The notes under the pieces were generated by a model. It was not told the DNA's origin and searched no databases. It was given only the letters and a program-made list of their open reading frames with translations. Below are positions 1 to 64,000 of a stretch of DNA of 64,000 bases, piece after piece (within the stretch, counting starts at the first letter, position 1; each line of letters starts with the position of its first letter). The stretch lies in NCBI RefSeq assembly GCF_018603515.1, contig NZ_JACATN010000007.1:62001-126000 (forward strand). Direction: 5' to 3'. Source of the stretch: Zobellia barbeyronii. Its GTDB lineage: Bacteria; Bacteroidota; Bacteroidia; Flavobacteriales; Flavobacteriaceae. The translations under genes and the position numbers were made by a program.

Positions 1-264
1 GGCTATTCTTCATACGACGGAATCTGGAACGGATTTTCAGGTTCTGATGAAAAAGAAAAGGAATATATGGGAACGATTCAAAAGGTGGTAGAAAAGGAGA
101 ATCTGTCTCATATGATATGGACACTCTATGACTTCAGGAACATTCCAACTTCCGTAGTTGGGCGCTTACCATGGCGAAAAGTACGGCAGCGTCATTTTGG
201 TTTACTAGATGATAAAGGTGAGAAAAAACCGGTTTACGATATCTTCTTCAATGAGAATCCATAA
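1..264 (+). CDS. C-terminal end of a glycoside-hydrolase-like protein (5' truncated by window)
   Basis: The reading frame is open from the first base, so the start lies outside the window and only the last 87 residues are visible. The segment WTLYDFRNIP followed by RQRHFGLLDDKG and KPVYDIF resembles the last strand and helix of TIM-barrel glycoside hydrolases of the GH2/GH5 type, where a late Trp-Thr-Leu-Tyr-Asp-Phe block precedes a final remark of the form 'RHFGLLD..G..KP'. This is a family resemblance from memory and not a firm assignment. The next plus-strand gene encodes a TPR/outer-membrane barrel of polysaccharide-export type, so a role in making or trimming an exopolysaccharide is plausible but inferred. 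Confidence 0.5.
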   Translation, partial: GYSSYDGIWNGFSGSDEKEKEYMGTIQKVVEKENLSHMIWTLYDFRNIPTSVVGRLPWRKVRQRHFGLLDDKGEKKPVYDIFFNENP

Positions 265-325
265 TAACCTATTGTCTTTACAAACAGTTTATCCACTCCC
301 CTTCTACTAAAATAATATAAGAAAA

Positions 326-628
326 TTAAGCTTGGTTAGCACCCAATATATAAGTTGAATTTATTTTCTGCAACGAAGAAAACACGCTCTCGTTTGTCTT
401 TCCTAGAATAGTTAGTTGGCGATTGCGTTTTGCTGCATTGTCATACAATTCTTGAAGCGCACTTGCTCCGTTAACATCAATACTTGTAATTCGATCTAAA
501 TTTATAACTATACGTCTATCAGAGCCAAGGTATCTACCTATATGGCGGCTAAGAATTGTTGCACTACTGCTGTTTAAAGTTCCATGAACACAAAATATTC
601 CACGTGCTTCTGTAATTTGTAAAGGCAT
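326..628 (-). CDS. STAS-domain protein (anti-anti-sigma-factor-like)
   Basis: A 100-residue protein consisting of one STAS domain. The N-terminal strand (MPLQITEARGIFCVHGTLN) and the loop IDVNGASALQELY match the SpoIIAA/anti-anti-sigma fold, which binds partner switches such as anti-sigma kinases. The residue that is normally the phosphorylated serine of the D-x-S-G loop is Asn here (DVNGAS), so classical serine phosphorylation at that position is not available, although a nearby Ser follows. A GTG 30 bases upstream extends the frame, but I chose the ATG at 628 because it begins exactly at the domain and leaves a normal leader behind the proposed promoter near 671-678. A 21-bp-spaced direct repeat lies just upstream (705-735) and links the gene to the LytTR regulator at 3358. 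No PP2C phosphatase or anti-sigma kinase is nearby. Confidence 0.72.
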   Translation of the reverse strand: MPLQITEARGIFCVHGTLNSSSATILSRHIGRYLGSDRRIVINLDRITSIDVNGASALQELYDNAAKRNRQLTILGKTNESVFSSLQKINSTYILGANQA

Positions 629-704
629 AATATAAAATTTTGTAGGTTTATTTTTCACTTTTCTACAACACGAAATGACGTATAGAACGCACGAAAAGAA
701 ATGT

Positions 705-735
705 ACCGTAGATGGACAGTAATTAACTGTAGATG
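705..735. promoter_or_regulatory. Direct-repeat pair, 21-bp spacing (candidate LytTR site), STAS/TPR intergenic region
   Basis: ACCGTAGATG starts at 705 and ACTGTAGATG starts at 726, exactly 21 bp apart, so both copies face the same side of the helix. The first nine bases of the first copy agree with eight of nine positions of the LytTR consensus as I recall it, [TA][AC][CA]GTTN[AG][TG]. The same motif with the same spacing occurs at 3302-3332 and 9660-9690. The pair lies between the divergent STAS gene and TPR gene. Its orientation and distance match the other two sites if the target is the minus-strand STAS gene. Confidence 0.65.
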
Positions 736-847
736 AGTAGTTTTTATTGTTTTACAGTAATAAAAATAACACCCAAAGTTTTTACCCCACAGTACCAATA
801 AATCCATTTTATGGGCGTTATACTCTTGTGGTAAAAAACCTACTTTA

Positions 848-2908
848 ATGTTAAAACTAAATACACTCTGTTTATTCCTGCTTCTTTCCTTCTACGGAAT
901 GGCACAAAGTCCGCTTCAACCCGGTTTTACCTTGTTAGAAAAAGGTGATTTTGAACAAGCAGAGACTTTTTTTGAAGGTTATCTTGCTGATGACCCTAAG
1001 AATAAAACAGCCTTAATCTGCTACGGGCGTGCTGTAGGATTAAGTGGAGAACCTGAAAAAGCTACAGGAATGTTCTCTTCCCTTTTAGAAGAATATCCTG
1101 GTGATTTTGAAATACAGATAAATTACAATGAATCCTTTCTTTGGGATAAGAAATTTAAAGAAGCAGAACCTTTATACGCTCAACTTGTAAAAGAGTATCC
1201 AGAAAATTTTGGTGCAGTTTTAGGTTATGCAAATACCCTTAGTAATCTAAAGAAATATGAAAAGGCTTTAGAATGGGTAGAAAGAGCTTTGATCATACAA
1301 CCTGGAAATCTTAGTGCCAAAACTTCAAGAAAATATATGCGTTTAGGTTATGCAAATGCCTATGTAAACGCACAGAATTACAAAAAAGGAGAAACTTTAT
1401 TAAAAGAGATATTTATAGATTTTCCTGAAGATAGAGATGCTTTATTAAATCTTGCTAATCTCTATTTGATTACAAAAGAAGTAGATGATGCTAAAGCAAT
1501 CTACAAAAGACTAGCGACTTCTGAAAAAGATTCCATAACCTCACTTAATGGTATTGCTCTTGCTGAACATATTGGAGAGAACGATAAACAAGCTCTAGTA
1601 GTTGCTACTACCGCTAAAGAAAAAGCAGATGCATTTGATGACGCAACAATAAAAGAACAGACCTACGACCGTTATGTCCAAGCCTTAATATGGAACCGAA
1701 AGTACATTAAAGCTAAAACTGAAATTGCAGAATTAGAAACTCAATACACCAACAAAAATTGGCTGTATGCACTAAAAGCTATGCTTGGTCTTTATACCGG
1801 TTCACCTAAAAAGAGTGTCGCTAATTATGATGCCATTCTTAAAAATGACAGTGCTTCTTTTGATGGAAATTTAGGGAAAGCCAACGCACTTTTTGCAGCT
1901 GACCGTATCGTTCCTGCTTACAATGCCGCCTTTGGAACCCTTAAAGTCTTTAAAGACCAGAAAGATGCCATTGGTTTTATTGATAAGTTAAATATATCCT
2001 TTACGCCAACCATAGACGAACATCTTGCCTACACTTTTGATAATGGTAATAATGTTGCTTTTTCTACCAATACAACGGCAACTGTACCTTTATCTACAAA
2101 GTTTAGCACTAACCTAGCCTATTACTATAGAACTACCGAAAATACAGTTACAGATAATAAAGCGAGTTCTCATGTGCTTTCTGCCGGGTTTGATTACAAA
2201 TTCCTTCCTAAGACCACATTTAAAGCCGTTGTAGGTTTAAACAAATCTAGTTTTGGTGCAGAGTCCTACACTCAGCCGGTAATAGACACAAAGCTATTAC
2301 TACAGCCGTTTAAACTGCAAAACCTTGAACTTGGTTACAAACGTGAAATTCAAAGTTTTAATGCCGATTTGATTGAGCGGGAGATTATCATGAACCATTT
2401 TGGTTTTAACTATAACTTGGGTACCAATTTCAATTTAGGTTGGTATACGCAAGCTATACATACCACCCAGAGTGATAATAATACCCGTAACCTCTTGTTT
2501 ACCTCATTATACTACAACTTAATGCGCAAACCGGCCTTAAAAGTAGGTCTTAACTACCAGTACCTTTCTTTTGCCGAACAGGTTCCTACTATTTATTTTA
2601 GTCCAGAGAAATACCAGGCAGTTGAAATATTTGCAGACCTAAGAGGCGATATTTCTGAAAACACCCAGTATATGATGAGTGCTGCAACAGGTTTACAACA
2701 GGTAGAAGACGACCCAAATACAGTTATCTTTAGAGCAGAGACCGGAATAACCCATAAATTCTCCAAAAGGTTTAGCGGTAATTTATATGGAAAGTATAGT
2801 AATATTGCCTCTGCAACTGCTGCTGGTTTTGAGTATACGGAAATTGGTTTGAAGTTAAAATGGCTGATAACCAAGAAACCATTGTTCTACAATAAGATTG
2901 TTAAATAA
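848..2908 (+). CDS. TPR-repeat outer-membrane beta-barrel protein, polysaccharide-exporter-like
   Basis: A 686-residue protein with a signal peptide (residues 1-20, ending YGMAQ). Tandem TPR helices run through about residues 22-375, with typical spacing of Gly/Ala/Tyr positions and phrases such as GYANTLSNLKKYEKALEWVERAL. From about residue 385 to the end the sequence turns into alternating aromatic and hydrophobic strands rich in Tyr, Asn and Thr (for example TNLAYYYRTTENT, GFNYNLGTNFNLGWY), ending GLKLKWLI, as in an outer-membrane barrel. This TPR-then-barrel plan is that of PgaA, BcsC and PelB, which carry exopolysaccharide across the periplasm and outer membrane. The preceding gene ends like a glycoside hydrolase, which fits a polysaccharide locus. 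A TACTCTTG element at 821-828 is a possible -7 box. The substrate is unknown. Confidence 0.7.
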   Translation: MLKLNTLCLFLLLSFYGMAQSPLQPGFTLLEKGDFEQAETFFEGYLADDPKNKTALICYGRAVGLSGEPEKATGMFSSLLEEYPGDFEIQINYNESFLWDKKFKEAEPLYAQLVKEYPENFGAVLGYANTLSNLKKYEKALEWVERALIIQPGNLSAKTSRKYMRLGYANAYVNAQNYKKGETLLKEIFIDFPEDRDALLNLANLYLITKEVDDAKAIYKRLATSEKDSITSLNGIALAEHIGENDKQALVVATTAKEKADAFDDATIKEQTYDRYVQALIWNRKYIKAKTEIAELETQYTNKNWLYALKAMLGLYTGSPKKSVANYDAILKNDSASFDGNLGKANALFAADRIVPAYNAAFGTLKVFKDQKDAIGFIDKLNISFTPTIDEHLAYTFDNGNNVAFSTNTTATVPLSTKFSTNLAYYYRTTENTVTDNKASSHVLSAGFDYKFLPKTTFKAVVGLNKSSFGAESYTQPVIDTKLLLQPFKLQNLELGYKREIQSFNADLIEREIIMNHFGFNYNLGTNFNLGWYTQAIHTTQSDNNTRNLLFTSLYYNLMRKPALKVGLNYQYLSFAEQVPTIYFSPEKYQAVEIFADLRGDISENTQYMMSAATGLQQVEDDPNTVIFRAETGITHKFSKRFSGNLYGKYSNIASATAAGFEYTEIGLKLKWLITKKPLFYNKIVK

Positions 2909-2938
2909 TTCTTCCTTAAGAAAGTTCACTAAAGCGCA

Positions 2939-2976
2939 TAAAAAAAGACAACCTTACAATGAAGTAAGATTATCTT
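2939..2976 (-). terminator. Terminator of the micropeptide transcript
   Basis: Read on the minus strand, arms at 2976-2964 and 2957-2945 form a 13-bp stem with two G-U pairs around a six-base loop, followed directly by a T run (the A run at 2941-2946 on the plus strand). It closes the short transcript that starts near 3261 and lies in the convergent gap behind the TPR gene. Confidence 0.6.
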
Positions 2977-3122
2977 GAGACAAATTGTATTTTCACAAAC
3001 CCATTAAAGTGAAAATATTTTCTAGAAGCTCTTGCTCCTACTATGAATTTATATCTTACAAATTATGCAAAGATGTATGGTTTGTAAAGTGTTGTGATTA
3101 GAATAAAATAGCGCTAAGTATT

Positions 3123-3242
3123 CTAATAATTCCAGATACTCATTACGGCCAAAACGATGCCAATAATTACTGAAACAAGTATACCTATCAAACGTATAGC
3201 GGCACCTTTGGAGTTTAAAATGTATAAAAGATTTGCTTTCAT
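3123..3242 (-). CDS. 39-residue single-span membrane micropeptide
   Basis: ATG at 3242 to TAG at 3123 encodes 39 residues: a short polar and basic N-terminus (MKANLLYILNSKGAAIR) and then one hydrophobic span, about residues 18-36 (LIGILVSVIIGIVLAVMSIW), ending NY. I do not recognise a family. The gene is supported by context. A perfect -7 box (TAAATTTG on the minus strand, 3275-3268) places the transcript start near 3261, giving a leader of about 19 nt. The 21-bp direct repeat pair 3302-3332 sits upstream at an activator's position, and a hairpin terminator follows at 2976-2939. It is therefore a complete small transcription unit directly downstream of, and probably controlled by, the LytTR regulator. 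A regulatory RNA with an incidental ORF is the alternative. Confidence 0.55.
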   Translation of the reverse strand: MKANLLYILNSKGAAIRLIGILVSVIIGIVLAVMSIWNY

Positions 3243-3267
3243 GAGTAGATGGCTTTAATATTCTCTA

Positions 3268-3275
3268 CAAATTTA
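3268..3275 (-). promoter_or_regulatory. -7 promoter element of the micropeptide gene
   Basis: TAAATTTG on the minus strand is an exact match to the Bacteroidota TAnnTTTG element. It lies about 26 bp upstream of the ATG at 3242. The conserved G at 3268 is 34 bp from the first base of the direct repeat at 3302, the same spacing as in front of the gene at 9602. Confidence 0.6.
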
Positions 3276-3301
3276 CATCTCATATTTAATAATAGGAAAG
3301 C

Positions 3302-3332
3302 ACTTACGATGAATTACCTTAACCTATAGATG
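3302..3332. promoter_or_regulatory. Direct-repeat pair, 21-bp spacing (candidate LytTR site), micropeptide promoter
   Basis: ACTTACGATG starts at 3302 and CCTATAGATG at 3323, 21 bp apart; both are followed by AAT, so GATGAAT is identical in the two copies. The pair covers about -41 to -72 relative to the inferred start near 3261. It lies in the gap just after the stop codon of the LytTR gene. Confidence 0.65.
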
Positions 3333-3357
3333 AATGGTATAAAATTGTAGAAGAGAT

Positions 3358-4080
3358 TTAAACCAAGTTTAATCGTCTCATGAGCTCTGGTCGATTTGAT
3401 CGACTAATGGGAATAACCATCTTCTTGATAAGAACACTATTATCTTCAATATCAATGATCTTAGAGAAGTTAATAATGTACGACCTGTGTATTTGAAGAA
3501 ATATTTTTTCAGGTAATTTATCCTTTACTTTTTTAAGCGTTGTATGTACGCGATACTCTTTATTTTCTGTTGTAATATCAATATAATCTCCTTGCGCTTT
3601 CACTACTAGTATTTCGTTAAAGTGAAGCTTTATTAATCTCTTATCAATATTGATATAAAGGTCTTGTTCAGCTTGTGCACCAGTCCCAACATTAGTATTT
3701 AAACTTGGAACAGAGTCAGGCTGTTTTTTAAGTGCACTTTTTACTTTTTGTATAGATTTCTGAAAACGATCAGCAGTTAAGGGTTTCACCATATAATCTA
3801 CAATAGCCTCATACTCATATGCTGCAATGGCAAACTCTGTATCTGAAGTGGTCAAAACAACTTTAGGACAATTCTTTAGAGTTTGGACAAAATCTACTCC
3901 ACTAAAACCTGGCATGTGAATGTCCAAAAACACAACATCTACATCTTGTTGATTCAAAAATTTAATAGCGTCTATGGCATTATCAAACTCTCCAACAACA
4001 TCTAAATCTGCCACCGCAGAGCAATGTTTTCCTACTATGGCACGTGCTGTTGCTTCGTCATCTACGATAATACAGGTCAT
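3358..4080 (-). CDS. LytTR-family response regulator
   Basis: A 240-residue regulator. The receiver domain (residues 1-120) has the acidic pair VDDE at 6-9, the phospho-acceptor Asp53 in VVFLDIHMPGFSG, a Thr in LTTSD and Lys in VKPL. The LytTR DNA-binding domain (about 140-240) contains KAQGDYIDI, the KKVKDKL linker and the block IHRSYIINFSKI typical of the family. LytTR regulators bind direct repeats on one helix face, and three such repeat pairs with 21-bp spacing exist in this window. It is the last gene of the sensor operon, four bases after the HPt gene, which makes it the natural terminal phosphate acceptor and transcriptional output. Confidence 0.92.
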   Translation of the reverse strand: MTCIIVDDEATARAIVGKHCSAVADLDVVGEFDNAIDAIKFLNQQDVDVVFLDIHMPGFSGVDFVQTLKNCPKVVLTTSDTEFAIAAYEYEAIVDYMVKPLTADRFQKSIQKVKSALKKQPDSVPSLNTNVGTGAQAEQDLYINIDKRLIKLHFNEILVVKAQGDYIDITTENKEYRVHTTLKKVKDKLPEKIFLQIHRSYIINFSKIIDIEDNSVLIKKMVIPISRSNRPELMRRLNLV

Positions 4081-4084
4081 ACTA

Positions 4085-4402
4085 TTAAATGGTTTTAAGA
4101 AAATTATCTATTTGCGTTAAGGTAATTCTAAAATCTGAATCCATATCTGTTTTTCCAGCTCTTAACTGCTCTTCAAATTGAACAGCAAAGCGGTAAGCTT
4201 CTTCCATGCTTAAGATGTTGAATTTATGTTTTAATTTATGTACAACATCTGCGGCTTCATTCATGTTTTTGCTATCTATATGTTCCTTATAAGTAGCTCT
4301 TTCCATTGGGAATTCGTCCTTCAATATAGAAATAAATTTTTGTTCAAACTCAATGTCATCACCAGATAATTCTTTAATGTATTTAAGGTTTGGTTCTTCC
4401 AT
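4085..4402 (-). CDS. HPt phosphotransfer protein
   Basis: A 105-residue all-helical protein with the HPt motif VVHKLKHKF; His55 is the expected phosphorylation site. It is a single free-standing domain, as used to pass phosphate between receivers in multistep relays. It lies four bases from the kinase gene upstream and four from the LytTR gene downstream, so translation is probably coupled. The operon contains two separate receivers (CheY-like and LytTR) and two kinases, and this protein is the likely shuttle between them. Confidence 0.88.
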   Translation of the reverse strand: MEEPNLKYIKELSGDDIEFEQKFISILKDEFPMERATYKEHIDSKNMNEAADVVHKLKHKFNILSMEEAYRFAVQFEEQLRAGKTDMDSDFRITLTQIDNFLKTI

Positions 4403-4406
4403 AGCA

Positions 4407-5465
4407 CTATTTTTTTAACGTAAACGTGAAATTTGCACCCATATTTTCTTCTGACACCAATTCTATAGAACCATCATATAATTTGACGATTTTTTTAGCC
4501 AATGCCAAACCCACTCCAGCAGCACTATCATTATTCTCTAGTTTTCTAAACATTTCAAATATGGAAGATTGATGCTTAACTGGAATTCCCTTTCCGTTAT
4601 CAACTACAGAAAACTTCCAAAATTTATCATCTTTTTCATACTTTATTTCAACTCTGCCTTTGTCCTTATCCTTTGTAGCAGTAATCGCGTTTGTAATTAG
4701 GTATGTAAAAACCTGCTCAATTAGGTGCTTTTCAATATGTATCACTGGAAAATTAGAACCATAACTCAAACTAACATTATCCGGTAATGGCACATAACTT
4801 TCTATTTCCTTTAAAAGAATATTGATATCAACATTCATTTTAGATTCCATACTAGTCCCAATTGTGGCATGCTCTAGTATTCCATTAATTAAATTGTCCA
4901 TTTTAGCCAGATTGCTCGAGGCTAAAGCTAAGTTTTCTTTATTTTCTTCCGTTAAGCTATTTTGGTCATCTTCAAGAACCCAGCTTAGCAAAGCATTTAC
5001 ATTACGAATAGGGGATTTTAAATCATGGGACACCATCTGAACATAATTATTAAGAGATTCATTTTGTGCTTCTAAATCCTCTAAAAGAAGGTTTTTCTCC
5101 TCTGTAATTTCTTTTACTTCTGCTGCTAAGTAGCTAATATGCTTTGCCAATTTTTCTACATCAAATACTTTTGAAGCATCTCCTTCAAATTGTTTATCCG
5201 TACCTAAGTTTGAACTTAGGCTATCCATAGCCAACTCCAAGGACACCAAAATTTTCTTCTGCCTTTCTGCCTCTTTGGTCAACTCTCTATTTGCTACAAA
5301 TAATTCTTCTGAGCTAATGGCAGTAGCCCTTTGTAACATATTAAGTTTCTCATCATGATTCTGATAAGACATTTCTACGGCAGCCAAAAACATCTGCATC
5401 TCAGGGTCTTCGCTAAGATGAGCGGGTAAAGTTTTTTTAAGTTGTCGTTTTAATAGAGAATGCAT
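4407..5465 (-). CDS. Cytosolic sensor histidine kinase partnered with FIST protein
   Basis: A 352-residue kinase without membrane spans. The N-terminal 70 residues (MHSLLKRQLKKTLPAHL and later LQRATAISSEELFVANREL) resemble the leader segment I remember from kinases encoded next to FIST proteins. A coiled coil follows (about 55-140). The HisKA motif is VSHDLKSPIRN with His147. The HATPase_c domain shows the N box (TNAITATKD), DNGKGIPVKH and GVGLALAKKI. Its start overlaps the stop of the FIST gene by one base, so the two are translationally coupled and probably physically partnered, as NosP is with NahK-type kinases. It has no receiver of its own; the free HPt follows. Confidence 0.9.
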   Translation of the reverse strand: MHSLLKRQLKKTLPAHLSEDPEMQMFLAAVEMSYQNHDEKLNMLQRATAISSEELFVANRELTKEAERQKKILVSLELAMDSLSSNLGTDKQFEGDASKVFDVEKLAKHISYLAAEVKEITEEKNLLLEDLEAQNESLNNYVQMVSHDLKSPIRNVNALLSWVLEDDQNSLTEENKENLALASSNLAKMDNLINGILEHATIGTSMESKMNVDINILLKEIESYVPLPDNVSLSYGSNFPVIHIEKHLIEQVFTYLITNAITATKDKDKGRVEIKYEKDDKFWKFSVVDNGKGIPVKHQSSIFEMFRKLENNDSAAGVGLALAKKIVKLYDGSIELVSEENMGANFTFTLKK

Positions 5466-6598
5466 TATTCGCTAAATAAAGTTAAGGTCATTGTTTGGTT
5501 GTGTAACCTACAGGCATCTTTACCGGCAAACGGAGCCATTTCCCCATAAGAATAGAACCCAGTAACCGCTGTATCTGTTCCTATTACAGAGATTACTTCT
5601 TCAACTTCCTCTTCCGTTCGCTGATCCATGACCAACTTTCTACCCACACAACTTACTAAAATAGCCAGCTCGGGTTTGTTTTCCCTACCGTTCATAGCGT
5701 ACTGTGCAGCAATACTTGCACCATCAACTATATCATCTACCGTAGACATCATTAACTGTACACGTGCTCCTTCCGGAACATCTCCAGCCAAAGTCATTGT
5801 GTTAGAAGTATCATCAATAGTTAGTATTGTACGAACCAAAGGCTCGTCATCTTCATTAACCCGTACACTTAATGGATATAATAAAGCAGACGTTGGCAAC
5901 TCCTTTGCTTTTTCTCCCAAATATTTTTTATAGAGATCCAAAGCGGGCTGTCCGTCTAGCTCATAAAGTATGTTATTTTCAGATTTTGTAATTATCCGTT
6001 CAGGACCAAAAGGCGTCCAACCACCATAATTGGCGCTTGTTATTTCTAGAGATTCTCCATAAAACCCTATAGCTATTACCTCTCCTTCTTTGGCATTCTC
6101 GTTGTATGAGGCAAGTGTTCTTTCAAAACGGTCATCATCTCCACACAAACCACCTGAAAGTCCAATATTATTTATCCTGACACCTTCAAAACCTTCGATT
6201 AATGCGCTACCGTTTATAGAGCTACCTTCTGATACTAGAAAAATATGCTTTAGGTTTTCCTTAGAAAACTCGTTAAAAAGAGTTTGTCCCAATAAAAGTT
6301 CATTATCTATTTCTGAGACATTCTTTCTCTTTACCGAGAAGTGACATTTTTCAAATTCTATAGCCGTCAATGACACGCCACCTTCCAGTACGGTATCATC
6401 TATAATTTCGCCTGCTGTGCTACCCAAAACAATATGTCCGTTTGGAAAAAGTTTCTTTATTTCAATAAAAAGGTTATCATCTTCAAGAAGATACCTATTT
6501 CCAAAAACCAAAACCAGAGGTTCCTTTAAATCATGGTTTTCACCAGATATTATTTTAAATGGTTGCTTTCCTTCTTTTATGGCCTGCGTTATTTTCAT
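5465..6598 (-). CDS. FIST-domain sensor protein, NosP-like
   Basis: A 377-residue protein with FIST_N (about 30-225; LVLVFGNRYLL, GSTAGEIIDD, GLSGGLCGDDDRF) and FIST_C (about 230-370). The closing block GFYSYGEMAPF followed by CRLHNQTMTLTLF (His366) is the hallmark of the family. FIST proteins include NosP, a haem-based nitric-oxide sensor that regulates partner kinases. Not every FIST protein binds haem, so NO sensing is inferred from the H-NOX gene two genes upstream and the kinase directly downstream. No signal peptide or membrane span is visible, so it acts in the cytoplasm. It starts two bases after the PAS kinase ends. Confidence 0.88.
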   Translation of the reverse strand: MKITQAIKEGKQPFKIISGENHDLKEPLVLVFGNRYLLEDDNLFIEIKKLFPNGHIVLGSTAGEIIDDTVLEGGVSLTAIEFEKCHFSVKRKNVSEIDNELLLGQTLFNEFSKENLKHIFLVSEGSSINGSALIEGFEGVRINNIGLSGGLCGDDDRFERTLASYNENAKEGEVIAIGFYGESLEITSANYGGWTPFGPERIITKSENNILYELDGQPALDLYKKYLGEKAKELPTSALLYPLSVRVNEDDEPLVRTILTIDDTSNTMTLAGDVPEGARVQLMMSTVDDIVDGASIAAQYAMNGRENKPELAILVSCVGRKLVMDQRTEEEVEEVISVIGTDTAVTGFYSYGEMAPFAGKDACRLHNQTMTLTLFSE

Positions 6599-6600
6599 CT

Positions 6601-8589
6601 TTAGCTATTAAGGTTGGTCGGTTCTTTTTTGATAGTAAAGTGAAATTCAGTACCCATGTCTTTTTCACTCTCTACCCATACTTCGCCTTCGTAGCGGTCA
6701 ATAATCTTCTTAACAATGGAAAGGCCAATACCGGTAGACCTTTCATTAGCTCCTATGGATTGAAAAATTTCGAATATTTTCTTATGATACTCCTTAGGTA
6801 TACCTACTCCGTTATCTTTTATCGAAAACTGCCAATGTGTTTTATTTTCTACAAATAGTACTTCTACAAGGCCTTTTTCCTTTTCTATATGAACTACTGC
6901 ATTAGAGAGTATATTCTGAAACAATTGATGCATTTTGGTACTATCTGCAATAATCGTGGGCAAAGGTTTAGGTACAACCAATGCAACGTGTTCAGGTATA
7001 AATATGCTTTCTTTGATTTTTTCTACAACTTCATTTAAATCAACACTAGAATTATCTAGCGCAGAATCGTTGGCTGTTGAATATTCTAAAATACCTTGGA
7101 TCAATTTATCCATTGAGGCAACTTTATCTTGCATTAACGTTAGGTTCTCTTGCCCTGCTTCATCAAGCACATCTTTATAATCATCTTGAATCCACGTGGC
7201 CAATGCACTTATACTCCGTAAAGGCGACTTTAAATCGTGTGAAACAATATGTGCATATTCCTGAAGTCCTTTATTACTTTGTTCTAATTCCTTAACTAAT
7301 AATTCCTTTTGTAATTCAAGAAGTTTTTGGGTGGTAATATCTAAGTGAATTCCAACGGAACCTATCAACTTTTTATTGCCATCGTAACGTGGCGCTCCAC
7401 TTACCAACCAATGCTTTATTTTTCCACTTTTGTCTAGGACTTCAAGCTCGTAAGAATCTGACTCTCCTTCTGCTCGCTTTTCATTTTCCTTATCTAGAAC
7501 ATTCTTATTTTGTACCCGAAGAACATCGCTCCCCTTTTTGCCTAATAATTCATCTTCCTGAAAACCGCTCATTGAACAAAAGCTCTGGTTTACAAATTGA
7601 ATTATATCTTCTGTATCTACTTCTACCAGACCCAGGTTCATATTGGCAATAATACTGGCATATTTTTCGCGCTCGTAAATTAACCGCTCTTCTGCCTCGC
7701 GTTCTCTAGTTATGTCTTCTACCATTGCTAAGACATATTTTAAATTACCCTTATAGTCCCTTACAGCACTAACAGAAGTTTTTCCTATTAAACAACCGCC
7801 CTGTTTCTTATAATACCTTTTAATTACAATATCCTTGTCTATTTTACCTTCGGACATTTGCATTACAATTTCATTGGCTGTGGGCCCCTCTATAACTTTA
7901 GAAAACTCCTCAAACTTCATGGTTTTAAACTCTGCTTCTGTATAACCAAGAAGTTCTGTAAAAGTCCTGTTTGATTTTATAATTTTGCCTTCAACACTTA
8001 ATACAATACCCAAAGGAGAACTATCCACTATAATATCTAGCTGCTTTCTTTGTTGCTCAAGCAGCTCTTTAATTTCCATTTCCTGGGTAATATCCCTAAT
8101 AATTCCCTGGGCACCAATAGGTTCCCTTTTAGTATTAAAGATTAAACTAGCGTTGATTTCTATCCATTTTTCATCGCCATTCTTTACAGAAATTTTAGCA
8201 CGGTAGTTTTTAAGAGTGCCTATCTCTATAAGATATTTAAAGGATTCAGCAGTATATTTAAGGTAGTCTTGGTGTACAAGATTGGTAAGATTGACTTTTT
8301 CTTTGGTGTTATCATAACCTAAGAATTCCTTAGCCGACGTGTTCATATTAATTACGTTGGCATACATATCCATTACCACATATGGATCTATAATGTTTAC
8401 AAAAACATTATCCAGTTCAGAAACCTTTTCGCTCAATAGATTTTCAAGAGTGCCATTGGCCTCTTTTAATTGTTGTGTAGTTTCGTAGAGTTCTGTAGAC
8501 TTTTGTTCTAGAATTTTTTCAGCTTGTTGCCTAGCCCTCTTTTGTCTTTCTAGTGCTCTTTTTAGAAGCTGTACTTCTTTATTATCCAT
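6601..8589 (-). CDS. Triple-PAS cytosolic histidine kinase, H-NOX partner
   Basis: A 662-residue kinase with an N-terminal coiled coil (about 5-60), three PAS domains (about 60-175, 180-300, 305-425; each followed by a PAC-like block, for example GIIRDITQEME, AMVEDITRERE and GIHLDITTQK), a HisKA domain with VSHDLKSPLRS (His451) and HATPase_c (NILSNAVVH, DNGVGIPKEYH, STGIGLSIVKKI). There is no transmembrane segment. A TTG at 8604 would extend the frame, but the ATG at 8589 overlaps the H-NOX stop by eight bases, a usual coupling arrangement. H-NOX proteins typically control an adjacent kinase, so this is the expected partner. The PAS domains may add further small-molecule or redox input. Confidence 0.9.
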   Translation of the reverse strand: MDNKEVQLLKRALERQKRARQQAEKILEQKSTELYETTQQLKEANGTLENLLSEKVSELDNVFVNIIDPYVVMDMYANVINMNTSAKEFLGYDNTKEKVNLTNLVHQDYLKYTAESFKYLIEIGTLKNYRAKISVKNGDEKWIEINASLIFNTKREPIGAQGIIRDITQEMEIKELLEQQRKQLDIIVDSSPLGIVLSVEGKIIKSNRTFTELLGYTEAEFKTMKFEEFSKVIEGPTANEIVMQMSEGKIDKDIVIKRYYKKQGGCLIGKTSVSAVRDYKGNLKYVLAMVEDITREREAEERLIYEREKYASIIANMNLGLVEVDTEDIIQFVNQSFCSMSGFQEDELLGKKGSDVLRVQNKNVLDKENEKRAEGESDSYELEVLDKSGKIKHWLVSGAPRYDGNKKLIGSVGIHLDITTQKLLELQKELLVKELEQSNKGLQEYAHIVSHDLKSPLRSISALATWIQDDYKDVLDEAGQENLTLMQDKVASMDKLIQGILEYSTANDSALDNSSVDLNEVVEKIKESIFIPEHVALVVPKPLPTIIADSTKMHQLFQNILSNAVVHIEKEKGLVEVLFVENKTHWQFSIKDNGVGIPKEYHKKIFEIFQSIGANERSTGIGLSIVKKIIDRYEGEVWVESEKDMGTEFHFTIKKEPTNLNS

Positions 8590-9124
8590 TTTGAACAATA
8601 TCAAATTTAACCTCAGTGCCGTCTTCTTTTAATAAGTCGTAGGTAATTGTAGCGGAACCTCCAAAGTGCTCAAAAGCCTTTTCTATAAGACCATGAGCCA
8701 AACGGTATAAGCCTCTAGAGGAAGAGTATACCATTACTATTTTTGTGTCCGTTTTGTCCAGAATTTTAAATGTTGGTAGTTCTGCATCTGGATACAGCTT
8801 TTTTACATGTACGTGTATATGATCTTCTATACAATATAAAAGACCTAATGGGGAATTATAGTTCTTAATAACTTCGGGGTGAGAGTTAGCCAAACCTGCA
8901 AATAGGTATAGACCAAAAGCATAAATGAGATCGCCAGCCGGAATTTTGGTTTCTTCGCTAAGGTTGGTTATTAGCGTTACCATCTCATTAAACTCATATG
9001 TACCTACAGAAGTATAAATACCTTCTGAAGGCAAATGACCATTTTCAATAATATTATCAACAGTCTCAAGACCAAACTTGATCTCTACCATTTCTAAAAA
9101 CTCTGTAAAAACAATACCCTTCAT
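8582..9124 (-). CDS. H-NOX (haem nitric-oxide/oxygen-binding) sensor
   Basis: A 180-residue stand-alone H-NOX domain. It carries the proximal haem ligand His104 in DHIHVHVKKLYPDAELP and the propionate-binding Y-x-S-x-R motif as YSSSR (133-137). Both are required for haem binding in the characterised family, so the protein should be haem-loaded. The opening MKGIVFTEFLEMVE is typical of H-NOX proteins. It is soluble and lacks a fused signalling domain, as in bacterial H-NOX proteins that act on a neighbouring histidine kinase. Its stop overlaps the start of the PAS kinase. Whether it selects NO over O2 cannot be read with certainty from the sequence. Confidence 0.93.
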   Translation of the reverse strand: MKGIVFTEFLEMVEIKFGLETVDNIIENGHLPSEGIYTSVGTYEFNEMVTLITNLSEETKIPAGDLIYAFGLYLFAGLANSHPEVIKNYNSPLGLLYCIEDHIHVHVKKLYPDAELPTFKILDKTDTKIVMVYSSSRGLYRLAHGLIEKAFEHFGGSATITYDLLKEDGTEVKFDIVQNG

Positions 9125-9200
9125 ATACCATAATTTATCTACTAAAAGTAGGAAAAGTAGTATAGTTTAAAGAATTTTTGTTGTGAAACGCACTATTTTG

Positions 9201-9602
9201 TTAGCCTTTCACCAATTGGTTGATGTCCCAGTACTCAAGAACCTTATGAAGTTTAGATTGATAATCTTCATATTTCAATGGTTTAATCACGTAACCGGCT
9301 ACTCCAATTTTATAACATTCCAATAAATCTGCTCTGTTTTCAGATGTTGTAAGAATAACTGTAGGAAGATATTTTAGTACGTCATCTGCCTTTAAAATGC
9401 TTAAAAATTCTATACCGTTCATTCTTGGCATGTTAAGATCTAACAAAATAATATCTGGCAATCTATTACCCGATCTTAAGATTTCTAATGCATCTTCGCC
9501 ATTCTTGGTTTCTATTATATTATGCTTAAGTTCTAACTTCTTTACCGTTCGCTGTAACTTCATTACTTCAATAGCATCATCTTCAATCAATAAAATATCC
9601 AT
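9201..9602 (-). CDS. Stand-alone CheY-like response regulator
   Basis: A 133-residue single receiver domain with acidic pocket IEDD (6-9), phospho-acceptor Asp55 in IILLDLNMPRMNG, the Thr of ILTTSE and Lys in VIKPLKY. It resembles Rcp1-type single-domain regulators and has no output domain. It is the first gene of the operon, 76 bases before H-NOX. It probably accepts phosphate from one of the kinases and passes it to the HPt, or acts as a sink. A candidate -7 box (9634-9626) and a 21-bp direct repeat pair (9660-9690) precede it, so the operon may be under autoregulation by its own LytTR product. Confidence 0.92.
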   Translation of the reverse strand: MDILLIEDDAIEVMKLQRTVKKLELKHNIIETKNGEDALEILRSGNRLPDIILLDLNMPRMNGIEFLSILKADDVLKYLPTVILTTSENRADLLECYKIGVAGYVIKPLKYEDYQSKLHKVLEYWDINQLVKG

Positions 9603-9625
9603 AACATGTAATTTTTAGTGAAATA

Positions 9626-9634
9626 CAAATTTTA
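9626..9634 (-). promoter_or_regulatory. -7-like promoter element of the sensor operon
   Basis: TAAAATTTG on the minus strand is the TAnnTTTG element with one extra base. It predicts a start near 9619 and a leader of about 17 nt. The conserved G at 9626 lies 34 bp from the direct repeat at 9660, the same spacing as at the micropeptide promoter. Confidence 0.5.
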
Positions 9635-9659
9635 GAATTAAATAATAGAATTTTGACCA

Positions 9660-9690
9660 GCTATAGACGAGTGACTTTTAACTGTAGACG
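9660..9690. promoter_or_regulatory. Direct-repeat pair, 21-bp spacing (candidate LytTR site), sensor-operon promoter
   Basis: GCTATAGACG starts at 9660 and ACTGTAGACG at 9681, exactly 21 bp apart. Seven bases (TAGACGA) are identical in the two copies. The pair is upstream of the first gene of the operon that ends with the LytTR regulator, which suggests autoregulation. Confidence 0.65.
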
Positions 9691-9990
9691 AATGGAAAAT
9701 TAGGGTAGTTGAACGATTTCCGTATTTACGCCGTTATTCTCCATTACCTAGTATATAAGCTAACTACAATAGTAATTTGAAGTTCTTAACACAGATGTCT
9801 GCCTGCTCTTTTCAAACAATAACTTACTACCTTCCAAGGGATTAAACCAATTACCTACTGTAATTATAAAACTTCTTTGAAAACATTATAAATTTTGCGG
9901 ATATTTGCAGCCTGTTTAGTACGAAGTGATAGTCTATTTATTAGACTTTTACCATAATCACAAACTATTCTCTAAACAAAAATCTCTCAT

Positions 9991-10074
9991 GCGCACGTGG
10001 CGGAATTGGTAGACGCGCCAGCTTGAGGGGCTGGTGGCCACTAGGCCGTGGAAGTTCGAGTCTTCTCGTGCGCA
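9991..10074 (+). tRNA. tRNA-Leu (anticodon GAG)
   Basis: The acceptor arms GCGCACG (9991-9997) and CGTGCGC (10067-10073) pair perfectly, followed by discriminator A. The anticodon stem CCAGC/GCTGG encloses TTGAGGG, giving anticodon GAG, and the long variable arm (GGCCACTAGGCC region) marks a class II leucine tRNA. The T arm contains GTTCGAGTC. CCA is not encoded. Confidence 0.96.
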
Positions 10075-10079
10075 CATTA

Positions 10080-10112
10080 AACCATCAACATCTGTGTTGA
10101 TGGTTTTTTTTA
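10080..10112 (+). terminator. Terminator of tRNA-Leu
   Basis: ACCATCAAC (10081-10089) and GTTGATGGT (10096-10104) form a perfect 9-bp stem with a six-base loop followed by eight T residues, six bases after the tRNA. Confidence 0.88.
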
Positions 10113-10199
10113 TATACGTATCTTGTCTCTTATTCCTTATAATATTACTTTTTTTACCAAAAGAGCACATTTCAACCCCCTGACTAAGAATAAAATTAT

Positions 10200-10207
10200 T
10201 AGATTTG
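10200..10207 (+). promoter_or_regulatory. -7 promoter element of the MerR/carotenoid operon
   Basis: TAGATTTG is an exact TAnnTTTG match and predicts a start near 10214, 15 bases before the ATG at 10229. The in-frame TTG at 10205 falls inside this element, which argues against it as a start codon. Confidence 0.55.
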
Positions 10208-10228
10208 TTTAATGTTTACAACAAAAAG

Positions 10229-11125
10229 ATGAACACTACAAAGAAGACGTTCAGTATACGTGATTTAGAAAACCTATCGGGCATCAAAGCCCATACCATA
10301 CGTATATGGGAAAAGCGATACAACCTGCTTTCTCCCGAACGAACGGATACTAATATTAGAAGATATAGTTTAGAAAGCCTTCAGAAGCTCTTAAACATTA
10401 CACTTTTATATAGTAATGGCCATAAAATATCTAAAATAGCGAATCTTAAAGAGGGTAAAATCCCTGAGATTGTAAACGAACTAATTTCGAAAAATAACAA
10501 TAGCCAAGTTATAAATACTTTTAAGCTGGCGATGATTAATTTTGACGAACAGCTTTTTACTCGCACTTTCAAGACCTTACTTCTTGACAAATCATTCTCA
10601 GAAGTTTTTAAAGAGGTTTTTATTCCGCTTTTAAATGAACTTGGGTTACTATGGCAAACAGATACGATCTGTCCTGCGCACGAGCATTTTATTTCAAACC
10701 TTGTAAAGCAAAAAATCCTGATTAGCACTCAAGACTTATCTGTTGAGGAAGCTTCTAATAAAAAGACCACATTTATTGCCTATTTACCAGAAAACGAGAT
10801 TCATGAAATTGGTCTTCTTTATTTAAATTATGAGATTGTTTCTAGAGGATATAAGTCTGTGTATTTAGGGCAAACCGTTCCCTTAGAAAGTCTAGAAGAA
10901 GTAATGAAGACTTTTGAAAACGCAACTTTTTTATCCTATTTCACAGTATCTCCCTCAAAGGATAAGGTTGACGATTATATTACCAAATTTAGGTCGTTAT
11001 CGGCAAATTTCACAAACACTAAACTTTGGTTACTAGGTCATCAGACCCAACATATAGACCAAGAGAAATTACCTCAAACAATTGAAATTTTCTCTTCAAT
11101 AGATAAAATTGTTGAGCGACTTTAA
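10229..11125 (+). CDS. MerR-family regulator with cobalamin-binding domain (CarH/LitR-like)
   Basis: A 298-residue protein. The MerR helix-turn-helix is at 8-75 (FSIRDLENLSGIKAHTIRIWEKRY, RRYSLESLQKLL). The middle four-helix part carries the W-x9-E-H motif: Trp142, then Glu152-His153 in LWQTDTICPAHEH. In CarH this tryptophan and histidine contact adenosylcobalamin. The Rossmann B12-binding part has E-I-H-E-I-G (190-195) where the consensus is D-x-H-x-x-G, so the lower-ligand His192 is kept and the Asp is a conservative Glu. CarH-type proteins repress carotenoid genes in the dark and release DNA when light breaks the B12 adduct. The crtI-crtB-crtZ genes follow 23 bases downstream, so light control of pigment is the likely role. 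Photoreception itself is inferred. Confidence 0.85.
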   Translation: MNTTKKTFSIRDLENLSGIKAHTIRIWEKRYNLLSPERTDTNIRRYSLESLQKLLNITLLYSNGHKISKIANLKEGKIPEIVNELISKNNNSQVINTFKLAMINFDEQLFTRTFKTLLLDKSFSEVFKEVFIPLLNELGLLWQTDTICPAHEHFISNLVKQKILISTQDLSVEEASNKKTTFIAYLPENEIHEIGLLYLNYEIVSRGYKSVYLGQTVPLESLEEVMKTFENATFLSYFTVSPSKDKVDDYITKFRSLSANFTNTKLWLLGHQTQHIDQEKLPQTIEIFSSIDKIVERL

Positions 11126-11148
11126 AACATTACATCACTAAAACAATA

Positions 11149-12606
11149 ATGAAAAAGAAGATTGCCATAATTGGTTCAGGTTTTTCCTCACTGTCCGCTT
11201 CGTGCTACTTAGCCAAAGCCGGTCATGAGGTTACTATGTATGAGAAAAACGAAACCGTAGGCGGTAGAGCAAGACAACTCACTAGAGAAGGGTTTACTTT
11301 TGACATGGGACCTAGTTGGTATTGGATGCCCGATATTTTTGATAAGTTCTTTAATGACTTCGGAAAGAAAACTTCCGATTATTACCAGCTAGATAAATTA
11401 AGTCCAGCCTATAAAATTTTCTTTTCTGATGACAATATCACCATTGGTGACTGTATGGATGACATATGCCAAGAATTTGAGCGTATAGAACCTGGAAGTG
11501 CCAAGCACCTAAGAAACTTTATTAGTAAGGCACAGAAGAACTATGACATTGCCATTAACAAGGTTGTCTTGCGACCTGGCCTTTCTCCTTTAGAACTTAT
11601 TACCCCCGAAACGGCATTACGTGTAGATCAATTTTTCAAGACCATTAGTGGCGAAGTGCGCAAAAAGTTTAAAAACAAAAAATTAATATCTACGCTAGAA
11701 TTTCCGGTCCTGTTTTTAGGTGCAAAACCAAGCAACACCCCTTCTTTTTATAGTTTTATGAACTATGCCGATTTTGGTTTGGGTACATGGCATCCAAAAG
11801 GTGGAATGTATGAAATTGTAAAGGCCATGAAAAATTTGGCTGAAGAAGTTGGCGTAAAAATACATACCGATTCTGCGGCTCTAAAAATAAACGTTGATAA
11901 TAATAAGGCCGTTGGCGTAAACATTAATGGAGAAGATATCATAGCCGACGTAGTGTTAAGCGGAGCTGATTATCACCACTCAGAAACTTTACTTGACCCA
12001 GAATACCGTCAATACTCTGAAGCCTATTGGGACAAGAAGACCTTTGCCCCTTCTTCATTATTATTTTATATGGGTTTTGATAAGAAGCTAAAAAATGTAG
12101 AACATCACAATCTTTTCTTTGATACTGATTTTGAGCGACATGCCACAGAAATCTATGACCAACCAAGTTGGCCAAAAGACCCTTTGTTTTATGCCAATTT
12201 TCCATCAATTACAGATTCTAGCATGGCGCCCGCTAATTCTGAAACCGGTTTTTTTCTAATACCTATTGCGACAAACTTGACAGATACTCCAGAGCTACGC
12301 GCCCAATATTTTGATATTGTCATGGATAGATTTGAGAAACGAACAGGCCAGAGCGTAAAAAATAATATTATCTTTAAAGAGTCGTTTTGTGTAAACGACT
12401 TTGTAGAACAATACAATTCTTATAAAGGTAACGCTTATGGTATGGCTAATACATTACGCCAAACTGCTTTTCTTAGACCTGGTCTAAAAAGCAAAAAAGT
12501 TGAAAACTTATACTTTACCGGCCAGTTGACTGTACCAGGTCCTGGGGTTCCTCCGGCTTTAATTTCGGGTAAGCTAGTCTCCCAATTAATAAACAAGAAC
12601 GTCTAA
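11149..12606 (+). CDS. crtI: Phytoene desaturase (CrtI family)
   Basis: A 485-residue FAD-dependent desaturase. The dinucleotide motif AIIGSGFSSLSAS (5-17), then EKNETVGGRARQ and FDMGPSWYWMP, are typical of CrtI, as is the C-terminal signature LYFTGQLTVPGPGVPPALISGKL. It introduces the conjugated double bases of lycopene from phytoene. It lies between the CarH-like regulator and crtB and is separated from crtB by 11 bases, so it belongs to one operon. The second glycine pair of the usual GxGxxG run is Ser-Ser here (GFSSL), a variation also known from Bacteroidota desaturases as far as I recall. Confidence 0.93.
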   Translation: MKKKIAIIGSGFSSLSASCYLAKAGHEVTMYEKNETVGGRARQLTREGFTFDMGPSWYWMPDIFDKFFNDFGKKTSDYYQLDKLSPAYKIFFSDDNITIGDCMDDICQEFERIEPGSAKHLRNFISKAQKNYDIAINKVVLRPGLSPLELITPETALRVDQFFKTISGEVRKKFKNKKLISTLEFPVLFLGAKPSNTPSFYSFMNYADFGLGTWHPKGGMYEIVKAMKNLAEEVGVKIHTDSAALKINVDNNKAVGVNINGEDIIADVVLSGADYHHSETLLDPEYRQYSEAYWDKKTFAPSSLLFYMGFDKKLKNVEHHNLFFDTDFERHATEIYDQPSWPKDPLFYANFPSITDSSMAPANSETGFFLIPIATNLTDTPELRAQYFDIVMDRFEKRTGQSVKNNIIFKESFCVNDFVEQYNSYKGNAYGMANTLRQTAFLRPGLKSKKVENLYFTGQLTVPGPGVPPALISGKLVSQLINKNV

Positions 12607-12617
12607 AAGCCAAAACC

Positions 12618-13457
12618 ATGAAATCCCTATTCGATAAAGTTTCCTACCAGTGTAGCCAGATTGTTACAGAATCTTACAGCACTTCGTTCACAATGGCAAC
12701 GAAGATGTTGTCATCTTGTATTAGACCGGATATTTATAATATTTATGGTTTTGTGCGCTTTGCGGATGAAATAGTAGATACGTTTGATCAGTATGATAAA
12801 GAAAAACTCTTTAATCAGTTTGAAGCTAGCCTAAAAGATGCGCTGGAGCAGCGTATAAGTTTAAATCCAATTCTTAATTCGTTTCAACATACCTATCATA
12901 AGTATGAGATACCGTATGACCTTGTTGATGCTTTTATGAAAAGTATGCGAATGGATCTATATAAGAACGTTTACAAGACGGATGAAGAATATAAAGAATA
13001 CATCTATGGTTCTGCAGATGTGGTGGGGCTAATGTGCTTAAAAGTATTCGTGAAAGGGGATACTGAAAAATATGATAGCTTAAAAGAAACCGCTATGGCA
13101 TTGGGTTCTGCTTTTCAAAAAGTGAACTTCTTAAGAGACCTTAAAAGTGATTTTGAAGATTTAGACCGAAGCTATTTTCCTAATACTGATTTGGCCATGC
13201 TGGACGAAGCTTCCAAAACCCGAATCGTAAATGAAATAAAAGCCGATTTTGAACTAGCATATCAAGGAATTATCAGATTACCTAACGAGGCTAAATTTGG
13301 TGTTTACACTGCATACAAATACTATTATAGATTATTGAAAAAATTACAACGTACACCTTCTTTAGAAATTAGAACGGTTCGTATTCGCGTTCCTAATTAC
13401 GAGAAATTTGGGGTTTTGGCCAAGTCGTACGTGAATTACAAATTGAATTTGGTTTAG
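12618..13457 (+). CDS. crtB: Phytoene synthase
   Basis: A 279-residue squalene/phytoene synthase. The first Asp-rich motif is FADEIVDTFD and the second is FLRDLKSDFEDLDRSYFP; together they bind the Mg-diphosphate of two geranylgeranyl diphosphates. YGFVRFADE and the GSADVVGLMCL segment are family signatures. It catalyses the first committed step of C40 carotenoid formation. It follows crtI in the operon and ends one base before the crtZ start codon. Confidence 0.95.
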   Translation: MKSLFDKVSYQCSQIVTESYSTSFTMATKMLSSCIRPDIYNIYGFVRFADEIVDTFDQYDKEKLFNQFEASLKDALEQRISLNPILNSFQHTYHKYEIPYDLVDAFMKSMRMDLYKNVYKTDEEYKEYIYGSADVVGLMCLKVFVKGDTEKYDSLKETAMALGSAFQKVNFLRDLKSDFEDLDRSYFPNTDLAMLDEASKTRIVNEIKADFELAYQGIIRLPNEAKFGVYTAYKYYYRLLKKLQRTPSLEIRTVRIRVPNYEKFGVLAKSYVNYKLNLV

Positions 13458-13458
13458 T

Positions 13459-13914
13459 ATGAAAGCAGTTATTTGGATAACCCTGTTTTTAGGCACATTT
13501 TCCTTTATGGAATTTATGGCATGGTTTACCCATAAATATATTATGCACGGTTTTCTTTGGAGCTTGCACCAAGACCACCACAAGAAAGACCATGATTCTT
13601 GGTTTGAAAGGAATGATGCTTTTTTTATATTCTATGCCATTGTGAGCATGATACTCTTTTACTCAGGATCAGCAACATCTTTTTGGTATGGTTGGCCTTT
13701 GGGTTTTGGTATTCTAGCCTATGGTATTGCTTACTTCTTAGTACATGACATCTTTATTCATCAAAGGTTTAAGATGTTCAGGAACGCAAACAATTGGTAT
13801 GCTAAGGGAGTTCGTAGAGCGCACAAAATGCATCATAAACATTTGGGCAAAGGAGAAGGGGAATGCTTTGGTATGCTCATTGTTCCTTTTAAATACTTCA
13901 AGAACAAATTTTAA
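13459..13914 (+). CDS. crtZ: Beta-carotene 3-hydroxylase
   Basis: A 151-residue membrane di-iron hydroxylase of the fatty-acid-hydroxylase superfamily. The histidine clusters are HKYIMHGFLWSLHQDHH, HDIFIHQRF and RAHKMHHKHLGK, set among about four hydrophobic spans. It adds the 3 and 3' hydroxyl groups of zeaxanthin. It begins one base after crtB ends. No lycopene cyclase gene follows; the next genes are on the other strand. Confidence 0.93.
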   Translation: MKAVIWITLFLGTFSFMEFMAWFTHKYIMHGFLWSLHQDHHKKDHDSWFERNDAFFIFYAIVSMILFYSGSATSFWYGWPLGFGILAYGIAYFLVHDIFIHQRFKMFRNANNWYAKGVRRAHKMHHKHLGKGEGECFGMLIVPFKYFKNKF

Positions 13915-13922
13915 CTACACCT

Positions 13923-14483
13923 CTACTCTGCCAGCAGTTGATTTAATAATTTTCTGATTTTTTCACTGTTCCAATCTACAGCTCCATTTGCGGCCATAAC
14001 AATTTTGCCTTGTTTACTTATAATGTAAGTAGTAGGAATTGTAGATGAACTAAATATTTCTGGTACTTGATTTTCGGCTAGAAAAAAAGGTAGACTGTAT
14101 CCCTTTTTTAGTGCAAAACTATTAACTCTACTGAACTCTTCCTCGCTCACTAACATAAAGCTTACTTTATCTCCGTAGTCATCATATAATGCTTGAATAT
14201 CGGGTATTTCAACCAGGCAAGGCTTACACCAAGTGGCCCATAGGTTTAAGAAAACTACTTTTCCTTTTTCATTTTGAAAAGAGTACGCCTCGGTATTCAA
14301 ATCCGTTAGTTCCCAATCATATGTATTTTCTGGAATGGTCTTATCTGCTTTCAGCTTAATTGAACTATAAGAAATAATACGTCCAGCATAAGCCCTTAAT
14401 TTAGGGCCTATAGGTGTGAACAAAATAAGGCAGCCGGCAATCAGCAATACTCCTAAAGCAATATATTTTCCAGAAGGTTTCAA
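13923..14483 (-). CDS. TlpA/ResA-like membrane-anchored thioredoxin
   Basis: A 186-residue protein with one N-terminal membrane anchor (about 7-24) and a thioredoxin fold carrying the active site WCKPC (Cys86, Cys89) in LWATWCKPCLVEIP. The cis-proline region is STIPTTYII. It should act in the periplasm on disulfides of exported or cytochrome-type proteins. Its ATG overlaps the stop of the next gene upstream (ATGA, 14480-14483), so the pair is translationally coupled. It converges on crtZ with only eight bases between the stops and no visible terminator. Confidence 0.85.
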   Translation of the reverse strand: MKPSGKYIALGVLLIAGCLILFTPIGPKLRAYAGRIISYSSIKLKADKTIPENTYDWELTDLNTEAYSFQNEKGKVVFLNLWATWCKPCLVEIPDIQALYDDYGDKVSFMLVSEEEFSRVNSFALKKGYSLPFFLAENQVPEIFSSSTIPTTYIISKQGKIVMAANGAVDWNSEKIRKLLNQLLAE

Positions 14484-15037
14484 GGCGTATGAGAAAGTGA
14501 TTCTAATAATTGGGTTACAGTATTGTTATCCCAATCACGTGGTTCTTTCGTATCTACCACAATAGCTCCTTCTTTATCAATAATATAAGTTCCTTGAATC
14601 TTCGGAATTTTAAAGGGAGCTTCTACCCCAACAATTCTATAGGTTACAGGAAAAGTATATTTATTCTTAATCATGAACTCTTCCACAGGCTCCCGTTCTT
14701 CATTAGTTACGAGATAAAAGTCTACCTGATCAGAATACCTATCATATAATTGCTGAATACCTTTTAACTCTGCTGCACTAGGCGTGTTCCAAGAAGCCCA
14801 AAAATGGACGAACAGAACTTTACCTTTTGATTCTTTAAAATTAAATAAGTCCCAATTTGCATCCTTCAACTCCCAATCATATCCATCAATTTGTTGTCTA
14901 TCATCTACATTAATGATGTCTGGAGGAGAAGCAAATACGCGCATAAGCCAAATCTTGCCCCAATACCCAACTGGTGTAACAAAAAAGGAAAGCACGAAGG
15001 CCATAATAATAAGCGTAAAAAAAGTTTTTCTTTTCAT
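14480..15037 (-). CDS. Thioredoxin-fold protein lacking redox cysteines
   Basis: A 185-residue membrane-anchored protein (hydrophobic segment about 7-23) similar in plan to its downstream neighbour: YDWELKD, KGKVLFVHFWASW and then a thioredoxin fold. The active-site CxxC is replaced by Asn84-Thr-Pro-Ser87 (WNTPS), so it cannot perform dithiol chemistry; the cis-Pro loop is also changed (KIPKIQGTYII). A TTG further upstream extends the frame but lies in the -7 element at 15056-15063, so the ATG at 15037 is the start. A structural or chaperone partner of the active TlpA-like protein is a reasonable guess. Confidence 0.75.
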   Translation of the reverse strand: MKRKTFFTLIIMAFVLSFFVTPVGYWGKIWLMRVFASPPDIINVDDRQQIDGYDWELKDANWDLFNFKESKGKVLFVHFWASWNTPSAAELKGIQQLYDRYSDQVDFYLVTNEEREPVEEFMIKNKYTFPVTYRIVGVEAPFKIPKIQGTYIIDKEGAIVVDTKEPRDWDNNTVTQLLESLSHTP

Positions 15038-15055
15038 AGAAATTGTAAATAGGAC

Positions 15056-15063
15056 CAAAATTA
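15056..15063 (-). promoter_or_regulatory. -7 promoter element of the TlpA-like pair
   Basis: TAATTTTG on the minus strand is an exact TAnnTTTG match, predicting a start near 15049 and a leader of about 12 nt. It directly abuts the aconitase terminator (15064-15093), so the -33 region must lie within the terminator hairpin. Confidence 0.5.
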
Positions 15064-15093
15064 AAAAGCTCCCGCTAATTAACGGGAGCTTTT
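15064..15093 (-). terminator. Terminator of the aconitase gene
   Basis: AAAAGCTCCCG (15064-15074) and CGGGAGCTTTT (15083-15093) form a perfect 11-bp stem with an eight-base loop and a short U tract on the minus strand. It lies 21 bases after the aconitase stop. Confidence 0.82.
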
Positions 15094-15113
15094 AGATACT
15101 ATATCAATATTGC

Positions 15114-17381
15114 TTAGGCTGCATTTTCCTTTTTAATAACGTTCAATGCAGAACCTTCTCTGTACCAAGCTATTTGTGCATCATTATATGTATGATTCAC
15201 TTTAATAGTGTCTTTACTTCCATCTGCATGAACTATTTCTATAGTCAACTGCTTGTCTGGAGCAAATTCAGCTATATCCAAGAAGTTGAAAGTATCATCC
15301 TCTTGTATTAAATCATAATCACTTTCATTAGAAAAAGTCAAACCTAACATACCTTGTTTCTTTAGGTTTGTCTCATGTATACGAGCAAATGATTTTACTA
15401 TTACTGCCGCAACACCTAAATGTCTTGGCTCCATAGCTGCATGCTCACGAGAAGAACCTTCTCCATAGTTATGGTCACCAACAACTACAGATTTTACTCC
15501 TGCCGCTTTGTACGCACGTGCTGTATCTGGCACACCTGCATATTCACCTGTCAATTGGTTTTTGACAAAGTTTGTCTTCTTTCCAAATGCATTTACTGCA
15601 CCAATTAAGCAGTTATTAGAAATGTTATCTAAATGACCACGGAAACGTAACCAAGGACCTGCCATAGAAATGTGGTCTGTTGTACATTTACCAAAAGCTT
15701 TTATAAGCAATTTAGCACCCATTAAACTTTCGTTTTTAATTGGAGTAAATGGCTCTAACAATTGTAATCTTTCTGAATCAGGAGAAACTTTAACCACTAT
15801 ACCGGAACCGTCTGCATCAGGAGCTAAGAAACCAGCATCTTCTACAGCAAAACCTTGTGGTGGTAACTCTATACCTAATGGCATATCTAATTTAACTTCT
15901 TCGCCATCTTCATTAAGTAACGTATCGTTCATTGGATCAAAATCCAAACGACCGGATATTGCTATGGCAGCAACCATTTCTGGAGAACCAACAAATGCGT
16001 GTGTATTTGGGTTACCATCTGCTCTTTTGGAGAAATTACGGTTAAACGAGTGTACAATTGTGTTTTTCTCATCACCTTTTGCATCACTTCTGTCCCATTG
16101 ACCAATACATGGCCCACAAGCATTAGTAAAGATTGTAGCACCAAGATTTTCAAAAATCTCTAAAATACCATCTCTCTCCGCAGTATAACGAATCGTTTCT
16201 GAACCTGGATTGATACCAAAATCTGATTTTGGTTTAATTTTTTTATCTACTGCTTGTTTCGCTATAGAGGCAGCTCTAGTTAAATCTTCATATGAAGAGT
16301 TAGTACAAGAACCAATTAATCCCCAATCTACTTTTAAAGGCCAGTCGTTAGCTCTTGCCTTCTCACCTAACTCACCTACTGGCGTAGCTAAATCTGGAGT
16401 AAAAGGACCATTTAAATGAGGTCTTAACTCATCTAAATTAATTTCTATAACCTCATCAAAATATTGCTCTGGATTAGCGTAGACCTCTGCATCTGCAGTT
16501 AAGTGTTCTTTTACTTGGTTAGCAGCATCTGCAACGTCTTTACGATCCGTAGCACGTAAATAACGCTCCATAGACTCATCATAACCAAACGTAGAAGTAG
16601 TAGCTCCTACTTCTGCTCCCATATTACAAATAGTACCTTTACCGGTACAAGAAAGGTTTTTAGCACCTTCTCCAAAATATTCTACAATTGCACCAGTACC
16701 ACCCTTTACAGTTAAGATACCTGCAACCTTTAAAATAACATCCTTAGCAGAAGTCCACCCAGAAATATTACCGGTTAATTTAACACCTATTAGTTTAGGG
16801 AATTTCAGTTCCCAAGCCATACCTGCCATAACATCTACGGCATCTGCACCACCAACTCCAATAGCTACCATACCTAAACCACCAGCGTTAACTGTATGAG
16901 AATCGGTACCAATCATCATTCCACCTGGGAATGCATAATTTTCAAGTACTACTTGGTGAATGATACCTGCTCCCGGTTTCCAGAAACCAATACCATATTT
17001 GTTAGAAACAGACTCTAAAAAATTGAAAACCTCTGCACTAGTAGAATTAGCTACTTTTAAATCAGAAACAGCACCGTTTTTGGCTTGTATTAAGTGATCA
17101 CAATGTACCGTTGTAGGTACAGCTACCTTTGGCTTTCCGGCTTGCATAAACTGCAAAAGAGCCATCTGTGCCGTAGCATCTTGACAAGCAATACGATCTG
17201 GAGCAAAATCCACATAGTCTTTTCCCCTTTTGAATGCTTTGCTAGGGTTTCCGTCCCATAAGTGGGAATATAAAATCTTCTCTGAAAGGGTAAGCGGTTT
17301 ACCTACAATCTCACGTGCTTTATCCACACGCTCGGCCATATTCGCGTACACCCCTTTGATCATATCAATATCAAATGCCAT
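15114..17381 (-). CDS. Aconitate hydratase (AcnA/mitochondrial type)
   Basis: A 755-residue aconitase, the length of mitochondrial-type enzymes. The three 4Fe-4S ligands are visible as [11 protein letters not shown] and [13 protein letters not shown]. Substrate-binding segments include [12 protein letters not shown] and the swivelling C-terminal domain [19 protein letters not shown]. It interconverts citrate and isocitrate in the TCA cycle. A second, AcnB-type aconitase is encoded just upstream on the same strand, 232 bases away with its own terminator between, so the two appear to be transcribed separately. Confidence 0.95.
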
Positions 17382-17558
17382 AAAGTCTATTTATAAATTT
17401 TGTTATTCTATTTTTGATAGTACAAGATACAAAATGTACAATAATTAAAAGGAAAGGCCTAAGAAATATAGAATGATTATAAAAAAGATTTTTTTCCTTA
17501 AAAACCGTCATTAGAAACTAACCTTAAAATAGGTTTTTAAGTACTTAAAAGGTCAAAT

Positions 17559-17591
17559 AAAAAAAAGCCTGAGTCAATGACCCAGGCTTTC
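17559..17591 (-). terminator. Terminator of acnB
   Basis: AAAGCCTG (17564-17571) and CAGGCTTT (17583-17590) extended by GTC/GAC around an AAT loop form a hairpin with one mismatch, followed on the minus strand by a run of T residues. Confidence 0.85.
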
Positions 17592-17613
17592 AAATTATTA
17601 TAAGAAGTTCTAA

Positions 17614-20391
17614 TTATTGTACCAATTGTTTTTGAGATGGCTTAAATTTAGTTAACACAATACCATCTACAGCTGCTTCATACTCTTTCATAGTTGGAGT
17701 TCTACCTAAAATTGTAGACAACACTACTACTGGTGTAGAAGATAATAAAGACTCCCCTTTCTTCTCTCCAGAGTCTTTTACAACTCTTCCTTGGAATAAA
17801 CGTGTTGAAGTGGCCATTACCGTATCTCCTGGTTCTGCTTTCTCCTGGTTACCCATACATAGGTTACAACCTGGACGCTCTAAATACAACATGTTTTCAT
17901 ATTTAGTACGAGCTAAACCTTTTGGTGCACTATCATCAAACTCAAAACCGGAATACTTAACTAAAACATCCCAATCTCCCTCTGCTTTTAACTCATCAAC
18001 AATATTATATGTTGGAGGAGCAACAACTAAAGGTGCTTTAAATTCAACCTTACCTTGTTGTGCCTCAATGTTCTTTAACATTTGAGCCAAGATTTTCATA
18101 TCTCCTTTATGAACCATACAAGATCCAACGAAACCTAAATCTACTTTTTTAGTTCCACCATAGTAAGATAATGGTCTAATGTTGTCATGCGTATAACGCT
18201 TAGAAACATCTTCATTGTTCACATCTGGATCAGCAATCATTGGTTCAGCAATTTCATCTAAATCAATAATAACTTCTGCATAATACTTAGCATTGGCATC
18301 TGGTCTTAAAGCTGGTTTAATTCCCGTTTTAAGTTCAGTAATTCTTGTATTTGCTTTATCAACAAGACCTTTAAGTACTTGGTTAGCATTGTCCATTCCT
18401 TTATCAATCATGATTTGGATACGACCTTTTGCAATCTCTAATGATTCAATTAATGTATCATCTTCAGAGATACAGATAGATGCTTTTGCTTTCATCTCTG
18501 CAGTCCAATCTGTAAAAGTAAAGGCTTCATCTGAAGTAAGCGTTCCAATATGAACCTCAATGATTCTACCTTGGAATACGTTTTCTCCACCAAATTGCTT
18601 TAACATCTGAGATTGTGTAGCGTGGACCACATCACGGAAATCCATATAAGACTTCATTTGTCCTTTAAAGGTCACTTTTACCGATTCTGGAATTGGCATT
18701 GTAGCTTCTCCCGTAGCAAGTGCTAAGGCAACTGTTCCTGAATCTGCTCCAAAAGCAACACCTTTAGACATACGGGTATGAGAATCTCCTCCAATAATAA
18801 TATCCCAGTCACCAACAGTAATATCATTTAATACTTTATGAATTACATCTGTCATTGGGAAATATTTCCCTTTAGGATCACGACCAGTAATTAAACCAAA
18901 GTCGTTCATAAAGCTCATTAATCTTGGAATGTTAGCCTTAGACTTATCATCCCAAACTGAAGCCGTATGACAACCTGATTGGTATGCACCATCAACAATT
19001 GGAGAAATAACCGTAGCTGCCATCATCTCTAATTCTTGAGATGTCATTAATCCTGTAGTATCTTGTGAACCTACAATATTTACTTCTACTCTAACATTAG
19101 ATCCTGCATGTAATGTTTTGCCTGGTGTATTTCCAACAGCATTTTTATTGAATATTTTTTCAACAGCCGTTAAACCTTGTCCTTCAATAGAAACTTCTTT
19201 TGAAGTAGCATAAACTTCTGGAATATCTATTCCTAATATTTTACAAGCTAAAGTTTGTAGTTTTTTACCAAAGACAACAGCGTACGAACCTCCTGCTTTA
19301 ATAAACTCCATTTTTGGTGGCGTTAATGCAGTAGAAATATCTTTTAATTCTTCACCGTCTTTGTATAATTTTTTTGTCTTTGTATTAATTGTTAATACTG
19401 TTCCTGTATCAACCGAATACGTTTGCTTTAAAACTGGCTCGCCATCTGCATCTACAATAGTATTTCCTTCAGCATCTTTTTGCTTTACCCAGTTTTTTAA
19501 ATCAATACCAATACCTCCAGTTACACTAACTGTTGTCAAGAAAATTGGTGCAATTCCGTTTGTGCCAGCAATTACAGGAGCAAAATTAATAAATGGTACA
19601 TATTTGCTGAAAGGAACACCCGTCCATAACGCTACATTATTTACTCCTGACATTCTTGAAGAACCAACCCCCATGGTTCCTTTTTCAGCGATTAACATAA
19701 CACGTTTATCTGGATGCTGCTCTTTTAAAGCCAACAACTCATTTTGCATGTCTTTGTTATGTTCAAATAAACATTGACCATGTAGTTCTCTATCTGAGCG
19801 TGAGTGTGCATCACCACCTGGAGAAAGTAAATCTGTAGAAATATCACCTACACCAGCAATGAACGTCACTACTTTTATTTCTTCTTCTACTTCCGGTAGT
19901 TTTGTAAAGAATTCCGCCTTAGCGTAGCTTTCTATAATATCTTTTGCAATGGTATTTCCACTTTTCAAAGCCTCTTCTAAACGAGCTGTATCAGCTTCAT
20001 ACAAGAACACTTGTGTTTTCAATACTTCAGCTGCTTCTTTTGCCAAAGCATCGTCAGATCCTAATGCAATATCCAATAACACCTCTACCGAAGGACCACC
20101 CTTCATATGAGATAATTGTTCCAAAGCGAATGTAGGTGTGATTTCTTTCACTACTGATTCACCAAGGATAATTTCCTTTAAAAATTTTGCTTTAACACCA
20201 GCAGCACTTGTAGTACCAGGTAAAACGTTATAGATAAAAAAGTTAAGAGAACCTTCTCTATACTCATTATCTACATCTTTAATTTGCTCAATGATTTTAC
20301 TAAGCAATTCAGCTCCATCAATTGGTTTTGGATGAAGCCCTTGAACTTTACGGTCTTCGATTTCCTTAAGATAATCTTTATAAATGCTCAT
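17614..20391 (-). CDS. acnB: Aconitate hydratase B (bifunctional aconitase / 2-methylisocitrate dehydratase)
   Basis: A 925-residue AcnB-type enzyme. It has the AcnB order of domains: an N-terminal HEAT-like domain (about 1-160), the swivelling domain with GDISTDLLSPGGDAHSRSDRE, then the Fe-S domains with GGDSHTRMSKGVAFGADSGT, GSCMVHKGDM and RPGCNLCMGNQ carrying the cluster cysteines. AcnB is usually the main TCA aconitase and is more sensitive to oxidants than AcnA. Having both types next to each other suggests division of labour by growth state or oxidative/nitrosative stress. Nitric oxide is known to attack aconitase clusters, but no regulatory link is visible here. Confidence 0.96.
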   Translation of the reverse strand: MSIYKDYLKEIEDRKVQGLHPKPIDGAELLSKIIEQIKDVDNEYREGSLNFFIYNVLPGTTSAAGVKAKFLKEIILGESVVKEITPTFALEQLSHMKGGPSVEVLLDIALGSDDALAKEAAEVLKTQVFLYEADTARLEEALKSGNTIAKDIIESYAKAEFFTKLPEVEEEIKVVTFIAGVGDISTDLLSPGGDAHSRSDRELHGQCLFEHNKDMQNELLALKEQHPDKRVMLIAEKGTMGVGSSRMSGVNNVALWTGVPFSKYVPFINFAPVIAGTNGIAPIFLTTVSVTGGIGIDLKNWVKQKDAEGNTIVDADGEPVLKQTYSVDTGTVLTINTKTKKLYKDGEELKDISTALTPPKMEFIKAGGSYAVVFGKKLQTLACKILGIDIPEVYATSKEVSIEGQGLTAVEKIFNKNAVGNTPGKTLHAGSNVRVEVNIVGSQDTTGLMTSQELEMMAATVISPIVDGAYQSGCHTASVWDDKSKANIPRLMSFMNDFGLITGRDPKGKYFPMTDVIHKVLNDITVGDWDIIIGGDSHTRMSKGVAFGADSGTVALALATGEATMPIPESVKVTFKGQMKSYMDFRDVVHATQSQMLKQFGGENVFQGRIIEVHIGTLTSDEAFTFTDWTAEMKAKASICISEDDTLIESLEIAKGRIQIMIDKGMDNANQVLKGLVDKANTRITELKTGIKPALRPDANAKYYAEVIIDLDEIAEPMIADPDVNNEDVSKRYTHDNIRPLSYYGGTKKVDLGFVGSCMVHKGDMKILAQMLKNIEAQQGKVEFKAPLVVAPPTYNIVDELKAEGDWDVLVKYSGFEFDDSAPKGLARTKYENMLYLERPGCNLCMGNQEKAEPGDTVMATSTRLFQGRVVKDSGEKKGESLLSSTPVVVLSTILGRTPTMKEYEAAVDGIVLTKFKPSQKQLVQ

Positions 20392-20754
20392 TTAAAAAAT
20401 GGTTTGAGTGTTAAATTAGCTATAACCTAGTAGTCGGAATTTCTTAGAATTCCTCTCCGAAGACTTGTATAAAAAATTTTCACAGCTAAAATTAAAAGTT
20501 AAGCAACAGCATTGATTACATGTTAGATCATACGGCCAAATCACCCTTGATCATACCTACATCTTATGCCATTATTGTGTTTGTTTAAGTTATTGCAATC
20601 CCGTAAAATTAAGAAATTAAGATCCGTAAATAAAATTTATACCCTAGGATTCACACCCTTTTGGGAAATTGATCAGTAGATTGCTTTATGCTTGCACTAA
20701 CTAAAGAAAGAAAGGTAAAAAACTAGATAATTTTTGAAGATTTGGCAATTTCTG
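20392..20754. other. Intergenic region: acnB leader with inverted repeat
   Basis: This 363-base gap between moxR and acnB contains no convincing ORF. About 45 bases before acnB, GGAATT (20436-20441) and AATTCC (20448-20453) flank TCTTAG, and the arms extend as TCGG and CCGA with a four-base bulge, making a bulged stem-loop in the acnB leader. Nothing else stands out. Confidence 0.4.
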
Positions 20755-21708
20755 CTAGAGTAATTTACCAATAATGGCTTCTTCCGAAATACCTTCGGCC
20801 TCTGCTTTGTAGTTTTTAATAAGTCGATGTCTCAAAATACCAGTAGCGACCGCTTGAATATCTTCAGCATCGGGTGAAAACTTACCATTTATTGCCGCAT
20901 GTGCCTTACCTGCCAAAACAAGATTTTGCGAAGCTCTTGGTCCAGCTCCCCAATCTATGTATTGCTTTACATAATCACTTGCCGTTTCAAGATTAGGCCG
21001 GGTAGAGTTTACCAATTTAACAGCGTACTCCACAACATTATCCGGAACCGGAATACGGCGAACAAGTTGTTGAACCTCCAATATTTGTTTGGCATTAAAC
21101 AAAGCCTGAATATTTACTGAACGGTCCGAAGTTGTATTCTTAACAACTTGTATCTCCTCTTCAATTGTTGGGTACTTCAACTCTATTGCGAACATAAAAC
21201 GGTCTAACTGCGCTTCAGGAAGCGGGTAAGTACCTTCTTGTTCTATAGGGTTTTGAGTAGCTAGAACAAAAAAGGGAAGTTCTAGTTTATGTTGTTGTCC
21301 AGCAATGGTTACTGAACGCTCCTGCATGGCTTCAAGCAAGGCTGCCTGAGTTTTAGGCGGCGTACGGTTAATCTCATCTGCCAAGATGATATTTGCAAAA
21401 ATAGGCCCTTTAATAAACTTAAAATTCCGGTTTTGATCAAGAACCTCACTACCAAGAATATCACTTGGCATTAAATCCGGAGTAAACTGAATACGTTTAA
21501 AATCCAAGCCTAAAGTTTGGGCTATAGTATTCACCATTAAGGTTTTTGCTAATCCAGGAACACCAATCAACAAAGAATGTCCACCCGTATAGATACTCAA
21601 AAGAATTTGGTCTATTACCGCATCTTGGCCAACAATGACCTTGGCAATTTCTTTTTTGAGTGCCTTGTGTTTTTCTACGAGATTATTGATTGCCTGAACG
21701 TCTGACAT
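20755..21708 (-). CDS. MoxR-family AAA+ ATPase
   Basis: A 317-residue AAA+ ATPase with Walker A GVPGLAKT (49-56), Walker B ILADEINRTPPKTQ, the pre-sensor LEAMQERSVTIAG and sensor FVLATQNPIEQEGTYPLPEAQLDRF. MoxR proteins act as chaperones that insert cofactors or assemble complexes, usually together with VWA-domain proteins. No VWA protein is seen here. It starts four bases after a parvulin isomerase gene ends and is the last gene of that operon, which points to a role in envelope protein maturation. Confidence 0.93.
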   Translation of the reverse strand: MSDVQAINNLVEKHKALKKEIAKVIVGQDAVIDQILLSIYTGGHSLLIGVPGLAKTLMVNTIAQTLGLDFKRIQFTPDLMPSDILGSEVLDQNRNFKFIKGPIFANIILADEINRTPPKTQAALLEAMQERSVTIAGQQHKLELPFFVLATQNPIEQEGTYPLPEAQLDRFMFAIELKYPTIEEEIQVVKNTTSDRSVNIQALFNAKQILEVQQLVRRIPVPDNVVEYAVKLVNSTRPNLETASDYVKQYIDWGAGPRASQNLVLAGKAHAAINGKFSPDAEDIQAVATGILRHRLIKNYKAEAEGISEEAIIGKLL

Positions 21709-21712
21709 AAAC

Positions 21713-23194
21713 TTAATCCTTTACCCAGTTATTGGCAAAATCACAGTCTTTATTATCCTCGTTCACGCTAATATAGGTGTCTTCTATATGGTCGTCCATC
21801 CATTTTTTAATGGCATTATATTGCTTTTCCGTTTTAGCTAATTGCTGAATTTTTATATAATCCTTAGAAAAGTTAGCTGTATGCTCATCATACCGGTTAG
21901 TAACCTTTAGTATTTTATACTTAGGGCCTCCACCTCTAGGATCTTCTTCTAATAAAGGATATGAAATTTCGTCATCCTTAAGGCTACGCACTTGGTTGTA
22001 AAGCGTAGGGTCCATTTTTGTTAGCTCAAAACGAGAATCAAAATTTGTTGGGTTTCTCAAAAGACCACCATCAAACTTAGTTTCTTTTTCATCTGAGAAG
22101 TTACGAGCAGCATCCGCAAAGGAATATTTTCCCTCCATGATATGTTTACGAATCGTATCCAACTCTGTCTTTACTTCATCTAAAGCTGTTTGAGAAATTT
22201 TAGGTTGCATAAGAATATGACGTAAATCTAATTCCTGACCTCTTATTTTTTCGATGAAAATAATGTGGTAACCAAACTGAGTTTCAAAAGGCTCAGAAAC
22301 TTCTCCTTCTGCCAAACTGAAAGCTACATCTTTAAAGGTTTTATCAAAACCTGTGTCCTTAGTTATACTATAAAAACCACCTTTTGATTTCGAACCTGGA
22401 TCTTCAGAATACAAAATAGCTTTTACACTAAAACTTGCATCGTTATCTTCCACATCAGATTTTATCTTGTTTAACTTACCTAAAACTTCCTCAACCTCTT
22501 TTTCAGTAGGCTTTGGAGATTTTACGATTTGTGCGATTTCCATTTCCGCACCAAAAACAGGGCGTTCATCTTCTGGAATCTTACTAAAAAACTGACGAAC
22601 TTCTTCGGGTGTGATTTCTATTTTCTCAACAATACTAGACTGCATTTTCTCAGAAAGCATGCGTAGCTTGTTAATTTTATTGATGTCCTCACGAAGGCTA
22701 GCTTCATCTTCCTTTTTGTAGAATTTCAACAGCTTTTCCATAGAACCGGTCTGCTGTACAAAAGATTGAATTTGACGATCGGTAGTAGCCGCAATCTCAT
22801 CATCTGAAACTAAAAGACTATCCTGTACAGCCTGGTGGGCATACAGACGATCTTCCATTAACTTTCCTAAAAGTCCACAACGCGTAACATCTGCAGTAGA
22901 AACTCCTTGACTTTTTAAATCGATTAAAGTTTTTTCTATATCTGATTCCAAAATAACGTAGTCACCTACAACGGCAGATATACCATCTAACTTAATTTTC
23001 TTGAAATTTACGGCTGGCTTAGTTGAATCCTTTTCTATACTTGCTTCTGCCTCTAGTAAAGGTTCAGCAGATTCTTCCACATTTTCAATTACCTCTTCCG
23101 TTTCAGTTACTTCTTCTTCGGTTTCTTGAGCAAATATGCTTCCTGTAATCAAAAAGCACCCTAAAATGGCAACAAACTTATTCAGCTTACTCAT
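21713..23194 (-). CDS. SurA-like periplasmic peptidyl-prolyl isomerase
   Basis: A 493-residue exported protein with signal peptide MSKLNKFVAILGCFLITGSIFAQ and an acidic linker (ETEEEVTETEEVIENVEE). A SurA-type N-terminal region (about 55-170) contains GISAVVGDYVILESDIEKTL. Two parvulin (PpiC) domains follow, one around 170-285 (GGFYSITKDTGF, FGYHIIFIEKI) and one from LRHILMQPKIS to DEKETKFDGGLL. It should chaperone outer-membrane proteins. The longer frame start at 23227 would lie deep in the upstream gene; the ATG at 23194 overlaps it by eight bases and gives a proper signal peptide. Confidence 0.9.
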   Translation of the reverse strand: MSKLNKFVAILGCFLITGSIFAQETEEEVTETEEVIENVEESAEPLLEAEASIEKDSTKPAVNFKKIKLDGISAVVGDYVILESDIEKTLIDLKSQGVSTADVTRCGLLGKLMEDRLYAHQAVQDSLLVSDDEIAATTDRQIQSFVQQTGSMEKLLKFYKKEDEASLREDINKINKLRMLSEKMQSSIVEKIEITPEEVRQFFSKIPEDERPVFGAEMEIAQIVKSPKPTEKEVEEVLGKLNKIKSDVEDNDASFSVKAILYSEDPGSKSKGGFYSITKDTGFDKTFKDVAFSLAEGEVSEPFETQFGYHIIFIEKIRGQELDLRHILMQPKISQTALDEVKTELDTIRKHIMEGKYSFADAARNFSDEKETKFDGGLLRNPTNFDSRFELTKMDPTLYNQVRSLKDDEISYPLLEEDPRGGGPKYKILKVTNRYDEHTANFSKDYIKIQQLAKTEKQYNAIKKWMDDHIEDTYISVNEDNKDCDFANNWVKD

Positions 23195-24068
23195 AAACTT
23201 CAAATTCTTTTTCTTTAATAGCCTCATCTATAATTTCTGTTTCCAGTTTTCGTAAATAATCGAGTTTTCTTCTACTTAGCAGAACCTGTTTAATTGTAGG
23301 TTCAATAAAAGACAGTGGAGCGACATCATTAACATCAAGTACATCGGTAACCTTTGCCAAATATACCCCGTTTGCATCCTCTAACTCAAAAAATTGTGAT
23401 TTTTTTAGGTGTTTATTGGCATTTTCAAAGGTCAATGGAGGTATTTCTTGTATAATTCTAGTAGCACTTACCCAGATGGAGTCATTGAAGTTTAATTTCT
23501 TGAACTGCACCCCTATAGAATCTAAATATGCAATATCATTTTTCTTAAAGCGCTTCAATTTACTTATGACAGCATCTTGGTTCAAGAATTGCTTAGGTAG
23601 CTCTACAAATCTAAGTTTTACAATTTTTTCCTTCAGCTTAAAATTTTCTTTCTCCCTTTCGTAAAATCCATTCAACTGTGAGCTACTGATTACAGTATCA
23701 CCTCCCTGTTGTACCAATGCTTCTTTATAGGCTCTTGTATATAAGTCAATGCGATAATCCGCCACCAAAGCATCATATTCCGCCAATTTTTCTTCCGGAA
23801 GATTAATTTTAGCCTTGTCCAATAACAATTGTTTTGATGCCCAATTATTAATATAATTCGTCACAAAAGAAGCACTATCCTCTTTTGAGATTCCTTTAGC
23901 CAATAGTTTAGCTACATCATCGCGATACAAATAATTCTCCCCCACACGGGCTAAAAACCCAGGCTCATCTTTTGTCAAGAAAGAACCACAGCCAACAAAA
24001 AGGGATACTAAACCCATAATAGCCGAACAATAAACCAGGCGGCGTAATGGTATTAAATTTAATTTCAT
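23187..24068 (-). CDS. SurA-N-like lipoprotein, companion of the PPIase
   Basis: A 293-residue lipoprotein: N-terminal MKLNLIPLRRLVYCSAIMGLVSLFVGC with a lipobox ending at Cys27. The following part (LARVGENYLYRDDVAKLL and YINNWASKQLLLDKAKINL) resembles the SurA N-terminal chaperone fold, and a long helical region with NFKLKEKIVKLRFVELP follows. I see no good parvulin active-site signature, so catalysis is doubtful. It is the first gene of the operon with the parvulin isomerase and moxR. It probably helps outer-membrane protein biogenesis from a membrane-anchored position. Confidence 0.75.
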   Translation of the reverse strand: MKLNLIPLRRLVYCSAIMGLVSLFVGCGSFLTKDEPGFLARVGENYLYRDDVAKLLAKGISKEDSASFVTNYINNWASKQLLLDKAKINLPEEKLAEYDALVADYRIDLYTRAYKEALVQQGGDTVISSSQLNGFYEREKENFKLKEKIVKLRFVELPKQFLNQDAVISKLKRFKKNDIAYLDSIGVQFKKLNFNDSIWVSATRIIQEIPPLTFENANKHLKKSQFFELEDANGVYLAKVTDVLDVNDVAPLSFIEPTIKQVLLSRRKLDYLRKLETEIIDEAIKEKEFEVYE

Positions 24069-24327
24069 GGAGCAAAAATAGCAAATCTACTACGGTGGGC
24101 AATAGACTCTTAAGTCTTAACAGATTTTTTAATTCCACCTGTAATCCGTTACCTACACTTTATGCTTGTTTTTAAAATTGCTTTCCAGGAAAGCTTGTTT
24201 TAATTTAAACGATACTACTTTTGCCCAGTGGTTATTTCAATTTCGTCGAAAACTTGGTTTAGAATCGTAGTAAAAACCTAAATTGGAATCGCTTTAATAA
24301 ATATAAAGAACACAGAACACTTATTTT

Positions 24328-24579
24328 ATGAGCAGAAAATTAAAACTGATATGGGATTTTAGAGGTCCGGCAGCACAAAAAACTGCGGAACATCATGTAA
24401 TTCACCTAAAAGAATTTATCGCAATTGAAAAAACGAATCTTGACATTACTGGTTCTCAAGATTTTAATGATATGCACAGCATAGCCTTTATGGTGGTTGA
24501 CGAAGCAGAAATGATACCGGTTAGAGATGCCCTTAAACCGCATCGTGGAGAAGTCTATGTTGAACCGGCAGAAAGCTAA
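24328..24579 (+). CDS. Conserved small cytosolic protein, function unknown
   Basis: An 83-residue soluble protein (MSRKLKLIWDFRGPAAQKTAEHH, ending HRGEVYVEPAES). It looks like a family widespread in Flavobacteriaceae, but I know of no function. There is no signal peptide or membrane span. A TACTTTTG element at 24216-24223 could be a distant -7 box. The next gene follows 38 bases later on the same strand and may be co-transcribed. Confidence 0.75.
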   Translation: MSRKLKLIWDFRGPAAQKTAEHHVIHLKEFIAIEKTNLDITGSQDFNDMHSIAFMVVDEAEMIPVRDALKPHRGEVYVEPAES

Positions 24580-24617
24580 AAGACTAACTCCCTTATATTC
24601 AAATTCTATTAAAACGC

Positions 24618-25778
24618 ATGTTTAAAAAAGGTCTCTTTATAGTTTTAAGTCTACTAATATCTGTTTCCTGCTCTCCTCAAAAACAAGAGCAAAAACAGGA
24701 ACAACAGCAAACAAGTGACCCGCTGGAGGCTATACTGACTTCTAACACTCCACAAATAAAAAGAGTGATGGACAGCCTTGATCAACATGAAGTTCAGATA
24801 AGATATACCCAGATAAATAGAACAGGTGACGAAGTTCACTTCACTGATTTTGATTTTCAGGTAGATTCCGGTAATTACTTTTATCCTGCTAGCACAGCAA
24901 AACTGCCAACAGCAGTTGTAGCACTTACCCGTCTGAATCAAATGGACTCTCTAAGTCTCAACACCCGTTTTTATGTTGAGGGCGATTCTATTGAAACTAC
25001 CTTTTCAGAAGTTATTTCTCAGATATTTGCAGTTAGCGATAACGATGCAAACAATAGATTAATTGAATTTTTAGGCCAAGACACCATCAACACTGTTTTA
25101 GGACGCACAGGAGTTGCTCCTATAAGGATATGGCAAAGACTAGGTAATGATGATGACAACGCAACTACGAAACCTTTAATTATTTATGAGAATGATAGCA
25201 CTGTACGTATGTTATCAAAAAAAATAAATACGTACCCAAAACCATTAGAGCTTAAAAACATTAAAAAAGGAAAGGGTTTCTATGAGGAAGACTCCCTAAT
25301 GACAGAAGCTTTTGATTTTAGTCTAAAAAATTACTACCCTATTGAAACCCAAGATGCTCTTCTAAAACGAATTATCTTTCCGGAGACGTTTGCAGAAACT
25401 GAACGTTTTAATATGAGTGAAGAGCAACGTAATTTTCTACTAAGCACCATGTATACGGTGCCAAGAAAAATTGGTTACGACCCAAAGGAATATAATGATA
25501 GCTATTGCAAATTCTTTATTTATGGGGACACAAAAAAGAACATTCCAGAAAATATTAAAATCTATAATAAAGTAGGAGTTGCCTATGGCACCTTAACTGA
25601 TTGCGCTTACATTAAAGACACAGAAAATAACGTAGAATTTATGATTACCGCGACCTTATTGGTCAATAAGAACGGTATTTTTAATGATGACACCTACGAA
25701 TACGAGGAAGTAGGCATACCGTTTTTAGCGGAACTAGGCAGACAGTTATATGCTTACGAGCTAAAGCGAAAACAATAA
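24618..25778 (+). CDS. Serine hydrolase lipoprotein, class A beta-lactamase-like fold
   Basis: A 386-residue lipoprotein with a lipobox (LLISVSC, Cys18) and then a Gln/Lys/Glu-rich linker. The catalytic motifs are Ser92-Thr-Ala-Lys95 (PASTAKLP), Ser140-Asp-Asn142 (AVSDNDANN) and a KTG-like NKVGVAYGTLTD near residue 320. These are the three motifs of the beta-lactamase/transpeptidase superfamily. It is longer than true class A beta-lactamases (about 290 residues) and has an insert between the second and third motifs. Antibiotic hydrolysis therefore cannot be assumed; a cell-wall or other amidase/esterase role is equally possible. Confidence 0.85.
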   Translation: MFKKGLFIVLSLLISVSCSPQKQEQKQEQQQTSDPLEAILTSNTPQIKRVMDSLDQHEVQIRYTQINRTGDEVHFTDFDFQVDSGNYFYPASTAKLPTAVVALTRLNQMDSLSLNTRFYVEGDSIETTFSEVISQIFAVSDNDANNRLIEFLGQDTINTVLGRTGVAPIRIWQRLGNDDDNATTKPLIIYENDSTVRMLSKKINTYPKPLELKNIKKGKGFYEEDSLMTEAFDFSLKNYYPIETQDALLKRIIFPETFAETERFNMSEEQRNFLLSTMYTVPRKIGYDPKEYNDSYCKFFIYGDTKKNIPENIKIYNKVGVAYGTLTDCAYIKDTENNVEFMITATLLVNKNGIFNDDTYEYEEVGIPFLAELGRQLYAYELKRKQ

Positions 25779-25803
25779 CATCCTGCAACATACTTAGCCC
25801 TTG

Positions 25804-25853
25804 GCGCTAGTCTGATTGAAGAAGCGCTGTTTTCTTAACTATAATCAGAGCGC
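25804..25853. repeat. Intergenic inverted repeat
   Basis: GCGC (25804-25807) plus TCTGATT (25811-25817) pairs with AATCAGA (25843-25849) plus GCGC (25850-25853). The loop contains a further GCGC, so alternative pairing is possible. There is no T run, so it is not a standard terminator for the upstream lipoprotein gene. Confidence 0.4.
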
Positions 25854-25978
25854 ATCTACTTTTATTGTTCTTGAATATATGTTGGGCTCCTATCAATAAA
25901 TTACTTCATTTCTCGTTATATAAGCTAGTTCTATAGCTTAAAAACAGTCTATTGAGCCTTGAAAAAAGTAATCTTAAC

Positions 25979-28351
25979 ATGTCAGACCACCAAGACCGAA
26001 TTGACCAGCTTCACCAAAAGCTTGAACTACTTCTTAGCAAACAAGAAGGATTCGCCAAAGAATTAATGAAGCTTTATCAGGAAATTGAAGACGTAAAAAA
26101 ACTTCGGCCTGACCAATTTTTCTCAGAAAAAATAATAACGGAACCCGTTTCTGAAACTCCAGAAATTAAGGAAGTTCAAGAAACTGTTGAAATTGAACAA
26201 GCAGTTGTTCAAGAAATAATTGAAACTCCTATTGAAACTCCCGCTGCGCAACCTGCAGCTCCTCAAAAAGTTAAAAAGCCAAAAGGAAAATCAAATCTTG
26301 AAAAATTTATTGGAGAAAACCTCATCAATAAAATTGGTATAGCCATAACCGTAATAGGTGTAGCTATTGGCGCAAAATATTCTATTGAGAATGAATTAAT
26401 AAGTCCGCTTACCCGTATCATTTTAGGGTACTTAGCTGGTTTAGGTCTTTTAGGATTCGGAATAAAACTAAAAGCCAAATACAAAAATTACAGTGCCGTT
26501 CTTGTGAGCGGAGCCCTTGCCATTCTTTATTTCATCACTTTTGCTGCCTACAGTTTCTATGACCTGTTCCCGCAATTAATGGCTTTCGCCCTGATGCTTG
26601 TTTTTACAATTTTTGGAGTTGTTGCGGCATTGAACTACAACAAGCAGGTTATTGCTCACATTGGTCTGGTAGGTGCTTATGCAGTTCCATTTCTACTGAG
26701 TAACAACTCAGGAAATGTAGCTACATTATTTGCTTACATGGCAATTATTAATGTGGGCATTCTGGTTATTTCCTTTAAAAAATACTGGAAACCTCTTTTC
26801 TATTCGGCATTTATCTTCACTTATTTGATATATAGCTCATGGATGTTTTTCTCCTATGAGGAAACAGAACATTTTGCTCTGGCTTTCATTTATCTTACTG
26901 TATTCTTTGCTATTTTTTATACCGCTGTTTTAGCCTATAAACTTATTAGAAAAGAAAAATTCTTGAAGAGCGACGTGGTATTGCTGCTTTTAAATTCTTT
27001 TATTTTTTACGGTCTTGGCTACAGTCTTTTAGCAAACCATGAAACCGGTAAAGACTTACTTGGTGCTTTTACTCTAATTAATGCTATCATTCACTTTGTC
27101 GTTAGCGTTATACTATTCAAGAAAAAACTAGCGGATAGAAACCTTTTTCATCTCGTTTCAGGATTGGTACTTGTATTTATAACAATTGCTGCGCCCGTAC
27201 AATTAGATGGTAACTGGGTTACTTTGTTGTGGACATTACAGGCTGCACTACTTTTCTTTATTGGTCGTACCAAAGGCGTTTCCTTTTACGAATACCTTTC
27301 ATACCCACTAATGATATTAGCACTTCTAAGTCTAACTCAAGACTGGGGAATGGGCTACGGAGGCTACTATTCCACTACCGAATTGAGCCCTATTTTTAAC
27401 AGCTATTTTTTAACTTCGGCATTATTTTTAGCTGCTTTTGGTTTTATCAATTGGATAAATCACAAACATAGCATCTCTTCAGAAGGAAAACCAGCCTCTA
27501 AACTGCCCGTGATAATGTCTTTTGTAATACCGGTAATGTTGTTGTTTGTTTCTTATATGGCGTTTTACCTAGAAATTGAACAGTACTGGAAAAACTTGTT
27601 TGCAGAATCTGAAGTGAATCTGAACCCGAGTGACACTTATAGTTATGGTGAGCACAATTATGACCTACAAGATTTTGGATCTATCTGGCTTTTCAATTAC
27701 ACCTTTTTATTCCTGACCATATTGGCTTTTGTTAACATCAAAAAACTTAAAAATAGAGTTTTAGGTATTAGTAACTTGGTGATGGGCGTAGCGGTAAGTT
27801 TCTTTTTTCTAACTGCCGGGTTGTACATTTTAAGTGAACTTCGAGATAGTTATATAGACCGTGCATTTTCTGAATATTATGAAATTGGCATCATGAATAT
27901 TGGCATACGCTACATCTCATTTGCCTTTTTCGCTATCTTATTAATTACTTTGATAAAGCTTTCTAAACAGGCTTTTATGAATGTGAACCTAAAGATTCCT
28001 GTTGAAATTATCACTCATATTTCTATCTTATGGATTCTTAGCAGTGAATTGTTGAATTGGATGCACCTTGCCGGTTCTGACCAATCTTACAAGTTAGGCC
28101 TTAGCATACTTTGGGGTGTTTATGCCTTATTCCTAATTGGCTTGGGCATCTACAAGCAACGAAAATACCTTCGTATTGGTGCTATTTCATTATTTGGCAT
28201 CACACTTGCTAAACTATTTCTGTATGATATTGCATCATTAAATACCATTTCAAAAACCATTGTTTTGGTTTTGCTTGGCGTGCTGTTACTTATCATCTCA
28301 TTTCTTTACAATAAATACAAAAATGTTATTTCGGATGAAACTGAAAAATAA
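25979..28351 (+). CDS. DUF2339 polytopic membrane protein
   Basis: A 790-residue protein. Residues 1-60 form a coiled coil (MSDHQDRIDQLHQKLELLLSKQ), followed by a Glu/Pro/Ala-rich linker and the DUF2339 hallmark LEKFIGENLINKIGIAITVIGVAIGAKYSIEN. More than twenty hydrophobic spans follow to the end. The function of the family is unknown. The frame can be extended upstream to a TTG at 25952, but the ATG at 25979 starts the coiled coil. The next gene encodes a DUF3999 protein and overlaps its end; DUF2339 and DUF3999 genes commonly occur together. Confidence 0.9.
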   Translation: MSDHQDRIDQLHQKLELLLSKQEGFAKELMKLYQEIEDVKKLRPDQFFSEKIITEPVSETPEIKEVQETVEIEQAVVQEIIETPIETPAAQPAAPQKVKKPKGKSNLEKFIGENLINKIGIAITVIGVAIGAKYSIENELISPLTRIILGYLAGLGLLGFGIKLKAKYKNYSAVLVSGALAILYFITFAAYSFYDLFPQLMAFALMLVFTIFGVVAALNYNKQVIAHIGLVGAYAVPFLLSNNSGNVATLFAYMAIINVGILVISFKKYWKPLFYSAFIFTYLIYSSWMFFSYEETEHFALAFIYLTVFFAIFYTAVLAYKLIRKEKFLKSDVVLLLLNSFIFYGLGYSLLANHETGKDLLGAFTLINAIIHFVVSVILFKKKLADRNLFHLVSGLVLVFITIAAPVQLDGNWVTLLWTLQAALLFFIGRTKGVSFYEYLSYPLMILALLSLTQDWGMGYGGYYSTTELSPIFNSYFLTSALFLAAFGFINWINHKHSISSEGKPASKLPVIMSFVIPVMLLFVSYMAFYLEIEQYWKNLFAESEVNLNPSDTYSYGEHNYDLQDFGSIWLFNYTFLFLTILAFVNIKKLKNRVLGISNLVMGVAVSFFFLTAGLYILSELRDSYIDRAFSEYYEIGIMNIGIRYISFAFFAILLITLIKLSKQAFMNVNLKIPVEIITHISILWILSSELLNWMHLAGSDQSYKLGLSILWGVYALFLIGLGIYKQRKYLRIGAISLFGITLAKLFLYDIASLNTISKTIVLVLLGVLLLIISFLYNKYKNVISDETEK

Positions 28352-29558
28352 ACTTCTTATTTTCTTCGGATGGTGGTCTTGCACTATGGCTTTTGGCCAA
28401 CTCTCTACGTATGAGTACAAACAAGAATTAAAAGGAATTTCCGAGCAATGGCATACCGTGACTTTACCTAACCAGGTATTTCACAATACCAATGACAACC
28501 TTTCTGACATACGCATTTATGGTATTACTGAAAGTGACACTCTTGAAGCTCCTTATATTCTAAAAGTAGCTTCCGAAAAAAATAGTAAAAAAGAAATTGC
28601 GTTTAAACTCTTGAATGCTGCTTCTAACAAAGACGGGTATTACTTTACTTATGAAGTCCCCACTACGGAACCCATAAATAAAATCGACCTAGAATTCAAT
28701 CAAACCAATTTTAATTGGCACATTGTTCTAGAAGGAAGTCAAACGCAAAACGAGTGGTTTCAAATACTAGATGATTATCGTATTCTTTCCATACAAAACG
28801 AGCAAACCAACTATACTTTCAGCACACTAAACTTGCCACAATCTAAATACAAATATTACCGCTTACTCGTTAAAAGCAAAGTAAAACCAGAATTAAAACA
28901 GGCAAAAATAAGTTTGGACGGTTCTGTAGGTGCTTCATATAACACCTACCCTACTACCTTTATGAACATAAAGCAAAAAGGCAAGACCACAGTGGTGGAT
29001 ATTGACTTAAACCAAAGGTTACCACTAAGCTTCTTAAAATTGAATATTTCTGACAAGGTTGATTACTACAGACCTATGACACTTCAATATATATCGGACA
29101 GCGTTACAACGGAGAAAGGCCTTAAATATACCTACAATAACCTTTATCGCGGCACTTTATCTTCTGTAGACTCCACAGGCTTTAAATTTGCTAGTACCCT
29201 AGCACAAAAACTGAGATTAGTTATTCAAAATAATGATAATCAAGCTTTACAAATAGAATCGGCCGTGGCAAAAGGATATACTCACGAGCTGTTAGTCCGT
29301 TTTGATAATCCTGCTGATTATTTTTTAGCTTACGGCAACAAAAATGCTCAACTACCTAGATATGACATTCAACAAATAGCTTCTGCAGTTCCCGAAAATG
29401 CACCTTCTATAGATTTGGGAGATGTACTAGAAATCTCCAAGCAGAAAAAGACATTGAAAAAGCCACTTTTTGAAAGTAAAGTGTGGCTTTGGTTAGTTAT
29501 GGGTGCTGTTATTGTAGTTTTAGGATGGTTTACTTTACGTATGATGGCCAAAAGATAA
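28335..29558 (+). CDS. DUF3999-type membrane-anchored protein
   Basis: A 407-residue exported protein. The signal peptide MKLKNKLLIFFGWWSCTMAFGQ is followed by a beta-rich periplasmic region (YKQELKGISEQWHTVTLPNQVF, LSDIRIYGI) and a single C-terminal membrane span (VWLWLVMGAVIVVLGWFTLRMM). This plan and the neighbouring DUF2339 gene identify DUF3999. ATGs at 28323 and 28335 are both possible; I chose the second for its signal peptide. The overlap with the upstream gene is 17 bases, implying coupled translation and a joint membrane complex of unknown function. Confidence 0.85.
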   Translation: MKLKNKLLIFFGWWSCTMAFGQLSTYEYKQELKGISEQWHTVTLPNQVFHNTNDNLSDIRIYGITESDTLEAPYILKVASEKNSKKEIAFKLLNAASNKDGYYFTYEVPTTEPINKIDLEFNQTNFNWHIVLEGSQTQNEWFQILDDYRILSIQNEQTNYTFSTLNLPQSKYKYYRLLVKSKVKPELKQAKISLDGSVGASYNTYPTTFMNIKQKGKTTVVDIDLNQRLPLSFLKLNISDKVDYYRPMTLQYISDSVTTEKGLKYTYNNLYRGTLSSVDSTGFKFASTLAQKLRLVIQNNDNQALQIESAVAKGYTHELLVRFDNPADYFLAYGNKNAQLPRYDIQQIASAVPENAPSIDLGDVLEISKQKKTLKKPLFESKVWLWLVMGAVIVVLGWFTLRMMAKR

Positions 29559-29631
29559 TTTTCATAAAGGTTGAATTGAAATACTAATCAACCTAAAATA
29601 CTTCTTGTTAGTTTACCAATCTAGAATCCTG

Positions 29632-29639
29632 TAAATTTG
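29632..29639 (+). promoter_or_regulatory. -7 promoter element of rluF
   Basis: TAAATTTG matches TAnnTTTG exactly and predicts a start near 29646, 14 bases before the GTG start codon. A TTG at 29605-29607 lies 24 bp upstream, slightly farther than the usual -33 distance. Confidence 0.5.
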
Positions 29640-29659
29640 CATTCTTAAAACACAAAAGC

Positions 29660-30391
29660 GTGCAAGAACCCAAACAGACCCGAATTAATAAATACCTTAG
29701 TGAAGTTGGCTATTGTTCACGTCGTGCGGCGGACAAATTAATTGACCAAGGCCGTGTTACTATTAACGGTACAGTGCCAGAAATGGGCACAAAAATTACC
29801 GAAGGAGATGAAGTTCATGTTGATGGTAAATTAATATCTGAACCTAAAGAAAAACCGGTCTACCTTGCTTTTAACAAACCAATTGGCATTGTCTGTACTA
29901 CTGACACCAAAGTTGAAAAAGACAATATAATTGAATATATCAACTACCCAAAACGTATTTTTCCTATTGGCAGATTAGATAAACCCAGTGAAGGTCTCAT
30001 TCTTCTAACCAATGACGGAGATATCGTCAACAAAATTCTAAGAGCGCGTAACCACCACGAAAAAGAATATTTGGTTACTGTTGATAGAGCTATAACCCCA
30101 GATTTTGTAGAACGCATGCAAAAAGGTGTTCCTATTCTAGACACCGTTACACGTGAGTGCAAGGTTGAGCAAATTGGCAAGTACGAATTCAAGATTATAC
30201 TAACGCAAGGTCTTAACAGACAAATTAGACGCATGTGCGAGTATCTAGATTATAATGTACAGCGGCTAAAACGTATTCGCATTATGAACATAAAACTAGA
30301 TGTTCCCGTTGGCAAATGGCGAGACTTGACAGAAGCTGAGCTAAAAGAGATAGATAGACTTGTATCTTCTTCATCAAAAACACATTTCTAG
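29660..30391 (+). CDS. rluF: 23S rRNA pseudouridine synthase, RluF-like
   Basis: A 243-residue RsuA-type pseudouridine synthase with an N-terminal S4 RNA-binding domain (TRINKYLSEVGYCSRRAADKLI) and the catalytic motif GRLDKPSEGLILLTNDGD, with Asp107 as the nucleophile. LTQGLNRQIRRMCEYLDY is the second family signature, and its wording is closest to RluF, which modifies U2604 of 23S rRNA. The start codon is GTG, placed 14 bases after the predicted transcription start. RluB-like specificity is the alternative. Confidence 0.85.
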   Translation: MQEPKQTRINKYLSEVGYCSRRAADKLIDQGRVTINGTVPEMGTKITEGDEVHVDGKLISEPKEKPVYLAFNKPIGIVCTTDTKVEKDNIIEYINYPKRIFPIGRLDKPSEGLILLTNDGDIVNKILRARNHHEKEYLVTVDRAITPDFVERMQKGVPILDTVTRECKVEQIGKYEFKIILTQGLNRQIRRMCEYLDYNVQRLKRIRIMNIKLDVPVGKWRDLTEAELKEIDRLVSSSSKTHF

Positions 30392-30584
30392 AGATAGGTT
30401 TATTTCTATTAAGAGCTAATACCTTCTTATAAAGGGTTAAGGTTCGTATAGACCAAAAGCAATAGAAATACTCTTTCTAAGAGTTAAACAAGCCTATTTC
30501 AGTACTTTATATATCAAAATATAAATTGGCTTGAGCGTCCGTATTTAGCTAAAAATCACTAACTTAGAGAGAACGACAAAAAAC

Positions 30585-31937
30585 ATGCCCTTAAAACATA
30601 ACGTCATGATACAAAAACAAAAAAAGAATACTCAAAACTTCATGATCATGGCATTTTTTATAATGCTTTTAGGCATGATTACAGGAACTCATAATGCTTC
30701 AGCTTTCTTTCAAGATGAAACTCAACAAGAAGTTGAATTCAATTTATATAAAGGCGAGGTTCTAGATTCCAAAACAAAGAAACCTCTGGTATTTGCTTCG
30801 CTGGCCATAGAAGAATCCAACATAAGCACAATTACCAATGCTGAAGGTGAATTCTCCCTTAAAATCCCTAAAGATGCTGCCAAAGCAAATGTTATTGTAT
30901 CCTTTCTAGGCTATAGCACAAAAACCATTTCATTAACGCAGCTCAATAAAGAGAAGAACAAAATTATGATGGACATTTCCATCACTGAACTTCCTGGAGT
31001 TAATATTGAAGTACCAAAAAATGCCGAAGCCTTAGTACGTGATGTTCTTAAAAGAAAAGGAGAAAATTATTTTGACGACCCTACTCTTATGACTGCTTTC
31101 TACAGGGAAACAATCAAAAAACGTAGAAAAAACGTATCGCTTTCAGAAGCTGTTGTAAACATTTATAAAACACCATATACCTCTCTTAAAAAAGATGGCG
31201 TAAAGCTCTACAAGGCAAGGAAAAGTACGGATTATGACAAACTAGACACGGTAGCTTTAAAACTACAGGGAGGACCTTTTAATGCATTGTTTGTAGATAT
31301 CATGAAGTATCCGGAGTATATATTCTCGCCAGAGACAATGGACCATTATATTTTTAAATTTGACCACTCAACACGCGTAAATGACAAATTGATATATGTG
31401 GTTAGTTTTGAGCAAAATTCACAAGTTTTAGACCCTTTGTACAAGGGCAAGCTTTATATAGATGCCGAAAATAAAATTCTTACCAGTGCCATTTATAGCC
31501 TTAACATTACGGACAAAGATTTGGCGGCAAGACTATTCGTCAGAAGAAAACCGAGAAATGCCCAAGTATGGCCTACTGATGTTGCTTATAGGGTAGATTA
31601 TCGTGAGAAAAATGGTAAATGGTACTACTCCTATAGTAATGTACTCTTGGAATTTAAAGTGAATTGGGACAAGCGTCTTTTTAACTCTGTTTATAGCATG
31701 ACCTGCGAAATGGCTGTTACGGATTGGAAGAAGAATCTTAGTACTGAATTTCCGAAAGCTAAGGATAGAATTAAGACCTCTATTATTTTAAGTGACGAGG
31801 CTATTGGTTTTGCAGACCCTGATTTTTGGGGACAGTATAATATTATTGAGCCCGAAAAATCTATTGAATCTGCAATAAAAAAGATTCAACGCCAATTGAG
31901 AAAGGCAAATTCTGATGGAGGAACATCAATTCCTTAA
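30585..31937 (+). CDS. Exported protein with carboxypeptidase-regulatory-like domain
   Basis: A 450-residue protein with an N-terminal hydrophobic export segment (FMIMAFFIMLLGMITGTHNASAFF). A CarboxypepD_reg-like beta-sandwich follows (about 50-140; YKGEVLDSKTKKPLVFASLAIEESNI, EGEFSLKIP, VSFLGYSTKTISL). The remaining 300 residues (LTAFYRETIKKRRKNVSLSEAVVNIY onward) are a conserved Bacteroidota module without known function. The domain resembles the N-terminal plug-like region of TonB-dependent receptors, but no barrel is present. An ATG at 30606 is an alternative start. Confidence 0.8.
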   Translation: MPLKHNVMIQKQKKNTQNFMIMAFFIMLLGMITGTHNASAFFQDETQQEVEFNLYKGEVLDSKTKKPLVFASLAIEESNISTITNAEGEFSLKIPKDAAKANVIVSFLGYSTKTISLTQLNKEKNKIMMDISITELPGVNIEVPKNAEALVRDVLKRKGENYFDDPTLMTAFYRETIKKRRKNVSLSEAVVNIYKTPYTSLKKDGVKLYKARKSTDYDKLDTVALKLQGGPFNALFVDIMKYPEYIFSPETMDHYIFKFDHSTRVNDKLIYVVSFEQNSQVLDPLYKGKLYIDAENKILTSAIYSLNITDKDLAARLFVRRKPRNAQVWPTDVAYRVDYREKNGKWYYSYSNVLLEFKVNWDKRLFNSVYSMTCEMAVTDWKKNLSTEFPKAKDRIKTSIILSDEAIGFADPDFWGQYNIIEPEKSIESAIKKIQRQLRKANSDGGTSIP

Positions 31938-31960
31938 GAAAAAACAAAAACATAGTTTAC

Positions 31961-31988
31961 AAAAACGGCCAAATGGCCGTTTTTTTTT
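31961..31988 (+). terminator. Terminator
   Basis: AAAAACGGCC (31961-31970) and GGCCGTTTTT (31975-31984) form a 10-bp stem around AAAT and run into further T residues, closing the upstream gene. Confidence 0.88.
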
Positions 31989-32025
31989 ATGATTCTATTT
32001 AAATTCATACTCTCAAATTAAAAGT

Positions 32026-33078
32026 ATGGCCAACAGAAGACAATTTATAGGTGCAGCATTAGGCAGTACGGCAGCCGCATTACTACCCAATCTAGGAATA
32101 GCAAACGGTAACCTTTCCATTAGTCCCTCTACAATAAAACCAAAAAGGTTAAAAAAAGGAGATACCATTGCTCTTATCGCTCCGGGCTACGCTATTCAAC
32201 CCTCCATCTTAGAAGAGGCTAAAGAGACCTTAAAATCCATGGGGTTCAAACCCTATCATACAAATCGAATAATTGGTAATTATGGCTATTTGAGTAACAC
32301 AGATGAGGAAAGAGCAAAAGACCTCAATGAGATGTTTGCTGACCAAAAAATTGATGGTATTCTATGCGCTCGTGGTGGCTACGGATGTACCCGAATCATG
32401 CAAATGATAGATTATGAATGCATAAGAGAAAACCCTAAGGTCTTTATTGGTTTTAGTGATATCACTGCTCTTTTGAATGGTATTAACCAAGAAACGGGGC
32501 TTGTTACCTTTCACGGGCCAGTTGGAAGCACTTTAAACGACCCCTATAGTATGAAGCAGCTGGAAAAGGTAGTTATGTTTCCAAAAGAGCAATTAGAAAT
32601 TCAGAATAGTAAACTTCTAAAACCCGAATTTACTACGAATCCAGAGTTTGAACGTTACACTATTACGGATGGTACTGCCACAGGAAAGGTGGTTGGAGGT
32701 AGCCTAACCCTAATTAATGCCTTAATTGGTACGCCACATGAAATTGACTTTACTGATGCTATTGTATTCATAGAAGATGTGGAGGAGGCTCCCTACCGAA
32801 TAGACCGCATGCTAACCCAGTTAATAGAAGGTAAAACCTTTAGAAAGGCCGCAGGAATTCTATTTGGTGTTTGCGCTGGTTGTAACGAGTCTACAAACCC
32901 TATTTCCTTTACGTTAAAGGAAGTAATCATAAATAGAATTAAGCCCTTAGGGATTCCCGCAGCATATGGCATGAGCTTTGGGCACGTAGAAAATAATTTT
33001 ACGTTTCCTATTGGCATTTCCGCTAAGATGGATGCCAGAAAAATGAGTTTACAATTGCTTGAAAAAGCGGTATTATAA
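32026..33078 (+). CDS. LD-carboxypeptidase (peptidase S66 family), Tat-exported
   Basis: A 350-residue protein. The N-terminus MANRRQFIGAALGSTAAALLP has a twin-arginine motif and a hydrophobic stretch, so folded export by Tat is likely; tatC lies 3.5 kb away. The S66 serine is in FIGFSDITALL, preceded by the family block CARGGYGCTRIM. The catalytic Glu lies in VFIEDVEEAPYRIDRM, and the His in MSFGHVENNFTFPIG. The family removes the terminal D-Ala from tetrapeptides of peptidoglycan (LdcA) or acts on microcin-type substrates (MccF). Murein recycling is the more likely role for a periplasmic form. Confidence 0.88.
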   Translation: MANRRQFIGAALGSTAAALLPNLGIANGNLSISPSTIKPKRLKKGDTIALIAPGYAIQPSILEEAKETLKSMGFKPYHTNRIIGNYGYLSNTDEERAKDLNEMFADQKIDGILCARGGYGCTRIMQMIDYECIRENPKVFIGFSDITALLNGINQETGLVTFHGPVGSTLNDPYSMKQLEKVVMFPKEQLEIQNSKLLKPEFTTNPEFERYTITDGTATGKVVGGSLTLINALIGTPHEIDFTDAIVFIEDVEEAPYRIDRMLTQLIEGKTFRKAAGILFGVCAGCNESTNPISFTLKEVIINRIKPLGIPAAYGMSFGHVENNFTFPIGISAKMDARKMSLQLLEKAVL

Positions 33079-33087
33079 TTCCTCAAA

Positions 33088-33137
33088 AAAAAGGCAGAAC
33101 AGAAAAACACTAATATGTTTTCCTGTTCTGCCTTTTT
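33088..33137. terminator. Bidirectional terminator between LD-carboxypeptidase and recQ
   Basis: AAAAAGGCAGAACAG (33088-33102) and CTGTTCTGCCTTTTT (33123-33137) are perfect 15-base arms with A and T tracts at the ends, so the hairpin can terminate both convergent genes. Confidence 0.88.
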
Positions 33138-33154
33138 AGATAATGTATATCAAA

Positions 33155-35365
33155 TTAATTCGCTACTTCGCTAATAAATTTTAATCGGTATAGTCGGAGT
33201 TCTTCGTCTTCATAATCCCCATCAAACTCTTTCATTGCGGCTTCTAAATCATCGGTTTCCGCTTCTAAAAAGTAATCATGAATTTCTTCCTGCTGATCTT
33301 CATCAAGAACCTCATCAATCCAATAATCCAAGTTTAGCCTTGTTCCGCTAAAAACAATCTGTTCCATCTCTTTAATAAGCTGTGGAATATCAATTCCCTT
33401 GGCCGATGCAATATCACTTAAAGGAAGCTTACGGTCAACATTTTGTATGATATAAAGCTTAAGAGCTGACTTTGCCCCTGTACTTTTTACTACAAGATCG
33501 TCTGGTCTAATGATTTCGTTTTCCTCAACATAACTCGCTATAAATGATATAAACGGTTTGCCATACTTTTTTGCTTTACCCTCTCCTACTCCATAAATGG
33601 TAGTAAGTTCTTCTTGGGTAACAGGATATTTCATTGCCATATCCTCTAAAGAAGGATCTTGAAAAACAACAAACGGAGGTACACCAAGTTTATTCGCCTG
33701 GCTTTTACGGAGATCTTTCAATTGCTTCAGCAACTTCTGATCGGAAACACCCGCTTTTGCCGCGCTTATAATGGCATCGTTACCTTCTTTGGTATACGTA
33801 TGATCCATTGTCATCATAAAAGATTGAGGTGCCTCTAAATAAGCTTTCCCTTTATCTGTTACGCGTAATATACCGTATTGCTCTATTTCCTTTTTCAGAA
33901 AACCTGCTACCAATGTCTGGCGTATTAAAGCCATCCAGTACTCTTTATCTTTGTCTGATCCTATTCCAAATTCAGGTTTTTCATCTGTTTTATGAGATGT
34001 TATCAATGCATTTACCTTCCCCAGAAGGGTTCTTACAACTTCTTTAGATTTAAACTTTTCATGAGTAGCCTTCACCACCCTAATAAGTTTAATCACATTT
34101 TCTTTGGCCTCCTCTTTTTCTTTTGGATTTCTGGTGTTGTCATCCATATCTGCACCAAGACCGTTGATTTCATCAAACCCTTCTCCAAAATAATGGAGCA
34201 TGAATTTTCTACGAGACATAGATGTTTCTGCGTATGCAACAACTTCCTGTAACAAAGCATTACCTATTTCTTGTTCGGCAACGGGCTTGTTAGACATGAA
34301 TTTTTCCAGCTTTTCTATATCCTTGTACGCATAGAATGCCAAACAATGCCCTTCGCCGTCATCTCTACCTGCTCTACCGGTTTCCTGATAATAGCTCTCA
34401 ATACTTTTAGGTATATCATGATGAATTACAAAACGCACATCTGGTTTGTCTATTCCCATTCCAAAAGCAATGGTAGCAACAACCACATCTACATCTTCCA
34501 TCAAGAACATATCTTGATATTTTGAGCGTGTCTTTGCATCAAAACCAGCATGATAAGGCACGGCGCTAACGCCATTTACCTGAAGCACTTGTGCCAATTC
34601 TTCTACACGTTTTCTACTCAAACAGTATATAATACCAGATTTTCCGTTGTTTTTCTTAACAAAACGAATAATATCGGAATCTACGTTGGCTGTTTTGGGT
34701 CGTACCTCATAAAAGAGGTTAGGCCTATTAAAAGATGCTTTAAATGTTGTAGCATCTGTAATACCCAAGTTTTTAATAATGTCTTCTTGCACTTTTGGAG
34801 TAGCCGTAGCTGTAAGTGCGATTATAGCAATATTCTCATCTAACCTGTTTACTATACTTCGTAAATTTCTGTATTCGGGTCTAAAATCGTGACCCCATTC
34901 AGAAATACAATGCGCTTCATCTACCGCTACAAATGATATTTTTACAGATTGAAGAAACTCAATATACTCTTCTTTGGTTAATGATTCCGGTGCAACATAA
35001 AGGAGTTTAGTAACACCGTCTGTAATATCTTGCTTCACCTGTCTCACTTCTGTTTTTGTCAAAGAAGAGTTGAGTACGTGAGCGATACCATACTCAGAGG
35101 ATATGCCTCTGATTGCATCTACCTGGTTCTTCATTAATGCGATTAATGGCGAAACCACAATAGCGGTACCTTCTTTCATTAATGCGGGAAGTTGAAAACA
35201 AAGCGATTTACCACCACCGGTAGGCATAATCGCAAACGTGTTGTTACCTTGTAAAAGACTGGTTACAACACCTTCTTGAAGACCCTTAAATTCGGAAAAA
35301 CCGAAATATTTTTTTAACGAGGCATGCAAATCAGTTTTTTTCAAAACATTTTTATCTTTTGCCAT
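33155..35365 (-). CDS. recQ: ATP-dependent DNA helicase RecQ
   Basis: A 736-residue RecQ helicase. Motif I is MPTGGGKSLCFQLP (about 47-60), motif II DEAHC (149-153), motif III ALTATATP and motif VI QETGRAGRDD. An RQC-type winged helix follows, then an HRDC domain (about 540-620; PPFVVFQDPSLEDMA, TIYGVGEGKAKKYG) and an extra acidic C-terminal tail. The four zinc-binding cysteines of the classic RecQ-Zn domain are missing: the first is Ser (SMSRRK, near 382-386) and the CxxCDxC block is NGLGADMDDN (401-410). Promoters lie in the divergent region shared with kdsD. Confidence 0.94.
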   Translation of the reverse strand: MAKDKNVLKKTDLHASLKKYFGFSEFKGLQEGVVTSLLQGNNTFAIMPTGGGKSLCFQLPALMKEGTAIVVSPLIALMKNQVDAIRGISSEYGIAHVLNSSLTKTEVRQVKQDITDGVTKLLYVAPESLTKEEYIEFLQSVKISFVAVDEAHCISEWGHDFRPEYRNLRSIVNRLDENIAIIALTATATPKVQEDIIKNLGITDATTFKASFNRPNLFYEVRPKTANVDSDIIRFVKKNNGKSGIIYCLSRKRVEELAQVLQVNGVSAVPYHAGFDAKTRSKYQDMFLMEDVDVVVATIAFGMGIDKPDVRFVIHHDIPKSIESYYQETGRAGRDDGEGHCLAFYAYKDIEKLEKFMSNKPVAEQEIGNALLQEVVAYAETSMSRRKFMLHYFGEGFDEINGLGADMDDNTRNPKEKEEAKENVIKLIRVVKATHEKFKSKEVVRTLLGKVNALITSHKTDEKPEFGIGSDKDKEYWMALIRQTLVAGFLKKEIEQYGILRVTDKGKAYLEAPQSFMMTMDHTYTKEGNDAIISAAKAGVSDQKLLKQLKDLRKSQANKLGVPPFVVFQDPSLEDMAMKYPVTQEELTTIYGVGEGKAKKYGKPFISFIASYVEENEIIRPDDLVVKSTGAKSALKLYIIQNVDRKLPLSDIASAKGIDIPQLIKEMEQIVFSGTRLNLDYWIDEVLDEDQQEEIHDYFLEAETDDLEAAMKEFDGDYEDEELRLYRLKFISEVAN

Positions 35366-35490
35366 ATCTCGTAAAAAACTTTAGGTAACTGTATCTTAAT
35401 TTTTTTAACATCATACTTTTCGTTGCGGGGGACTCTAATTTAGTCAAAATATATTTAAGGGTATTAAATTAGCTATACGTCAAGATTATG

Positions 35491-35498
35491 TAATTTTG
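35491..35498 (+). promoter_or_regulatory. -7 promoter element upstream of kdsD
   Basis: TAATTTTG matches TAnnTTTG exactly. It predicts a transcript start near 35505 and a leader of roughly 117 nt before the TTG start codon of kdsD. Confidence 0.4.
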
Positions 35499-35621
35499 TA
35501 ATCTTAAATATAAAACAAAGTTTCAGAAACTATTGGGGTTTTTGAATAGTTTTATTCAAAACGGTCGTATTTATCGATTACGAGCACATAAAAACAACAG
35601 AATCTTAACACTTCTCATAGT

Positions 35622-36587
35622 TTGAACGATAGCAAAGCTATTCTTGCAGTGGCCAAGAAAACGATAGAATCAGAAAGTGCATCCATACATAACTTGGGCA
35701 CTTTATTAAACGAAGAATTTTCAGATGCGGTAAACTGCATTCTTGAGTCTAAAGGCAGAGTCATAGTTTCTGGAATAGGCAAAAGTGCCATAATTGCTTC
35801 TAAAATTGTAGCTACACTAAACTCTACAGGTACACCTGCTATTTTTATGCATGCTGGCGATGCCATTCATGGTGACCTTGGAACCGTTCAGGAAGACGAT
35901 GTTGTTATTTGCATTTCAAAAAGTGGTAGTACCCCAGAAATAAAAATGCTGATTCCTCTTATAAAAAGAGGAACTAACAAATTAATAGCCATGACCGGTA
36001 ATACCGAGTCTTACTTGGCAAATGAAGCAGATTTTGTACTGAACACTTTTGTTGAGAAAGAAGCTTGTCCAAACAATTTAGCCCCAACAACCAGCACCAC
36101 TGCACAACTTGTGATGGGCGATGCACTTGCTATTTGCCTCCTGAAATTAAAAGGGTTCAGTAGTAAGGATTTTGCTAAATATCATCCTGGTGGGTCATTG
36201 GGAAAACGCCTATACTTAAGAGTTTCGGACATTGTTGCCACGAATCAGAAACCTCAAGTACATGTTGATGCAGAGGTGAAAAAAGTTATTGTGGAGATTT
36301 CAGAAAAGATGCTAGGTGTGACCGCTGTTACGGAAGGTGATGAAATAGTAGGCATTGTAACGGACGGTGATATTCGTCGTATGCTAAACAAGTACGATAA
36401 CATAAGTGGCCTAACTGCAAAAGACATCATGAGCAAGAACCCGAAGACTATTTCCGTAGATGTTCTGGCCATTGAAGCATTAGAGCTCATGCAAGAAAAG
36501 GGTATCTCACAATTATTGGGTGTAGACGGTAAAAAATACATGGGTGTTGTACATTTGCACAACTTGATCAACGAAGGCATATTATAA
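35622..36587 (+). CDS. kdsD: D-arabinose-5-phosphate isomerase (KpsF/GutQ/KdsD family)
   Basis: A 321-residue enzyme with an N-terminal SIS sugar-isomerase domain (about 30-175; GRVIVSGIGKSAIIASKIV, FMHAGDAIHGDLG, VVICISKSGSTPEI, ACPNNLAPTTSTTAQ) and two CBS domains (about 200-320). It makes arabinose-5-phosphate for KDO and hence lipopolysaccharide. The start codon is TTG. Its stop overlaps the tatC start codon (TAATG), and lptB follows, so an envelope-biogenesis operon is likely. Confidence 0.93.
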   Translation: MNDSKAILAVAKKTIESESASIHNLGTLLNEEFSDAVNCILESKGRVIVSGIGKSAIIASKIVATLNSTGTPAIFMHAGDAIHGDLGTVQEDDVVICISKSGSTPEIKMLIPLIKRGTNKLIAMTGNTESYLANEADFVLNTFVEKEACPNNLAPTTSTTAQLVMGDALAICLLKLKGFSSKDFAKYHPGGSLGKRLYLRVSDIVATNQKPQVHVDAEVKKVIVEISEKMLGVTAVTEGDEIVGIVTDGDIRRMLNKYDNISGLTAKDIMSKNPKTISVDVLAIEALELMQEKGISQLLGVDGKKYMGVVHLHNLINEGIL

Positions 36588-37441
36588 TGGCAAACCAAAA
36601 CACAAAGACTCCCGACGAAATGTCGTTTTTAGACCACTTAGAAGAACTAAGATGGCATTTAATACGGTCCGTTTTAGCCGTAGTAATATTGGGTACAGTA
36701 GCATTTGTAATGAGTGGCTTTATTTTTGACACCGTTATATTTGGCCCCTCAAAAATGGATTTCCCTACCTACAGATTCTTCTGTGACGTGGCTACTTCCT
36801 TAGGGTTTGACTCTGCGTTCTGTGCCGAAAAGCTTCCTTTTACTATACAGAGTAGAACCATGGGCGGGCAATTTTCTGCCGATATTTGGACTGCTATTTG
36901 GGTAGGTTTCATTGTTGGGTTCCCGTATGTTCTTTATGAACTTTGGAAATTTATTAGTCCAGGGCTTCATCCTAATGAGAGAAAACATTCAAAAGGTTTC
37001 ATTTTTATAGCTTCTTTTCTCTTTTTCATGGGCGTTCTTTTTGGATACTACGTAGTAGCTCCATTATCAATCAACTTCTTAGGTACGTACCAAGTAAGTG
37101 AGATTGTACTAAACGAATTTGACCTTGACTCATATATCAGTACCGTTAGAGCTGCGGTAATAGCATGTGGAGTTCTGTTTGAGCTACCAATAATTATTTA
37201 CTTCTTAACCAAAGTAGGTGTTGTAACACCAGAAATACTTAAGAAGTATAGGAAAATTGCGTTAGTAGTTGTTTTAATTCTTTCGGCGGTAATTACTCCT
37301 CCGGATGTTGCAAGTCAGATTATTGTAGCTGTTCCCGTGCTTGTGTTATATCAAGTAAGTATTTATATTTCAAAAATTGTACTTAAAAAAGAAGCCAAGC
37401 GCGAGAAGAAAGCAAGAGAAAAAGGGTTAAAGAAATCGTAA
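36587..37441 (+). CDS. tatC: Sec-independent protein translocase TatC
   Basis: A 284-residue membrane protein with six hydrophobic spans and the TatC opening MSFLDHLEELRWHLIRSVLAV. The block FIVGFPYVLYELWKFISPGLHPNERKHS is the conserved cytoplasmic loop that recognises twin-arginine signals. The C-terminus is basic (KKEAKREKKAREKG). A hydrophilic loop of about 45 residues between the first two spans (FGPSKMDFPTYRFFCDVATSLG) is longer than in E. coli. It works with TatA, which is not in the window. Two apparent Tat substrates are encoded here, at 32026 and 50564. Confidence 0.95.
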   Translation: MANQNTKTPDEMSFLDHLEELRWHLIRSVLAVVILGTVAFVMSGFIFDTVIFGPSKMDFPTYRFFCDVATSLGFDSAFCAEKLPFTIQSRTMGGQFSADIWTAIWVGFIVGFPYVLYELWKFISPGLHPNERKHSKGFIFIASFLFFMGVLFGYYVVAPLSINFLGTYQVSEIVLNEFDLDSYISTVRAAVIACGVLFELPIIIYFLTKVGVVTPEILKKYRKIALVVVLILSAVITPPDVASQIIVAVPVLVLYQVSIYISKIVLKKEAKREKKAREKGLKKS

Positions 37442-37531
37442 ACACAAGGCTGTTCCAAAAGTTTACCGTTCCTTTAATTTTTGGTCGTCCCAAATAAAGA
37501 CCTCCAAAATCCAAAACAAGAAACCTCTAAG

Positions 37532-38272
37532 ATGAAGTTAAGAGCTGAAAACATAATGAAATCCTACCGCGGTCGAAAAGTGGTAAAGGGTATTTCTTTA
37601 GAAGTTAACCAAGGAGAGATCATTGGCTTATTAGGACCTAATGGTGCTGGTAAAACCACCTCTTTTTACATGATTGTTGGGCTCATAAAGCCAAACGGAG
37701 GAAAGATTTATTTGGACGGAACGGATATTACCAACTTCCCCATGTACAAAAGAGCTCAGAACGGTATAGGATACTTGGCTCAAGAAGCTTCTGTTTTTAG
37801 GAAGTTAAGTATAGAAAAGAATATTCTTAGTGTATTACAGCTTACCAAACTCAGTAAAAAAGAGCAGCTCATGAAAATGGAGTCGCTTATTGAAGAGTTT
37901 AGCTTGGGACATATCCGTAAGAGTCGTGGCGATTTACTTTCTGGTGGAGAGCGCAGACGTACGGAGATAGCACGTGCTCTTGCTACAGACCCAAAATTTA
38001 TCTTGTTAGATGAACCCTTTGCTGGTGTGGATCCCGTAGCGGTAGAAGACATTCAGCGTATTGTAGCGCAATTAAAAGACAAGAATATTGGTATTCTTAT
38101 TACCGATCACAACGTACAAGAAACTTTGGCTATTACAGAAAGGTCATACCTTATGTTTGAAGGTGGCATTCTAAAATCAGGGATTCCAGAAGACTTAGCT
38201 GCAGATGAAATGGTTCGTAAGGTATACTTAGGACAAAACTTTGAGCTTCGTAAAAAGAAACTTGACTTCTAA
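37532..38272 (+). CDS. lptB: LPS export ABC transporter ATPase LptB
   Basis: A 246-residue ABC ATPase. Walker A is [16 protein letters not shown], the signature [15 protein letters not shown] and Walker [19 protein letters not shown], which together are diagnostic of LptB. It powers LPS extraction with LptF/LptG. The frame is open from a TTG at 37481, but [18 protein letters not shown] at 37532 is the family's normal start. It lies 90 bases after tatC and two bases from the convergent pssA stop. Confidence 0.94.
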
Positions 38273-38289
38273 ATTTAGCTTTTAGAAGT
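38265..38289. repeat. Hairpin spanning the stop codons of lptB and pssA
   Basis: ACTTCTAAA (38265-38273) and TTTAGAAGT (38281-38289) form a 9-bp stem with a seven-base loop that covers the last codons and stops of both convergent genes. It may serve as a shared transcript end; no long T run is present. Confidence 0.45.
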
Positions 38290-39018
38290 GCCTAGATTAG
38301 ATATTAAAGAGGCTACCACATAAAATACAATGATAAACGGTACTGCCAAAAACTTCAGCGTTAATAAAAGTACCGCACTTACGATAAGAAAAATATAGCG
38401 CAGTGCATTGTCCTTAAAACTCCAAGTTTTGAATTTTAATGCGAACAGTTCAATATTTGCATTCAAAAGATAAGTGCTTAATACTGTCATGAAAATCAAA
38501 AACCATTCGTTTAAAATAATATCGTTCAAAGCATCATTGTTCTGATATAGTAATATTAATGGCAACGAAAGAATTAGAAGTGCATTTGCGGGAGTTGGTA
38601 AACCTACAAAAGAAGAAACTTGATTTTCATCAATATTAAACTTCGCTAATCTATATGCTGAACCAAGGGTGATTAGAAAACCAAGAAAAGGAAGCAACCC
38701 AGATATACCATCAAAAGAAAAAACAGCACCATCGCTAGCATTCCAACCACCACTTGTAGACATTCCTAATAATTGAAACATCACAATTCCCGGTACAAGA
38801 CCACTGGTAATCATATCCGCAAGAGAATCTAACTGAACGCCAAGTTCACTTTGAACATTCAAGACCCTTGCTGCCAATCCATCAAAGAAATCAAAGAAAA
38901 TTCCTAAAAACACGAACAATGCCGCCATTTCTAGCTGGTTAGATACCGCAAAAACCGTAGCGACACATCCACAGAAAACATTCAATAAAGTGATTAGGTT
39001 AGGAATATACTTTTTCAT
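38275..39018 (-). CDS. pssA: CDP-diacylglycerol-serine O-phosphatidyltransferase
   Basis: A 247-residue membrane enzyme with about eight hydrophobic spans. The CDP-alcohol phosphotransferase motif D-G-x2-A-R-x8-G-x3-D-x3-D is complete in FDGLAARVLNVQSELGVQLD followed by SLAD. The opening MKKYIPNLITLLNVFCGC is the usual start of PssA. It makes phosphatidylserine, the precursor of phosphatidylethanolamine. A TTG at 39051 extends the frame, but the ATG at 39018 matches the family start. Confidence 0.92.
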   Translation of the reverse strand: MKKYIPNLITLLNVFCGCVATVFAVSNQLEMAALFVFLGIFFDFFDGLAARVLNVQSELGVQLDSLADMITSGLVPGIVMFQLLGMSTSGGWNASDGAVFSFDGISGLLPFLGFLITLGSAYRLAKFNIDENQVSSFVGLPTPANALLILSLPLILLYQNNDALNDIILNEWFLIFMTVLSTYLLNANIELFALKFKTWSFKDNALRYIFLIVSAVLLLTLKFLAVPFIIVFYVVASLISNLGTSKS

Positions 39019-39086
39019 GAAATGATTTGCTTTTGCGTAAAAATAATACAATTTAACATCAATCAGGTCAGACCATTATTTATTCG

Positions 39087-39094
39087 GATATTTG
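39087..39094 (+). promoter_or_regulatory. -7-like promoter element of the DUF4105 gene
   Basis: GATATTTG matches TAnnTTTG at five of six fixed positions and predicts a start near 39101, 20 bases before the ATG at 39121. Confidence 0.35.
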
Positions 39095-39120
39095 CCGAAC
39101 GAAATTCAGTAAAATTAGAA

Positions 39121-40299
39121 ATGCAATTGAAAAAAATCTTATTCATATTACTTTTCAGCTTTTCAGTTTTGGGATTTGCCCAAGCCCCTGAATTGACGCC
39201 CCAGTCTAAGATAAGCGTCGTTACCTGCGGCCCTGGAAGTGAACTATATTCTACCTTTGGACATAGCGCCATCCGTATTGAAGATACTAGTTTAGGCATA
39301 AATGCAATATACAATTATGGCACTTTTGACTTTACTACGCCTAATTTCTATATGAAATTTGTTCGCGGAAAGTTAGATTATTCACTTGCCAGACAAAGTT
39401 TTCCTTATTTCTTAAAAGAATACGAGTACGAAAATCGCTGGGTAGGAAGTCAAGAATTGCAATTATCATTGGCCGAACGTCAGGAACTCTTCAATTTTCT
39501 TGAAACTAACTACCTTCCAGAAAATAGAGATTATAAGTATGATTTCTTCTACAACAATTGTGCTACCAAAATTTGGGATATTTTAAAAGAAGTATACGGA
39601 GACAAACTTGTTTTTGACGAAAACTACTTGAAAGAACTACATACCCATCGCCAATTAATACGGCAAAAGGTTAAAATAAATTCATGGTCTGGTTTTGGTA
39701 TTGATTTAGCTTTGGGCTCTGTAATAGACGATATTGCTACTCCTAAAGAACACATGTTTTTGCCGGATTATATTATGGAGCAATTAGATGTCGCCCAATT
39801 AAACGGGCAACCTTTAGTAGCTCAATCCAAGGTTTTACTAGAAGCTAATTCAGAAGATACTACTTCTAGCTTCTTTGCTTCACCAGAACTATGGTTAATT
39901 CTACTTCTAATTATTATCCTGGTATTAACCTATTTTGACTTTAAGAACAATACCCGCAGAAGGTGGTTAGACTTTATACTTTTCTTTAGTACAGGCCTTA
40001 TAGGTCTACTTATTGTTTTTCTATGGTTCTTTACAGACCACGGCACTACTGCAGGTAATTTTAATATATTATGGGCGTTTCCGCCAAACTTAATCATTGC
40101 TTTTATAGTTGCTCAAAAGAGAGGTCCTAATTGGATTGCGAAGTATGCTATTTTTCTAGCTATTTTAATTGTTGTTTCCGGTATTCTTTGGATGTTTGGA
40201 TTACAACTTTTTTCTCCCTTGATATTGGCCATTTGGGCTGCCCTTATCGCACGATATTTATTTTTATTCTGGTCATATCACAAGCCAAAAATCGCATAA
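39121..40299 (+). CDS. DUF4105 (Lnb N-terminal domain-like) membrane protein
   Basis: A 392-residue protein with signal peptide MQLKKILFILLFSFSVLGFAQ. The periplasmic DUF4105 domain (about 25-230) shows the papain-like pair: His in LYSTFGHSAIRI and Cys in DFFYNNCATKIWDI. After about residue 260 there are five or six membrane spans. The family may include lipid- or peptide-processing enzymes; the substrate is unknown. I rejected the long upstream extension of the frame (to 39022) because it contains no export signal and crosses the promoter. It starts four bases before the ABC-F gene on the same strand. Confidence 0.88.
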   Translation: MQLKKILFILLFSFSVLGFAQAPELTPQSKISVVTCGPGSELYSTFGHSAIRIEDTSLGINAIYNYGTFDFTTPNFYMKFVRGKLDYSLARQSFPYFLKEYEYENRWVGSQELQLSLAERQELFNFLETNYLPENRDYKYDFFYNNCATKIWDILKEVYGDKLVFDENYLKELHTHRQLIRQKVKINSWSGFGIDLALGSVIDDIATPKEHMFLPDYIMEQLDVAQLNGQPLVAQSKVLLEANSEDTTSSFFASPELWLILLLIIILVLTYFDFKNNTRRRWLDFILFFSTGLIGLLIVFLWFFTDHGTTAGNFNILWAFPPNLIIAFIVAQKRGPNWIAKYAIFLAILIVVSGILWMFGLQLFSPLILAIWAALIARYLFLFWSYHKPKIA

Positions 40300-40303
40300 T
40301 TGC

Positions 40304-42184
40304 ATGAATTTACTTACTGTTGAAAATATTTCCAAGTCATATGGTGAACGTGTCCTGTTCAATGACCTATCCTTTGGTATTAATAAAGGCCAGAAAATTG
40401 CTTTGATTGCCAAAAACGGAACCGGAAAAACATCTATTCTAAATATAATGTCCGGACTGGATAGTCCCGATTCAGGACAAGTGAATTACCGGAAGGGTAT
40501 TCGTGTCTCATTTTTAGATCAAGAACCAGATCTTGATCCCAATTTAACGGTTGAGGAGACTATTTTTGCCTCGGACAATGAAATACTCCAAGTTATAAAT
40601 GCTTACGAAAAAGCATTACATAATACTGAGGATGCAGATGCGTATCAAATAGCTTTTGAAGCAATGGAACGTTTTGATGCTTGGGATTTTGAAACCCTTT
40701 ACAAGCAAATTCTATCTAAATTAAAATTAGACAATTTAGATGCGAACGTAGGTCTACTATCTGGTGGACAGAAGAAACGTTTGGCATTGGCAGATGCCAT
40801 AATAAATAAGCCAGACTTATTAGTTCTTGATGAACCTACCAACCACTTAGATCTTGAAATGATTGAATGGTTAGAGGAATACTTTGCAAAAGAGAACATG
40901 AGTCTTTTTATGGTAACTCACGACCGTTACTTCTTAGAAAGGGTATGTAATGAAATTATAGAGCTAGAAAATGGTCAGCTTTACCCATATAAAGGCAATT
41001 ATTCTTACTACTTAGAAAAAAGGGAAGCACGTATTGAACAAGAATCTGTAGAACAGCATAAATCTGAACGCCTTTTCAAGAAAGAGCTGGAATGGATGCG
41101 AAAGCAGCCTAAGGCACGTACTACTAAGTCAAAATCACGAATAGACGATTTTAGCACCATAAAGGACAAAGCTAGCCAAAGGAGAAATGACCATGAAGTT
41201 CAGCTAGAAATAAATATGGAGCGCGTGGGCAGTAAAATTCTTGAACTCCACAAGCTTGTAAAATCATACCCAGAAAAGCCTATTTTAGATAAGTTTGATT
41301 ATACTTTTACGAAAGGAGAACGTATAGGGATTATTGGCAAGAACGGAACCGGGAAATCTACATTTTTAAATATCGTAACCGGATCAGACCAACCAGACTC
41401 TGGTAAGGTAATAGTAGGAGATACTATTAAATTTGGTTATTACACCCAAAAAGGAATAAACATCAAAGAAGGCCAAAAGGTTATTGATGTTATTCGTGAA
41501 TTTGGCGATTTCATTCCGCTAATGAAGGGTAGACAAATTTCTGCACAACAACTATTGGAACGTTTTCTTTTCGATAGAAAAAAACAATATGATTTTGTAG
41601 ATAAATTGAGTGGTGGTGAAAGGAAACGACTTTACTTGTGTACGATTCTTATTCAAAACCCTAATTTCTTAATACTTGATGAACCTACCAACGATTTAGA
41701 TATCGTTACCTTAAATGTTCTTGAAAGTTTTCTTTTGGACTTTCCAGGCTGTTTAATAGTGGTCTCTCACGACCGGTATTTCATGGATAAAATTGTAGAT
41801 CACCTTTTTATATTTAGAGGGAATGCAGTTATTGAAGATTTCCCAGGGAATTATTCAGATTTTCGTACTTACGAGGATAGTAAAGTGTTGGAAAGTCGCG
41901 AAGAGAAAGCCAATGTAAAAGAAGTAACGGCAAATAAAACCGAACAAAAAAAGAGTAGTCCTAAGACTAAACTGCCTTATTTAGAACAGAAAGAGTATAA
42001 CAACTTAGAAAAGGATATTAAGAAACTAGAAGCAAAAAAAGTTAAGGTACAGAACCAATTTGCAGATAGCTCTCTAAGTGGTGAAGACATAGATAAACTT
42101 TCTATTGAACTAAAGGAAGTGAACGAAGCTATAGAAGCCAAAACAGAGCGTTGGTTTGAACTTTCTGCATTAATGGAAGGATAA
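40304..42184 (+). CDS. ABC-F family ATPase (Uup-like)
   Basis: A 626-residue soluble protein with two ABC cassettes: Walker A AKNGTGKTS and GKNGTGKST, signatures LLSGGQKKR and LSGGERKR, and Walker B LVLDEPTNHLDL and LILDEPTNDLDI. The linker contains the ABC-F arm (KELEWMRKQPKARTTKSKSR). The C-terminal 80 residues form a charged coiled coil (YNNLEKDIKKLEAKKVKVQ), as in Uup. ABC-F proteins act on the ribosome and not as transporters. It follows the DUF4105 gene by four bases. Confidence 0.92.
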   Translation: MNLLTVENISKSYGERVLFNDLSFGINKGQKIALIAKNGTGKTSILNIMSGLDSPDSGQVNYRKGIRVSFLDQEPDLDPNLTVEETIFASDNEILQVINAYEKALHNTEDADAYQIAFEAMERFDAWDFETLYKQILSKLKLDNLDANVGLLSGGQKKRLALADAIINKPDLLVLDEPTNHLDLEMIEWLEEYFAKENMSLFMVTHDRYFLERVCNEIIELENGQLYPYKGNYSYYLEKREARIEQESVEQHKSERLFKKELEWMRKQPKARTTKSKSRIDDFSTIKDKASQRRNDHEVQLEINMERVGSKILELHKLVKSYPEKPILDKFDYTFTKGERIGIIGKNGTGKSTFLNIVTGSDQPDSGKVIVGDTIKFGYYTQKGINIKEGQKVIDVIREFGDFIPLMKGRQISAQQLLERFLFDRKKQYDFVDKLSGGERKRLYLCTILIQNPNFLILDEPTNDLDIVTLNVLESFLLDFPGCLIVVSHDRYFMDKIVDHLFIFRGNAVIEDFPGNYSDFRTYEDSKVLESREEKANVKEVTANKTEQKKSSPKTKLPYLEQKEYNNLEKDIKKLEAKKVKVQNQFADSSLSGEDIDKLSIELKEVNEAIEAKTERWFELSALMEG

Positions 42185-42251
42185 ACCTTTTCAAAAGCGA
42201 AAACAAGCTCTCATAGTCTTTTTGTCAAAACAAAATAACAAATAGTTACTC

Positions 42252-42755
42252 GTGCAACAGTTGCTAAAACACTTAAAGTTCTTGCCTTCGGCAACCAATC
42301 AACATGGGGTGCACTCCCCTTTTATCTATGGCTACGTTACCAAATGTTTATATGGCAAAAAAAAGTACAGTCGCTCTAAAAGCTTAAATGTGCTTTTTAA
42401 AAGTATTGCTTATTTTGGGTCAGAGCAGATTATGTTGCAAGACAGTGAAGATGAGTTAAAGAGGTTGATTAACAACTACTTTCCCGAGGCTAAATTTGTA
42501 CTAGCAGATGCGGATATAATTTACCTTTCAAATAAAGACACTTCTAAAGTAGAGGTCCTTTTATCCAAGAAAATAAACATGAACAATAATACCATGCTTT
42601 TACTGGATGGTATTTATGAATCAAAACAATCCGAAGCTATTTGGAAAACATTAAAAAATAACCCCAAAGTAACGGTAACGGTAGATATGTTCTATTGTGG
42701 AGCTGTTTTCTTTAGGGAAGAACAAGCTAAGGAGCATTTTAAAATTCGGATTTAA
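42252..42755 (+). CDS. Methyltransferase-like protein without SAM-binding core
   Basis: A 167-residue protein starting with GTG. The N-terminal block LPSATNQHGVHSPFIYGYVTKCLYGKKKY and the C-terminal block VTVTVDMFYCGAVFFREEQAKEHFKIRI match the two ends of a Flavobacteriaceae class I SAM-dependent methyltransferase family of about 230-250 residues, as I recall it. The middle part with the glycine-rich SAM-binding loop is absent: after LNVLFKSIAYFGSEQIMLQ the sequence passes directly to the later half. It therefore looks like an internally shortened and probably catalytically inactive relative. The frame is intact, so it may be a maintained non-enzymatic protein. Confidence 0.6.
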   Translation: MQQLLKHLKFLPSATNQHGVHSPFIYGYVTKCLYGKKKYSRSKSLNVLFKSIAYFGSEQIMLQDSEDELKRLINNYFPEAKFVLADADIIYLSNKDTSKVEVLLSKKINMNNNTMLLLDGIYESKQSEAIWKTLKNNPKVTVTVDMFYCGAVFFREEQAKEHFKIRI

Positions 42756-42782
42756 ACGCTTATTTTAGATTAAATTGCAATT

Positions 42783-42941
42783 ATGAGCAACTATACTATT
42801 TATATTATTTTAGGAGTTGTGGCCGTCATATATATATTATCATCTATGAACAGCCGCCGGCAGTCAAAAGACCGTAAAAGCCGAAAATTTATGGATAATT
42901 ACGAAAGTCCCAAAAAAGAAGAAAAAGAACGAGACCGTTAA
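42783..42941 (+). CDS. 52-residue single-span membrane protein
   Basis: ATG at 42783 to TAA at 42941 encodes one hydrophobic span (residues 4-21, YTIYIILGVVAVIYILSS) followed by a strongly charged tail (RRQSKDRKSRKFMDNYE, KKEEKERDR). It lies between the methyltransferase-like gene (27 bases) and the adenosyltransferase gene (43 bases) on the same strand, so co-transcription is likely. I do not recognise a function. Confidence 0.6.
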   Translation: MSNYTIYIILGVVAVIYILSSMNSRRQSKDRKSRKFMDNYESPKKEEKERDR

Positions 42942-42984
42942 TTTCGTCTATTAAGACACTGTAAACCACTGTAAATTTCTTAAA

Positions 42985-43569
42985 ATGAAAATATACACCA
43001 AAACAGGTGATAAAGGAACCACCGCCCTAATTGGAGGTACTCGGGTTAAAAAACACCACGTACGGATAGAAAGTTATGGTACGGTAGACGAACTTAACTC
43101 TTGGTTAGGCCTAGTTAGAGATCAAAAGATAGATAGCAGGTCTAAGGAGGTTTTGACCAAAATACAGGAGAAACTATTTGTTGTAGGTGCAATTTTGGCG
43201 ACTGATCCTGAGAAAGCAATCCTCAAAAATGGAAAAAAACGTTTGAATATTGCTGAAATCAAGGCAACGGATATTGAATTGCTTGAGAAAGAAATTGATG
43301 TAATGGACGAAGCGTTGCCTCAAATGACGCATTTTATCCTTCCTGGCGGACACACTACAGTGTCATATTGTCATATTGCCAGAACTGTTTGTCGCAGAGC
43401 GGAGCGTATGAGTACACTTCTTTACGAAAATGAACCTTTCAACGAGAACGTACTGTTATTTTTGAACAGACTCTCCGACTATTTATTTGTACTGGCACGA
43501 AAGTTGTCAGAAAACTTACAAGCAGATGAAATAAAATGGATTCCTGAGGATACAGAAAAAGACAACTAG
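42985..43569 (+). CDS. Cob(I)alamin adenosyltransferase, PduO type
   Basis: A 194-residue PduO-type ATP:corrinoid adenosyltransferase. The ATP-binding start MKIYTKTGDKGTTALIGGTRV, the block SYGTVDELNSWLGL and the C-terminal CRRAERMSTL are all family signatures. It makes adenosylcobalamin, the cofactor of methylmalonyl-CoA mutase and of CarH-type photoreceptors. Both themes occur in this window, at 62377 (MeaB) and 10229 (CarH-like). No cobalamin riboswitch is seen in the short gap upstream. Confidence 0.93.
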   Translation: MKIYTKTGDKGTTALIGGTRVKKHHVRIESYGTVDELNSWLGLVRDQKIDSRSKEVLTKIQEKLFVVGAILATDPEKAILKNGKKRLNIAEIKATDIELLEKEIDVMDEALPQMTHFILPGGHTTVSYCHIARTVCRRAERMSTLLYENEPFNENVLLFLNRLSDYLFVLARKLSENLQADEIKWIPEDTEKDN

Positions 43570-43707
43570 CAAGCGATTATAAAATATTTGCTTCAGTTTA
43601 ATTTGCTTTTCTCTAATAATTTGTTTAATTCATCGTTATCAAACTATTAATACAAAAATAATAGTAATAAAATAGCCTGATTTCCTTGGCTATATCGTTA
43701 TAAAAAT

Positions 43708-43715
43708 TATTTTTG
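43708..43715 (+). promoter_or_regulatory. Promoter of the DUF2795 gene
   Basis: TATTTTTG at 43708-43715 is an exact TAnnTTTG match, and TTG at 43685-43687 lies 20 bp upstream, the expected -33 spacing. The predicted start is near 43722, 19 bases before the ATG. Confidence 0.6.
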
Positions 43716-43740
43716 CAAAAATTTAAATTGAACAACTGAA

Positions 43741-43965
43741 ATGTATTGGACATTAGAACTAGCGTCATATTTAAGTGATGCACCCTGGCCCGCAACAAAA
43801 GACGAATTGATAGATTACTCAATCCGTACAGGCGCGCCTCTAGAGGTCGTCGAAAACCTTCAGTCTATGGAAGAAGAGGGCGGTGAGATTTACGAATCCA
43901 TCGAAGAAATCTGGCCAGACTACCCAACAGAAGAAGATTATCTCTGGAACGAGGACGAATATTAG
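43741..43965 (+). CDS. DUF2795 family small acidic protein
   Basis: A 74-residue acidic protein: MYWTLELASYLSDAPWPATKDELIDYSIRTG, then VVENLQSMEEEGG, YESIEEIWPDYPTEEDYLWNEDEY. This is the DUF2795 family of Bacteroidota, which is very strongly conserved but of unknown function. It has its own promoter and terminator, so it is a single-gene unit just upstream of secA. The extreme acidity (more than a quarter Asp/Glu) is visible in the sequence. Confidence 0.88.
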   Translation: MYWTLELASYLSDAPWPATKDELIDYSIRTGAPLEVVENLQSMEEEGGEIYESIEEIWPDYPTEEDYLWNEDEY

Positions 43966-43990
43966 AAATATTACGTTAATTGAAACAAAA

Positions 43991-44013
43991 AAGTCTCTAT
44001 CGAGGCTTTTTTT
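43991..44013 (+). terminator. Terminator of the DUF2795 gene
   Basis: AAGTCTC (43991-43997) and GAGGCTT (44002-44008) pair with one G-T and are followed by a long T run. Confidence 0.8.
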
Positions 44014-44163
44014 TTATGTAATTTTGGCAGGCATTTAGGCGAAATGTACATAGACTTCAAACTGGAATACCTTTTGCAAAGAACTACGCCATATGCACAA
44101 TGTAATTATAGTGCCCTTCCGCTCACAATATCTTAAAGGCGGTCTAATACTAAATAGCTAGAA

Positions 44164-47100
44164 ATGAGTTTTTTAAATTCGATATTAAAAGTATTTGTAG
44201 GTGATAAATCTGAAAAAGACGTTAAAGAACTGCAGCCTCTTGTAGAACAGATAAGGTCTTTTGAAAAGCAGTTAGAAGGAATAAGTCATGACGAGCTTCG
44301 TGAGAAAACTAAAACCTTTAAGCTCAAAATAGCCGAAGACATCAGTGAATTCACCAAAAAGATAGGTGAATTGGAAGAAGAAGTAAAAGCGTCTACGGAT
44401 ATTGATAAGAACGAAGACATTTATGCCGAAATAGATAAACTAAAAGAGGAATCATATAAAGTAAGTGAAGCAACACTTAACGAGATTCTACCTGTAGCAT
44501 TTGCAGTAGTTAAAGAAACTGCTAAGCGTTTTGCTCAAAATAATATAATAGAAGTTACTGCATCAGAATACGATAGAGAACTATCTGGCTCAAAAGACTA
44601 CGTAACTTTAGATGGTGACAGTGCTATTTGGAAAAACTCATGGAACGCCGCTGGAAAAGAGGTTACTTGGGACATGGTTCATTATGACGTACAGCTAATA
44701 GGTGGTATTGCACTACACCAAGGTAAAATTGCAGAAATGCATACTGGTGAAGGTAAGACCCTAGTAGCAACATTGCCTTTATACCTTAATGCTTTGTCAG
44801 GACACGGTACACATTTGGTTACCGTTAATGATTACCTAGCAAAAAGAGATAGTGCTTGGATGGCTCCTATTTTTGAGTTTCACGGTCTTTCAGTAGATTG
44901 TATTGATCATCACCGCCCTAACTCAGAAGGAAGAAGAGCTGCTTACAACGCAGACATTACGTATGGTACCAATAATGAATTTGGTTTTGATTACCTACGG
45001 GATAACATGGCACACACGCCAAAAGATTTAGTACAACGTCCACATCATTACTCAATTGTAGATGAGGTAGATTCAGTTTTAGTTGATGATGCTCGTACAC
45101 CATTAATTATATCAGGTCCCGTGCCTGAAGGAGATCGTCATGAATTTAATGAACTTAAACCTAAGGTTGGTGATATTGTAAATCAACAAAGACATCACTT
45201 AACAGGGGTTTTAGCTGAAGCAAAAAAACTAATTCAAGAAGGCAATACTAAAGAAGGTGGATTCTTATTGCTACGTGTGCATAGAGGACTACCAAAGAAC
45301 AAAGCACTTATTAAGTTCTTAAGTGAAGAAGGTGTTAAGCAGTTGCTTCAGAAAACGGAGAACTACTATATGCAAGATAATAACAGGGAAATGCCTAAAG
45401 TAGACGAAGACCTGTTATTCGTTATCGATGAAAAGAACAACCAGATTGAACTTACCGAGAAAGGTGTAGATTATATTTCAGGTGAGCAAAATAGAGATTT
45501 CTTTGTAATGCCAGATATTGGTGGAGAAATTGCCAAGATTGAAAATCAGAACCTAGATATTGAAAAAGAAGCTGAACTTAAAGAAGAACTTTTTAAAGAG
45601 TTTGGAATTAAGAGTGAGCGTATTCATACCATGAGCCAACTTTTAAAAGCATACACGCTTTTTGAAAAAGATGTGGAATATGTGGTAATGGACAATAAGG
45701 TAATGATTGTTGATGAACAAACCGGACGTATTATGGACGGTCGTCGTTACTCGGACGGACTTCACCAAGCTATTGAAGCCAAAGAGAATGTAAAAATCGA
45801 AGCGCTTACTCAAACATTCGCCACGGTTACATTACAGAACTACTTTAGAATGTATAACAAGCTTTCTGGTATGACCGGTACGGCTGTTACAGAAGCAGGT
45901 GAATTCTGGGAAATATATGAGTTGGATGTTATGGAAATACCAACCAACAGACCTATTGCCCGTGATGATAGACACGATTTAATCTACAAGACCAAGCGTG
46001 AAAAATATAATGCCATAATTGATGAAGTTACTAAACTATCTCAAGCAGGCAGACCAGTATTGATTGGTACAACTTCTGTTGAAATATCTGAGTTGTTATC
46101 ACGAATGTTGACTATCAGAAAAGTAAATCACAACGTACTGAATGCGAAACTTCACAAAAAAGAAGCAGATGTAGTTGCCGAAGCTGGTAACCCAGGTGTT
46201 GTAACCATAGCTACAAACATGGCTGGTCGTGGTACAGATATTAAACTGACCGATGAAGTTAAAAAAGCAGGCGGTTTAGCTATTGTAGGTACAGAAAGAC
46301 ATGACTCAAGACGTGTAGATAGGCAGTTAAGAGGTCGCTCTGGTCGTCAAGGAGATCCAGGAAGTTCGCAATTCTATGTTTCTTTAGAGGATAACCTAAT
46401 GCGTTTATTCGGTTCTGACCGTGTGGCTAAAATGATGGATAAAATGGGCTTGGAAGATGGTGAAGTAATTCAACACTCCATGATGACAAAATCTATTGAG
46501 CGTGCGCAGAAAAAAGTAGAAGAAAACAACTTTGGAGTTCGTAAACGTCTTTTGGAATATGATGATGTTATGAACGCCCAGCGTGAAGTAGTCTACAAAA
46601 GAAGACGTCATGCTATACAAGGTGAGCGTCTAAAAGTGGATATCGCCAATATGGTGTATGATACTTGCGAAGTTATTGCAGATACCAACAAAGCAGCAAG
46701 TGATTACAAGAATTTTGAATTTGAACTTATAAAATATTTCTCCATAACATCTCCTATTTCAGAAGATGAATTTAGTAAAATGAGTGTTCAGGATATTGCT
46801 AATAAGGTGTATTCTGAAGCTTATAAGTACTATCAAGGTAAAATGGAGCGTAATGCAGCAACTGCATTTCCTGTTATAAAAAAGGTTTACGAAGACAATG
46901 CCAACAAGTTTGAGCGTATTGTAGTGCCTTTTACAGATGGTCTTAAAACGCTTAATGTAGTTACTAATTTAGAACTTGCTTATCAAAGTAACGGGAAGGA
47001 ATTGGTTACTGATTTTGAAAAGAACATTACGCTAGCCATCATTGATGACTCTTGGAAAACACATCTGCGTAAGATGGATGAGCTAAAGCAATCTGTGCAG

Positions 47101-47526
47101 TTAGCGGTTCATGAACAGAAAGATCCTTTATTGATTTACAAGTTCGAAGCTTTTGAACTTTTTAAAGAGATGATAGACAAGGTGAATAAAGAAGTTGTTT
47201 CTTTCTTGTTTAAAGGTGAGCTACCAAGCGAGAATCCTAACGAGATTCAAGAAGCTAGAACTGTAAGCAGACCTAAAGAAGAGCTTCAGACCAGTAAAGA
47301 AGAAATACCTAATAGCGATGAACTAGCAGCTCAGAACAGAGCAGCAGGCCAAACACAAGGCCAACGTCCTCAGGTTACTGAAACTATCGTTCGTGAGCGA
47401 CCAAAGATTGGCCGTAACGATAGAGTTACTATAAAGAATGTAATCTCTGGCGAAAGCAAAACTGTTAAGTACAAACAGGCAGAACCGCTTATAGAAAACG
47501 GAGATTGGGTGCTTACAGAAGGGTAA
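44164..47526 (+). CDS. secA: Preprotein translocase ATPase SecA
   Basis: A 1120-residue SecA. Walker A is MHTGEGKTL (about 192-200), the DEAD-equivalent VDEVDSVLVDDARTPL, the second RecA fold carries TNMAGRGTDIKL and QLRGRSGRQGDPGSS. It is longer than the E. coli protein (901 residues) because of a helical insert near residues 55-105 (KKIGELEEEVKASTDIDKNED) and inserts around 310-450, as is usual in Bacteroidota. The C-terminal zinc motif for SecB binding is absent; the tail ends KQAEPLIENGDWVLTEG. It drives Sec-dependent export. Confidence 0.97.
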   Translation: MSFLNSILKVFVGDKSEKDVKELQPLVEQIRSFEKQLEGISHDELREKTKTFKLKIAEDISEFTKKIGELEEEVKASTDIDKNEDIYAEIDKLKEESYKVSEATLNEILPVAFAVVKETAKRFAQNNIIEVTASEYDRELSGSKDYVTLDGDSAIWKNSWNAAGKEVTWDMVHYDVQLIGGIALHQGKIAEMHTGEGKTLVATLPLYLNALSGHGTHLVTVNDYLAKRDSAWMAPIFEFHGLSVDCIDHHRPNSEGRRAAYNADITYGTNNEFGFDYLRDNMAHTPKDLVQRPHHYSIVDEVDSVLVDDARTPLIISGPVPEGDRHEFNELKPKVGDIVNQQRHHLTGVLAEAKKLIQEGNTKEGGFLLLRVHRGLPKNKALIKFLSEEGVKQLLQKTENYYMQDNNREMPKVDEDLLFVIDEKNNQIELTEKGVDYISGEQNRDFFVMPDIGGEIAKIENQNLDIEKEAELKEELFKEFGIKSERIHTMSQLLKAYTLFEKDVEYVVMDNKVMIVDEQTGRIMDGRRYSDGLHQAIEAKENVKIEALTQTFATVTLQNYFRMYNKLSGMTGTAVTEAGEFWEIYELDVMEIPTNRPIARDDRHDLIYKTKREKYNAIIDEVTKLSQAGRPVLIGTTSVEISELLSRMLTIRKVNHNVLNAKLHKKEADVVAEAGNPGVVTIATNMAGRGTDIKLTDEVKKAGGLAIVGTERHDSRRVDRQLRGRSGRQGDPGSSQFYVSLEDNLMRLFGSDRVAKMMDKMGLEDGEVIQHSMMTKSIERAQKKVEENNFGVRKRLLEYDDVMNAQREVVYKRRRHAIQGERLKVDIANMVYDTCEVIADTNKAASDYKNFEFELIKYFSITSPISEDEFSKMSVQDIANKVYSEAYKYYQGKMERNAATAFPVIKKVYEDNANKFERIVVPFTDGLKTLNVVTNLELAYQSNGKELVTDFEKNITLAIIDDSWKTHLRKMDELKQSVQLAVHEQKDPLLIYKFEAFELFKEMIDKVNKEVVSFLFKGELPSENPNEIQEARTVSRPKEELQTSKEEIPNSDELAAQNRAAGQTQGQRPQVTETIVRERPKIGRNDRVTIKNVISGESKTVKYKQAEPLIENGDWVLTEG

Positions 47527-47550
47527 AAACCAGTACTTATTACAATATTT

Positions 47551-47585
47551 AACGGCAACTTAGAGATAAGTTGCCGTTTTTTTTG
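47551..47585 (+). terminator. Terminator of secA
   Basis: AACGGCAACTTA (47551-47562) and TAAGTTGCCGTT (47567-47578) form a perfect 12-bp stem with a GAGA loop followed by T residues. Confidence 0.9.
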
Positions 47586-47729
47586 CCCGATTGACGAGTA
47601 AAACGCTACTTAAATACAATTGTATCTACTATTGCAGGGCTATGAATAAATTACCCCCAAGGTAAAGTTGCGGTTAGTCAAGCAATTCTATACCTAGTTT
47701 ATTCAGAATTTAACTTCCAGAAATGCCTC

Positions 47730-47747
47730 CACTTTAAAATTAAAGTG
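47730..47747. promoter_or_regulatory. Palindrome at the kinase promoter (possible operator)
   Basis: CACTTTAA (47730-47737) and TTAAAGTG (47740-47747) are perfect 8-bp arms separated by AA. The palindrome ends five bases before the -7 box at 47753 and so covers the -33 region, a position suited to a repressor or sigma-assisting factor. Confidence 0.45.
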
Positions 47748-47752
47748 TGTTG

Positions 47753-47760
47753 TATCTTTG
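47753..47760 (+). promoter_or_regulatory. -7 promoter element of the first HisKA_2 kinase
   Basis: TATCTTTG matches TAnnTTTG exactly and predicts a start near 47767, 39 bases before the ATG at 47806. Confidence 0.55.
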
Positions 47761-47805
47761 TGGAAGTGTCGCATTTTAAACGCGGATTCACTTCTTTTTT
47801 TTTAA

Positions 47806-49035
47806 ATGAATACCGAAAACGTTTACATGCGAAAGCCAAAAACACAGCTGAACAGGATTAGCGATAAGACAAAATTATTACTAAAGTTCAACTATATATC
47901 CTCTGCTCTTAGTCTTATTCTAGGTCTAATTTGCTCTTATGCCATTCATATGAGCGGCACCATACCTTATGTTTTCTACTTCTACTTTGTTCTAAATCTA
48001 TTGAACGTAGCAGCTTTTAATAAGCATAAGAACCTTACGGCAATGGCAATTGGCACTTCTGCACTTTCGTTCTTAAGTACTATTGTAATTACACTTTTTA
48101 GTGGTGGCATAAATAGTCCGTTTATTTTCATTCTTGGCCTTATTGTACTAGCAGGTTATATATCTACAAGGGTCTTTGGCAAGGTGTATCTATACCTTAT
48201 TATTAGTACTATAATCTTAATATATCTTATTGATTATGTCAATTTTGATTTCATAGTAAATGAAGTTCCCGAAAGTTCTAGAGATTTGTTCAGCCTGATC
48301 AGTATATTATTTTCCGTTTATTTACTAGGTGGTGTGTTAGGCAAAAACCTATTGAACACCCACCACAAGCTATATAAATCAAAAGCTAAAATTGAAAAAA
48401 GTGTAGACGAAAAAGAAAACCTTCTGCGAGAAGTACATCATAGGGTTAAAAACAATCTACAGACCGTCTCCAGTCTTTTGAACTTGCAGGCTAGAAATAC
48501 ACCTAACGAACAAATTAAAGAATTAGTAAAAAGTAGTCAAAATAGGGTGACCGCAATGGCTATGATTCACGAAATGCTCTACGTTCGTGATAACCTCTCT
48601 AAAATTGAATTTGGATCGTACGTACAAGAACTTACGCAATTTCTTCTAAGAACAGTAGAACGAAAAGACAGGAAGATAGATGTTGCTATAGATATTCCCG
48701 ATACTTGGCTGAGTATTGATACTGCCATTCCCTTGGGTTTATTAATCAATGAAACAGTGACTAACTCCATTAAGTATGGCTTTAAAGATATGGAACTGGG
48801 TAAAATTACGATTGAACTTGAAAAAAGATTTCAAAATAAATTCATCCTTAAAATTAGTGATAATGGAACCAGTTTCCCTCTAGATTTTGATTTTAAAAAC
48901 TCTAACACACTGGGATTAAGACTAATTCATAATCTTGCAAGACAACTACAAGGAACAATAGAACGCCTCCCAACTACTGAAGGCACAACCTATAAATTAG
49001 TATTTCAAGATATAGCAAGCCAATTTAATACGTAA
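47806..49035 (+). CDS. Membrane HisKA_2 sensor histidine kinase (paralogue 1)
   Basis: A 409-residue kinase. Residues about 25-185 contain six hydrophobic spans with the motif LFSGGINSPFIF between the third and fourth. A short coiled coil leads to the HisKA_2 motif REVHHRVKNNLQTVSSLLNLQ (His211/His212), then an HATPase_c domain with NETVTNSIKYGF, ISDNGTSFP and LGLRLIHNL. HisKA_2 kinases usually phosphorylate separate receivers; none is adjacent. Two paralogues follow at 49277 and 52088. GGINSPF differs at one position from the GGxxNPF heptad that binds ubiquinone in RegB, so a quinone or redox input is conceivable. Confidence 0.9.
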   Translation: MNTENVYMRKPKTQLNRISDKTKLLLKFNYISSALSLILGLICSYAIHMSGTIPYVFYFYFVLNLLNVAAFNKHKNLTAMAIGTSALSFLSTIVITLFSGGINSPFIFILGLIVLAGYISTRVFGKVYLYLIISTIILIYLIDYVNFDFIVNEVPESSRDLFSLISILFSVYLLGGVLGKNLLNTHHKLYKSKAKIEKSVDEKENLLREVHHRVKNNLQTVSSLLNLQARNTPNEQIKELVKSSQNRVTAMAMIHEMLYVRDNLSKIEFGSYVQELTQFLLRTVERKDRKIDVAIDIPDTWLSIDTAIPLGLLINETVTNSIKYGFKDMELGKITIELEKRFQNKFILKISDNGTSFPLDFDFKNSNTLGLRLIHNLARQLQGTIERLPTTEGTTYKLVFQDIASQFNT

Positions 49036-49062
49036 GTATTATATTAGCTGACACTGTTTTTG

Positions 49063-49139
49063 TCTACAATTATTTTTCCTTATTACAAATTAGATTTTTC
49101 TGTCACAAAATGACAGATAATTCGGAATAAAATTGTAGA
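49063..49139. repeat. Nested inverted repeats between the first two kinases
   Basis: The outer arms TCTACAATT (49063-49071) and AATTGTAGA (49131-49139) enclose a second hairpin, CTGTCA (49100-49105) and TGACAG (49111-49116). A further CTGACAG follows about ten bases later. The function is unclear: it could be the transcript end of the first kinase or a regulatory site for the second. Confidence 0.4.
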
Positions 49140-49276
49140 TTTCTGACAGAAGCCCCAGCTTATCATTTTTCAAATTGTCCCCACCATAGTATAGTTTCAT
49201 GGCTAAAATTGCCAGGTTTGTACTATTTTACTATTTGGGGTGTAATTTTTCCACTTCGGCTTCAATATAATTAGTA

Positions 49277-50491
49277 ATGCCTAACATGAATACGTTTCAA
49301 AGCAGATTAGACAGCCAAAGCAGGCTGTTAATTGACTTTGCATACTCTTCATCTGCCCTATCATTTTTAGTTGGCATAGCCCTTTATATGTTGGGGGTTA
49401 TGGGCTATCTCCCCGCAACATTTATAATATACGCGGTATTGAACCTTGCTAACATGTTTCTGTATAAGAAATATAACAAGCTACTTATTACATCTGTTAT
49501 TGGCTCTGCCCTATCACTTATTGGTACAGTAGTAGTAACCCTCTTTAGCGGAGGTATAAACAGTTCGTTTATTTTTGTCTTCAGTATCATTATTCTGGGT
49601 GGCTATATGACAGGTCATTTTTTTGGAAAAATATACCTAACAATTATCTTGCTTGTTACCATTGGTATATATGCCGCAAGCGAATACCTTTCCATTCCTA
49701 ATGAAATACCGGAAAACTCAAGAGACCTTTTCAGCTTCATAAGCATCATTTTTTGCTCTTATTTATTGTTTGTTGTTTTTGGCAAACATCTTTTACTTAC
49801 TCATGAAAGACTAGAAACGTCAAAAACAAAAATAGAAGAAGGTATTGCGGAGAAAGAATTACTTCTTAGAACAGTACATCATAGGGTAAAGAACAATCTG
49901 CAGACCGTATCCAGTCTCTTAAGTTTACAATCCAAGAATACTACAAATGTTAAAATAAAAGAACTAGCTATCAGTAGTCAACATAGAATTAATTCTATGG
50001 CTATGATTCATGAAATGCTTTACATGCAGGATAACATCTCCCAGATTGCTTTTAAACCTTACCTAAAAGAACTTACTGATTTCTTAGTGAAATCTGCCAA
50101 CAGCAAAAATCTAGATGTTACCGTAAACATAGATATGCCAGATGTTAATCTAGGTTTGGATACAACAATTCCTTTAGGCTTGCTAATTAACGAAGCCGTT
50201 ACAAATTCTTTAAAATATGGGTTTCCAGAAAATACAGCTGGTAGAATAGACATTCTCCTTAAAGAAAACACAGAAGAATCTCAAAGCTATTTTTTAGATA
50301 TTACCGATGATGGAGTAGGTTTTCCTGCGGAGATAAATCATAAAACCACCAAATCTCTAGGACTTAAACTTATGCACAATCTAGGACGTCAATTAAGAGG
50401 TTCTGTATCACGGATTAAAACAGAAAAAGGAACGGGTTACCACATTATTTTTAAAGATAAAGAGCGACATCTACCAGGAATTAATGGGTAA
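49277..50491 (+). CDS. Membrane HisKA_2 sensor histidine kinase (paralogue 2)
   Basis: A 404-residue kinase with the same plan as its neighbours: six N-terminal spans (about 17-172), LFSGGINSSFIF in place of LFSGGINSPFIF, HisKA_2 motif RTVHHRVKNNLQTVSSLLSLQ (His201/His202), and HATPase_c with NEAVTNSLKYGF, ITDDGVGFP and LGLKLMHNLGRQL. It is the most divergent of the three: the proline of the SGGINSPF motif is Ser and several spans differ. No receiver gene is near. The gap upstream (241 bases) holds nested inverted repeats. Confidence 0.9.
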   Translation: MPNMNTFQSRLDSQSRLLIDFAYSSSALSFLVGIALYMLGVMGYLPATFIIYAVLNLANMFLYKKYNKLLITSVIGSALSLIGTVVVTLFSGGINSSFIFVFSIIILGGYMTGHFFGKIYLTIILLVTIGIYAASEYLSIPNEIPENSRDLFSFISIIFCSYLLFVVFGKHLLLTHERLETSKTKIEEGIAEKELLLRTVHHRVKNNLQTVSSLLSLQSKNTTNVKIKELAISSQHRINSMAMIHEMLYMQDNISQIAFKPYLKELTDFLVKSANSKNLDVTVNIDMPDVNLGLDTTIPLGLLINEAVTNSLKYGFPENTAGRIDILLKENTEESQSYFLDITDDGVGFPAEINHKTTKSLGLKLMHNLGRQLRGSVSRIKTEKGTGYHIIFKDKERHLPGING

Positions 50492-50563
50492 TTTATCATT
50501 AAGATATGGTTTCCACTTGCTACTTAAAAAATCTATATATTTAAAGTACAATAGAACCACGAT

Positions 50564-51955
50564 ATGAAAAACTCTCGACGAAAGTTCCTGTCTTCCATAA
50601 GTATGCTTGCTGCCAGTTCTGCTATGCCATTACATGCTTTTAATTTTGGCTCATCAAAAAAACTTAAGGTTGCCCTTGTTGGAACGGGAATACGAGGCAT
50701 CACATTTTGGGGTAAAAGATTAGTTGACGAGTACTCCGATATTATTGAATTTGTGGGCCTTTCCGATATAAATAGTAGTAGGCTGGCTTATGGTAAAAAA
50801 TATATTGGTGTCGCCTGCCCTGTTTTTATCGACTTTGAGAAAATGGTGAAGGATACTCGTCCAGACCTTATTATTGTTACTACAAAAGACTCTACCCATC
50901 ATCAATTTATAATAAAAGGTATAGAAATGGGCTGCGATTTACTAACTGAGAAGCCGCTTACCGTAGACGAAATTAAGTGTCAGGCTATTTTGGATGCTGA
51001 GAAAAAATCCGATAAAAACTTAATTGTAGGTTTCAATTATAGATGGAGCCCTTACGCCACTAAGATTAAAGAACTCTTGATGGACAAAACTATTGGCGAT
51101 TTGGTATCGGTAGATTTCAGCTGGTATCTTAACACCTACCATGGTGCTTCATATTTTAGAAGATGGCATGGCGACATGGAAAGTAGCGGGTCTCTTTGGG
51201 TACATAAATCCACTCATCATTTTGATTTACTTAACTGGTGGATAGATTCTGAACCAAGTGAAGTATTCGCTTATGGAGATTTAGAGTTCTACGGAAAAAA
51301 TAGTCCTTTCAGAGGAGATAATTGCCGTACCTGCAAACATAGTAATGAATGCGATTTTTATTGGGATATTACCCAAAATGAATTTATGAAAGAACTTTAT
51401 GTAGACCACGAACAAGAAGACGGCTACATACGTGATAACTGTCTGTTCCGAAAAGACATAGATATTTATGATAAAATGTCTGCACAGGTAAAATATACCA
51501 ACAATACCACTCTGAATTACTCCCTTACCACCTACTCCCCTTTTGAGGGCTGGAGAGTAGCTTTTAATGGCACAAAAGGCCGTATTGAAGCTTCTCAAGA
51601 TATTCCCTATCATACTAATATTACCGTTTCTGAAGCCGAAAAACATACCAATGAAATGGATCAGACCAACAAAGAAGAACTATCCTATGAGCCCATCATA
51701 GTGCATAAACTCTGGAAGGAACATGAAACCATACAAGTACCTATGGAGAAACAAGGCCATGGTGGCGGTGATAAACGCTTGCAAGACAAAATATTCAAGA
51801 CCGCAGACACAGAAGATCCTTATGGCAGAACTGCAGGTATTAGAGATGGTGCCATGTCAATTCTCATTGGTATTGGTGCAAGACGTAGCATTGAACAGAA
51901 AAAAGCCATACAAATTTCAGAGCTTACAGATTTAGTGCCTCAAAAAAAACGATAA
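50564..51955 (+). CDS. Gfo/Idh/MocA-family oxidoreductase, Tat-exported
   Basis: A 463-residue protein. The N-terminus MKNSRRKFLSSISMLAASSAMPLHAF carries a twin-arginine signal. The Rossmann part has VALVGTGIRG and the family hallmark LLTEKPLTVDEIK, with the lysine expected in catalysis. The C-terminal alpha/beta domain contains SSGSLWVHKSTHHFDLLNWW. A cluster of cysteines (NCRTCKHSNECDF and DNCLF) in the second half could bind a metal or form disulfides. Members of this exported group act on sugars or glycans, often as glycoside-cleaving or epimerising enzymes. It lies between two kinase paralogues, with no evident operon partner. Confidence 0.88.
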   Translation: MKNSRRKFLSSISMLAASSAMPLHAFNFGSSKKLKVALVGTGIRGITFWGKRLVDEYSDIIEFVGLSDINSSRLAYGKKYIGVACPVFIDFEKMVKDTRPDLIIVTTKDSTHHQFIIKGIEMGCDLLTEKPLTVDEIKCQAILDAEKKSDKNLIVGFNYRWSPYATKIKELLMDKTIGDLVSVDFSWYLNTYHGASYFRRWHGDMESSGSLWVHKSTHHFDLLNWWIDSEPSEVFAYGDLEFYGKNSPFRGDNCRTCKHSNECDFYWDITQNEFMKELYVDHEQEDGYIRDNCLFRKDIDIYDKMSAQVKYTNNTTLNYSLTTYSPFEGWRVAFNGTKGRIEASQDIPYHTNITVSEAEKHTNEMDQTNKEELSYEPIIVHKLWKEHETIQVPMEKQGHGGGDKRLQDKIFKTADTEDPYGRTAGIRDGAMSILIGIGARRSIEQKKAIQISELTDLVPQKKR

Positions 51956-52087
51956 CAGAAGTTAATTACTTAGTTTTAGAGGTAGTATTTTGCTTACTTT
52001 TTTAAGTATACCATTAAACACATTTAGATTTACCATTAGAAAGAAGTTTTACCTAAATAAATAGAGAGAAAAATAAATTACCCTTTC

Positions 52088-53302
52088 ATGCAACAGAGTA
52101 CAGATTTAGAAAAAAGACTGAAGAGTAAGGTTAGACTAGTTTTAAAAGTCAACTACTACTCCTCTATCCTTTCTCTCATTTTTGGCGGACTATGTTTCTT
52201 TCTTTTAGACATTACTGAAGTTATTCCCTATGCCTTTCTCTCTTTTGGTATTCTAAATATTATCAACGTTTTATTATACAAGTACCACAAGAGTCTTACG
52301 CTAACCTATAACATTGTTTCCATGATGACGTTAGCCGGAGCCAGTATTGTAACATTATATAGTGGCGGGATCAATAGCCCATTTATTTTTGTACTTGCCC
52401 TTATTGTAGTTGCCGGGTACGTTACTACAAGAGCCTATGGTGCACTTTATTTGAATCTAAACCTATTGATAATAGTACTCATATATTCACAGAGCGTAGC
52501 AGATTTTAGTTTTGTTAAAGATGTAGTTCCTGAATCTTCCAAAAACCTATTCGCTCTTCTCAGCGTCTTATTTTCAGTTTACCTTTTAGGAGGTGTTTTT
52601 GGAAAAAATTTACTTCACGCACATCACAACTTATATAAGACGAAAAACGAGCTTGAAGAAAAAATACAAGAAAAAGAAACCTTAATTAAAGAAGTTCACC
52701 ACAGGGTAAAAAACAATTTGCAAACCGTTTCTAGTTTATTAAGTCTACAATCAAGAGGTATTGTGGACAAAGACGTTAAAAGCCTATTAAAAAGCAGCCA
52801 AAACCGAGTAATTACAATGGCTATAGTGCACGAAATGCTCTATATGCGTGAAGACCTTTCTAAAATTGAATATAAATCTTACGTACAAGAGCTTGCAGAA
52901 TATTTGGTACGTTCTATAAAAGGAACGAGTAGTAATATTACATTGAATATAGATATTCCCAATGTTAAATTGAATATAGATACCGCTATACCTCTGGGTC
53001 TATTAATAAACGAAACCGTCACTAATGCCTTGAAATATGGTATTGTAGATAAAAATAAAGGAGAGATACATATTAAACTTAGAAAAACCGACGATAATGA
53101 GTTTGTTCTTAATATGGGTGACGACGGCCAAGGATTTCCCAAAGATGTAACTCATAAAAATTCAAAATCATTAGGCCTGAAGTTGATACATAACTTGTCT
53201 AGACAATTACAAGGTTCCATTATACGAGACCTCACTCAAAAAGGAACCCACTATACTATAAAGTTTAAGGAAATAAGAGATCAAATAACTAGTGTGGCAT
53301 AA
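52088..53302 (+). CDS. Membrane HisKA_2 sensor histidine kinase (paralogue 3)
   Basis: A 404-residue kinase closely related to paralogue 1: six spans (about 20-175), LYSGGINSPFIF, VPESSKNLFALLSVLFSVYLLGGVFGKN, HisKA_2 motif KEVHHRVKNNLQTVSSLLSLQ (His204/His205), and HATPase_c with NETVTNALKYG, MGDDGQGFP and LGLKLIHNLSRQL. It has a free-standing position downstream of the oxidoreductase gene. As for the other two copies, its receiver must be encoded elsewhere or shared. Confidence 0.9.
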   Translation: MQQSTDLEKRLKSKVRLVLKVNYYSSILSLIFGGLCFFLLDITEVIPYAFLSFGILNIINVLLYKYHKSLTLTYNIVSMMTLAGASIVTLYSGGINSPFIFVLALIVVAGYVTTRAYGALYLNLNLLIIVLIYSQSVADFSFVKDVVPESSKNLFALLSVLFSVYLLGGVFGKNLLHAHHNLYKTKNELEEKIQEKETLIKEVHHRVKNNLQTVSSLLSLQSRGIVDKDVKSLLKSSQNRVITMAIVHEMLYMREDLSKIEYKSYVQELAEYLVRSIKGTSSNITLNIDIPNVKLNIDTAIPLGLLINETVTNALKYGIVDKNKGEIHIKLRKTDDNEFVLNMGDDGQGFPKDVTHKNSKSLGLKLIHNLSRQLQGSIIRDLTQKGTHYTIKFKEIRDQITSVA

Positions 53303-53322
53303 ATTTCACCCAGATAGTAGAA

Positions 53323-53433
53323 TTATCTTTTCAAAGGCAGCTTTAAAGAACGTAATACTCCTTTTGTCTTTGGAAATAATAGGATATGGCTCAATACTAA
53401 GGCTAGAGCCGTTATTAGAATAAATACAATCAT
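53323..53433 (-). CDS. 36-residue hydrophobic micropeptide (tentative)
   Basis: ATG at 53433 to TAA at 53323 encodes MIVFILITALALVLSHILLF followed by a basic tail (PKTKGVLRSLKLPLKR). One membrane span and a positive C-terminus are visible. It lies 17 bases after the stop of the small secreted protein gene at 53451, so both could share a transcript. I know no family for it. Confidence 0.4.
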   Translation of the reverse strand: MIVFILITALALVLSHILLFPKTKGVLRSLKLPLKR

Positions 53434-53450
53434 AACAGTTATTTTCAAGG

Positions 53451-53705
53451 TTATACTAAACGTGGCTTATCCAATTTGGTAACAAAAGCCAAAGCTTTTT
53501 TTACTCTATATTTTTTCAACTTATATAATCGTACTAAGCTGCTTTTGGCACTAATTTCAGCTTTCTCAGAAGTCTCAACATCACAAGAGCTAGAAGCCAG
53601 AACAGAACCCATTTCAAAAACGTAATTTTTAACATTGACTATTGTATTAGGGGGAGCAGTGACTCCGAAGTTTAAAACAAATAGCAAGATTAAAATAGAT
53701 TTCAT
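53451..53705 (-). CDS. Small secreted protein, divergent member of the 79-residue family
   Basis: An 84-residue protein with an export signal (MKSILILLFVLNFGVTAPP) and a C-terminal block SSLVRLYKLKKYRVKKALAFVTKLDKPRLV, which aligns with ARLYKRDNARVTKALSFTTKRNKAKMA of the two copies at 54046 and 54936. The frame extends upstream to 53789, but without an export signal, so I chose the ATG at 53705. A possible -7 box (TACCTTTA, 53732-53725 on the minus strand) precedes it. Function unknown; the strongly basic mature end is the common feature. Confidence 0.6.
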   Translation of the reverse strand: MKSILILLFVLNFGVTAPPNTIVNVKNYVFEMGSVLASSSCDVETSEKAEISAKSSLVRLYKLKKYRVKKALAFVTKLDKPRLV

Positions 53706-54045
53706 AATAATAATTTGGGTTCCATAAAGGTAATCACAAAGTGGCACAAACCTTACCACAAATCGCTGAACCGCAGTAATACTAGGCATCTGAAATAACT
53801 TCTGATAAACTGTTTATTATCCTCGGTAAATGAAATACAAATGCCAAACTCTATTCCGCGTTCGTATGGTTTTAGTCAGTTTATGTATACAAAAATCTAT
53901 CTTAAATAAATGGTGACGGTTAAAGAGAGAAGGTATTTAAGAAACTATAGTTAAAAGAATTTGATAAGAAGCAAGTAAGTATAGTTTTAAATAAAGAGAT
54001 ATTACTTAGTAAATTAAATAACTTAAAAATAAAAGCTAATTGTCA
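53706..54045. other. Intergenic region without visible gene
   Basis: These 340 bases separate two members of the small secreted protein family. Apart from the possible -7 box of the left gene I see no ORF with support and no clear hairpin terminator. Confidence 0.4.
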
Positions 54046-54285
54046 TTAAGCCATTTTAGCTTTGTTTCTTTTTGTTGTGAAAGAAAGCGCCTTAGTAACT
54101 CTAGCATTATCTCTCTTATATAAACGAGCAACTTCTAAAGTACTTTCTAAACTAACTTCTTCAATAGGCGTTTCTGTAACGATAGTCATTTCAATAGTAT
54201 TAACCTTAACCTCTTCAGTTGCTGTTTGAGCTTGAGCAGTTACTCCGATAAAAAGAACAAAAATTAAAGTTGCGATAGTTTTCAT
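54046..54285 (-). CDS. Small secreted protein, 79 residues (copy A)
   Basis: MKTIATLIFVLFIGVTAQAQ is a clear signal peptide. The mature protein of about 59 residues begins acidic (TEEVKVNTIEMTIVTETPIEE) and ends basic (ARLYKRDNARVTKALSFTTKRNKAKMA). It differs from copy B (54936) at two residues (PI versus ST). The charge split and the repeated small size suggest an abundant envelope or secreted peptide; no function is known to me. The leader forms a hairpin (54292-54316) that ends a few bases before the ATG. Confidence 0.8.
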   Translation of the reverse strand: MKTIATLIFVLFIGVTAQAQTATEEVKVNTIEMTIVTETPIEEVSLESTLEVARLYKRDNARVTKALSFTTKRNKAKMA

Positions 54286-54935
54286 GACTTGGACGTTTAT
54301 ATATATATAAAACGCCGCAGACCCTATTATACCGAGGTTCCGTTCGCTAAAAAACCCCTTATTTTCGGTTATCTGCACAACTTCGGTTGAAGTGTAAAAA
54401 ACTATCGATAAACGCGAATGACCTCAAAAACACTTTACCGAACCATTGTGCTTTTAATCCGAAAAGAACTCATTTCTTCCTACTATGAAAAACTAGGATA
54501 CAGCTAATACAATACTATCATTCAGCTGTAATTGCTATAATTTGCTACATTATGACCGGCCATCATCTGAAACCGATCCAGAAATATGGCTATAGATAAA
54601 AAGCTGTTTATCTGCCAAAGGCTAACTAAGTGCGTAAAACAGTTTTTCCTTTGATAGTACTAAAGGAACTAGTTACCTGAACAGTAGTTCCCTTTTCTAG
54701 GATATAAGAGTACTACGTACCTGTTTTATAATACTTAATAACCATGTAAAAAGATAAAACTAAGCCTGAAGTCTATTTTCACAATAGTGCATACCTATTT
54801 ATTAGAGGTTTTTGCCTAGAATAAGAATCAAGACAATTACAATGTAATCTATCTCTTGGATTTTAGAAAGTCAGTTTCTGAAATATAGAATTAGTTTAGT
54901 GCTTTGCAGTAGAGTGATTGTTAAAGAACAAATGA
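54286..54935. other. Intergenic region between duplicated small genes
   Basis: The first 180 bases are the leader and upstream part of repeat copy A. In the rest I see no gene. GGAACTA (54665-54671) and TAGTTCC (54685-54691) followed by CTTTT form a weak terminator-like hairpin on the plus strand. Confidence 0.4.
54292..54316 (-). promoter_or_regulatory. AT-rich leader hairpin of copy A
   Basis: GACGTTTATAT and its partner ATAAAACGCC flank a (TA)n core and end seven bases before the start codon. The same hairpin in copy B has perfect arms (GGCGTTT / AAACGCC), so the structure is kept although the TA count differs. Confidence 0.45.
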
Positions 54936-55175
54936 TTAAGCCATTTTAGCTTTGTTTCTTTTTGTTGTAAAAGAAAGCGCCTTAGTTACTCTAGCATTAT
55001 CTCTCTTGTATAAACGAGCAACTTCTAAAGTACTTTCTAAACTAACTTCTTCAGTAGACGTTTCTGTAACGATAGTCATTTCAATAGTATTAACCTTAAC
55101 CTCTTCAGTTGCTGTTTGAGCTTGAGCAGTTACTCCGATAAAAAGAACAAAAATTAAAGTTGCGATAGTTTTCAT
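54936..55175 (-). CDS. Small secreted protein, 79 residues (copy B)
   Basis: It is identical to copy A except for two residues (TETSTEE instead of TETPIEE), with the same signal peptide MKTIATLIFVLFIGVTAQAQ. Synonymous differences are few, so the duplication is recent or the copies are being homogenised. The leader carries the perfect hairpin at 55182-55204 directly before the ATG. The upstream region is also duplicated, so both copies should be expressed alike. Confidence 0.8.
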   Translation of the reverse strand: MKTIATLIFVLFIGVTAQAQTATEEVKVNTIEMTIVTETSTEEVSLESTLEVARLYKRDNARVTKALSFTTKRNKAKMA

Positions 55176-55751
55176 GACTTGGGCGTTTATATATATAAAA
55201 CGCCGCAGACCCTATTATACCGAGGTTCCGTTCGCTGAAGAACCCCTTATTTTCGGTTATCGGTACAACTTCGGTTCAAGTGTAAAAAACCATCGGTGAA
55301 CGTGAATGACCTCAAAAACACCTTAACGGGATTAAGTGTTTTTAATCCGAAATTGAGGGTTTTATTATTTTGAAGAAGTGTCTTTTTACTCTACTACACC
55401 TTTAACAAAGGTTTTAGTAGTTAATACTATATGGTAACTATGCTATCTCTGCCTAGAAAAAGCTAGGCTTTACGCAGAAGCTGTTCCTTAATAGATATCA
55501 ACTTTAAGATTCGGTAAAAACATCTATATATAAAGGAAGGCTTCTTCTCTCTTCTATTTTGGGTGCCCTACAATAAAAAACGATAATTTTCAGTGTATGT
55601 ACTATTCAGCTTACATACAAAATTGATGAACCAACGATCATGAGCATACTTTTGACGATTATTAGTTAATATTATTGGACTGATACATCTAAATGAATAA
55701 TTTGCACATTCTTTTGAAAAAGAAAATAGATAAATTTAAAATCCCTAAATT
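55176..55751. other. Intergenic region upstream of the malectin lipoprotein gene
   Basis: The first 180 bases are the leader and upstream part of repeat copy B. A short perfect hairpin, GCCTAG / CTAGGC, lies at 55451-55468. I see no supported gene in this 576-base stretch. Confidence 0.4.
55182..55204 (-). promoter_or_regulatory. AT-rich leader hairpin of copy B
   Basis: GGCGTTT (55182-55188) and AAACGCC (55198-55204) form a perfect 7-bp stem that can be extended through the TA core; it ends six bases before the start codon at 55175. Confidence 0.45.
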
Positions 55752-56765
55752 ATGAGACGTAATTTAATTACAAAATGGTTTTTGCTTTCAATGTTGTTTG
55801 TATCGTTCATTATGGTACCGGTAGCTTGTAGCAGCGATGATGGAGGAACCGAAACAGAACAAACACAAGATCCAGACCCGAAACCAGAACCACAACCGGC
55901 ACAAGTTGCAGACCCAACAAATGAGAATACCATCATAGATGCTACGGCTGCAGCTCACGCTAACGGGGTAAGTACATCAACAATAACTGTTCAATTGGCC
56001 GATGCCGATGGAAAAAAATTAACCGTAAGTGGAGGCGTAGTTGCCTTATCATCTACCGGATCGTCAACTTTAACTGATGTTACAGACAACGCAGACGGTA
56101 CTTATACTGCAACCGTAAGTGGTACTGTAGAAGAAAGTATTGTGGTATCTGGAACTTTAGACGCAGTAGCTATCACTAGCACTGTTGAAATAACTTTTAA
56201 CCCGGATGAATCCAACCCTGCTCAAGAAGCAGCCCAGTCAACGGTAGAAGCTGGTCCAACATTGCTCAGAATAAATTGCGGAGGCCCTGAAGTGACTTAC
56301 GGGGATGTTACGTTTTTAGAAGATCAATACTTTGGTGCTAATAGTCAAATTTTCTCAAATCCTTTTGTAACTGAAATAGAAGGTACAGAAATGGACGAAA
56401 TCTTTTTAACTGAACGAGTTTCCGCAGATGGCCCAATGTCTAAAGGTCCAACCACATATGACATTCCTGTTACCAATGGAACATATACAGTAAAACTATA
56501 TTTTGCAGAAATTTATTGGGGTGTTGAAAATCCTCAAGGTCTAGAAGGAGGAGTAGGAAGTAGAATCTTCAACATCTCTATGGAAGAAATGGAAATATTC
56601 ACAGGATACGATCTCTTTAAGGAAGATGGTCCTGCATCAGCTGGGACACGTATGTACGATGTTGAAGTTATTGATGGAGAATTAAATATTATGTTAGAAG
56701 CTACTGTTAACAAACCAAAAATTTCAGCTATCGAAATTTTCGGTACAGGAACAATCGGTTCTTAA
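55752..56765 (+). CDS. Lipoprotein with Ig-like (invasin) domain and malectin-like domain
   Basis: A 337-residue lipoprotein: signal MRRNLITKWFLLSMLFVSFIMVPVAC with the lipid-acceptor Cys26, followed by SSDDGG and an Asp/Pro/Glu-rich linker, as in surface-exposed Bacteroidota lipoproteins. Residues about 55-150 form an invasin/Big_1-type immunoglobulin fold (ITVQLADADGKKLTVSGG, DNADGTYTATVSG). Residues about 165-330 form a malectin-like carbohydrate-binding domain (LLRINCGGPEVTYGDVTFLEDQYF, YTVKLYFAEIYW, RIFNISMEEM). It probably binds glycans on the cell surface. Its own terminator follows, so it is a single-gene unit. Confidence 0.82.
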   Translation: MRRNLITKWFLLSMLFVSFIMVPVACSSDDGGTETEQTQDPDPKPEPQPAQVADPTNENTIIDATAAAHANGVSTSTITVQLADADGKKLTVSGGVVALSSTGSSTLTDVTDNADGTYTATVSGTVEESIVVSGTLDAVAITSTVEITFNPDESNPAQEAAQSTVEAGPTLLRINCGGPEVTYGDVTFLEDQYFGANSQIFSNPFVTEIEGTEMDEIFLTERVSADGPMSKGPTTYDIPVTNGTYTVKLYFAEIYWGVENPQGLEGGVGSRIFNISMEEMEIFTGYDLFKEDGPASAGTRMYDVEVIDGELNIMLEATVNKPKISAIEIFGTGTIGS

Positions 56766-56790
56766 TAAGAAAACTTAACGTTTAATAGTA

Positions 56791-56830
56791 ATAGGTCTTC
56801 AGAGAAAATTCTCTGAAGACCTATTTTTTT
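56791..56830 (+). terminator. Terminator of the malectin lipoprotein gene
   Basis: ATAGGTCTTCAGAG (56791-56804) and CTCTGAAGACCTAT (56811-56824) form a perfect 14-bp stem followed by T residues. Confidence 0.92.
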
Positions 56831-56888
56831 TGAACCTTTACTAGTAAGGAAACGTATATAAAACATACTAATCCATTAAAATAATAGA

Positions 56889-57572
56889 ATGATGTTCAAA
56901 GCTATACTTGTTACCATATCACTTTTTATAGGCACTTCCTGCCAATCTAATGTTGCAAAGAAAAAATCTAGTCAAGAACCACAGAAAAAAGAACAAATTG
57001 CTAAACTAACAAGCCAAGATTTAGACAAATTTGAAACCGCATATTTCGCAAGTGGTTGTTTTTGGTGTGTAGAAGCCATATTTGAAAGTGTAAAAGGGGT
57101 TAAAGAAGTTGTTTCAGGTTATTCTGGTGGTACTGAAAAAAATCCAACTTATGAACAAGTTGGAGGAGGCATGACTAGCCACGCTGAGGCTGTTAAAGTT
57201 TATTATGATCCAGAAATTGTTTCGTTTACAGCCCTAGTACAAGTATTTTTTGGATCTCATGACCCTACATCGCTAAATAGTCAAGGACCAGATCGTGGAA
57301 CTCAATATAGATCTGTTGCATTTTATAAAACGGATAAAGAGAAGCAGATTATTGAAGGTTATATAAAAGCTTTAAAAGACCAAAATGTTTACGATGGTGC
57401 TCCCATTACAACAGAAGTAACCGAATTTACAAAATTCTATGATGCGGAAGATTATCACCAAGATTATGAACGTAAGCATCCTAAAAACTCATACATTACT
57501 AATGTGTCTGTTCCAAGATTAAATCGTTTCAAAGAAAATTTTAAAGAATACTTAAAACAAGATGCTCATTAA
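56889..57572 (+). CDS. msrA: Peptide-methionine (S)-S-oxide reductase, lipoprotein form
   Basis: A 227-residue MsrA with signal MMFKAILVTISLFIGTSC (lipobox Cys18) and a Lys/Gln-rich linker. The catalytic motif is ASGCFWCVEAIFE (Cys57, Cys60). EDYHQDYERKHP and the block VVSGYSGGTEKNPTYEQV are further signatures. It repairs oxidised methionines in envelope proteins and is therefore an extracytoplasmic enzyme, unlike E. coli MsrA. No MsrB is fused or adjacent. Confidence 0.94.
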   Translation: MMFKAILVTISLFIGTSCQSNVAKKKSSQEPQKKEQIAKLTSQDLDKFETAYFASGCFWCVEAIFESVKGVKEVVSGYSGGTEKNPTYEQVGGGMTSHAEAVKVYYDPEIVSFTALVQVFFGSHDPTSLNSQGPDRGTQYRSVAFYKTDKEKQIIEGYIKALKDQNVYDGAPITTEVTEFTKFYDAEDYHQDYERKHPKNSYITNVSVPRLNRFKENFKEYLKQDAH

Positions 57573-57601
57573 TTGAGTGCCTTAAGTTCTAATTAAAAAA
57601 A

Positions 57602-57630
57602 TAAGCAGCCCTTTGAGGCTGTTTTTTTTT
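57602..57630 (+). terminator. Terminator of msrA
   Basis: CAGCC (57606-57610) and GGCTG (57617-57621) form a short stem with a six-base loop followed by a long T run. Confidence 0.75.
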
Positions 57631-57661
57631 GAGCAAAAGCATTATGCGGCCAATATTAAAC

Positions 57662-59080
57662 CTATTGTAGAATTACTTCGCTGTATTGCGCATTGATGTT
57701 TATAGACTTAATCGAATTCTTATTACCCACACTACCCTTATAAACCACACTACCTTGATTGGTAGTTTTATCTAATTTCAGTTTAGAAGCAACTACGAAT
57801 TCAGACGCAGTTCCGTTCATATAAATATTTGCTTCTACTTCAGGTAGACTGCATTCAAATTTTGCATTTTGAAGGGTAACATCAAGATTTTCAAAATCAT
57901 CGGCTACATTATGAATAAATAGCGAACCAAAATTATGGGTCACAAAAGCCGTCTTCATAAGGTTTTCTATCGTCACCTCAGAAGACCTAGAACTTAACCG
58001 GAGGTTAAAAACTTCTTCTAGGTCAACATTCTCGGAATAGTCCGCTCGCAATTGTCCATAATTCCATTTTTGGACGCTAATAGGGGTATACGAAACCGCA
58101 ACCTTGGTCTCATCCCCATCTATAATTGCAGCGTATAATTTTGCATGAGAAAGCGTAGCGTTCATATTATTGGTATGTCCCGCTAGTTTCACCTCACCAT
58201 GCCGCACATTCATTTTTATCTTAGTCGATTTGGGCATTTTAATCTTTATAGTCTTCTTTACCTTGTATTTTCTACTTTCCCCTCCCCTTTTATAATAAAA
58301 AGTATTTGAAGGCTGCCTCTGGTTTCGTTCTATTTCCTCCTCCATGCGCTCTTCCATGGCCTCTGCTTTCCTTTCTTCTCGCTCTGCTCTCTTTTCTAAC
58401 CTTGACTCTATTAGTTCTTTTTTGGCTTCCATTCTGTGTTCTAACTCTTTTTCATGCCGCTCACGTACCTTCTCATGTTTTGCTTCCATTTTTTGATGCC
58501 ATTCTTCCATACTTTTTTCATAGGGCTTTCCAAAATTTTTCTGAAAATCTTCTTGCCATTTTTTAAGGTAGACCTCCCCCTCTCTTTCAAAAGCCTCGTG
58601 GTCAAAATTTGGATTCGGAGCTGGCGGCATAGGTGATTCGGGTGGCATTGGCATTTCCGCTAACTCTGAAAGATTAAAATCGAATTCAAATAAATCAAAC
58701 TCTGGTACTTCAGGAATTTCAATATGTAAATCGTTTACATCAACAAATGAATTTGTTGACCATGAGTTATCGTTATGGCTAGTAACTACAACTTTTTTAC
58801 TGTTCCCCATGATAGAGAAACCTTCCTTACTAAAATAGGCTTCTGCCTCTTTATCTGTTGCTCCTTCTAACTGAATAGTAGTTTCAATGCTAACTTGATT
58901 TTTATTCCATGTGTCAAACTCAATATCAGTATAACTGGTATTGATGTCCAGAATGGCATTATCTTCAACATTAAAACTCTCTGTATTTACTCTTTCCTTT
59001 TTTTGCCCATTGGCCCCTATGCTGATGAGGCATAGGGCAACCGTTAGGGACTTAAACACTAGTCTCTGTAACTGCTCCAT
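57662..59080 (-). CDS. Exported protein with charged coiled coil and adhesin-like beta-solenoid, ECF operon
   Basis: A 472-residue protein with signal MEQLQRLVFKSLTVALCLISIGANGQ. A beta-rich part follows (about 30-115; ILDINTSYTDIEFDTWNKNQVSIE), then a Pro/Phe/Glu linker and a very charged helix of about 110 residues (FEREGEVYLKKWQEDFQKNF through ERMEEEIERNQ), and then a repetitive beta-strand region resembling DUF4097/adhesin domains (KIKMPKSTKIKMNVRHGEVKLAG). It overlaps the anti-sigma-like gene by 29 bases. Its position as third gene suggests an envelope sensor or effector of this sigma system. Confidence 0.72.
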   Translation of the reverse strand: MEQLQRLVFKSLTVALCLISIGANGQKKERVNTESFNVEDNAILDINTSYTDIEFDTWNKNQVSIETTIQLEGATDKEAEAYFSKEGFSIMGNSKKVVVTSHNDNSWSTNSFVDVNDLHIEIPEVPEFDLFEFDFNLSELAEMPMPPESPMPPAPNPNFDHEAFEREGEVYLKKWQEDFQKNFGKPYEKSMEEWHQKMEAKHEKVRERHEKELEHRMEAKKELIESRLEKRAEREERKAEAMEERMEEEIERNQRQPSNTFYYKRGGESRKYKVKKTIKIKMPKSTKIKMNVRHGEVKLAGHTNNMNATLSHAKLYAAIIDGDETKVAVSYTPISVQKWNYGQLRADYSENVDLEEVFNLRLSSRSSEVTIENLMKTAFVTHNFGSLFIHNVADDFENLDVTLQNAKFECSLPEVEANIYMNGTASEFVVASKLKLDKTTNQGSVVYKGSVGNKNSIKSININAQYSEVILQ

Positions 59081-59636
59081 TTTTTGATGATTTTAATTGA
59101 TTCAACTTTTCTTTAAGCCTATGCAATAACTGTAGGCGTAATTGTAGGTTTTTAACCATTGCGGTAATCGTTTGGTCATTTGGACCTATTTCATTTAACT
59201 CTTTGCTCAACCTTCCGTATTCGTAATTCAATTCACTCAACTCTCCCATAAAACTATCTATTAGCGCTTTATTCTTATCCGAAACTTCCAATCCTGAAAT
59301 TTCTAGATTGATGCTGGCCATATAATAATTCTCCACTTTTTTTAAGTCAGGCGAAAGGTCTCCCAACGATAACTTTTCTACTGGCGTAACTTCTGTTTGT
59401 TTCTCAACTACGATTTCTTCGGGAACAGATGAGTTTTCTTGCCAAAAAAAGTAGCTTCCAAATCCCAATAGCAATATGACTGAAGCCGCAATTTTCAAAT
59501 AGGGTAACTTCTTTTTCTTTTGCTCCGGCAGTTCTGCGTCCAAACGTTTAAGAAAACGCTCTTCATGACCAGCTTTTAAAATTGGTCTACCCTCCTCCTC
59601 TTCGTTCCCAAAAATTTTCCTAATATCTTGCGCCAT
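59052..59636 (-). CDS. Putative anti-sigma factor with one membrane span
   Basis: A 194-residue protein: cytoplasmic N-terminal part (MAQDIRKIFGNEEEEGRPILKAGHEERFLKRLDAELP), a basic stretch, one membrane span (about 46-64, YLKIAASVILLLGFGSYFFW) and a helical periplasmic region (about 95-190; LSLGDLSPDLKKVENYYMASINLEI). This topology and the overlap with the ECF sigma gene (17 bases) make it the cognate anti-sigma factor. No zinc-binding HxxxCxxC motif is visible, so it is not a ZAS-type anti-sigma factor. Confidence 0.75.
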   Translation of the reverse strand: MAQDIRKIFGNEEEEGRPILKAGHEERFLKRLDAELPEQKKKKLPYLKIAASVILLLGFGSYFFWQENSSVPEEIVVEKQTEVTPVEKLSLGDLSPDLKKVENYYMASINLEISGLEVSDKNKALIDSFMGELSELNYEYGRLSKELNEIGPNDQTITAMVKNLQLRLQLLHRLKEKLNQLKSSKNGAVTETSV

Positions 59637-60162
59637 AATTCTTTTCTTTCAGTAATTGCTTCAAATATCCTTTTCCTCGTAAAAGTCTAGTCCGACAAGT
59701 GGTTTCTGTTAGACTTAATATTTGCGATATTTCGCCATGATCATAACCTTCTAACAAATACATCATAACTACATATTTATATTTTTCTGGCAATTCTTGC
59801 ATCGCGGCCTTAATCTCTTTTACTGTAACACCATCATCTACAGACCAATCTTCATCTTCCGTCACAGGCAGATGACGCTCTTCAAATTCAATAGTTTCAT
59901 GTTTTTTCGACTTTAAAAAATCAATACATTTATTGATTACTATTCTTTTAAGCCACGCACCAAACGTAACATTGCCCTCATACTGCTCTATTCTCTGGAA
60001 AGCCTTTAGAAAAGACTCTTGTAAAACATCTTCTGCATCATCAGTATTTTTAACATACCGCATAGCCAAACAGAACATACCATCACAGTACTGCCGGTAA
60101 AGTTTCAGCTGTCCTTTTCTGTTATTATTTTTACACTGTTCTACTACGTCAATCTGAAACAT
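59620..60162 (-). CDS. ECF RNA polymerase sigma factor
   Basis: A 180-residue sigma-70-family ECF factor. Region 2 is at about 20-90 (QLKLYRQYCDGMFCLAMRYVKN, DAEDVLQESFLKAFQ, FGAWLKRIVINKCIDFLK). Region 4 is at about 120-175 (MQELPEKYKYVVMMYLLEGYDHGEISQIL, TRLLRGKGYLKQLL). It lacks extra domains. It heads a three-gene operon with overlapping genes encoding an anti-sigma-like membrane protein and an exported coiled-coil/adhesin-like protein. The arrangement suggests an envelope-stress or surface-signal response. Confidence 0.93.
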   Translation of the reverse strand: MFQIDVVEQCKNNNRKGQLKLYRQYCDGMFCLAMRYVKNTDDAEDVLQESFLKAFQRIEQYEGNVTFGAWLKRIVINKCIDFLKSKKHETIEFEERHLPVTEDEDWSVDDGVTVKEIKAAMQELPEKYKYVVMMYLLEGYDHGEISQILSLTETTCRTRLLRGKGYLKQLLKEKNYGARY

Positions 60163-60240
60163 TGGTCGGGTTTCGTTGTCTGTTTTGAATCTATTCTATT
60201 ATAAGGACGAAAGAAATACGCTTGTGTTGCAAAAAACACA

Positions 60241-60248
60241 TAATTTTG
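60241..60248 (+). promoter_or_regulatory. Promoter of galM
   Basis: TAATTTTG matches TAnnTTTG exactly and is preceded by TTG at 60222-60224 (16 bp away). The predicted start is near 60255, 16 bases before the TTG start codon, which supports that codon. Confidence 0.55.
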
Positions 60249-60270
60249 TAAAGATTTTAATTAGATACAT

Positions 60271-61176
60271 TTGAAACAAGTTACTATACAATCCGAAAAC
60301 ATTATCCTAATCGTTCTAGATTACGGTGCTGTAATTCAAAAATTATTAGTTAAAGGAACTGACGGAAACTACACAAATGTAGTTGTTGGTCTCAACTACC
60401 CTAGCGCTTATGAAAATGATAAGAAGTGTTTGGGTGCCTGTGTGGGAAGATACGCTGGCCGAATTTCTAAAGGTGGTTTTGTTTTAGACCAACAAAGCTA
60501 TCCTTTACATAATGTAAATGGCATTCATTTACATGGTGGAAAAAAAGGTTTTGCAGAGAAAAATTGGAAATTTGAAGAAGTCAATTACGGCCCAGAACCT
60601 TTCATAAAACTATCTTATGTAAGCAAGCACCTAGAAGAAGGATACCCAGGCAATTTAAAAGTTACCGTAACTTATAAGTTAGAAAACAATGCCTTAGTCA
60701 TTGAACATAAGGCGGAGACTGACCGTAAAACGGTTGTGAATCTAACCAATCATACTTATTTTAAATTAGATTACGGAGAAGGTATAGCAGATTATCTGTT
60801 GCAAATGAACTGTACACATTTTACCGAAAGCGGTAAAGATTTACTGCCTACAGGAAATTTTGTATCAGTAAAAGGGACTCCCTATAATTTTCTAGAAGAA
60901 AGACCTATTGGAAATACACCTTTAGATATACCATTCGCTATCCATCCCAAAACCAATTTAGCAGCTCGGGTCAAGTCTAAAAGGTCTGGTATTACTATGA
61001 CCGTGCAAACCAACCAGCCTGCTCTTGTTGTTTATACACCACCAGAATTCCCTAGTATTTGTTTTGAAACACAGAATTTTCCCGATGCACCAAATCAGCC
61101 TAACTTTCCAAGTTCGGTTTTAAAACCTGGTGAAGAATATAGTAATATATCTAAATATCACTTTTCGGTTACATAG
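60271..61176 (+). CDS. galM: Aldose 1-epimerase (galactose mutarotase)
   Basis: A 301-residue mutarotase starting with TTG. Catalytic and binding residues are visible: GRYAGRISKGGF, LHGGKKGF, the acid His in VNLTNHTYFKLD, and the base Glu in SICFETQNFPDAPNQPNFP. It equilibrates alpha and beta anomers of galactose or glucose. It is shorter than E. coli GalM (346 residues) because the N-terminal part is compact. It stands alone, with its own promoter and a terminator shared with ohr. Confidence 0.9.
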   Translation: MKQVTIQSENIILIVLDYGAVIQKLLVKGTDGNYTNVVVGLNYPSAYENDKKCLGACVGRYAGRISKGGFVLDQQSYPLHNVNGIHLHGGKKGFAEKNWKFEEVNYGPEPFIKLSYVSKHLEEGYPGNLKVTVTYKLENNALVIEHKAETDRKTVVNLTNHTYFKLDYGEGIADYLLQMNCTHFTESGKDLLPTGNFVSVKGTPYNFLEERPIGNTPLDIPFAIHPKTNLAARVKSKRSGITMTVQTNQPALVVYTPPEFPSICFETQNFPDAPNQPNFPSSVLKPGEEYSNISKYHFSVT

Positions 61177-61180
61177 CAAA

Positions 61181-61220
61181 AAAAAGCCCTAAGAAGTACG
61201 ACTTCTTAGGTTTTTTTTTA
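61181..61220. terminator. Bidirectional terminator between galM and ohr
   Basis: CCTAAGAAGT (61188-61197) and ACTTCTTAGG (61201-61210) form a perfect 10-bp stem around ACG, with an A run on the left and a T run on the right, so it can serve both convergent genes. Confidence 0.85.
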
Positions 61221-61233
61221 TGTAAAGCATATT

Positions 61234-61659
61234 CTATTCTTCTACCATTAAATTAAGTTCAACGGTAATATTATCTCTTGTAGCTTTACTATAAGGACAT
61301 ATTTCATGAGCTGCATTAATTAGCTCTTCTCCTTTTTCTTTATCTACGGTAGGTAAAAGGCAATCTAATGTAGCATCAATAAAAAATCCATCTTCATCTT
61401 TATTAAAACCGATAATAGCCGTTACGCTAAAATCGCCCAAATCATCTACACCAAGATCTTTTGAAACTGCTTGAAGCGCTCCTGCAAAACAGGTTGAATA
61501 AGCCGCTGCAAAAAGTTGTTCTGGATTGGTAGATTTGCCATCTGTCTTTCCATTTATGCCAGGCATCTTAATATCTAAATCTACAGCACCATCATCACTT
61601 TTAACATGACCGGCTCTACCTCCTGTATTCGTTGCTTCCGTTTTAAAAATAGTTTTCAT
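61234..61659 (-). CDS. ohr: Organic hydroperoxide resistance protein (Ohr/OsmC family)
   Basis: A 141-residue thiol peroxidase. The peroxidatic Cys57 is in NPEQLFAAAYSTCFAGAL and the resolving Cys121 in HEICPYSKATR; the nearby Arg15 in GGRAGHVKS completes the active site. The wording is that of the Ohr subgroup, which prefers organic and lipid hydroperoxides. No OhrR regulator is adjacent. Confidence 0.92.
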   Translation of the reverse strand: MKTIFKTEATNTGGRAGHVKSDDGAVDLDIKMPGINGKTDGKSTNPEQLFAAAYSTCFAGALQAVSKDLGVDDLGDFSVTAIIGFNKDEDGFFIDATLDCLLPTVDKEKGEELINAAHEICPYSKATRDNITVELNLMVEE

Positions 61660-61813
61660 TACGTATAAGTTTATGATTACGTGAACAAGTTAAGCCATGC
61701 AATTACAAAAAAATAGAATGAGTTATTAAATTAATGTGAAAACCATCTTTCCCGTCAAAAAAAGAATGGATTAAACACCTAATGCGTAACTTAGATTAAC
61801 CAATAGCAAAACA

Positions 61814-62374
61814 ATGAAATTTTTAAAGTGGACTCTTATCACGTTTGCAGTATTAGGCCTTCTATTCTTTTTTGTAATAAGCCCGTATATGAAAACGCAA
61901 ACAAAAAAAAATAGCCCTGAGAAAACGGTGGCTTATGAAAAAAATGGAATGGACCTGTCAGTAACCTACTCCAGTCCTTCAAAAAAAGATAGAATAATAT
62001 TTGGTGAACTTGTGCCTTACGATGCCGTTTGGCGGACGGGAGCGAACGAACCCACTACCTTTTCTACTACTAACGATATAAAAATAGCTGGCGAAAATCT
62101 TCCTGCCGGTACCTACTCATTATGGACTAGACCCAGCCGCCAAAGTTGGTCTATAATATTTAACAAAAACATACCGGACTGGGGTGTAAGTATTCTCAGT
62201 GGAGGAAAAGAAACCAACAGAGTTCCTGAAGAAGATGTGGTTGAAATTGAAATACCAACAGAGCAAACAGCGGAAACGATAGAAAATTTTACCATAGATT
62301 TCGATATGCAAAATCAACTCTACATGCTTATTTCTTGGGACAGAACGCTAATTAAAGTACCAATTAGTAAATAA
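61814..62374 (+). CDS. DUF2911 family membrane-anchored protein
   Basis: A 186-residue protein with one N-terminal membrane anchor (about 6-24; WTLITFAVLGLLFFFVISPY) and a DUF2911 beta domain: DLSVTYSSPSKKDRIIFGELVPYDAVWRTGANEPTTF, LPAGTYSLWTRP. The family is common in Bacteroidota and has no known function. Its stop is two bases before the TTG start of meaB, so the two are probably co-transcribed. Confidence 0.85.
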   Translation: MKFLKWTLITFAVLGLLFFFVISPYMKTQTKKNSPEKTVAYEKNGMDLSVTYSSPSKKDRIIFGELVPYDAVWRTGANEPTTFSTTNDIKIAGENLPAGTYSLWTRPSRQSWSIIFNKNIPDWGVSILSGGKETNRVPEEDVVEIEIPTEQTAETIENFTIDFDMQNQLYMLISWDRTLIKVPISK

Positions 62375-62376
62375 GT

Positions 62377-63420
62377 TTGGAGAAAAATAAAAATACAGAT
62401 CCAAAGGGTATTTCTCAAATTCAAAAGAAGAGAAAAAATACTGTTGACCCTACCACATTGGTTGAAGCTCTATGTAAAGGCGATAAAACCGCTCTTGGTA
62501 GAGCAATCACGTTAGTCGAGAGTAATAATAAAAGACATATTGAGGAGGCCAACGAGGTCGTTACCCAATGTTTAAAGCGCCCAACTAAAAGCATTCGTGT
62601 TGGTATAACCGGTGTGCCAGGTGTTGGCAAAAGTACTTTTATAGAAACGTTTGGCCAACTGTTAACTTCACAAGGAAATAAGGTAGCTGTACTTACCGTA
62701 GACCCTACAAGTAGCCAAAGTAGAGGTAGTATTTTAGGAGACAAGACTAGAATGGAAGTTTTAGCAAAAGACCCCAATGCCTTTATACGCCCATCTCCTT
62801 CTGGTTTATCTTTAGGTGGCGTCACCCGCAAAACAAGAGAATCAATTATTTTATGTGAAGCAGCAGGTTTTTCTATTATTTTGATAGAAACCGTGGGTGT
62901 TGGGCAAAATGAAACTACCGTTCATGGCATGGTAGACTTTTTTCTACTCTTAAAATTGGCAGGTGCAGGCGATGAGCTACAGGGAATAAAAAGAGGCATT
63001 ATTGAAATGGCAGATGGTATTGTCATTAACAAGGCAGATGGAGATAACCTAGCCAAAGCAAAAATTGCAAAAAGCGAATTTGAAGGTGCTTTACAATTAT
63101 TCCCACCAAAAGAAAATGGCTGGAGACCAAAAGTGTCTTTCTGCTCTTCTATAGAAAACACAGGTATTGTAGAAGTTTGGGAAATCATTAGCGGTTATAT
63201 TGATAAAAGTAAAAAGACCGACTATTTTAACGAAAAGCGAAAACAACAAAATAAGAACTGGCTTTTTGAAGCTATTGAAGAAAGACTTAAATCAGATTTT
63301 TTTAGTGACTCCCAAATATCAAAAGAAATAGGCAGTTATGTTGAACAGGTAATTTCTAAAGAAATCTCACCTTTTTATGCCGCAGACCAATTGATAACAA
63401 TTTTTAAAACCCGCTCTTAA
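62377..63420 (+). CDS. meaB: Methylmalonyl-CoA mutase-associated GTPase MeaB
   Basis: A 347-residue G3E-type GTPase starting with TTG. Walker A is GVPGVGKST (79-87), followed by LTVDPTSSQSRGSILGDKTRM and the switch block IIVETVGVGQNE-like ILIETVGVGQNET; the specificity motif is VINKADGD. MeaB loads and protects adenosylcobalamin-dependent methylmalonyl-CoA mutase. The mutase genes are not in the window. A matching adenosyltransferase is encoded at 42985. Confidence 0.93.
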   Translation: MEKNKNTDPKGISQIQKKRKNTVDPTTLVEALCKGDKTALGRAITLVESNNKRHIEEANEVVTQCLKRPTKSIRVGITGVPGVGKSTFIETFGQLLTSQGNKVAVLTVDPTSSQSRGSILGDKTRMEVLAKDPNAFIRPSPSGLSLGGVTRKTRESIILCEAAGFSIILIETVGVGQNETTVHGMVDFFLLLKLAGAGDELQGIKRGIIEMADGIVINKADGDNLAKAKIAKSEFEGALQLFPPKENGWRPKVSFCSSIENTGIVEVWEIISGYIDKSKKTDYFNEKRKQQNKNWLFEAIEERLKSDFFSDSQISKEIGSYVEQVISKEISPFYAADQLITIFKTRS

Positions 63421-63460
63421 ATAATTAGCTTAATTTGCGAGCTAAACTTCTTTTAATCTG

Positions 63461-64000
63461 ATGGATTTAGTTACCACATCCCTTCTTTCTATTGTTATAC
63501 CGGTCTTTAATGAGTCCGAAAATGTTGTTCTTCTTACAGACAGAATACACGAGAGCTTGGTTGGTTACGATTACCAGATTATTTATGTAGATGATTTTTC
63601 TTTTGATGGTACTCGAAAAATTATCAAAAACATGAAAGATGAGAAAGTACACCTCATTAGTCTTAAACGGAATTATGGCCAAAGTTTGGCTTTAGCAGCA
63701 GGTATTGATTATGCAGAGGGTGAATATATCATTACCATGGATGGTGATATGCAAAACGACCCGAGTGACATCCCCAAGATGTTGATGTATGTAGTAAACG
63801 AAGATTATGATCTTGTTACTGGTATTCGCGCAGAAAGAAAAGATTCGTTCGTAAAAAAAATTCCTTCTAAAATAGCTAATGCCTTAATACGCCGTACGGC
63901 CAAGCTCGATATAAAAGATAATGGCTGTGCCCTAAAAATTTTTACTAAAGAAACAGCAAAAGAACTGAACCTTTACGGAGAAATGCATCGGTTTATCACC
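63461..64000 (+). CDS. Family 2 glycosyltransferase, N-terminal part (3' truncated by window)
   Basis: The ATG at 63461 opens a frame that runs off the window end, with 180 residues visible. LSIVIPVFNESENVVLL, IIYVDDFSFDGTRK, SLKRNYGQSLALAAGIDYA and ITMDGDMQNDPSDIP are the GT2 signatures of the DPM1/GtrB/ArnC type, which transfer sugars to undecaprenyl phosphate or extend glycans. The usual DDSSxDGT is DDFSFDGT. Two C-terminal membrane spans would be expected beyond the window. A TTAATTTG element at 63430-63437 is a possible -7 box. Confidence 0.85.
   Translation, partial: MDLVTTSLLSIVIPVFNESENVVLLTDRIHESLVGYDYQIIYVDDFSFDGTRKIIKNMKDEKVHLISLKRNYGQSLALAAGIDYAEGEYIITMDGDMQNDPSDIPKMLMYVVNEDYDLVTGIRAERKDSFVKKIPSKIANALIRRTAKLDIKDNGCALKIFTKETAKELNLYGEMHRFIT

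What the first reader, a model, noticed from the sequence alone, without database searches (positions are those of the whole stretch)
705..9690. Three promoters share a direct-repeat pair with exact 21-bp spacing and a constant distance to the -7 element
Repeat pairs at 705/726, 3302/3323 and 9660/9681 follow a common pattern close to ACTGTAGATGAAT. In every pair the two copies are exactly 21 bp apart (two helical turns), the arrangement known for LytTR-domain regulators. All three have the same orientation. The distance from the conserved G of the -7 box to the first repeat base is 34 bp at the micropeptide promoter (3268 to 3302) and 34 bp at the sensor operon (9626 to 9660). A weak -7-like sequence is at the same 34-bp position for the STAS gene (671 to 705). 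I saw no further pair in the window. The simplest reading is an activator site for the LytTR protein encoded at 3358, including autoregulation.
Basis: partly seen in the sequence, partly recalled or inferred. Interest (0 to 1): 0.85.

Follow-up and report, generated by a model that had tools for sequence, protein, structure and literature searches.

The report
LytTR operators beside a nitric-oxide sensor
Three promoters in this marine bacterium carry a paired DNA tag that is shared with many related genera, sits at a fixed distance from the start signal and keeps company with one regulator gene, so it is very probably the switch by which a nitric-oxide sensing system controls surface-sugar genes.

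Summary
A profile built only from other species' sensor-operon promoters ranks the three sites 1st, 2nd and 4th in the 4.98-Mb genome (E 5.7e-11, 1.0e-3, 3.2e-3). In the window plus 56 related loci, pairs occur at spacing 21 in 95 registers, against 7 at the 16 other spacings from 15 to 31. TTTG begins 29-31 or 50-52 nt after the pair in 81 of 109 sites; no other 3-nt bin exceeds 6. The pair tracks one LytTR protein: 35 of 40 family genomes with its ortholog have a hit, 3 of 60 without. In five genomes whose H-NOX operon lacks LytTR, that promoter has no pair, but the RR-LytTR operon elsewhere has one. Targets in relatives: STAS, polysaccharide flippase, glycosyltransferases, secreted proteins, micropeptides. 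No GGDEF domain was detected in this genome. Best reading: activator operator of the LytTR protein that ends an H-NOX/FIST(NosP-like) kinase-HPt phosphorelay. Binding, activation and the NO response are inferred; the STAS site is the weakest.

The parts
9660..9715 (-). operator of the sensor operon: units at 9660 and 9681, third unit at 9702
   Evidence: PWM half-site scores 16.4, 21.8, 10.8; R1 E 5.7e-11; conserved before the receiver gene in 42 of 43 related loci with LytTR in view
9626..9633 (-). -7 box AAAATTTG of the sensor operon
   Evidence: sequence; TTTG 30 nt after the near unit
9201..9602 (-). stand-alone receiver (RR), first gene of the operon
   Evidence: Pfam Response_reg; D55
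8582..9124 (-). H-NOX protein
   Evidence: Pfam HNOB 8.6e-36; YxSxR motif at 133
6601..8604 (-). PAS histidine kinase
   Evidence: Pfam PAS, HisKA, HATPase_c; H456
5465..6598 (-). FIST (NosP-like) protein
   Evidence: Pfam FIST and FIST_C
4407..5465 (-). second histidine kinase
   Evidence: Pfam HisKA, HATPase_c; H147
4085..4402 (-). HPt protein
   Evidence: Pfam Hpt; H55
3358..4080 (-). REC-LytTR regulator, proposed binder of the pairs
   Evidence: Pfam Response_reg and LytTR; D53
3302..3336 (-). operator of the micropeptide gene: units at 3302 and 3323
   Evidence: half-sites 7.0 and 14.6; R1 E 1.0e-3; over the PWM cut in three other Zobellia loci (L034-L036) and visible by eye in L033
3268..3275 (-). 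-7 box TAAATTTG of the micropeptide gene
   Evidence: sequence
3123..3242 (-). 39-aa micropeptide MKANLLY...
   Evidence: translation; against four other Zobellia loci, 9-11 synonymous and 2-6 non-synonymous codon differences
705..739 (-). operator of the STAS gene: units at 705 and 726
   Evidence: half-sites 9.5 and 15.7; R1 E 3.2e-3, match to part of the model only
671..678 (-). weak -7-like TCATTTCG of the STAS gene
   Evidence: sequence; TCATTTCA at the same place in L036
326..658 (-). STAS-domain protein (annotated start may be at 628, 100 aa)
   Evidence: Pfam STAS; 100-aa form in L095

Best explanation
The pairs are the operator of the REC-LytTR protein encoded at 3358-4080. In gene orientation the unit is close to CATTCRYCKACAST; two (sometimes three) units lie on one face of the DNA 21 bp apart, the near unit usually ending 30 nt before the TTTG of the -7 box (about -39 to -52 and -60 to -73 if the G is at -5). 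The promoters lack a -33 TTG, so LytTR most likely recruits RNA polymerase there. LytTR~P would come from a phosphorelay encoded in the same operon: H-NOX/PAS kinase and FIST(NosP-like)/kinase -> stand-alone receiver -> HPt -> LytTR. The sensor-operon promoter gives autoregulation; the other targets are the micropeptide, probably the STAS gene, and across relatives the export, glycosyltransferase and secreted-protein genes of an exopolysaccharide-type cluster. Shown by computation: motif, spacing, phase, conservation, tracking of the LytTR gene. Inferred: binding, activation, order of the relay, NO as signal, exopolysaccharide as output.
For: Spacing 21 in 95 registers against 7 at 16 other spacings. 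TTTG at 29-31 or 50-52 nt in 81 of 109 sites, other bins at most 6. R1, not trained on the window, ranks the three sites 1st, 2nd, 4th genome-wide. 35 of 40 genomes with the LytTR ortholog have R1 hits at E<=0.001, 3 of 60 without; 55 of the 70 hits in ortholog genomes lie within 10 kb of the LytTR gene. Five genomes with a LytTR-less H-NOX operon: best pair there 0.5 or less, while their single close LytTR ortholog (69-72% identity) follows a receiver gene with a pair of 31.4-43.9 before it. No -33 TTG: 7 of 81, shuffles 13%. LytTR repeats of 9-11 nt with 10-13 nt between are the known arrangement (passages).
Against: No binding or expression data. H-NOX tracks the R1 hits nearly as well as LytTR does (33 of 37), and the stand-alone receiver moved together with LytTR. 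Five ortholog genomes (G023, G062, G085, G096, G104) have no R1 hit; PWM pairs appear in G104 only, and for G062 and G096 the promoter is outside the stretch. G063 keeps a pair of 42.9 at an H-NOX operon although no close LytTR ortholog was found there. L048 has LytTR but no good pair (9.8). In this strain the STAS -7 box is poor and the flippase promoter has only one good half-site (15.4). Relatedness of the genomes was not corrected for, and my ortholog line (E 6.5e-65, 51% identity) was set after seeing the list.
Confidence: 0.8

Rival explanations
1. The pairs are bound by another regulator (one of the 13 other LytTR proteins of this genome, or the MerR-type protein at 10205), and the link with this LytTR gene is incidental.
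For: 14 LytTR domains in the genome; binding was not tested; G063 keeps the pair without a close ortholog.
Against: Co-occurrence and the relocated RR-LytTR operon with its own pair; the next best LytTR proteins in those genomes are only 35-36% identical.
Confidence: 0.1
2. The protein binds there but represses, or only ~P-free protein binds, so that the signal relieves repression.
For: CoxC, a LytTR protein, is a repressor; its three repeats overlap the -35 box (PMC11347149, passages). H-NOX is known to inhibit kinases when NO is bound (passages).
Against: The units end about 39 nt before the start, upstream of the core promoter, and a -33 TTG is lacking, which suits activation.
Confidence: 0.12
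3. The operator and LytTR protein are as described, but NO is not the main signal: the module answers to another input such as nitrate/nitrite or a cytoplasmic cue, and H-NOX is one of several inputs.
For: In five genomes RR-LytTR stands beside NirB-like genes and a PilJ-type kinase, apart from H-NOX; 5 of 40 ortholog genomes gave no H-NOX hit.
Against: 35 of 40 have H-NOX, 33 of these on the same contig 2.3-5.7 kb from LytTR; FIST is seen in 30 of 56 loci.
Confidence: 0.25
4. Only the 9660 and 3302 sites work in this strain; the STAS site is a decaying remnant of the STAS-flippase-glycosyltransferase promoter of relatives.
For: -7 is TCATTTCG; STAS is separated from flippase and GT here; 8 of 14 STAS hits in the related loci have a pair at cut 18; poor half-sites in L034 and L035.
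Against: R1 still ranks it 4th genome-wide, and both half-sites are good here and in L036.
Confidence: 0.4

Closest known systems
LytTR-type operators (YpdB, RcoM1, CoxC from passages; AgrA and ComE recalled)
   Same: Direct repeats about two helical turns apart, upstream of the core promoter in most cases, next to a REC-LytTR or LytTR protein.
   Different: Different unit sequence; a fixed 30-nt or 51-nt step to a Bacteroidota -7 box; coupling to H-NOX and FIST sensors.
H-NOX and NosP (FIST) signalling to biofilm in Proteobacteria (PMC6769237, PMC12570481, PMC8738867; passages)
   Same: H-NOX or FIST protein encoded with a histidine kinase; group-behaviour output; S. oneidensis has a phosphorylated transcription factor, HnoC, in a feedback loop.
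   Different: Here both sensor types stand in one operon with one HPt and a LytTR regulator; no GGDEF domain was detected, whereas many known outputs run through c-di-GMP enzymes. HnoC is described as a repressor.

Membership tests
LytTR-type operator | two direct repeats about two helical turns apart | tested here: met
   21 bp in all three pairs; 95 registers at 21, 7 at 16 other spacings
LytTR-type operator | a LytTR-domain protein that goes with the site | tested here: met
   LytTR domain; 35 of 40 against 3 of 60 genomes; relocated operon keeps a pair in 5 of 5
LytTR-type operator | specific binding of the LytTR protein | not testable with these tools
   needs EMSA or footprinting
sigma-A promoter of Bacteroidota | -7 box TAnnTTTG | tested here: inconclusive
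   TTTG in 81 of 109 sites at fixed offset; in these, A at position 2 in 69 and T at position 1 in only 22, G in 40; the STAS box of the window is poor
sigma-A promoter of Bacteroidota | -33 TTG (recalled) | tested here: not met
   7 of 81 sites, shuffles 13%
H-NOX/NosP nitric-oxide signalling | H-NOX or FIST protein beside a histidine kinase | tested here: met
   HNOB, FIST and FIST_C over their cut-offs, two kinases in the operon
H-NOX/NosP nitric-oxide signalling | haem and NO binding | not testable with these tools
   YxSxR motif present; no biochemistry
H-NOX/NosP nitric-oxide signalling | output through c-di-GMP enzymes (common, not universal) | tested here: not met
   no GGDEF hit in this genome, control found in 8 of 14 genomes; EAL and HD-GYP not searched

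The most novel reading that the evidence does not exclude
Flavobacteriaceae have a NO-to-transcription circuit that needs no GGDEF enzyme: H-NOX and a NosP-like sensor share one HPt and a LytTR activator that directly switches an exopolysaccharide and secreted-protein regulon and hydrophobic micropeptides; in one group of genera the same LytTR module stands apart from H-NOX, beside nitrite-reductase-like genes, with its operator.
Probability: 0.5. Interest if true: 0.78.

Novelty: new variant of a known kind. Interest (0 to 1): 0.66.

Why it matters
It gives a concrete operator, regulator and target list for an H-NOX system in Bacteroidota; I found no such output described in my searches (open-access library only). 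In a genome without a GGDEF hit it makes the question of how NO could control communal behaviour there testable with one binding assay and one gene removal. The two locations of LytTR are a natural experiment on how operators and regulators travel together.

Tried and rejected
Single 13-mer search of the genome: 2,726 matches at up to 3 mismatches, useless alone. Paired pattern: 10 matches (9 forward, 1 reverse; control pattern 2). Four forward ones are registers of the three window sites, one is C35:145776 before a PAS kinase and a receiver gene; the other four forward ones and the reverse one lie inside ORFs (L089, L090, L091, L093, L094), so I take them as chance. The exact 13-mer on contig C34 is one of these.

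I considered whether the motif's orientation shows it to be the ACAGTTNAG-like LytTR consensus (recalled): both strands resemble it, so I draw no conclusion. I considered an RNA element: the pairs lie upstream of the -7 box, so they should not be transcribed from it. R1 hits in G037 and G052 have no PWM pair at cut 15 and look like chance. The paper search on Zobellia, NO and biofilm gave nothing relevant in its listing. L086 (Saprospiraceae) was dropped from the LytTR comparison, because its receiver hit is the receiver part of a LytTR protein. No structure prediction was run.
Full report
The sites. The units are a seven-gene operon (receiver, H-NOX, PAS kinase, FIST, kinase, HPt, REC-LytTR; Pfam; that it is one operon is inferred from the short gaps), a 39-aa micropeptide and a STAS gene. 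The LytTR gene is last in the operon, so its own control would run through the site at 9660; the site at 3302 lies behind the LytTR gene. The window's genome is a Zobellia: the same-genus genome G015 gives the same hits and coordinates as the genome of L033, Zobellia uliginosa.

Conservation. One scan of named genomes with the H-NOX protein gave 56 loci, nearly all Flavobacteriaceae by title. Receiver and H-NOX genes are adjacent in 55 of 56 (L086 differs). The same pair is visible by eye upstream of the receiver gene. A PWM seeded from the window copies and refitted on 51 promoters (50 loci and the window) has C at 0.99 and A at 0.96 at its eighth and tenth positions; the unit is close to CATTCRYCKACAST. 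Of 43 loci with LytTR in view, 42 have a pair at cut 18 (L048 does not); 7 loci cut by contig ends all have one; 5 loci without LytTR have none (best 0.5, though L064 and L070 keep one half-site of 9.6); L086 is not comparable. The PWM was fitted on the first two groups, so those two counts are descriptive.

Spacing and phase. Over the window and the 56 loci (1.05 Mb, both strands) there are 95 pair registers at spacing 21 and 7 in all at the 16 other spacings between 15 and 31 (overlapping registers of triple arrays count more than once, and related loci are not independent). Over 109 distinct pair sites at cut 20, from these and 41 further stretches, TTTG begins 29-31 nt after the pair in 60 and 50-52 nt after it in 22, 81 sites in all; no other three-base bin exceeds 6. 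The second position is the first plus one 21-bp register. 107 of 109 have an ATG frame of 35 codons or more starting 35-300 nt downstream on the same strand (lenient, no control). In those 81, a TTG at the -33 place occurs in 7 (shuffles 13%), and the first base of the -7 box is G in 40 and T in 22. Against TAnnTTTG at -12 to -5 (PMC9723704, passages), the near unit covers about -39 to -52. This suits an activator-dependent promoter.

Test in this genome. A sequence-only covariance model, R1, was built from 29 sensor-operon promoters of other loci, chosen for a pair and a TTT at the 30-nt step; four of the 29 are other Zobellia. In the whole genome it ranks 9660 first (5.7e-11), 3302 second (1.0e-3), C35:145742 third (3.1e-3; before a PAS kinase and a receiver gene) and 705 fourth (3.2e-3); the next of 37 matches is at 0.09.

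Which protein. In 100 family genomes (99 genera) 61 have some LytTR match at E<=1e-40; I orthologs (E<=6.5e-65, identity 51% or more). Below that line come a second copy in G038 (47%) and then proteins at 41% or less. R1 hits at E<=0.001 are in 35 of the 40 and 3 of the other 60 (Fisher 4e-18, relatedness not corrected). The exceptions: G023, G062, G085, G096 and G104 have the ortholog but no R1 hit (in their stretches PWM pairs appear in G104 only; in G062 and G096 the promoter is out of view); G037 and G052 have R1 hits without a PWM pair; G063 has a pair of 42.9 at an H-NOX operon whose H-NOX frame reads one TAG and whose FIST match is partial, with no close LytTR. H-NOX is in 37 genomes, 33 of them with R1 hits, so tracking alone does not single out LytTR. 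The flippase is in 24 genomes, all 24 with the ortholog.

What singles it out are five genomes (L060, L063, L064, L067, L070; Pseudozobellia, Euzebyella and strain FL35) whose H-NOX operon has no LytTR gene and no pair. Each has one close LytTR ortholog (69-72%; any other match at E<=1e-40 is 35-36%), which follows a receiver gene beside NirB-like genes and a PilJ-type kinase; a pair of 31.4-43.9 stands before that receiver gene. These promoters were not used in training. The receiver gene is there too, but it has no DNA-binding domain by Pfam in the window copy. 'NirB, NirD, CobA' are my recognition; only the kinase of L157 was scanned. Which location is ancestral I did not test.

Targets. 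In relatives, pairs precede STAS genes (8 of 14 STAS hits in the loci, cut 18), a flippase (PF13440), a group-1 glycosyltransferase, secreted proteins (one scanned: DUF4114 and a type IX sorting tail), receiver-GT2 fusions (two scanned), a DoxX-like gene beside MsrA/MsrB-like genes, and 36-aa micropeptides just behind LytTR. Beside the window lie the flippase, glycosyltransferase and receiver-GT2 genes and a protein whose relative matches GH5. In this genome the flippase promoter has one good half-site only. The cluster is exopolysaccharide-like by its parts; no product is known.

Signal. FIST proteins of the NosP type bind haem, sense NO and steer a neighbouring kinase (PMC12570481, passages); H-NOX proteins do likewise (PMC6769237, passages). 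Here both stand in one operon with two kinases, one HPt and two receivers, with the phosphorylation sites present. FIST is found in 30 of 56 loci. The genome has no GGDEF hit, so the usual c-di-GMP synthesis appears absent; EAL and HD-GYP were not searched. That NO is the signal, and its sign, are inference.

Literature. Searches for H-NOX with LytTR (2 papers), H-NOX with biofilm and Bacteroidetes (5), H-NOX with Flavobacteri and histidine kinase (3), LytTR with Flavobacteri, polysaccharide and binding site (none), LytTR with direct repeat and Bacteroidetes (2) and LytTR/NO/response regulator/phosphorelay/exopolysaccharide, four of five terms (57, 20 listed), showed no description of this system in the titles, abstract starts or passages I saw. 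The library holds open-access papers only.

Verdict. Observation confirmed; interpretation supported. A LytTR operator is a known kind. Its coupling to H-NOX and NosP-like sensing, its fixed phase across genera and its company with the LytTR gene at two locations are what is new here, as far as these searches reach.

Noticed in passing
L156-L160 (G010-G014): The LytTR ortholog with a stand-alone receiver stands beside NirB-like genes and a PilJ-type kinase instead of in the H-NOX operon, with its own repeat pair.
   Followed up: yes
window 1-2908 and G000:C35:52000-62500 (L179): An exopolysaccharide-like gene cluster adjoins the sensor operon: TPR protein 848-2908, STAS, a protein related to a GH5 match, a 1028-aa protein whose relative in L161 has no Pfam match, flippase, glycosyltransferase, receiver-GT2 fusion.
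   Followed up: partly
L043:13166 and L047:13540: 36-aa hydrophobic micropeptides directly behind LytTR under a pair, not evidently similar to the 39-aa Zobellia micropeptide in the same place.
   Followed up: partly
L164, L165, L168: R1 hits before a DoxX-like gene beside MsrA/MsrB-like genes in three genomes (2.4e-6, 8.6e-6, 1.0e-4); PWM pairs over cut 16 in two of them.
   Followed up: partly
G000:C35:145742-145807 (L174 5776-5810): A further pair in this genome, before a PAS kinase and a receiver gene; its -7 box is poor (AATTTTTT).
   Followed up: partly
L185 (G063): H-NOX operon with one TAG in the H-NOX frame and a partial FIST match, no close LytTR in the genome, but a strong pair (42.9): possibly a recent loss.
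   Followed up: partly
window 10205-13914: MerR/B12-binding regulator followed by what look like carotenoid genes (desaturase, phytoene synthase, hydroxylase by my reading, not scanned except the MerR protein), on the + strand next to the sensor operon.
   Followed up: no
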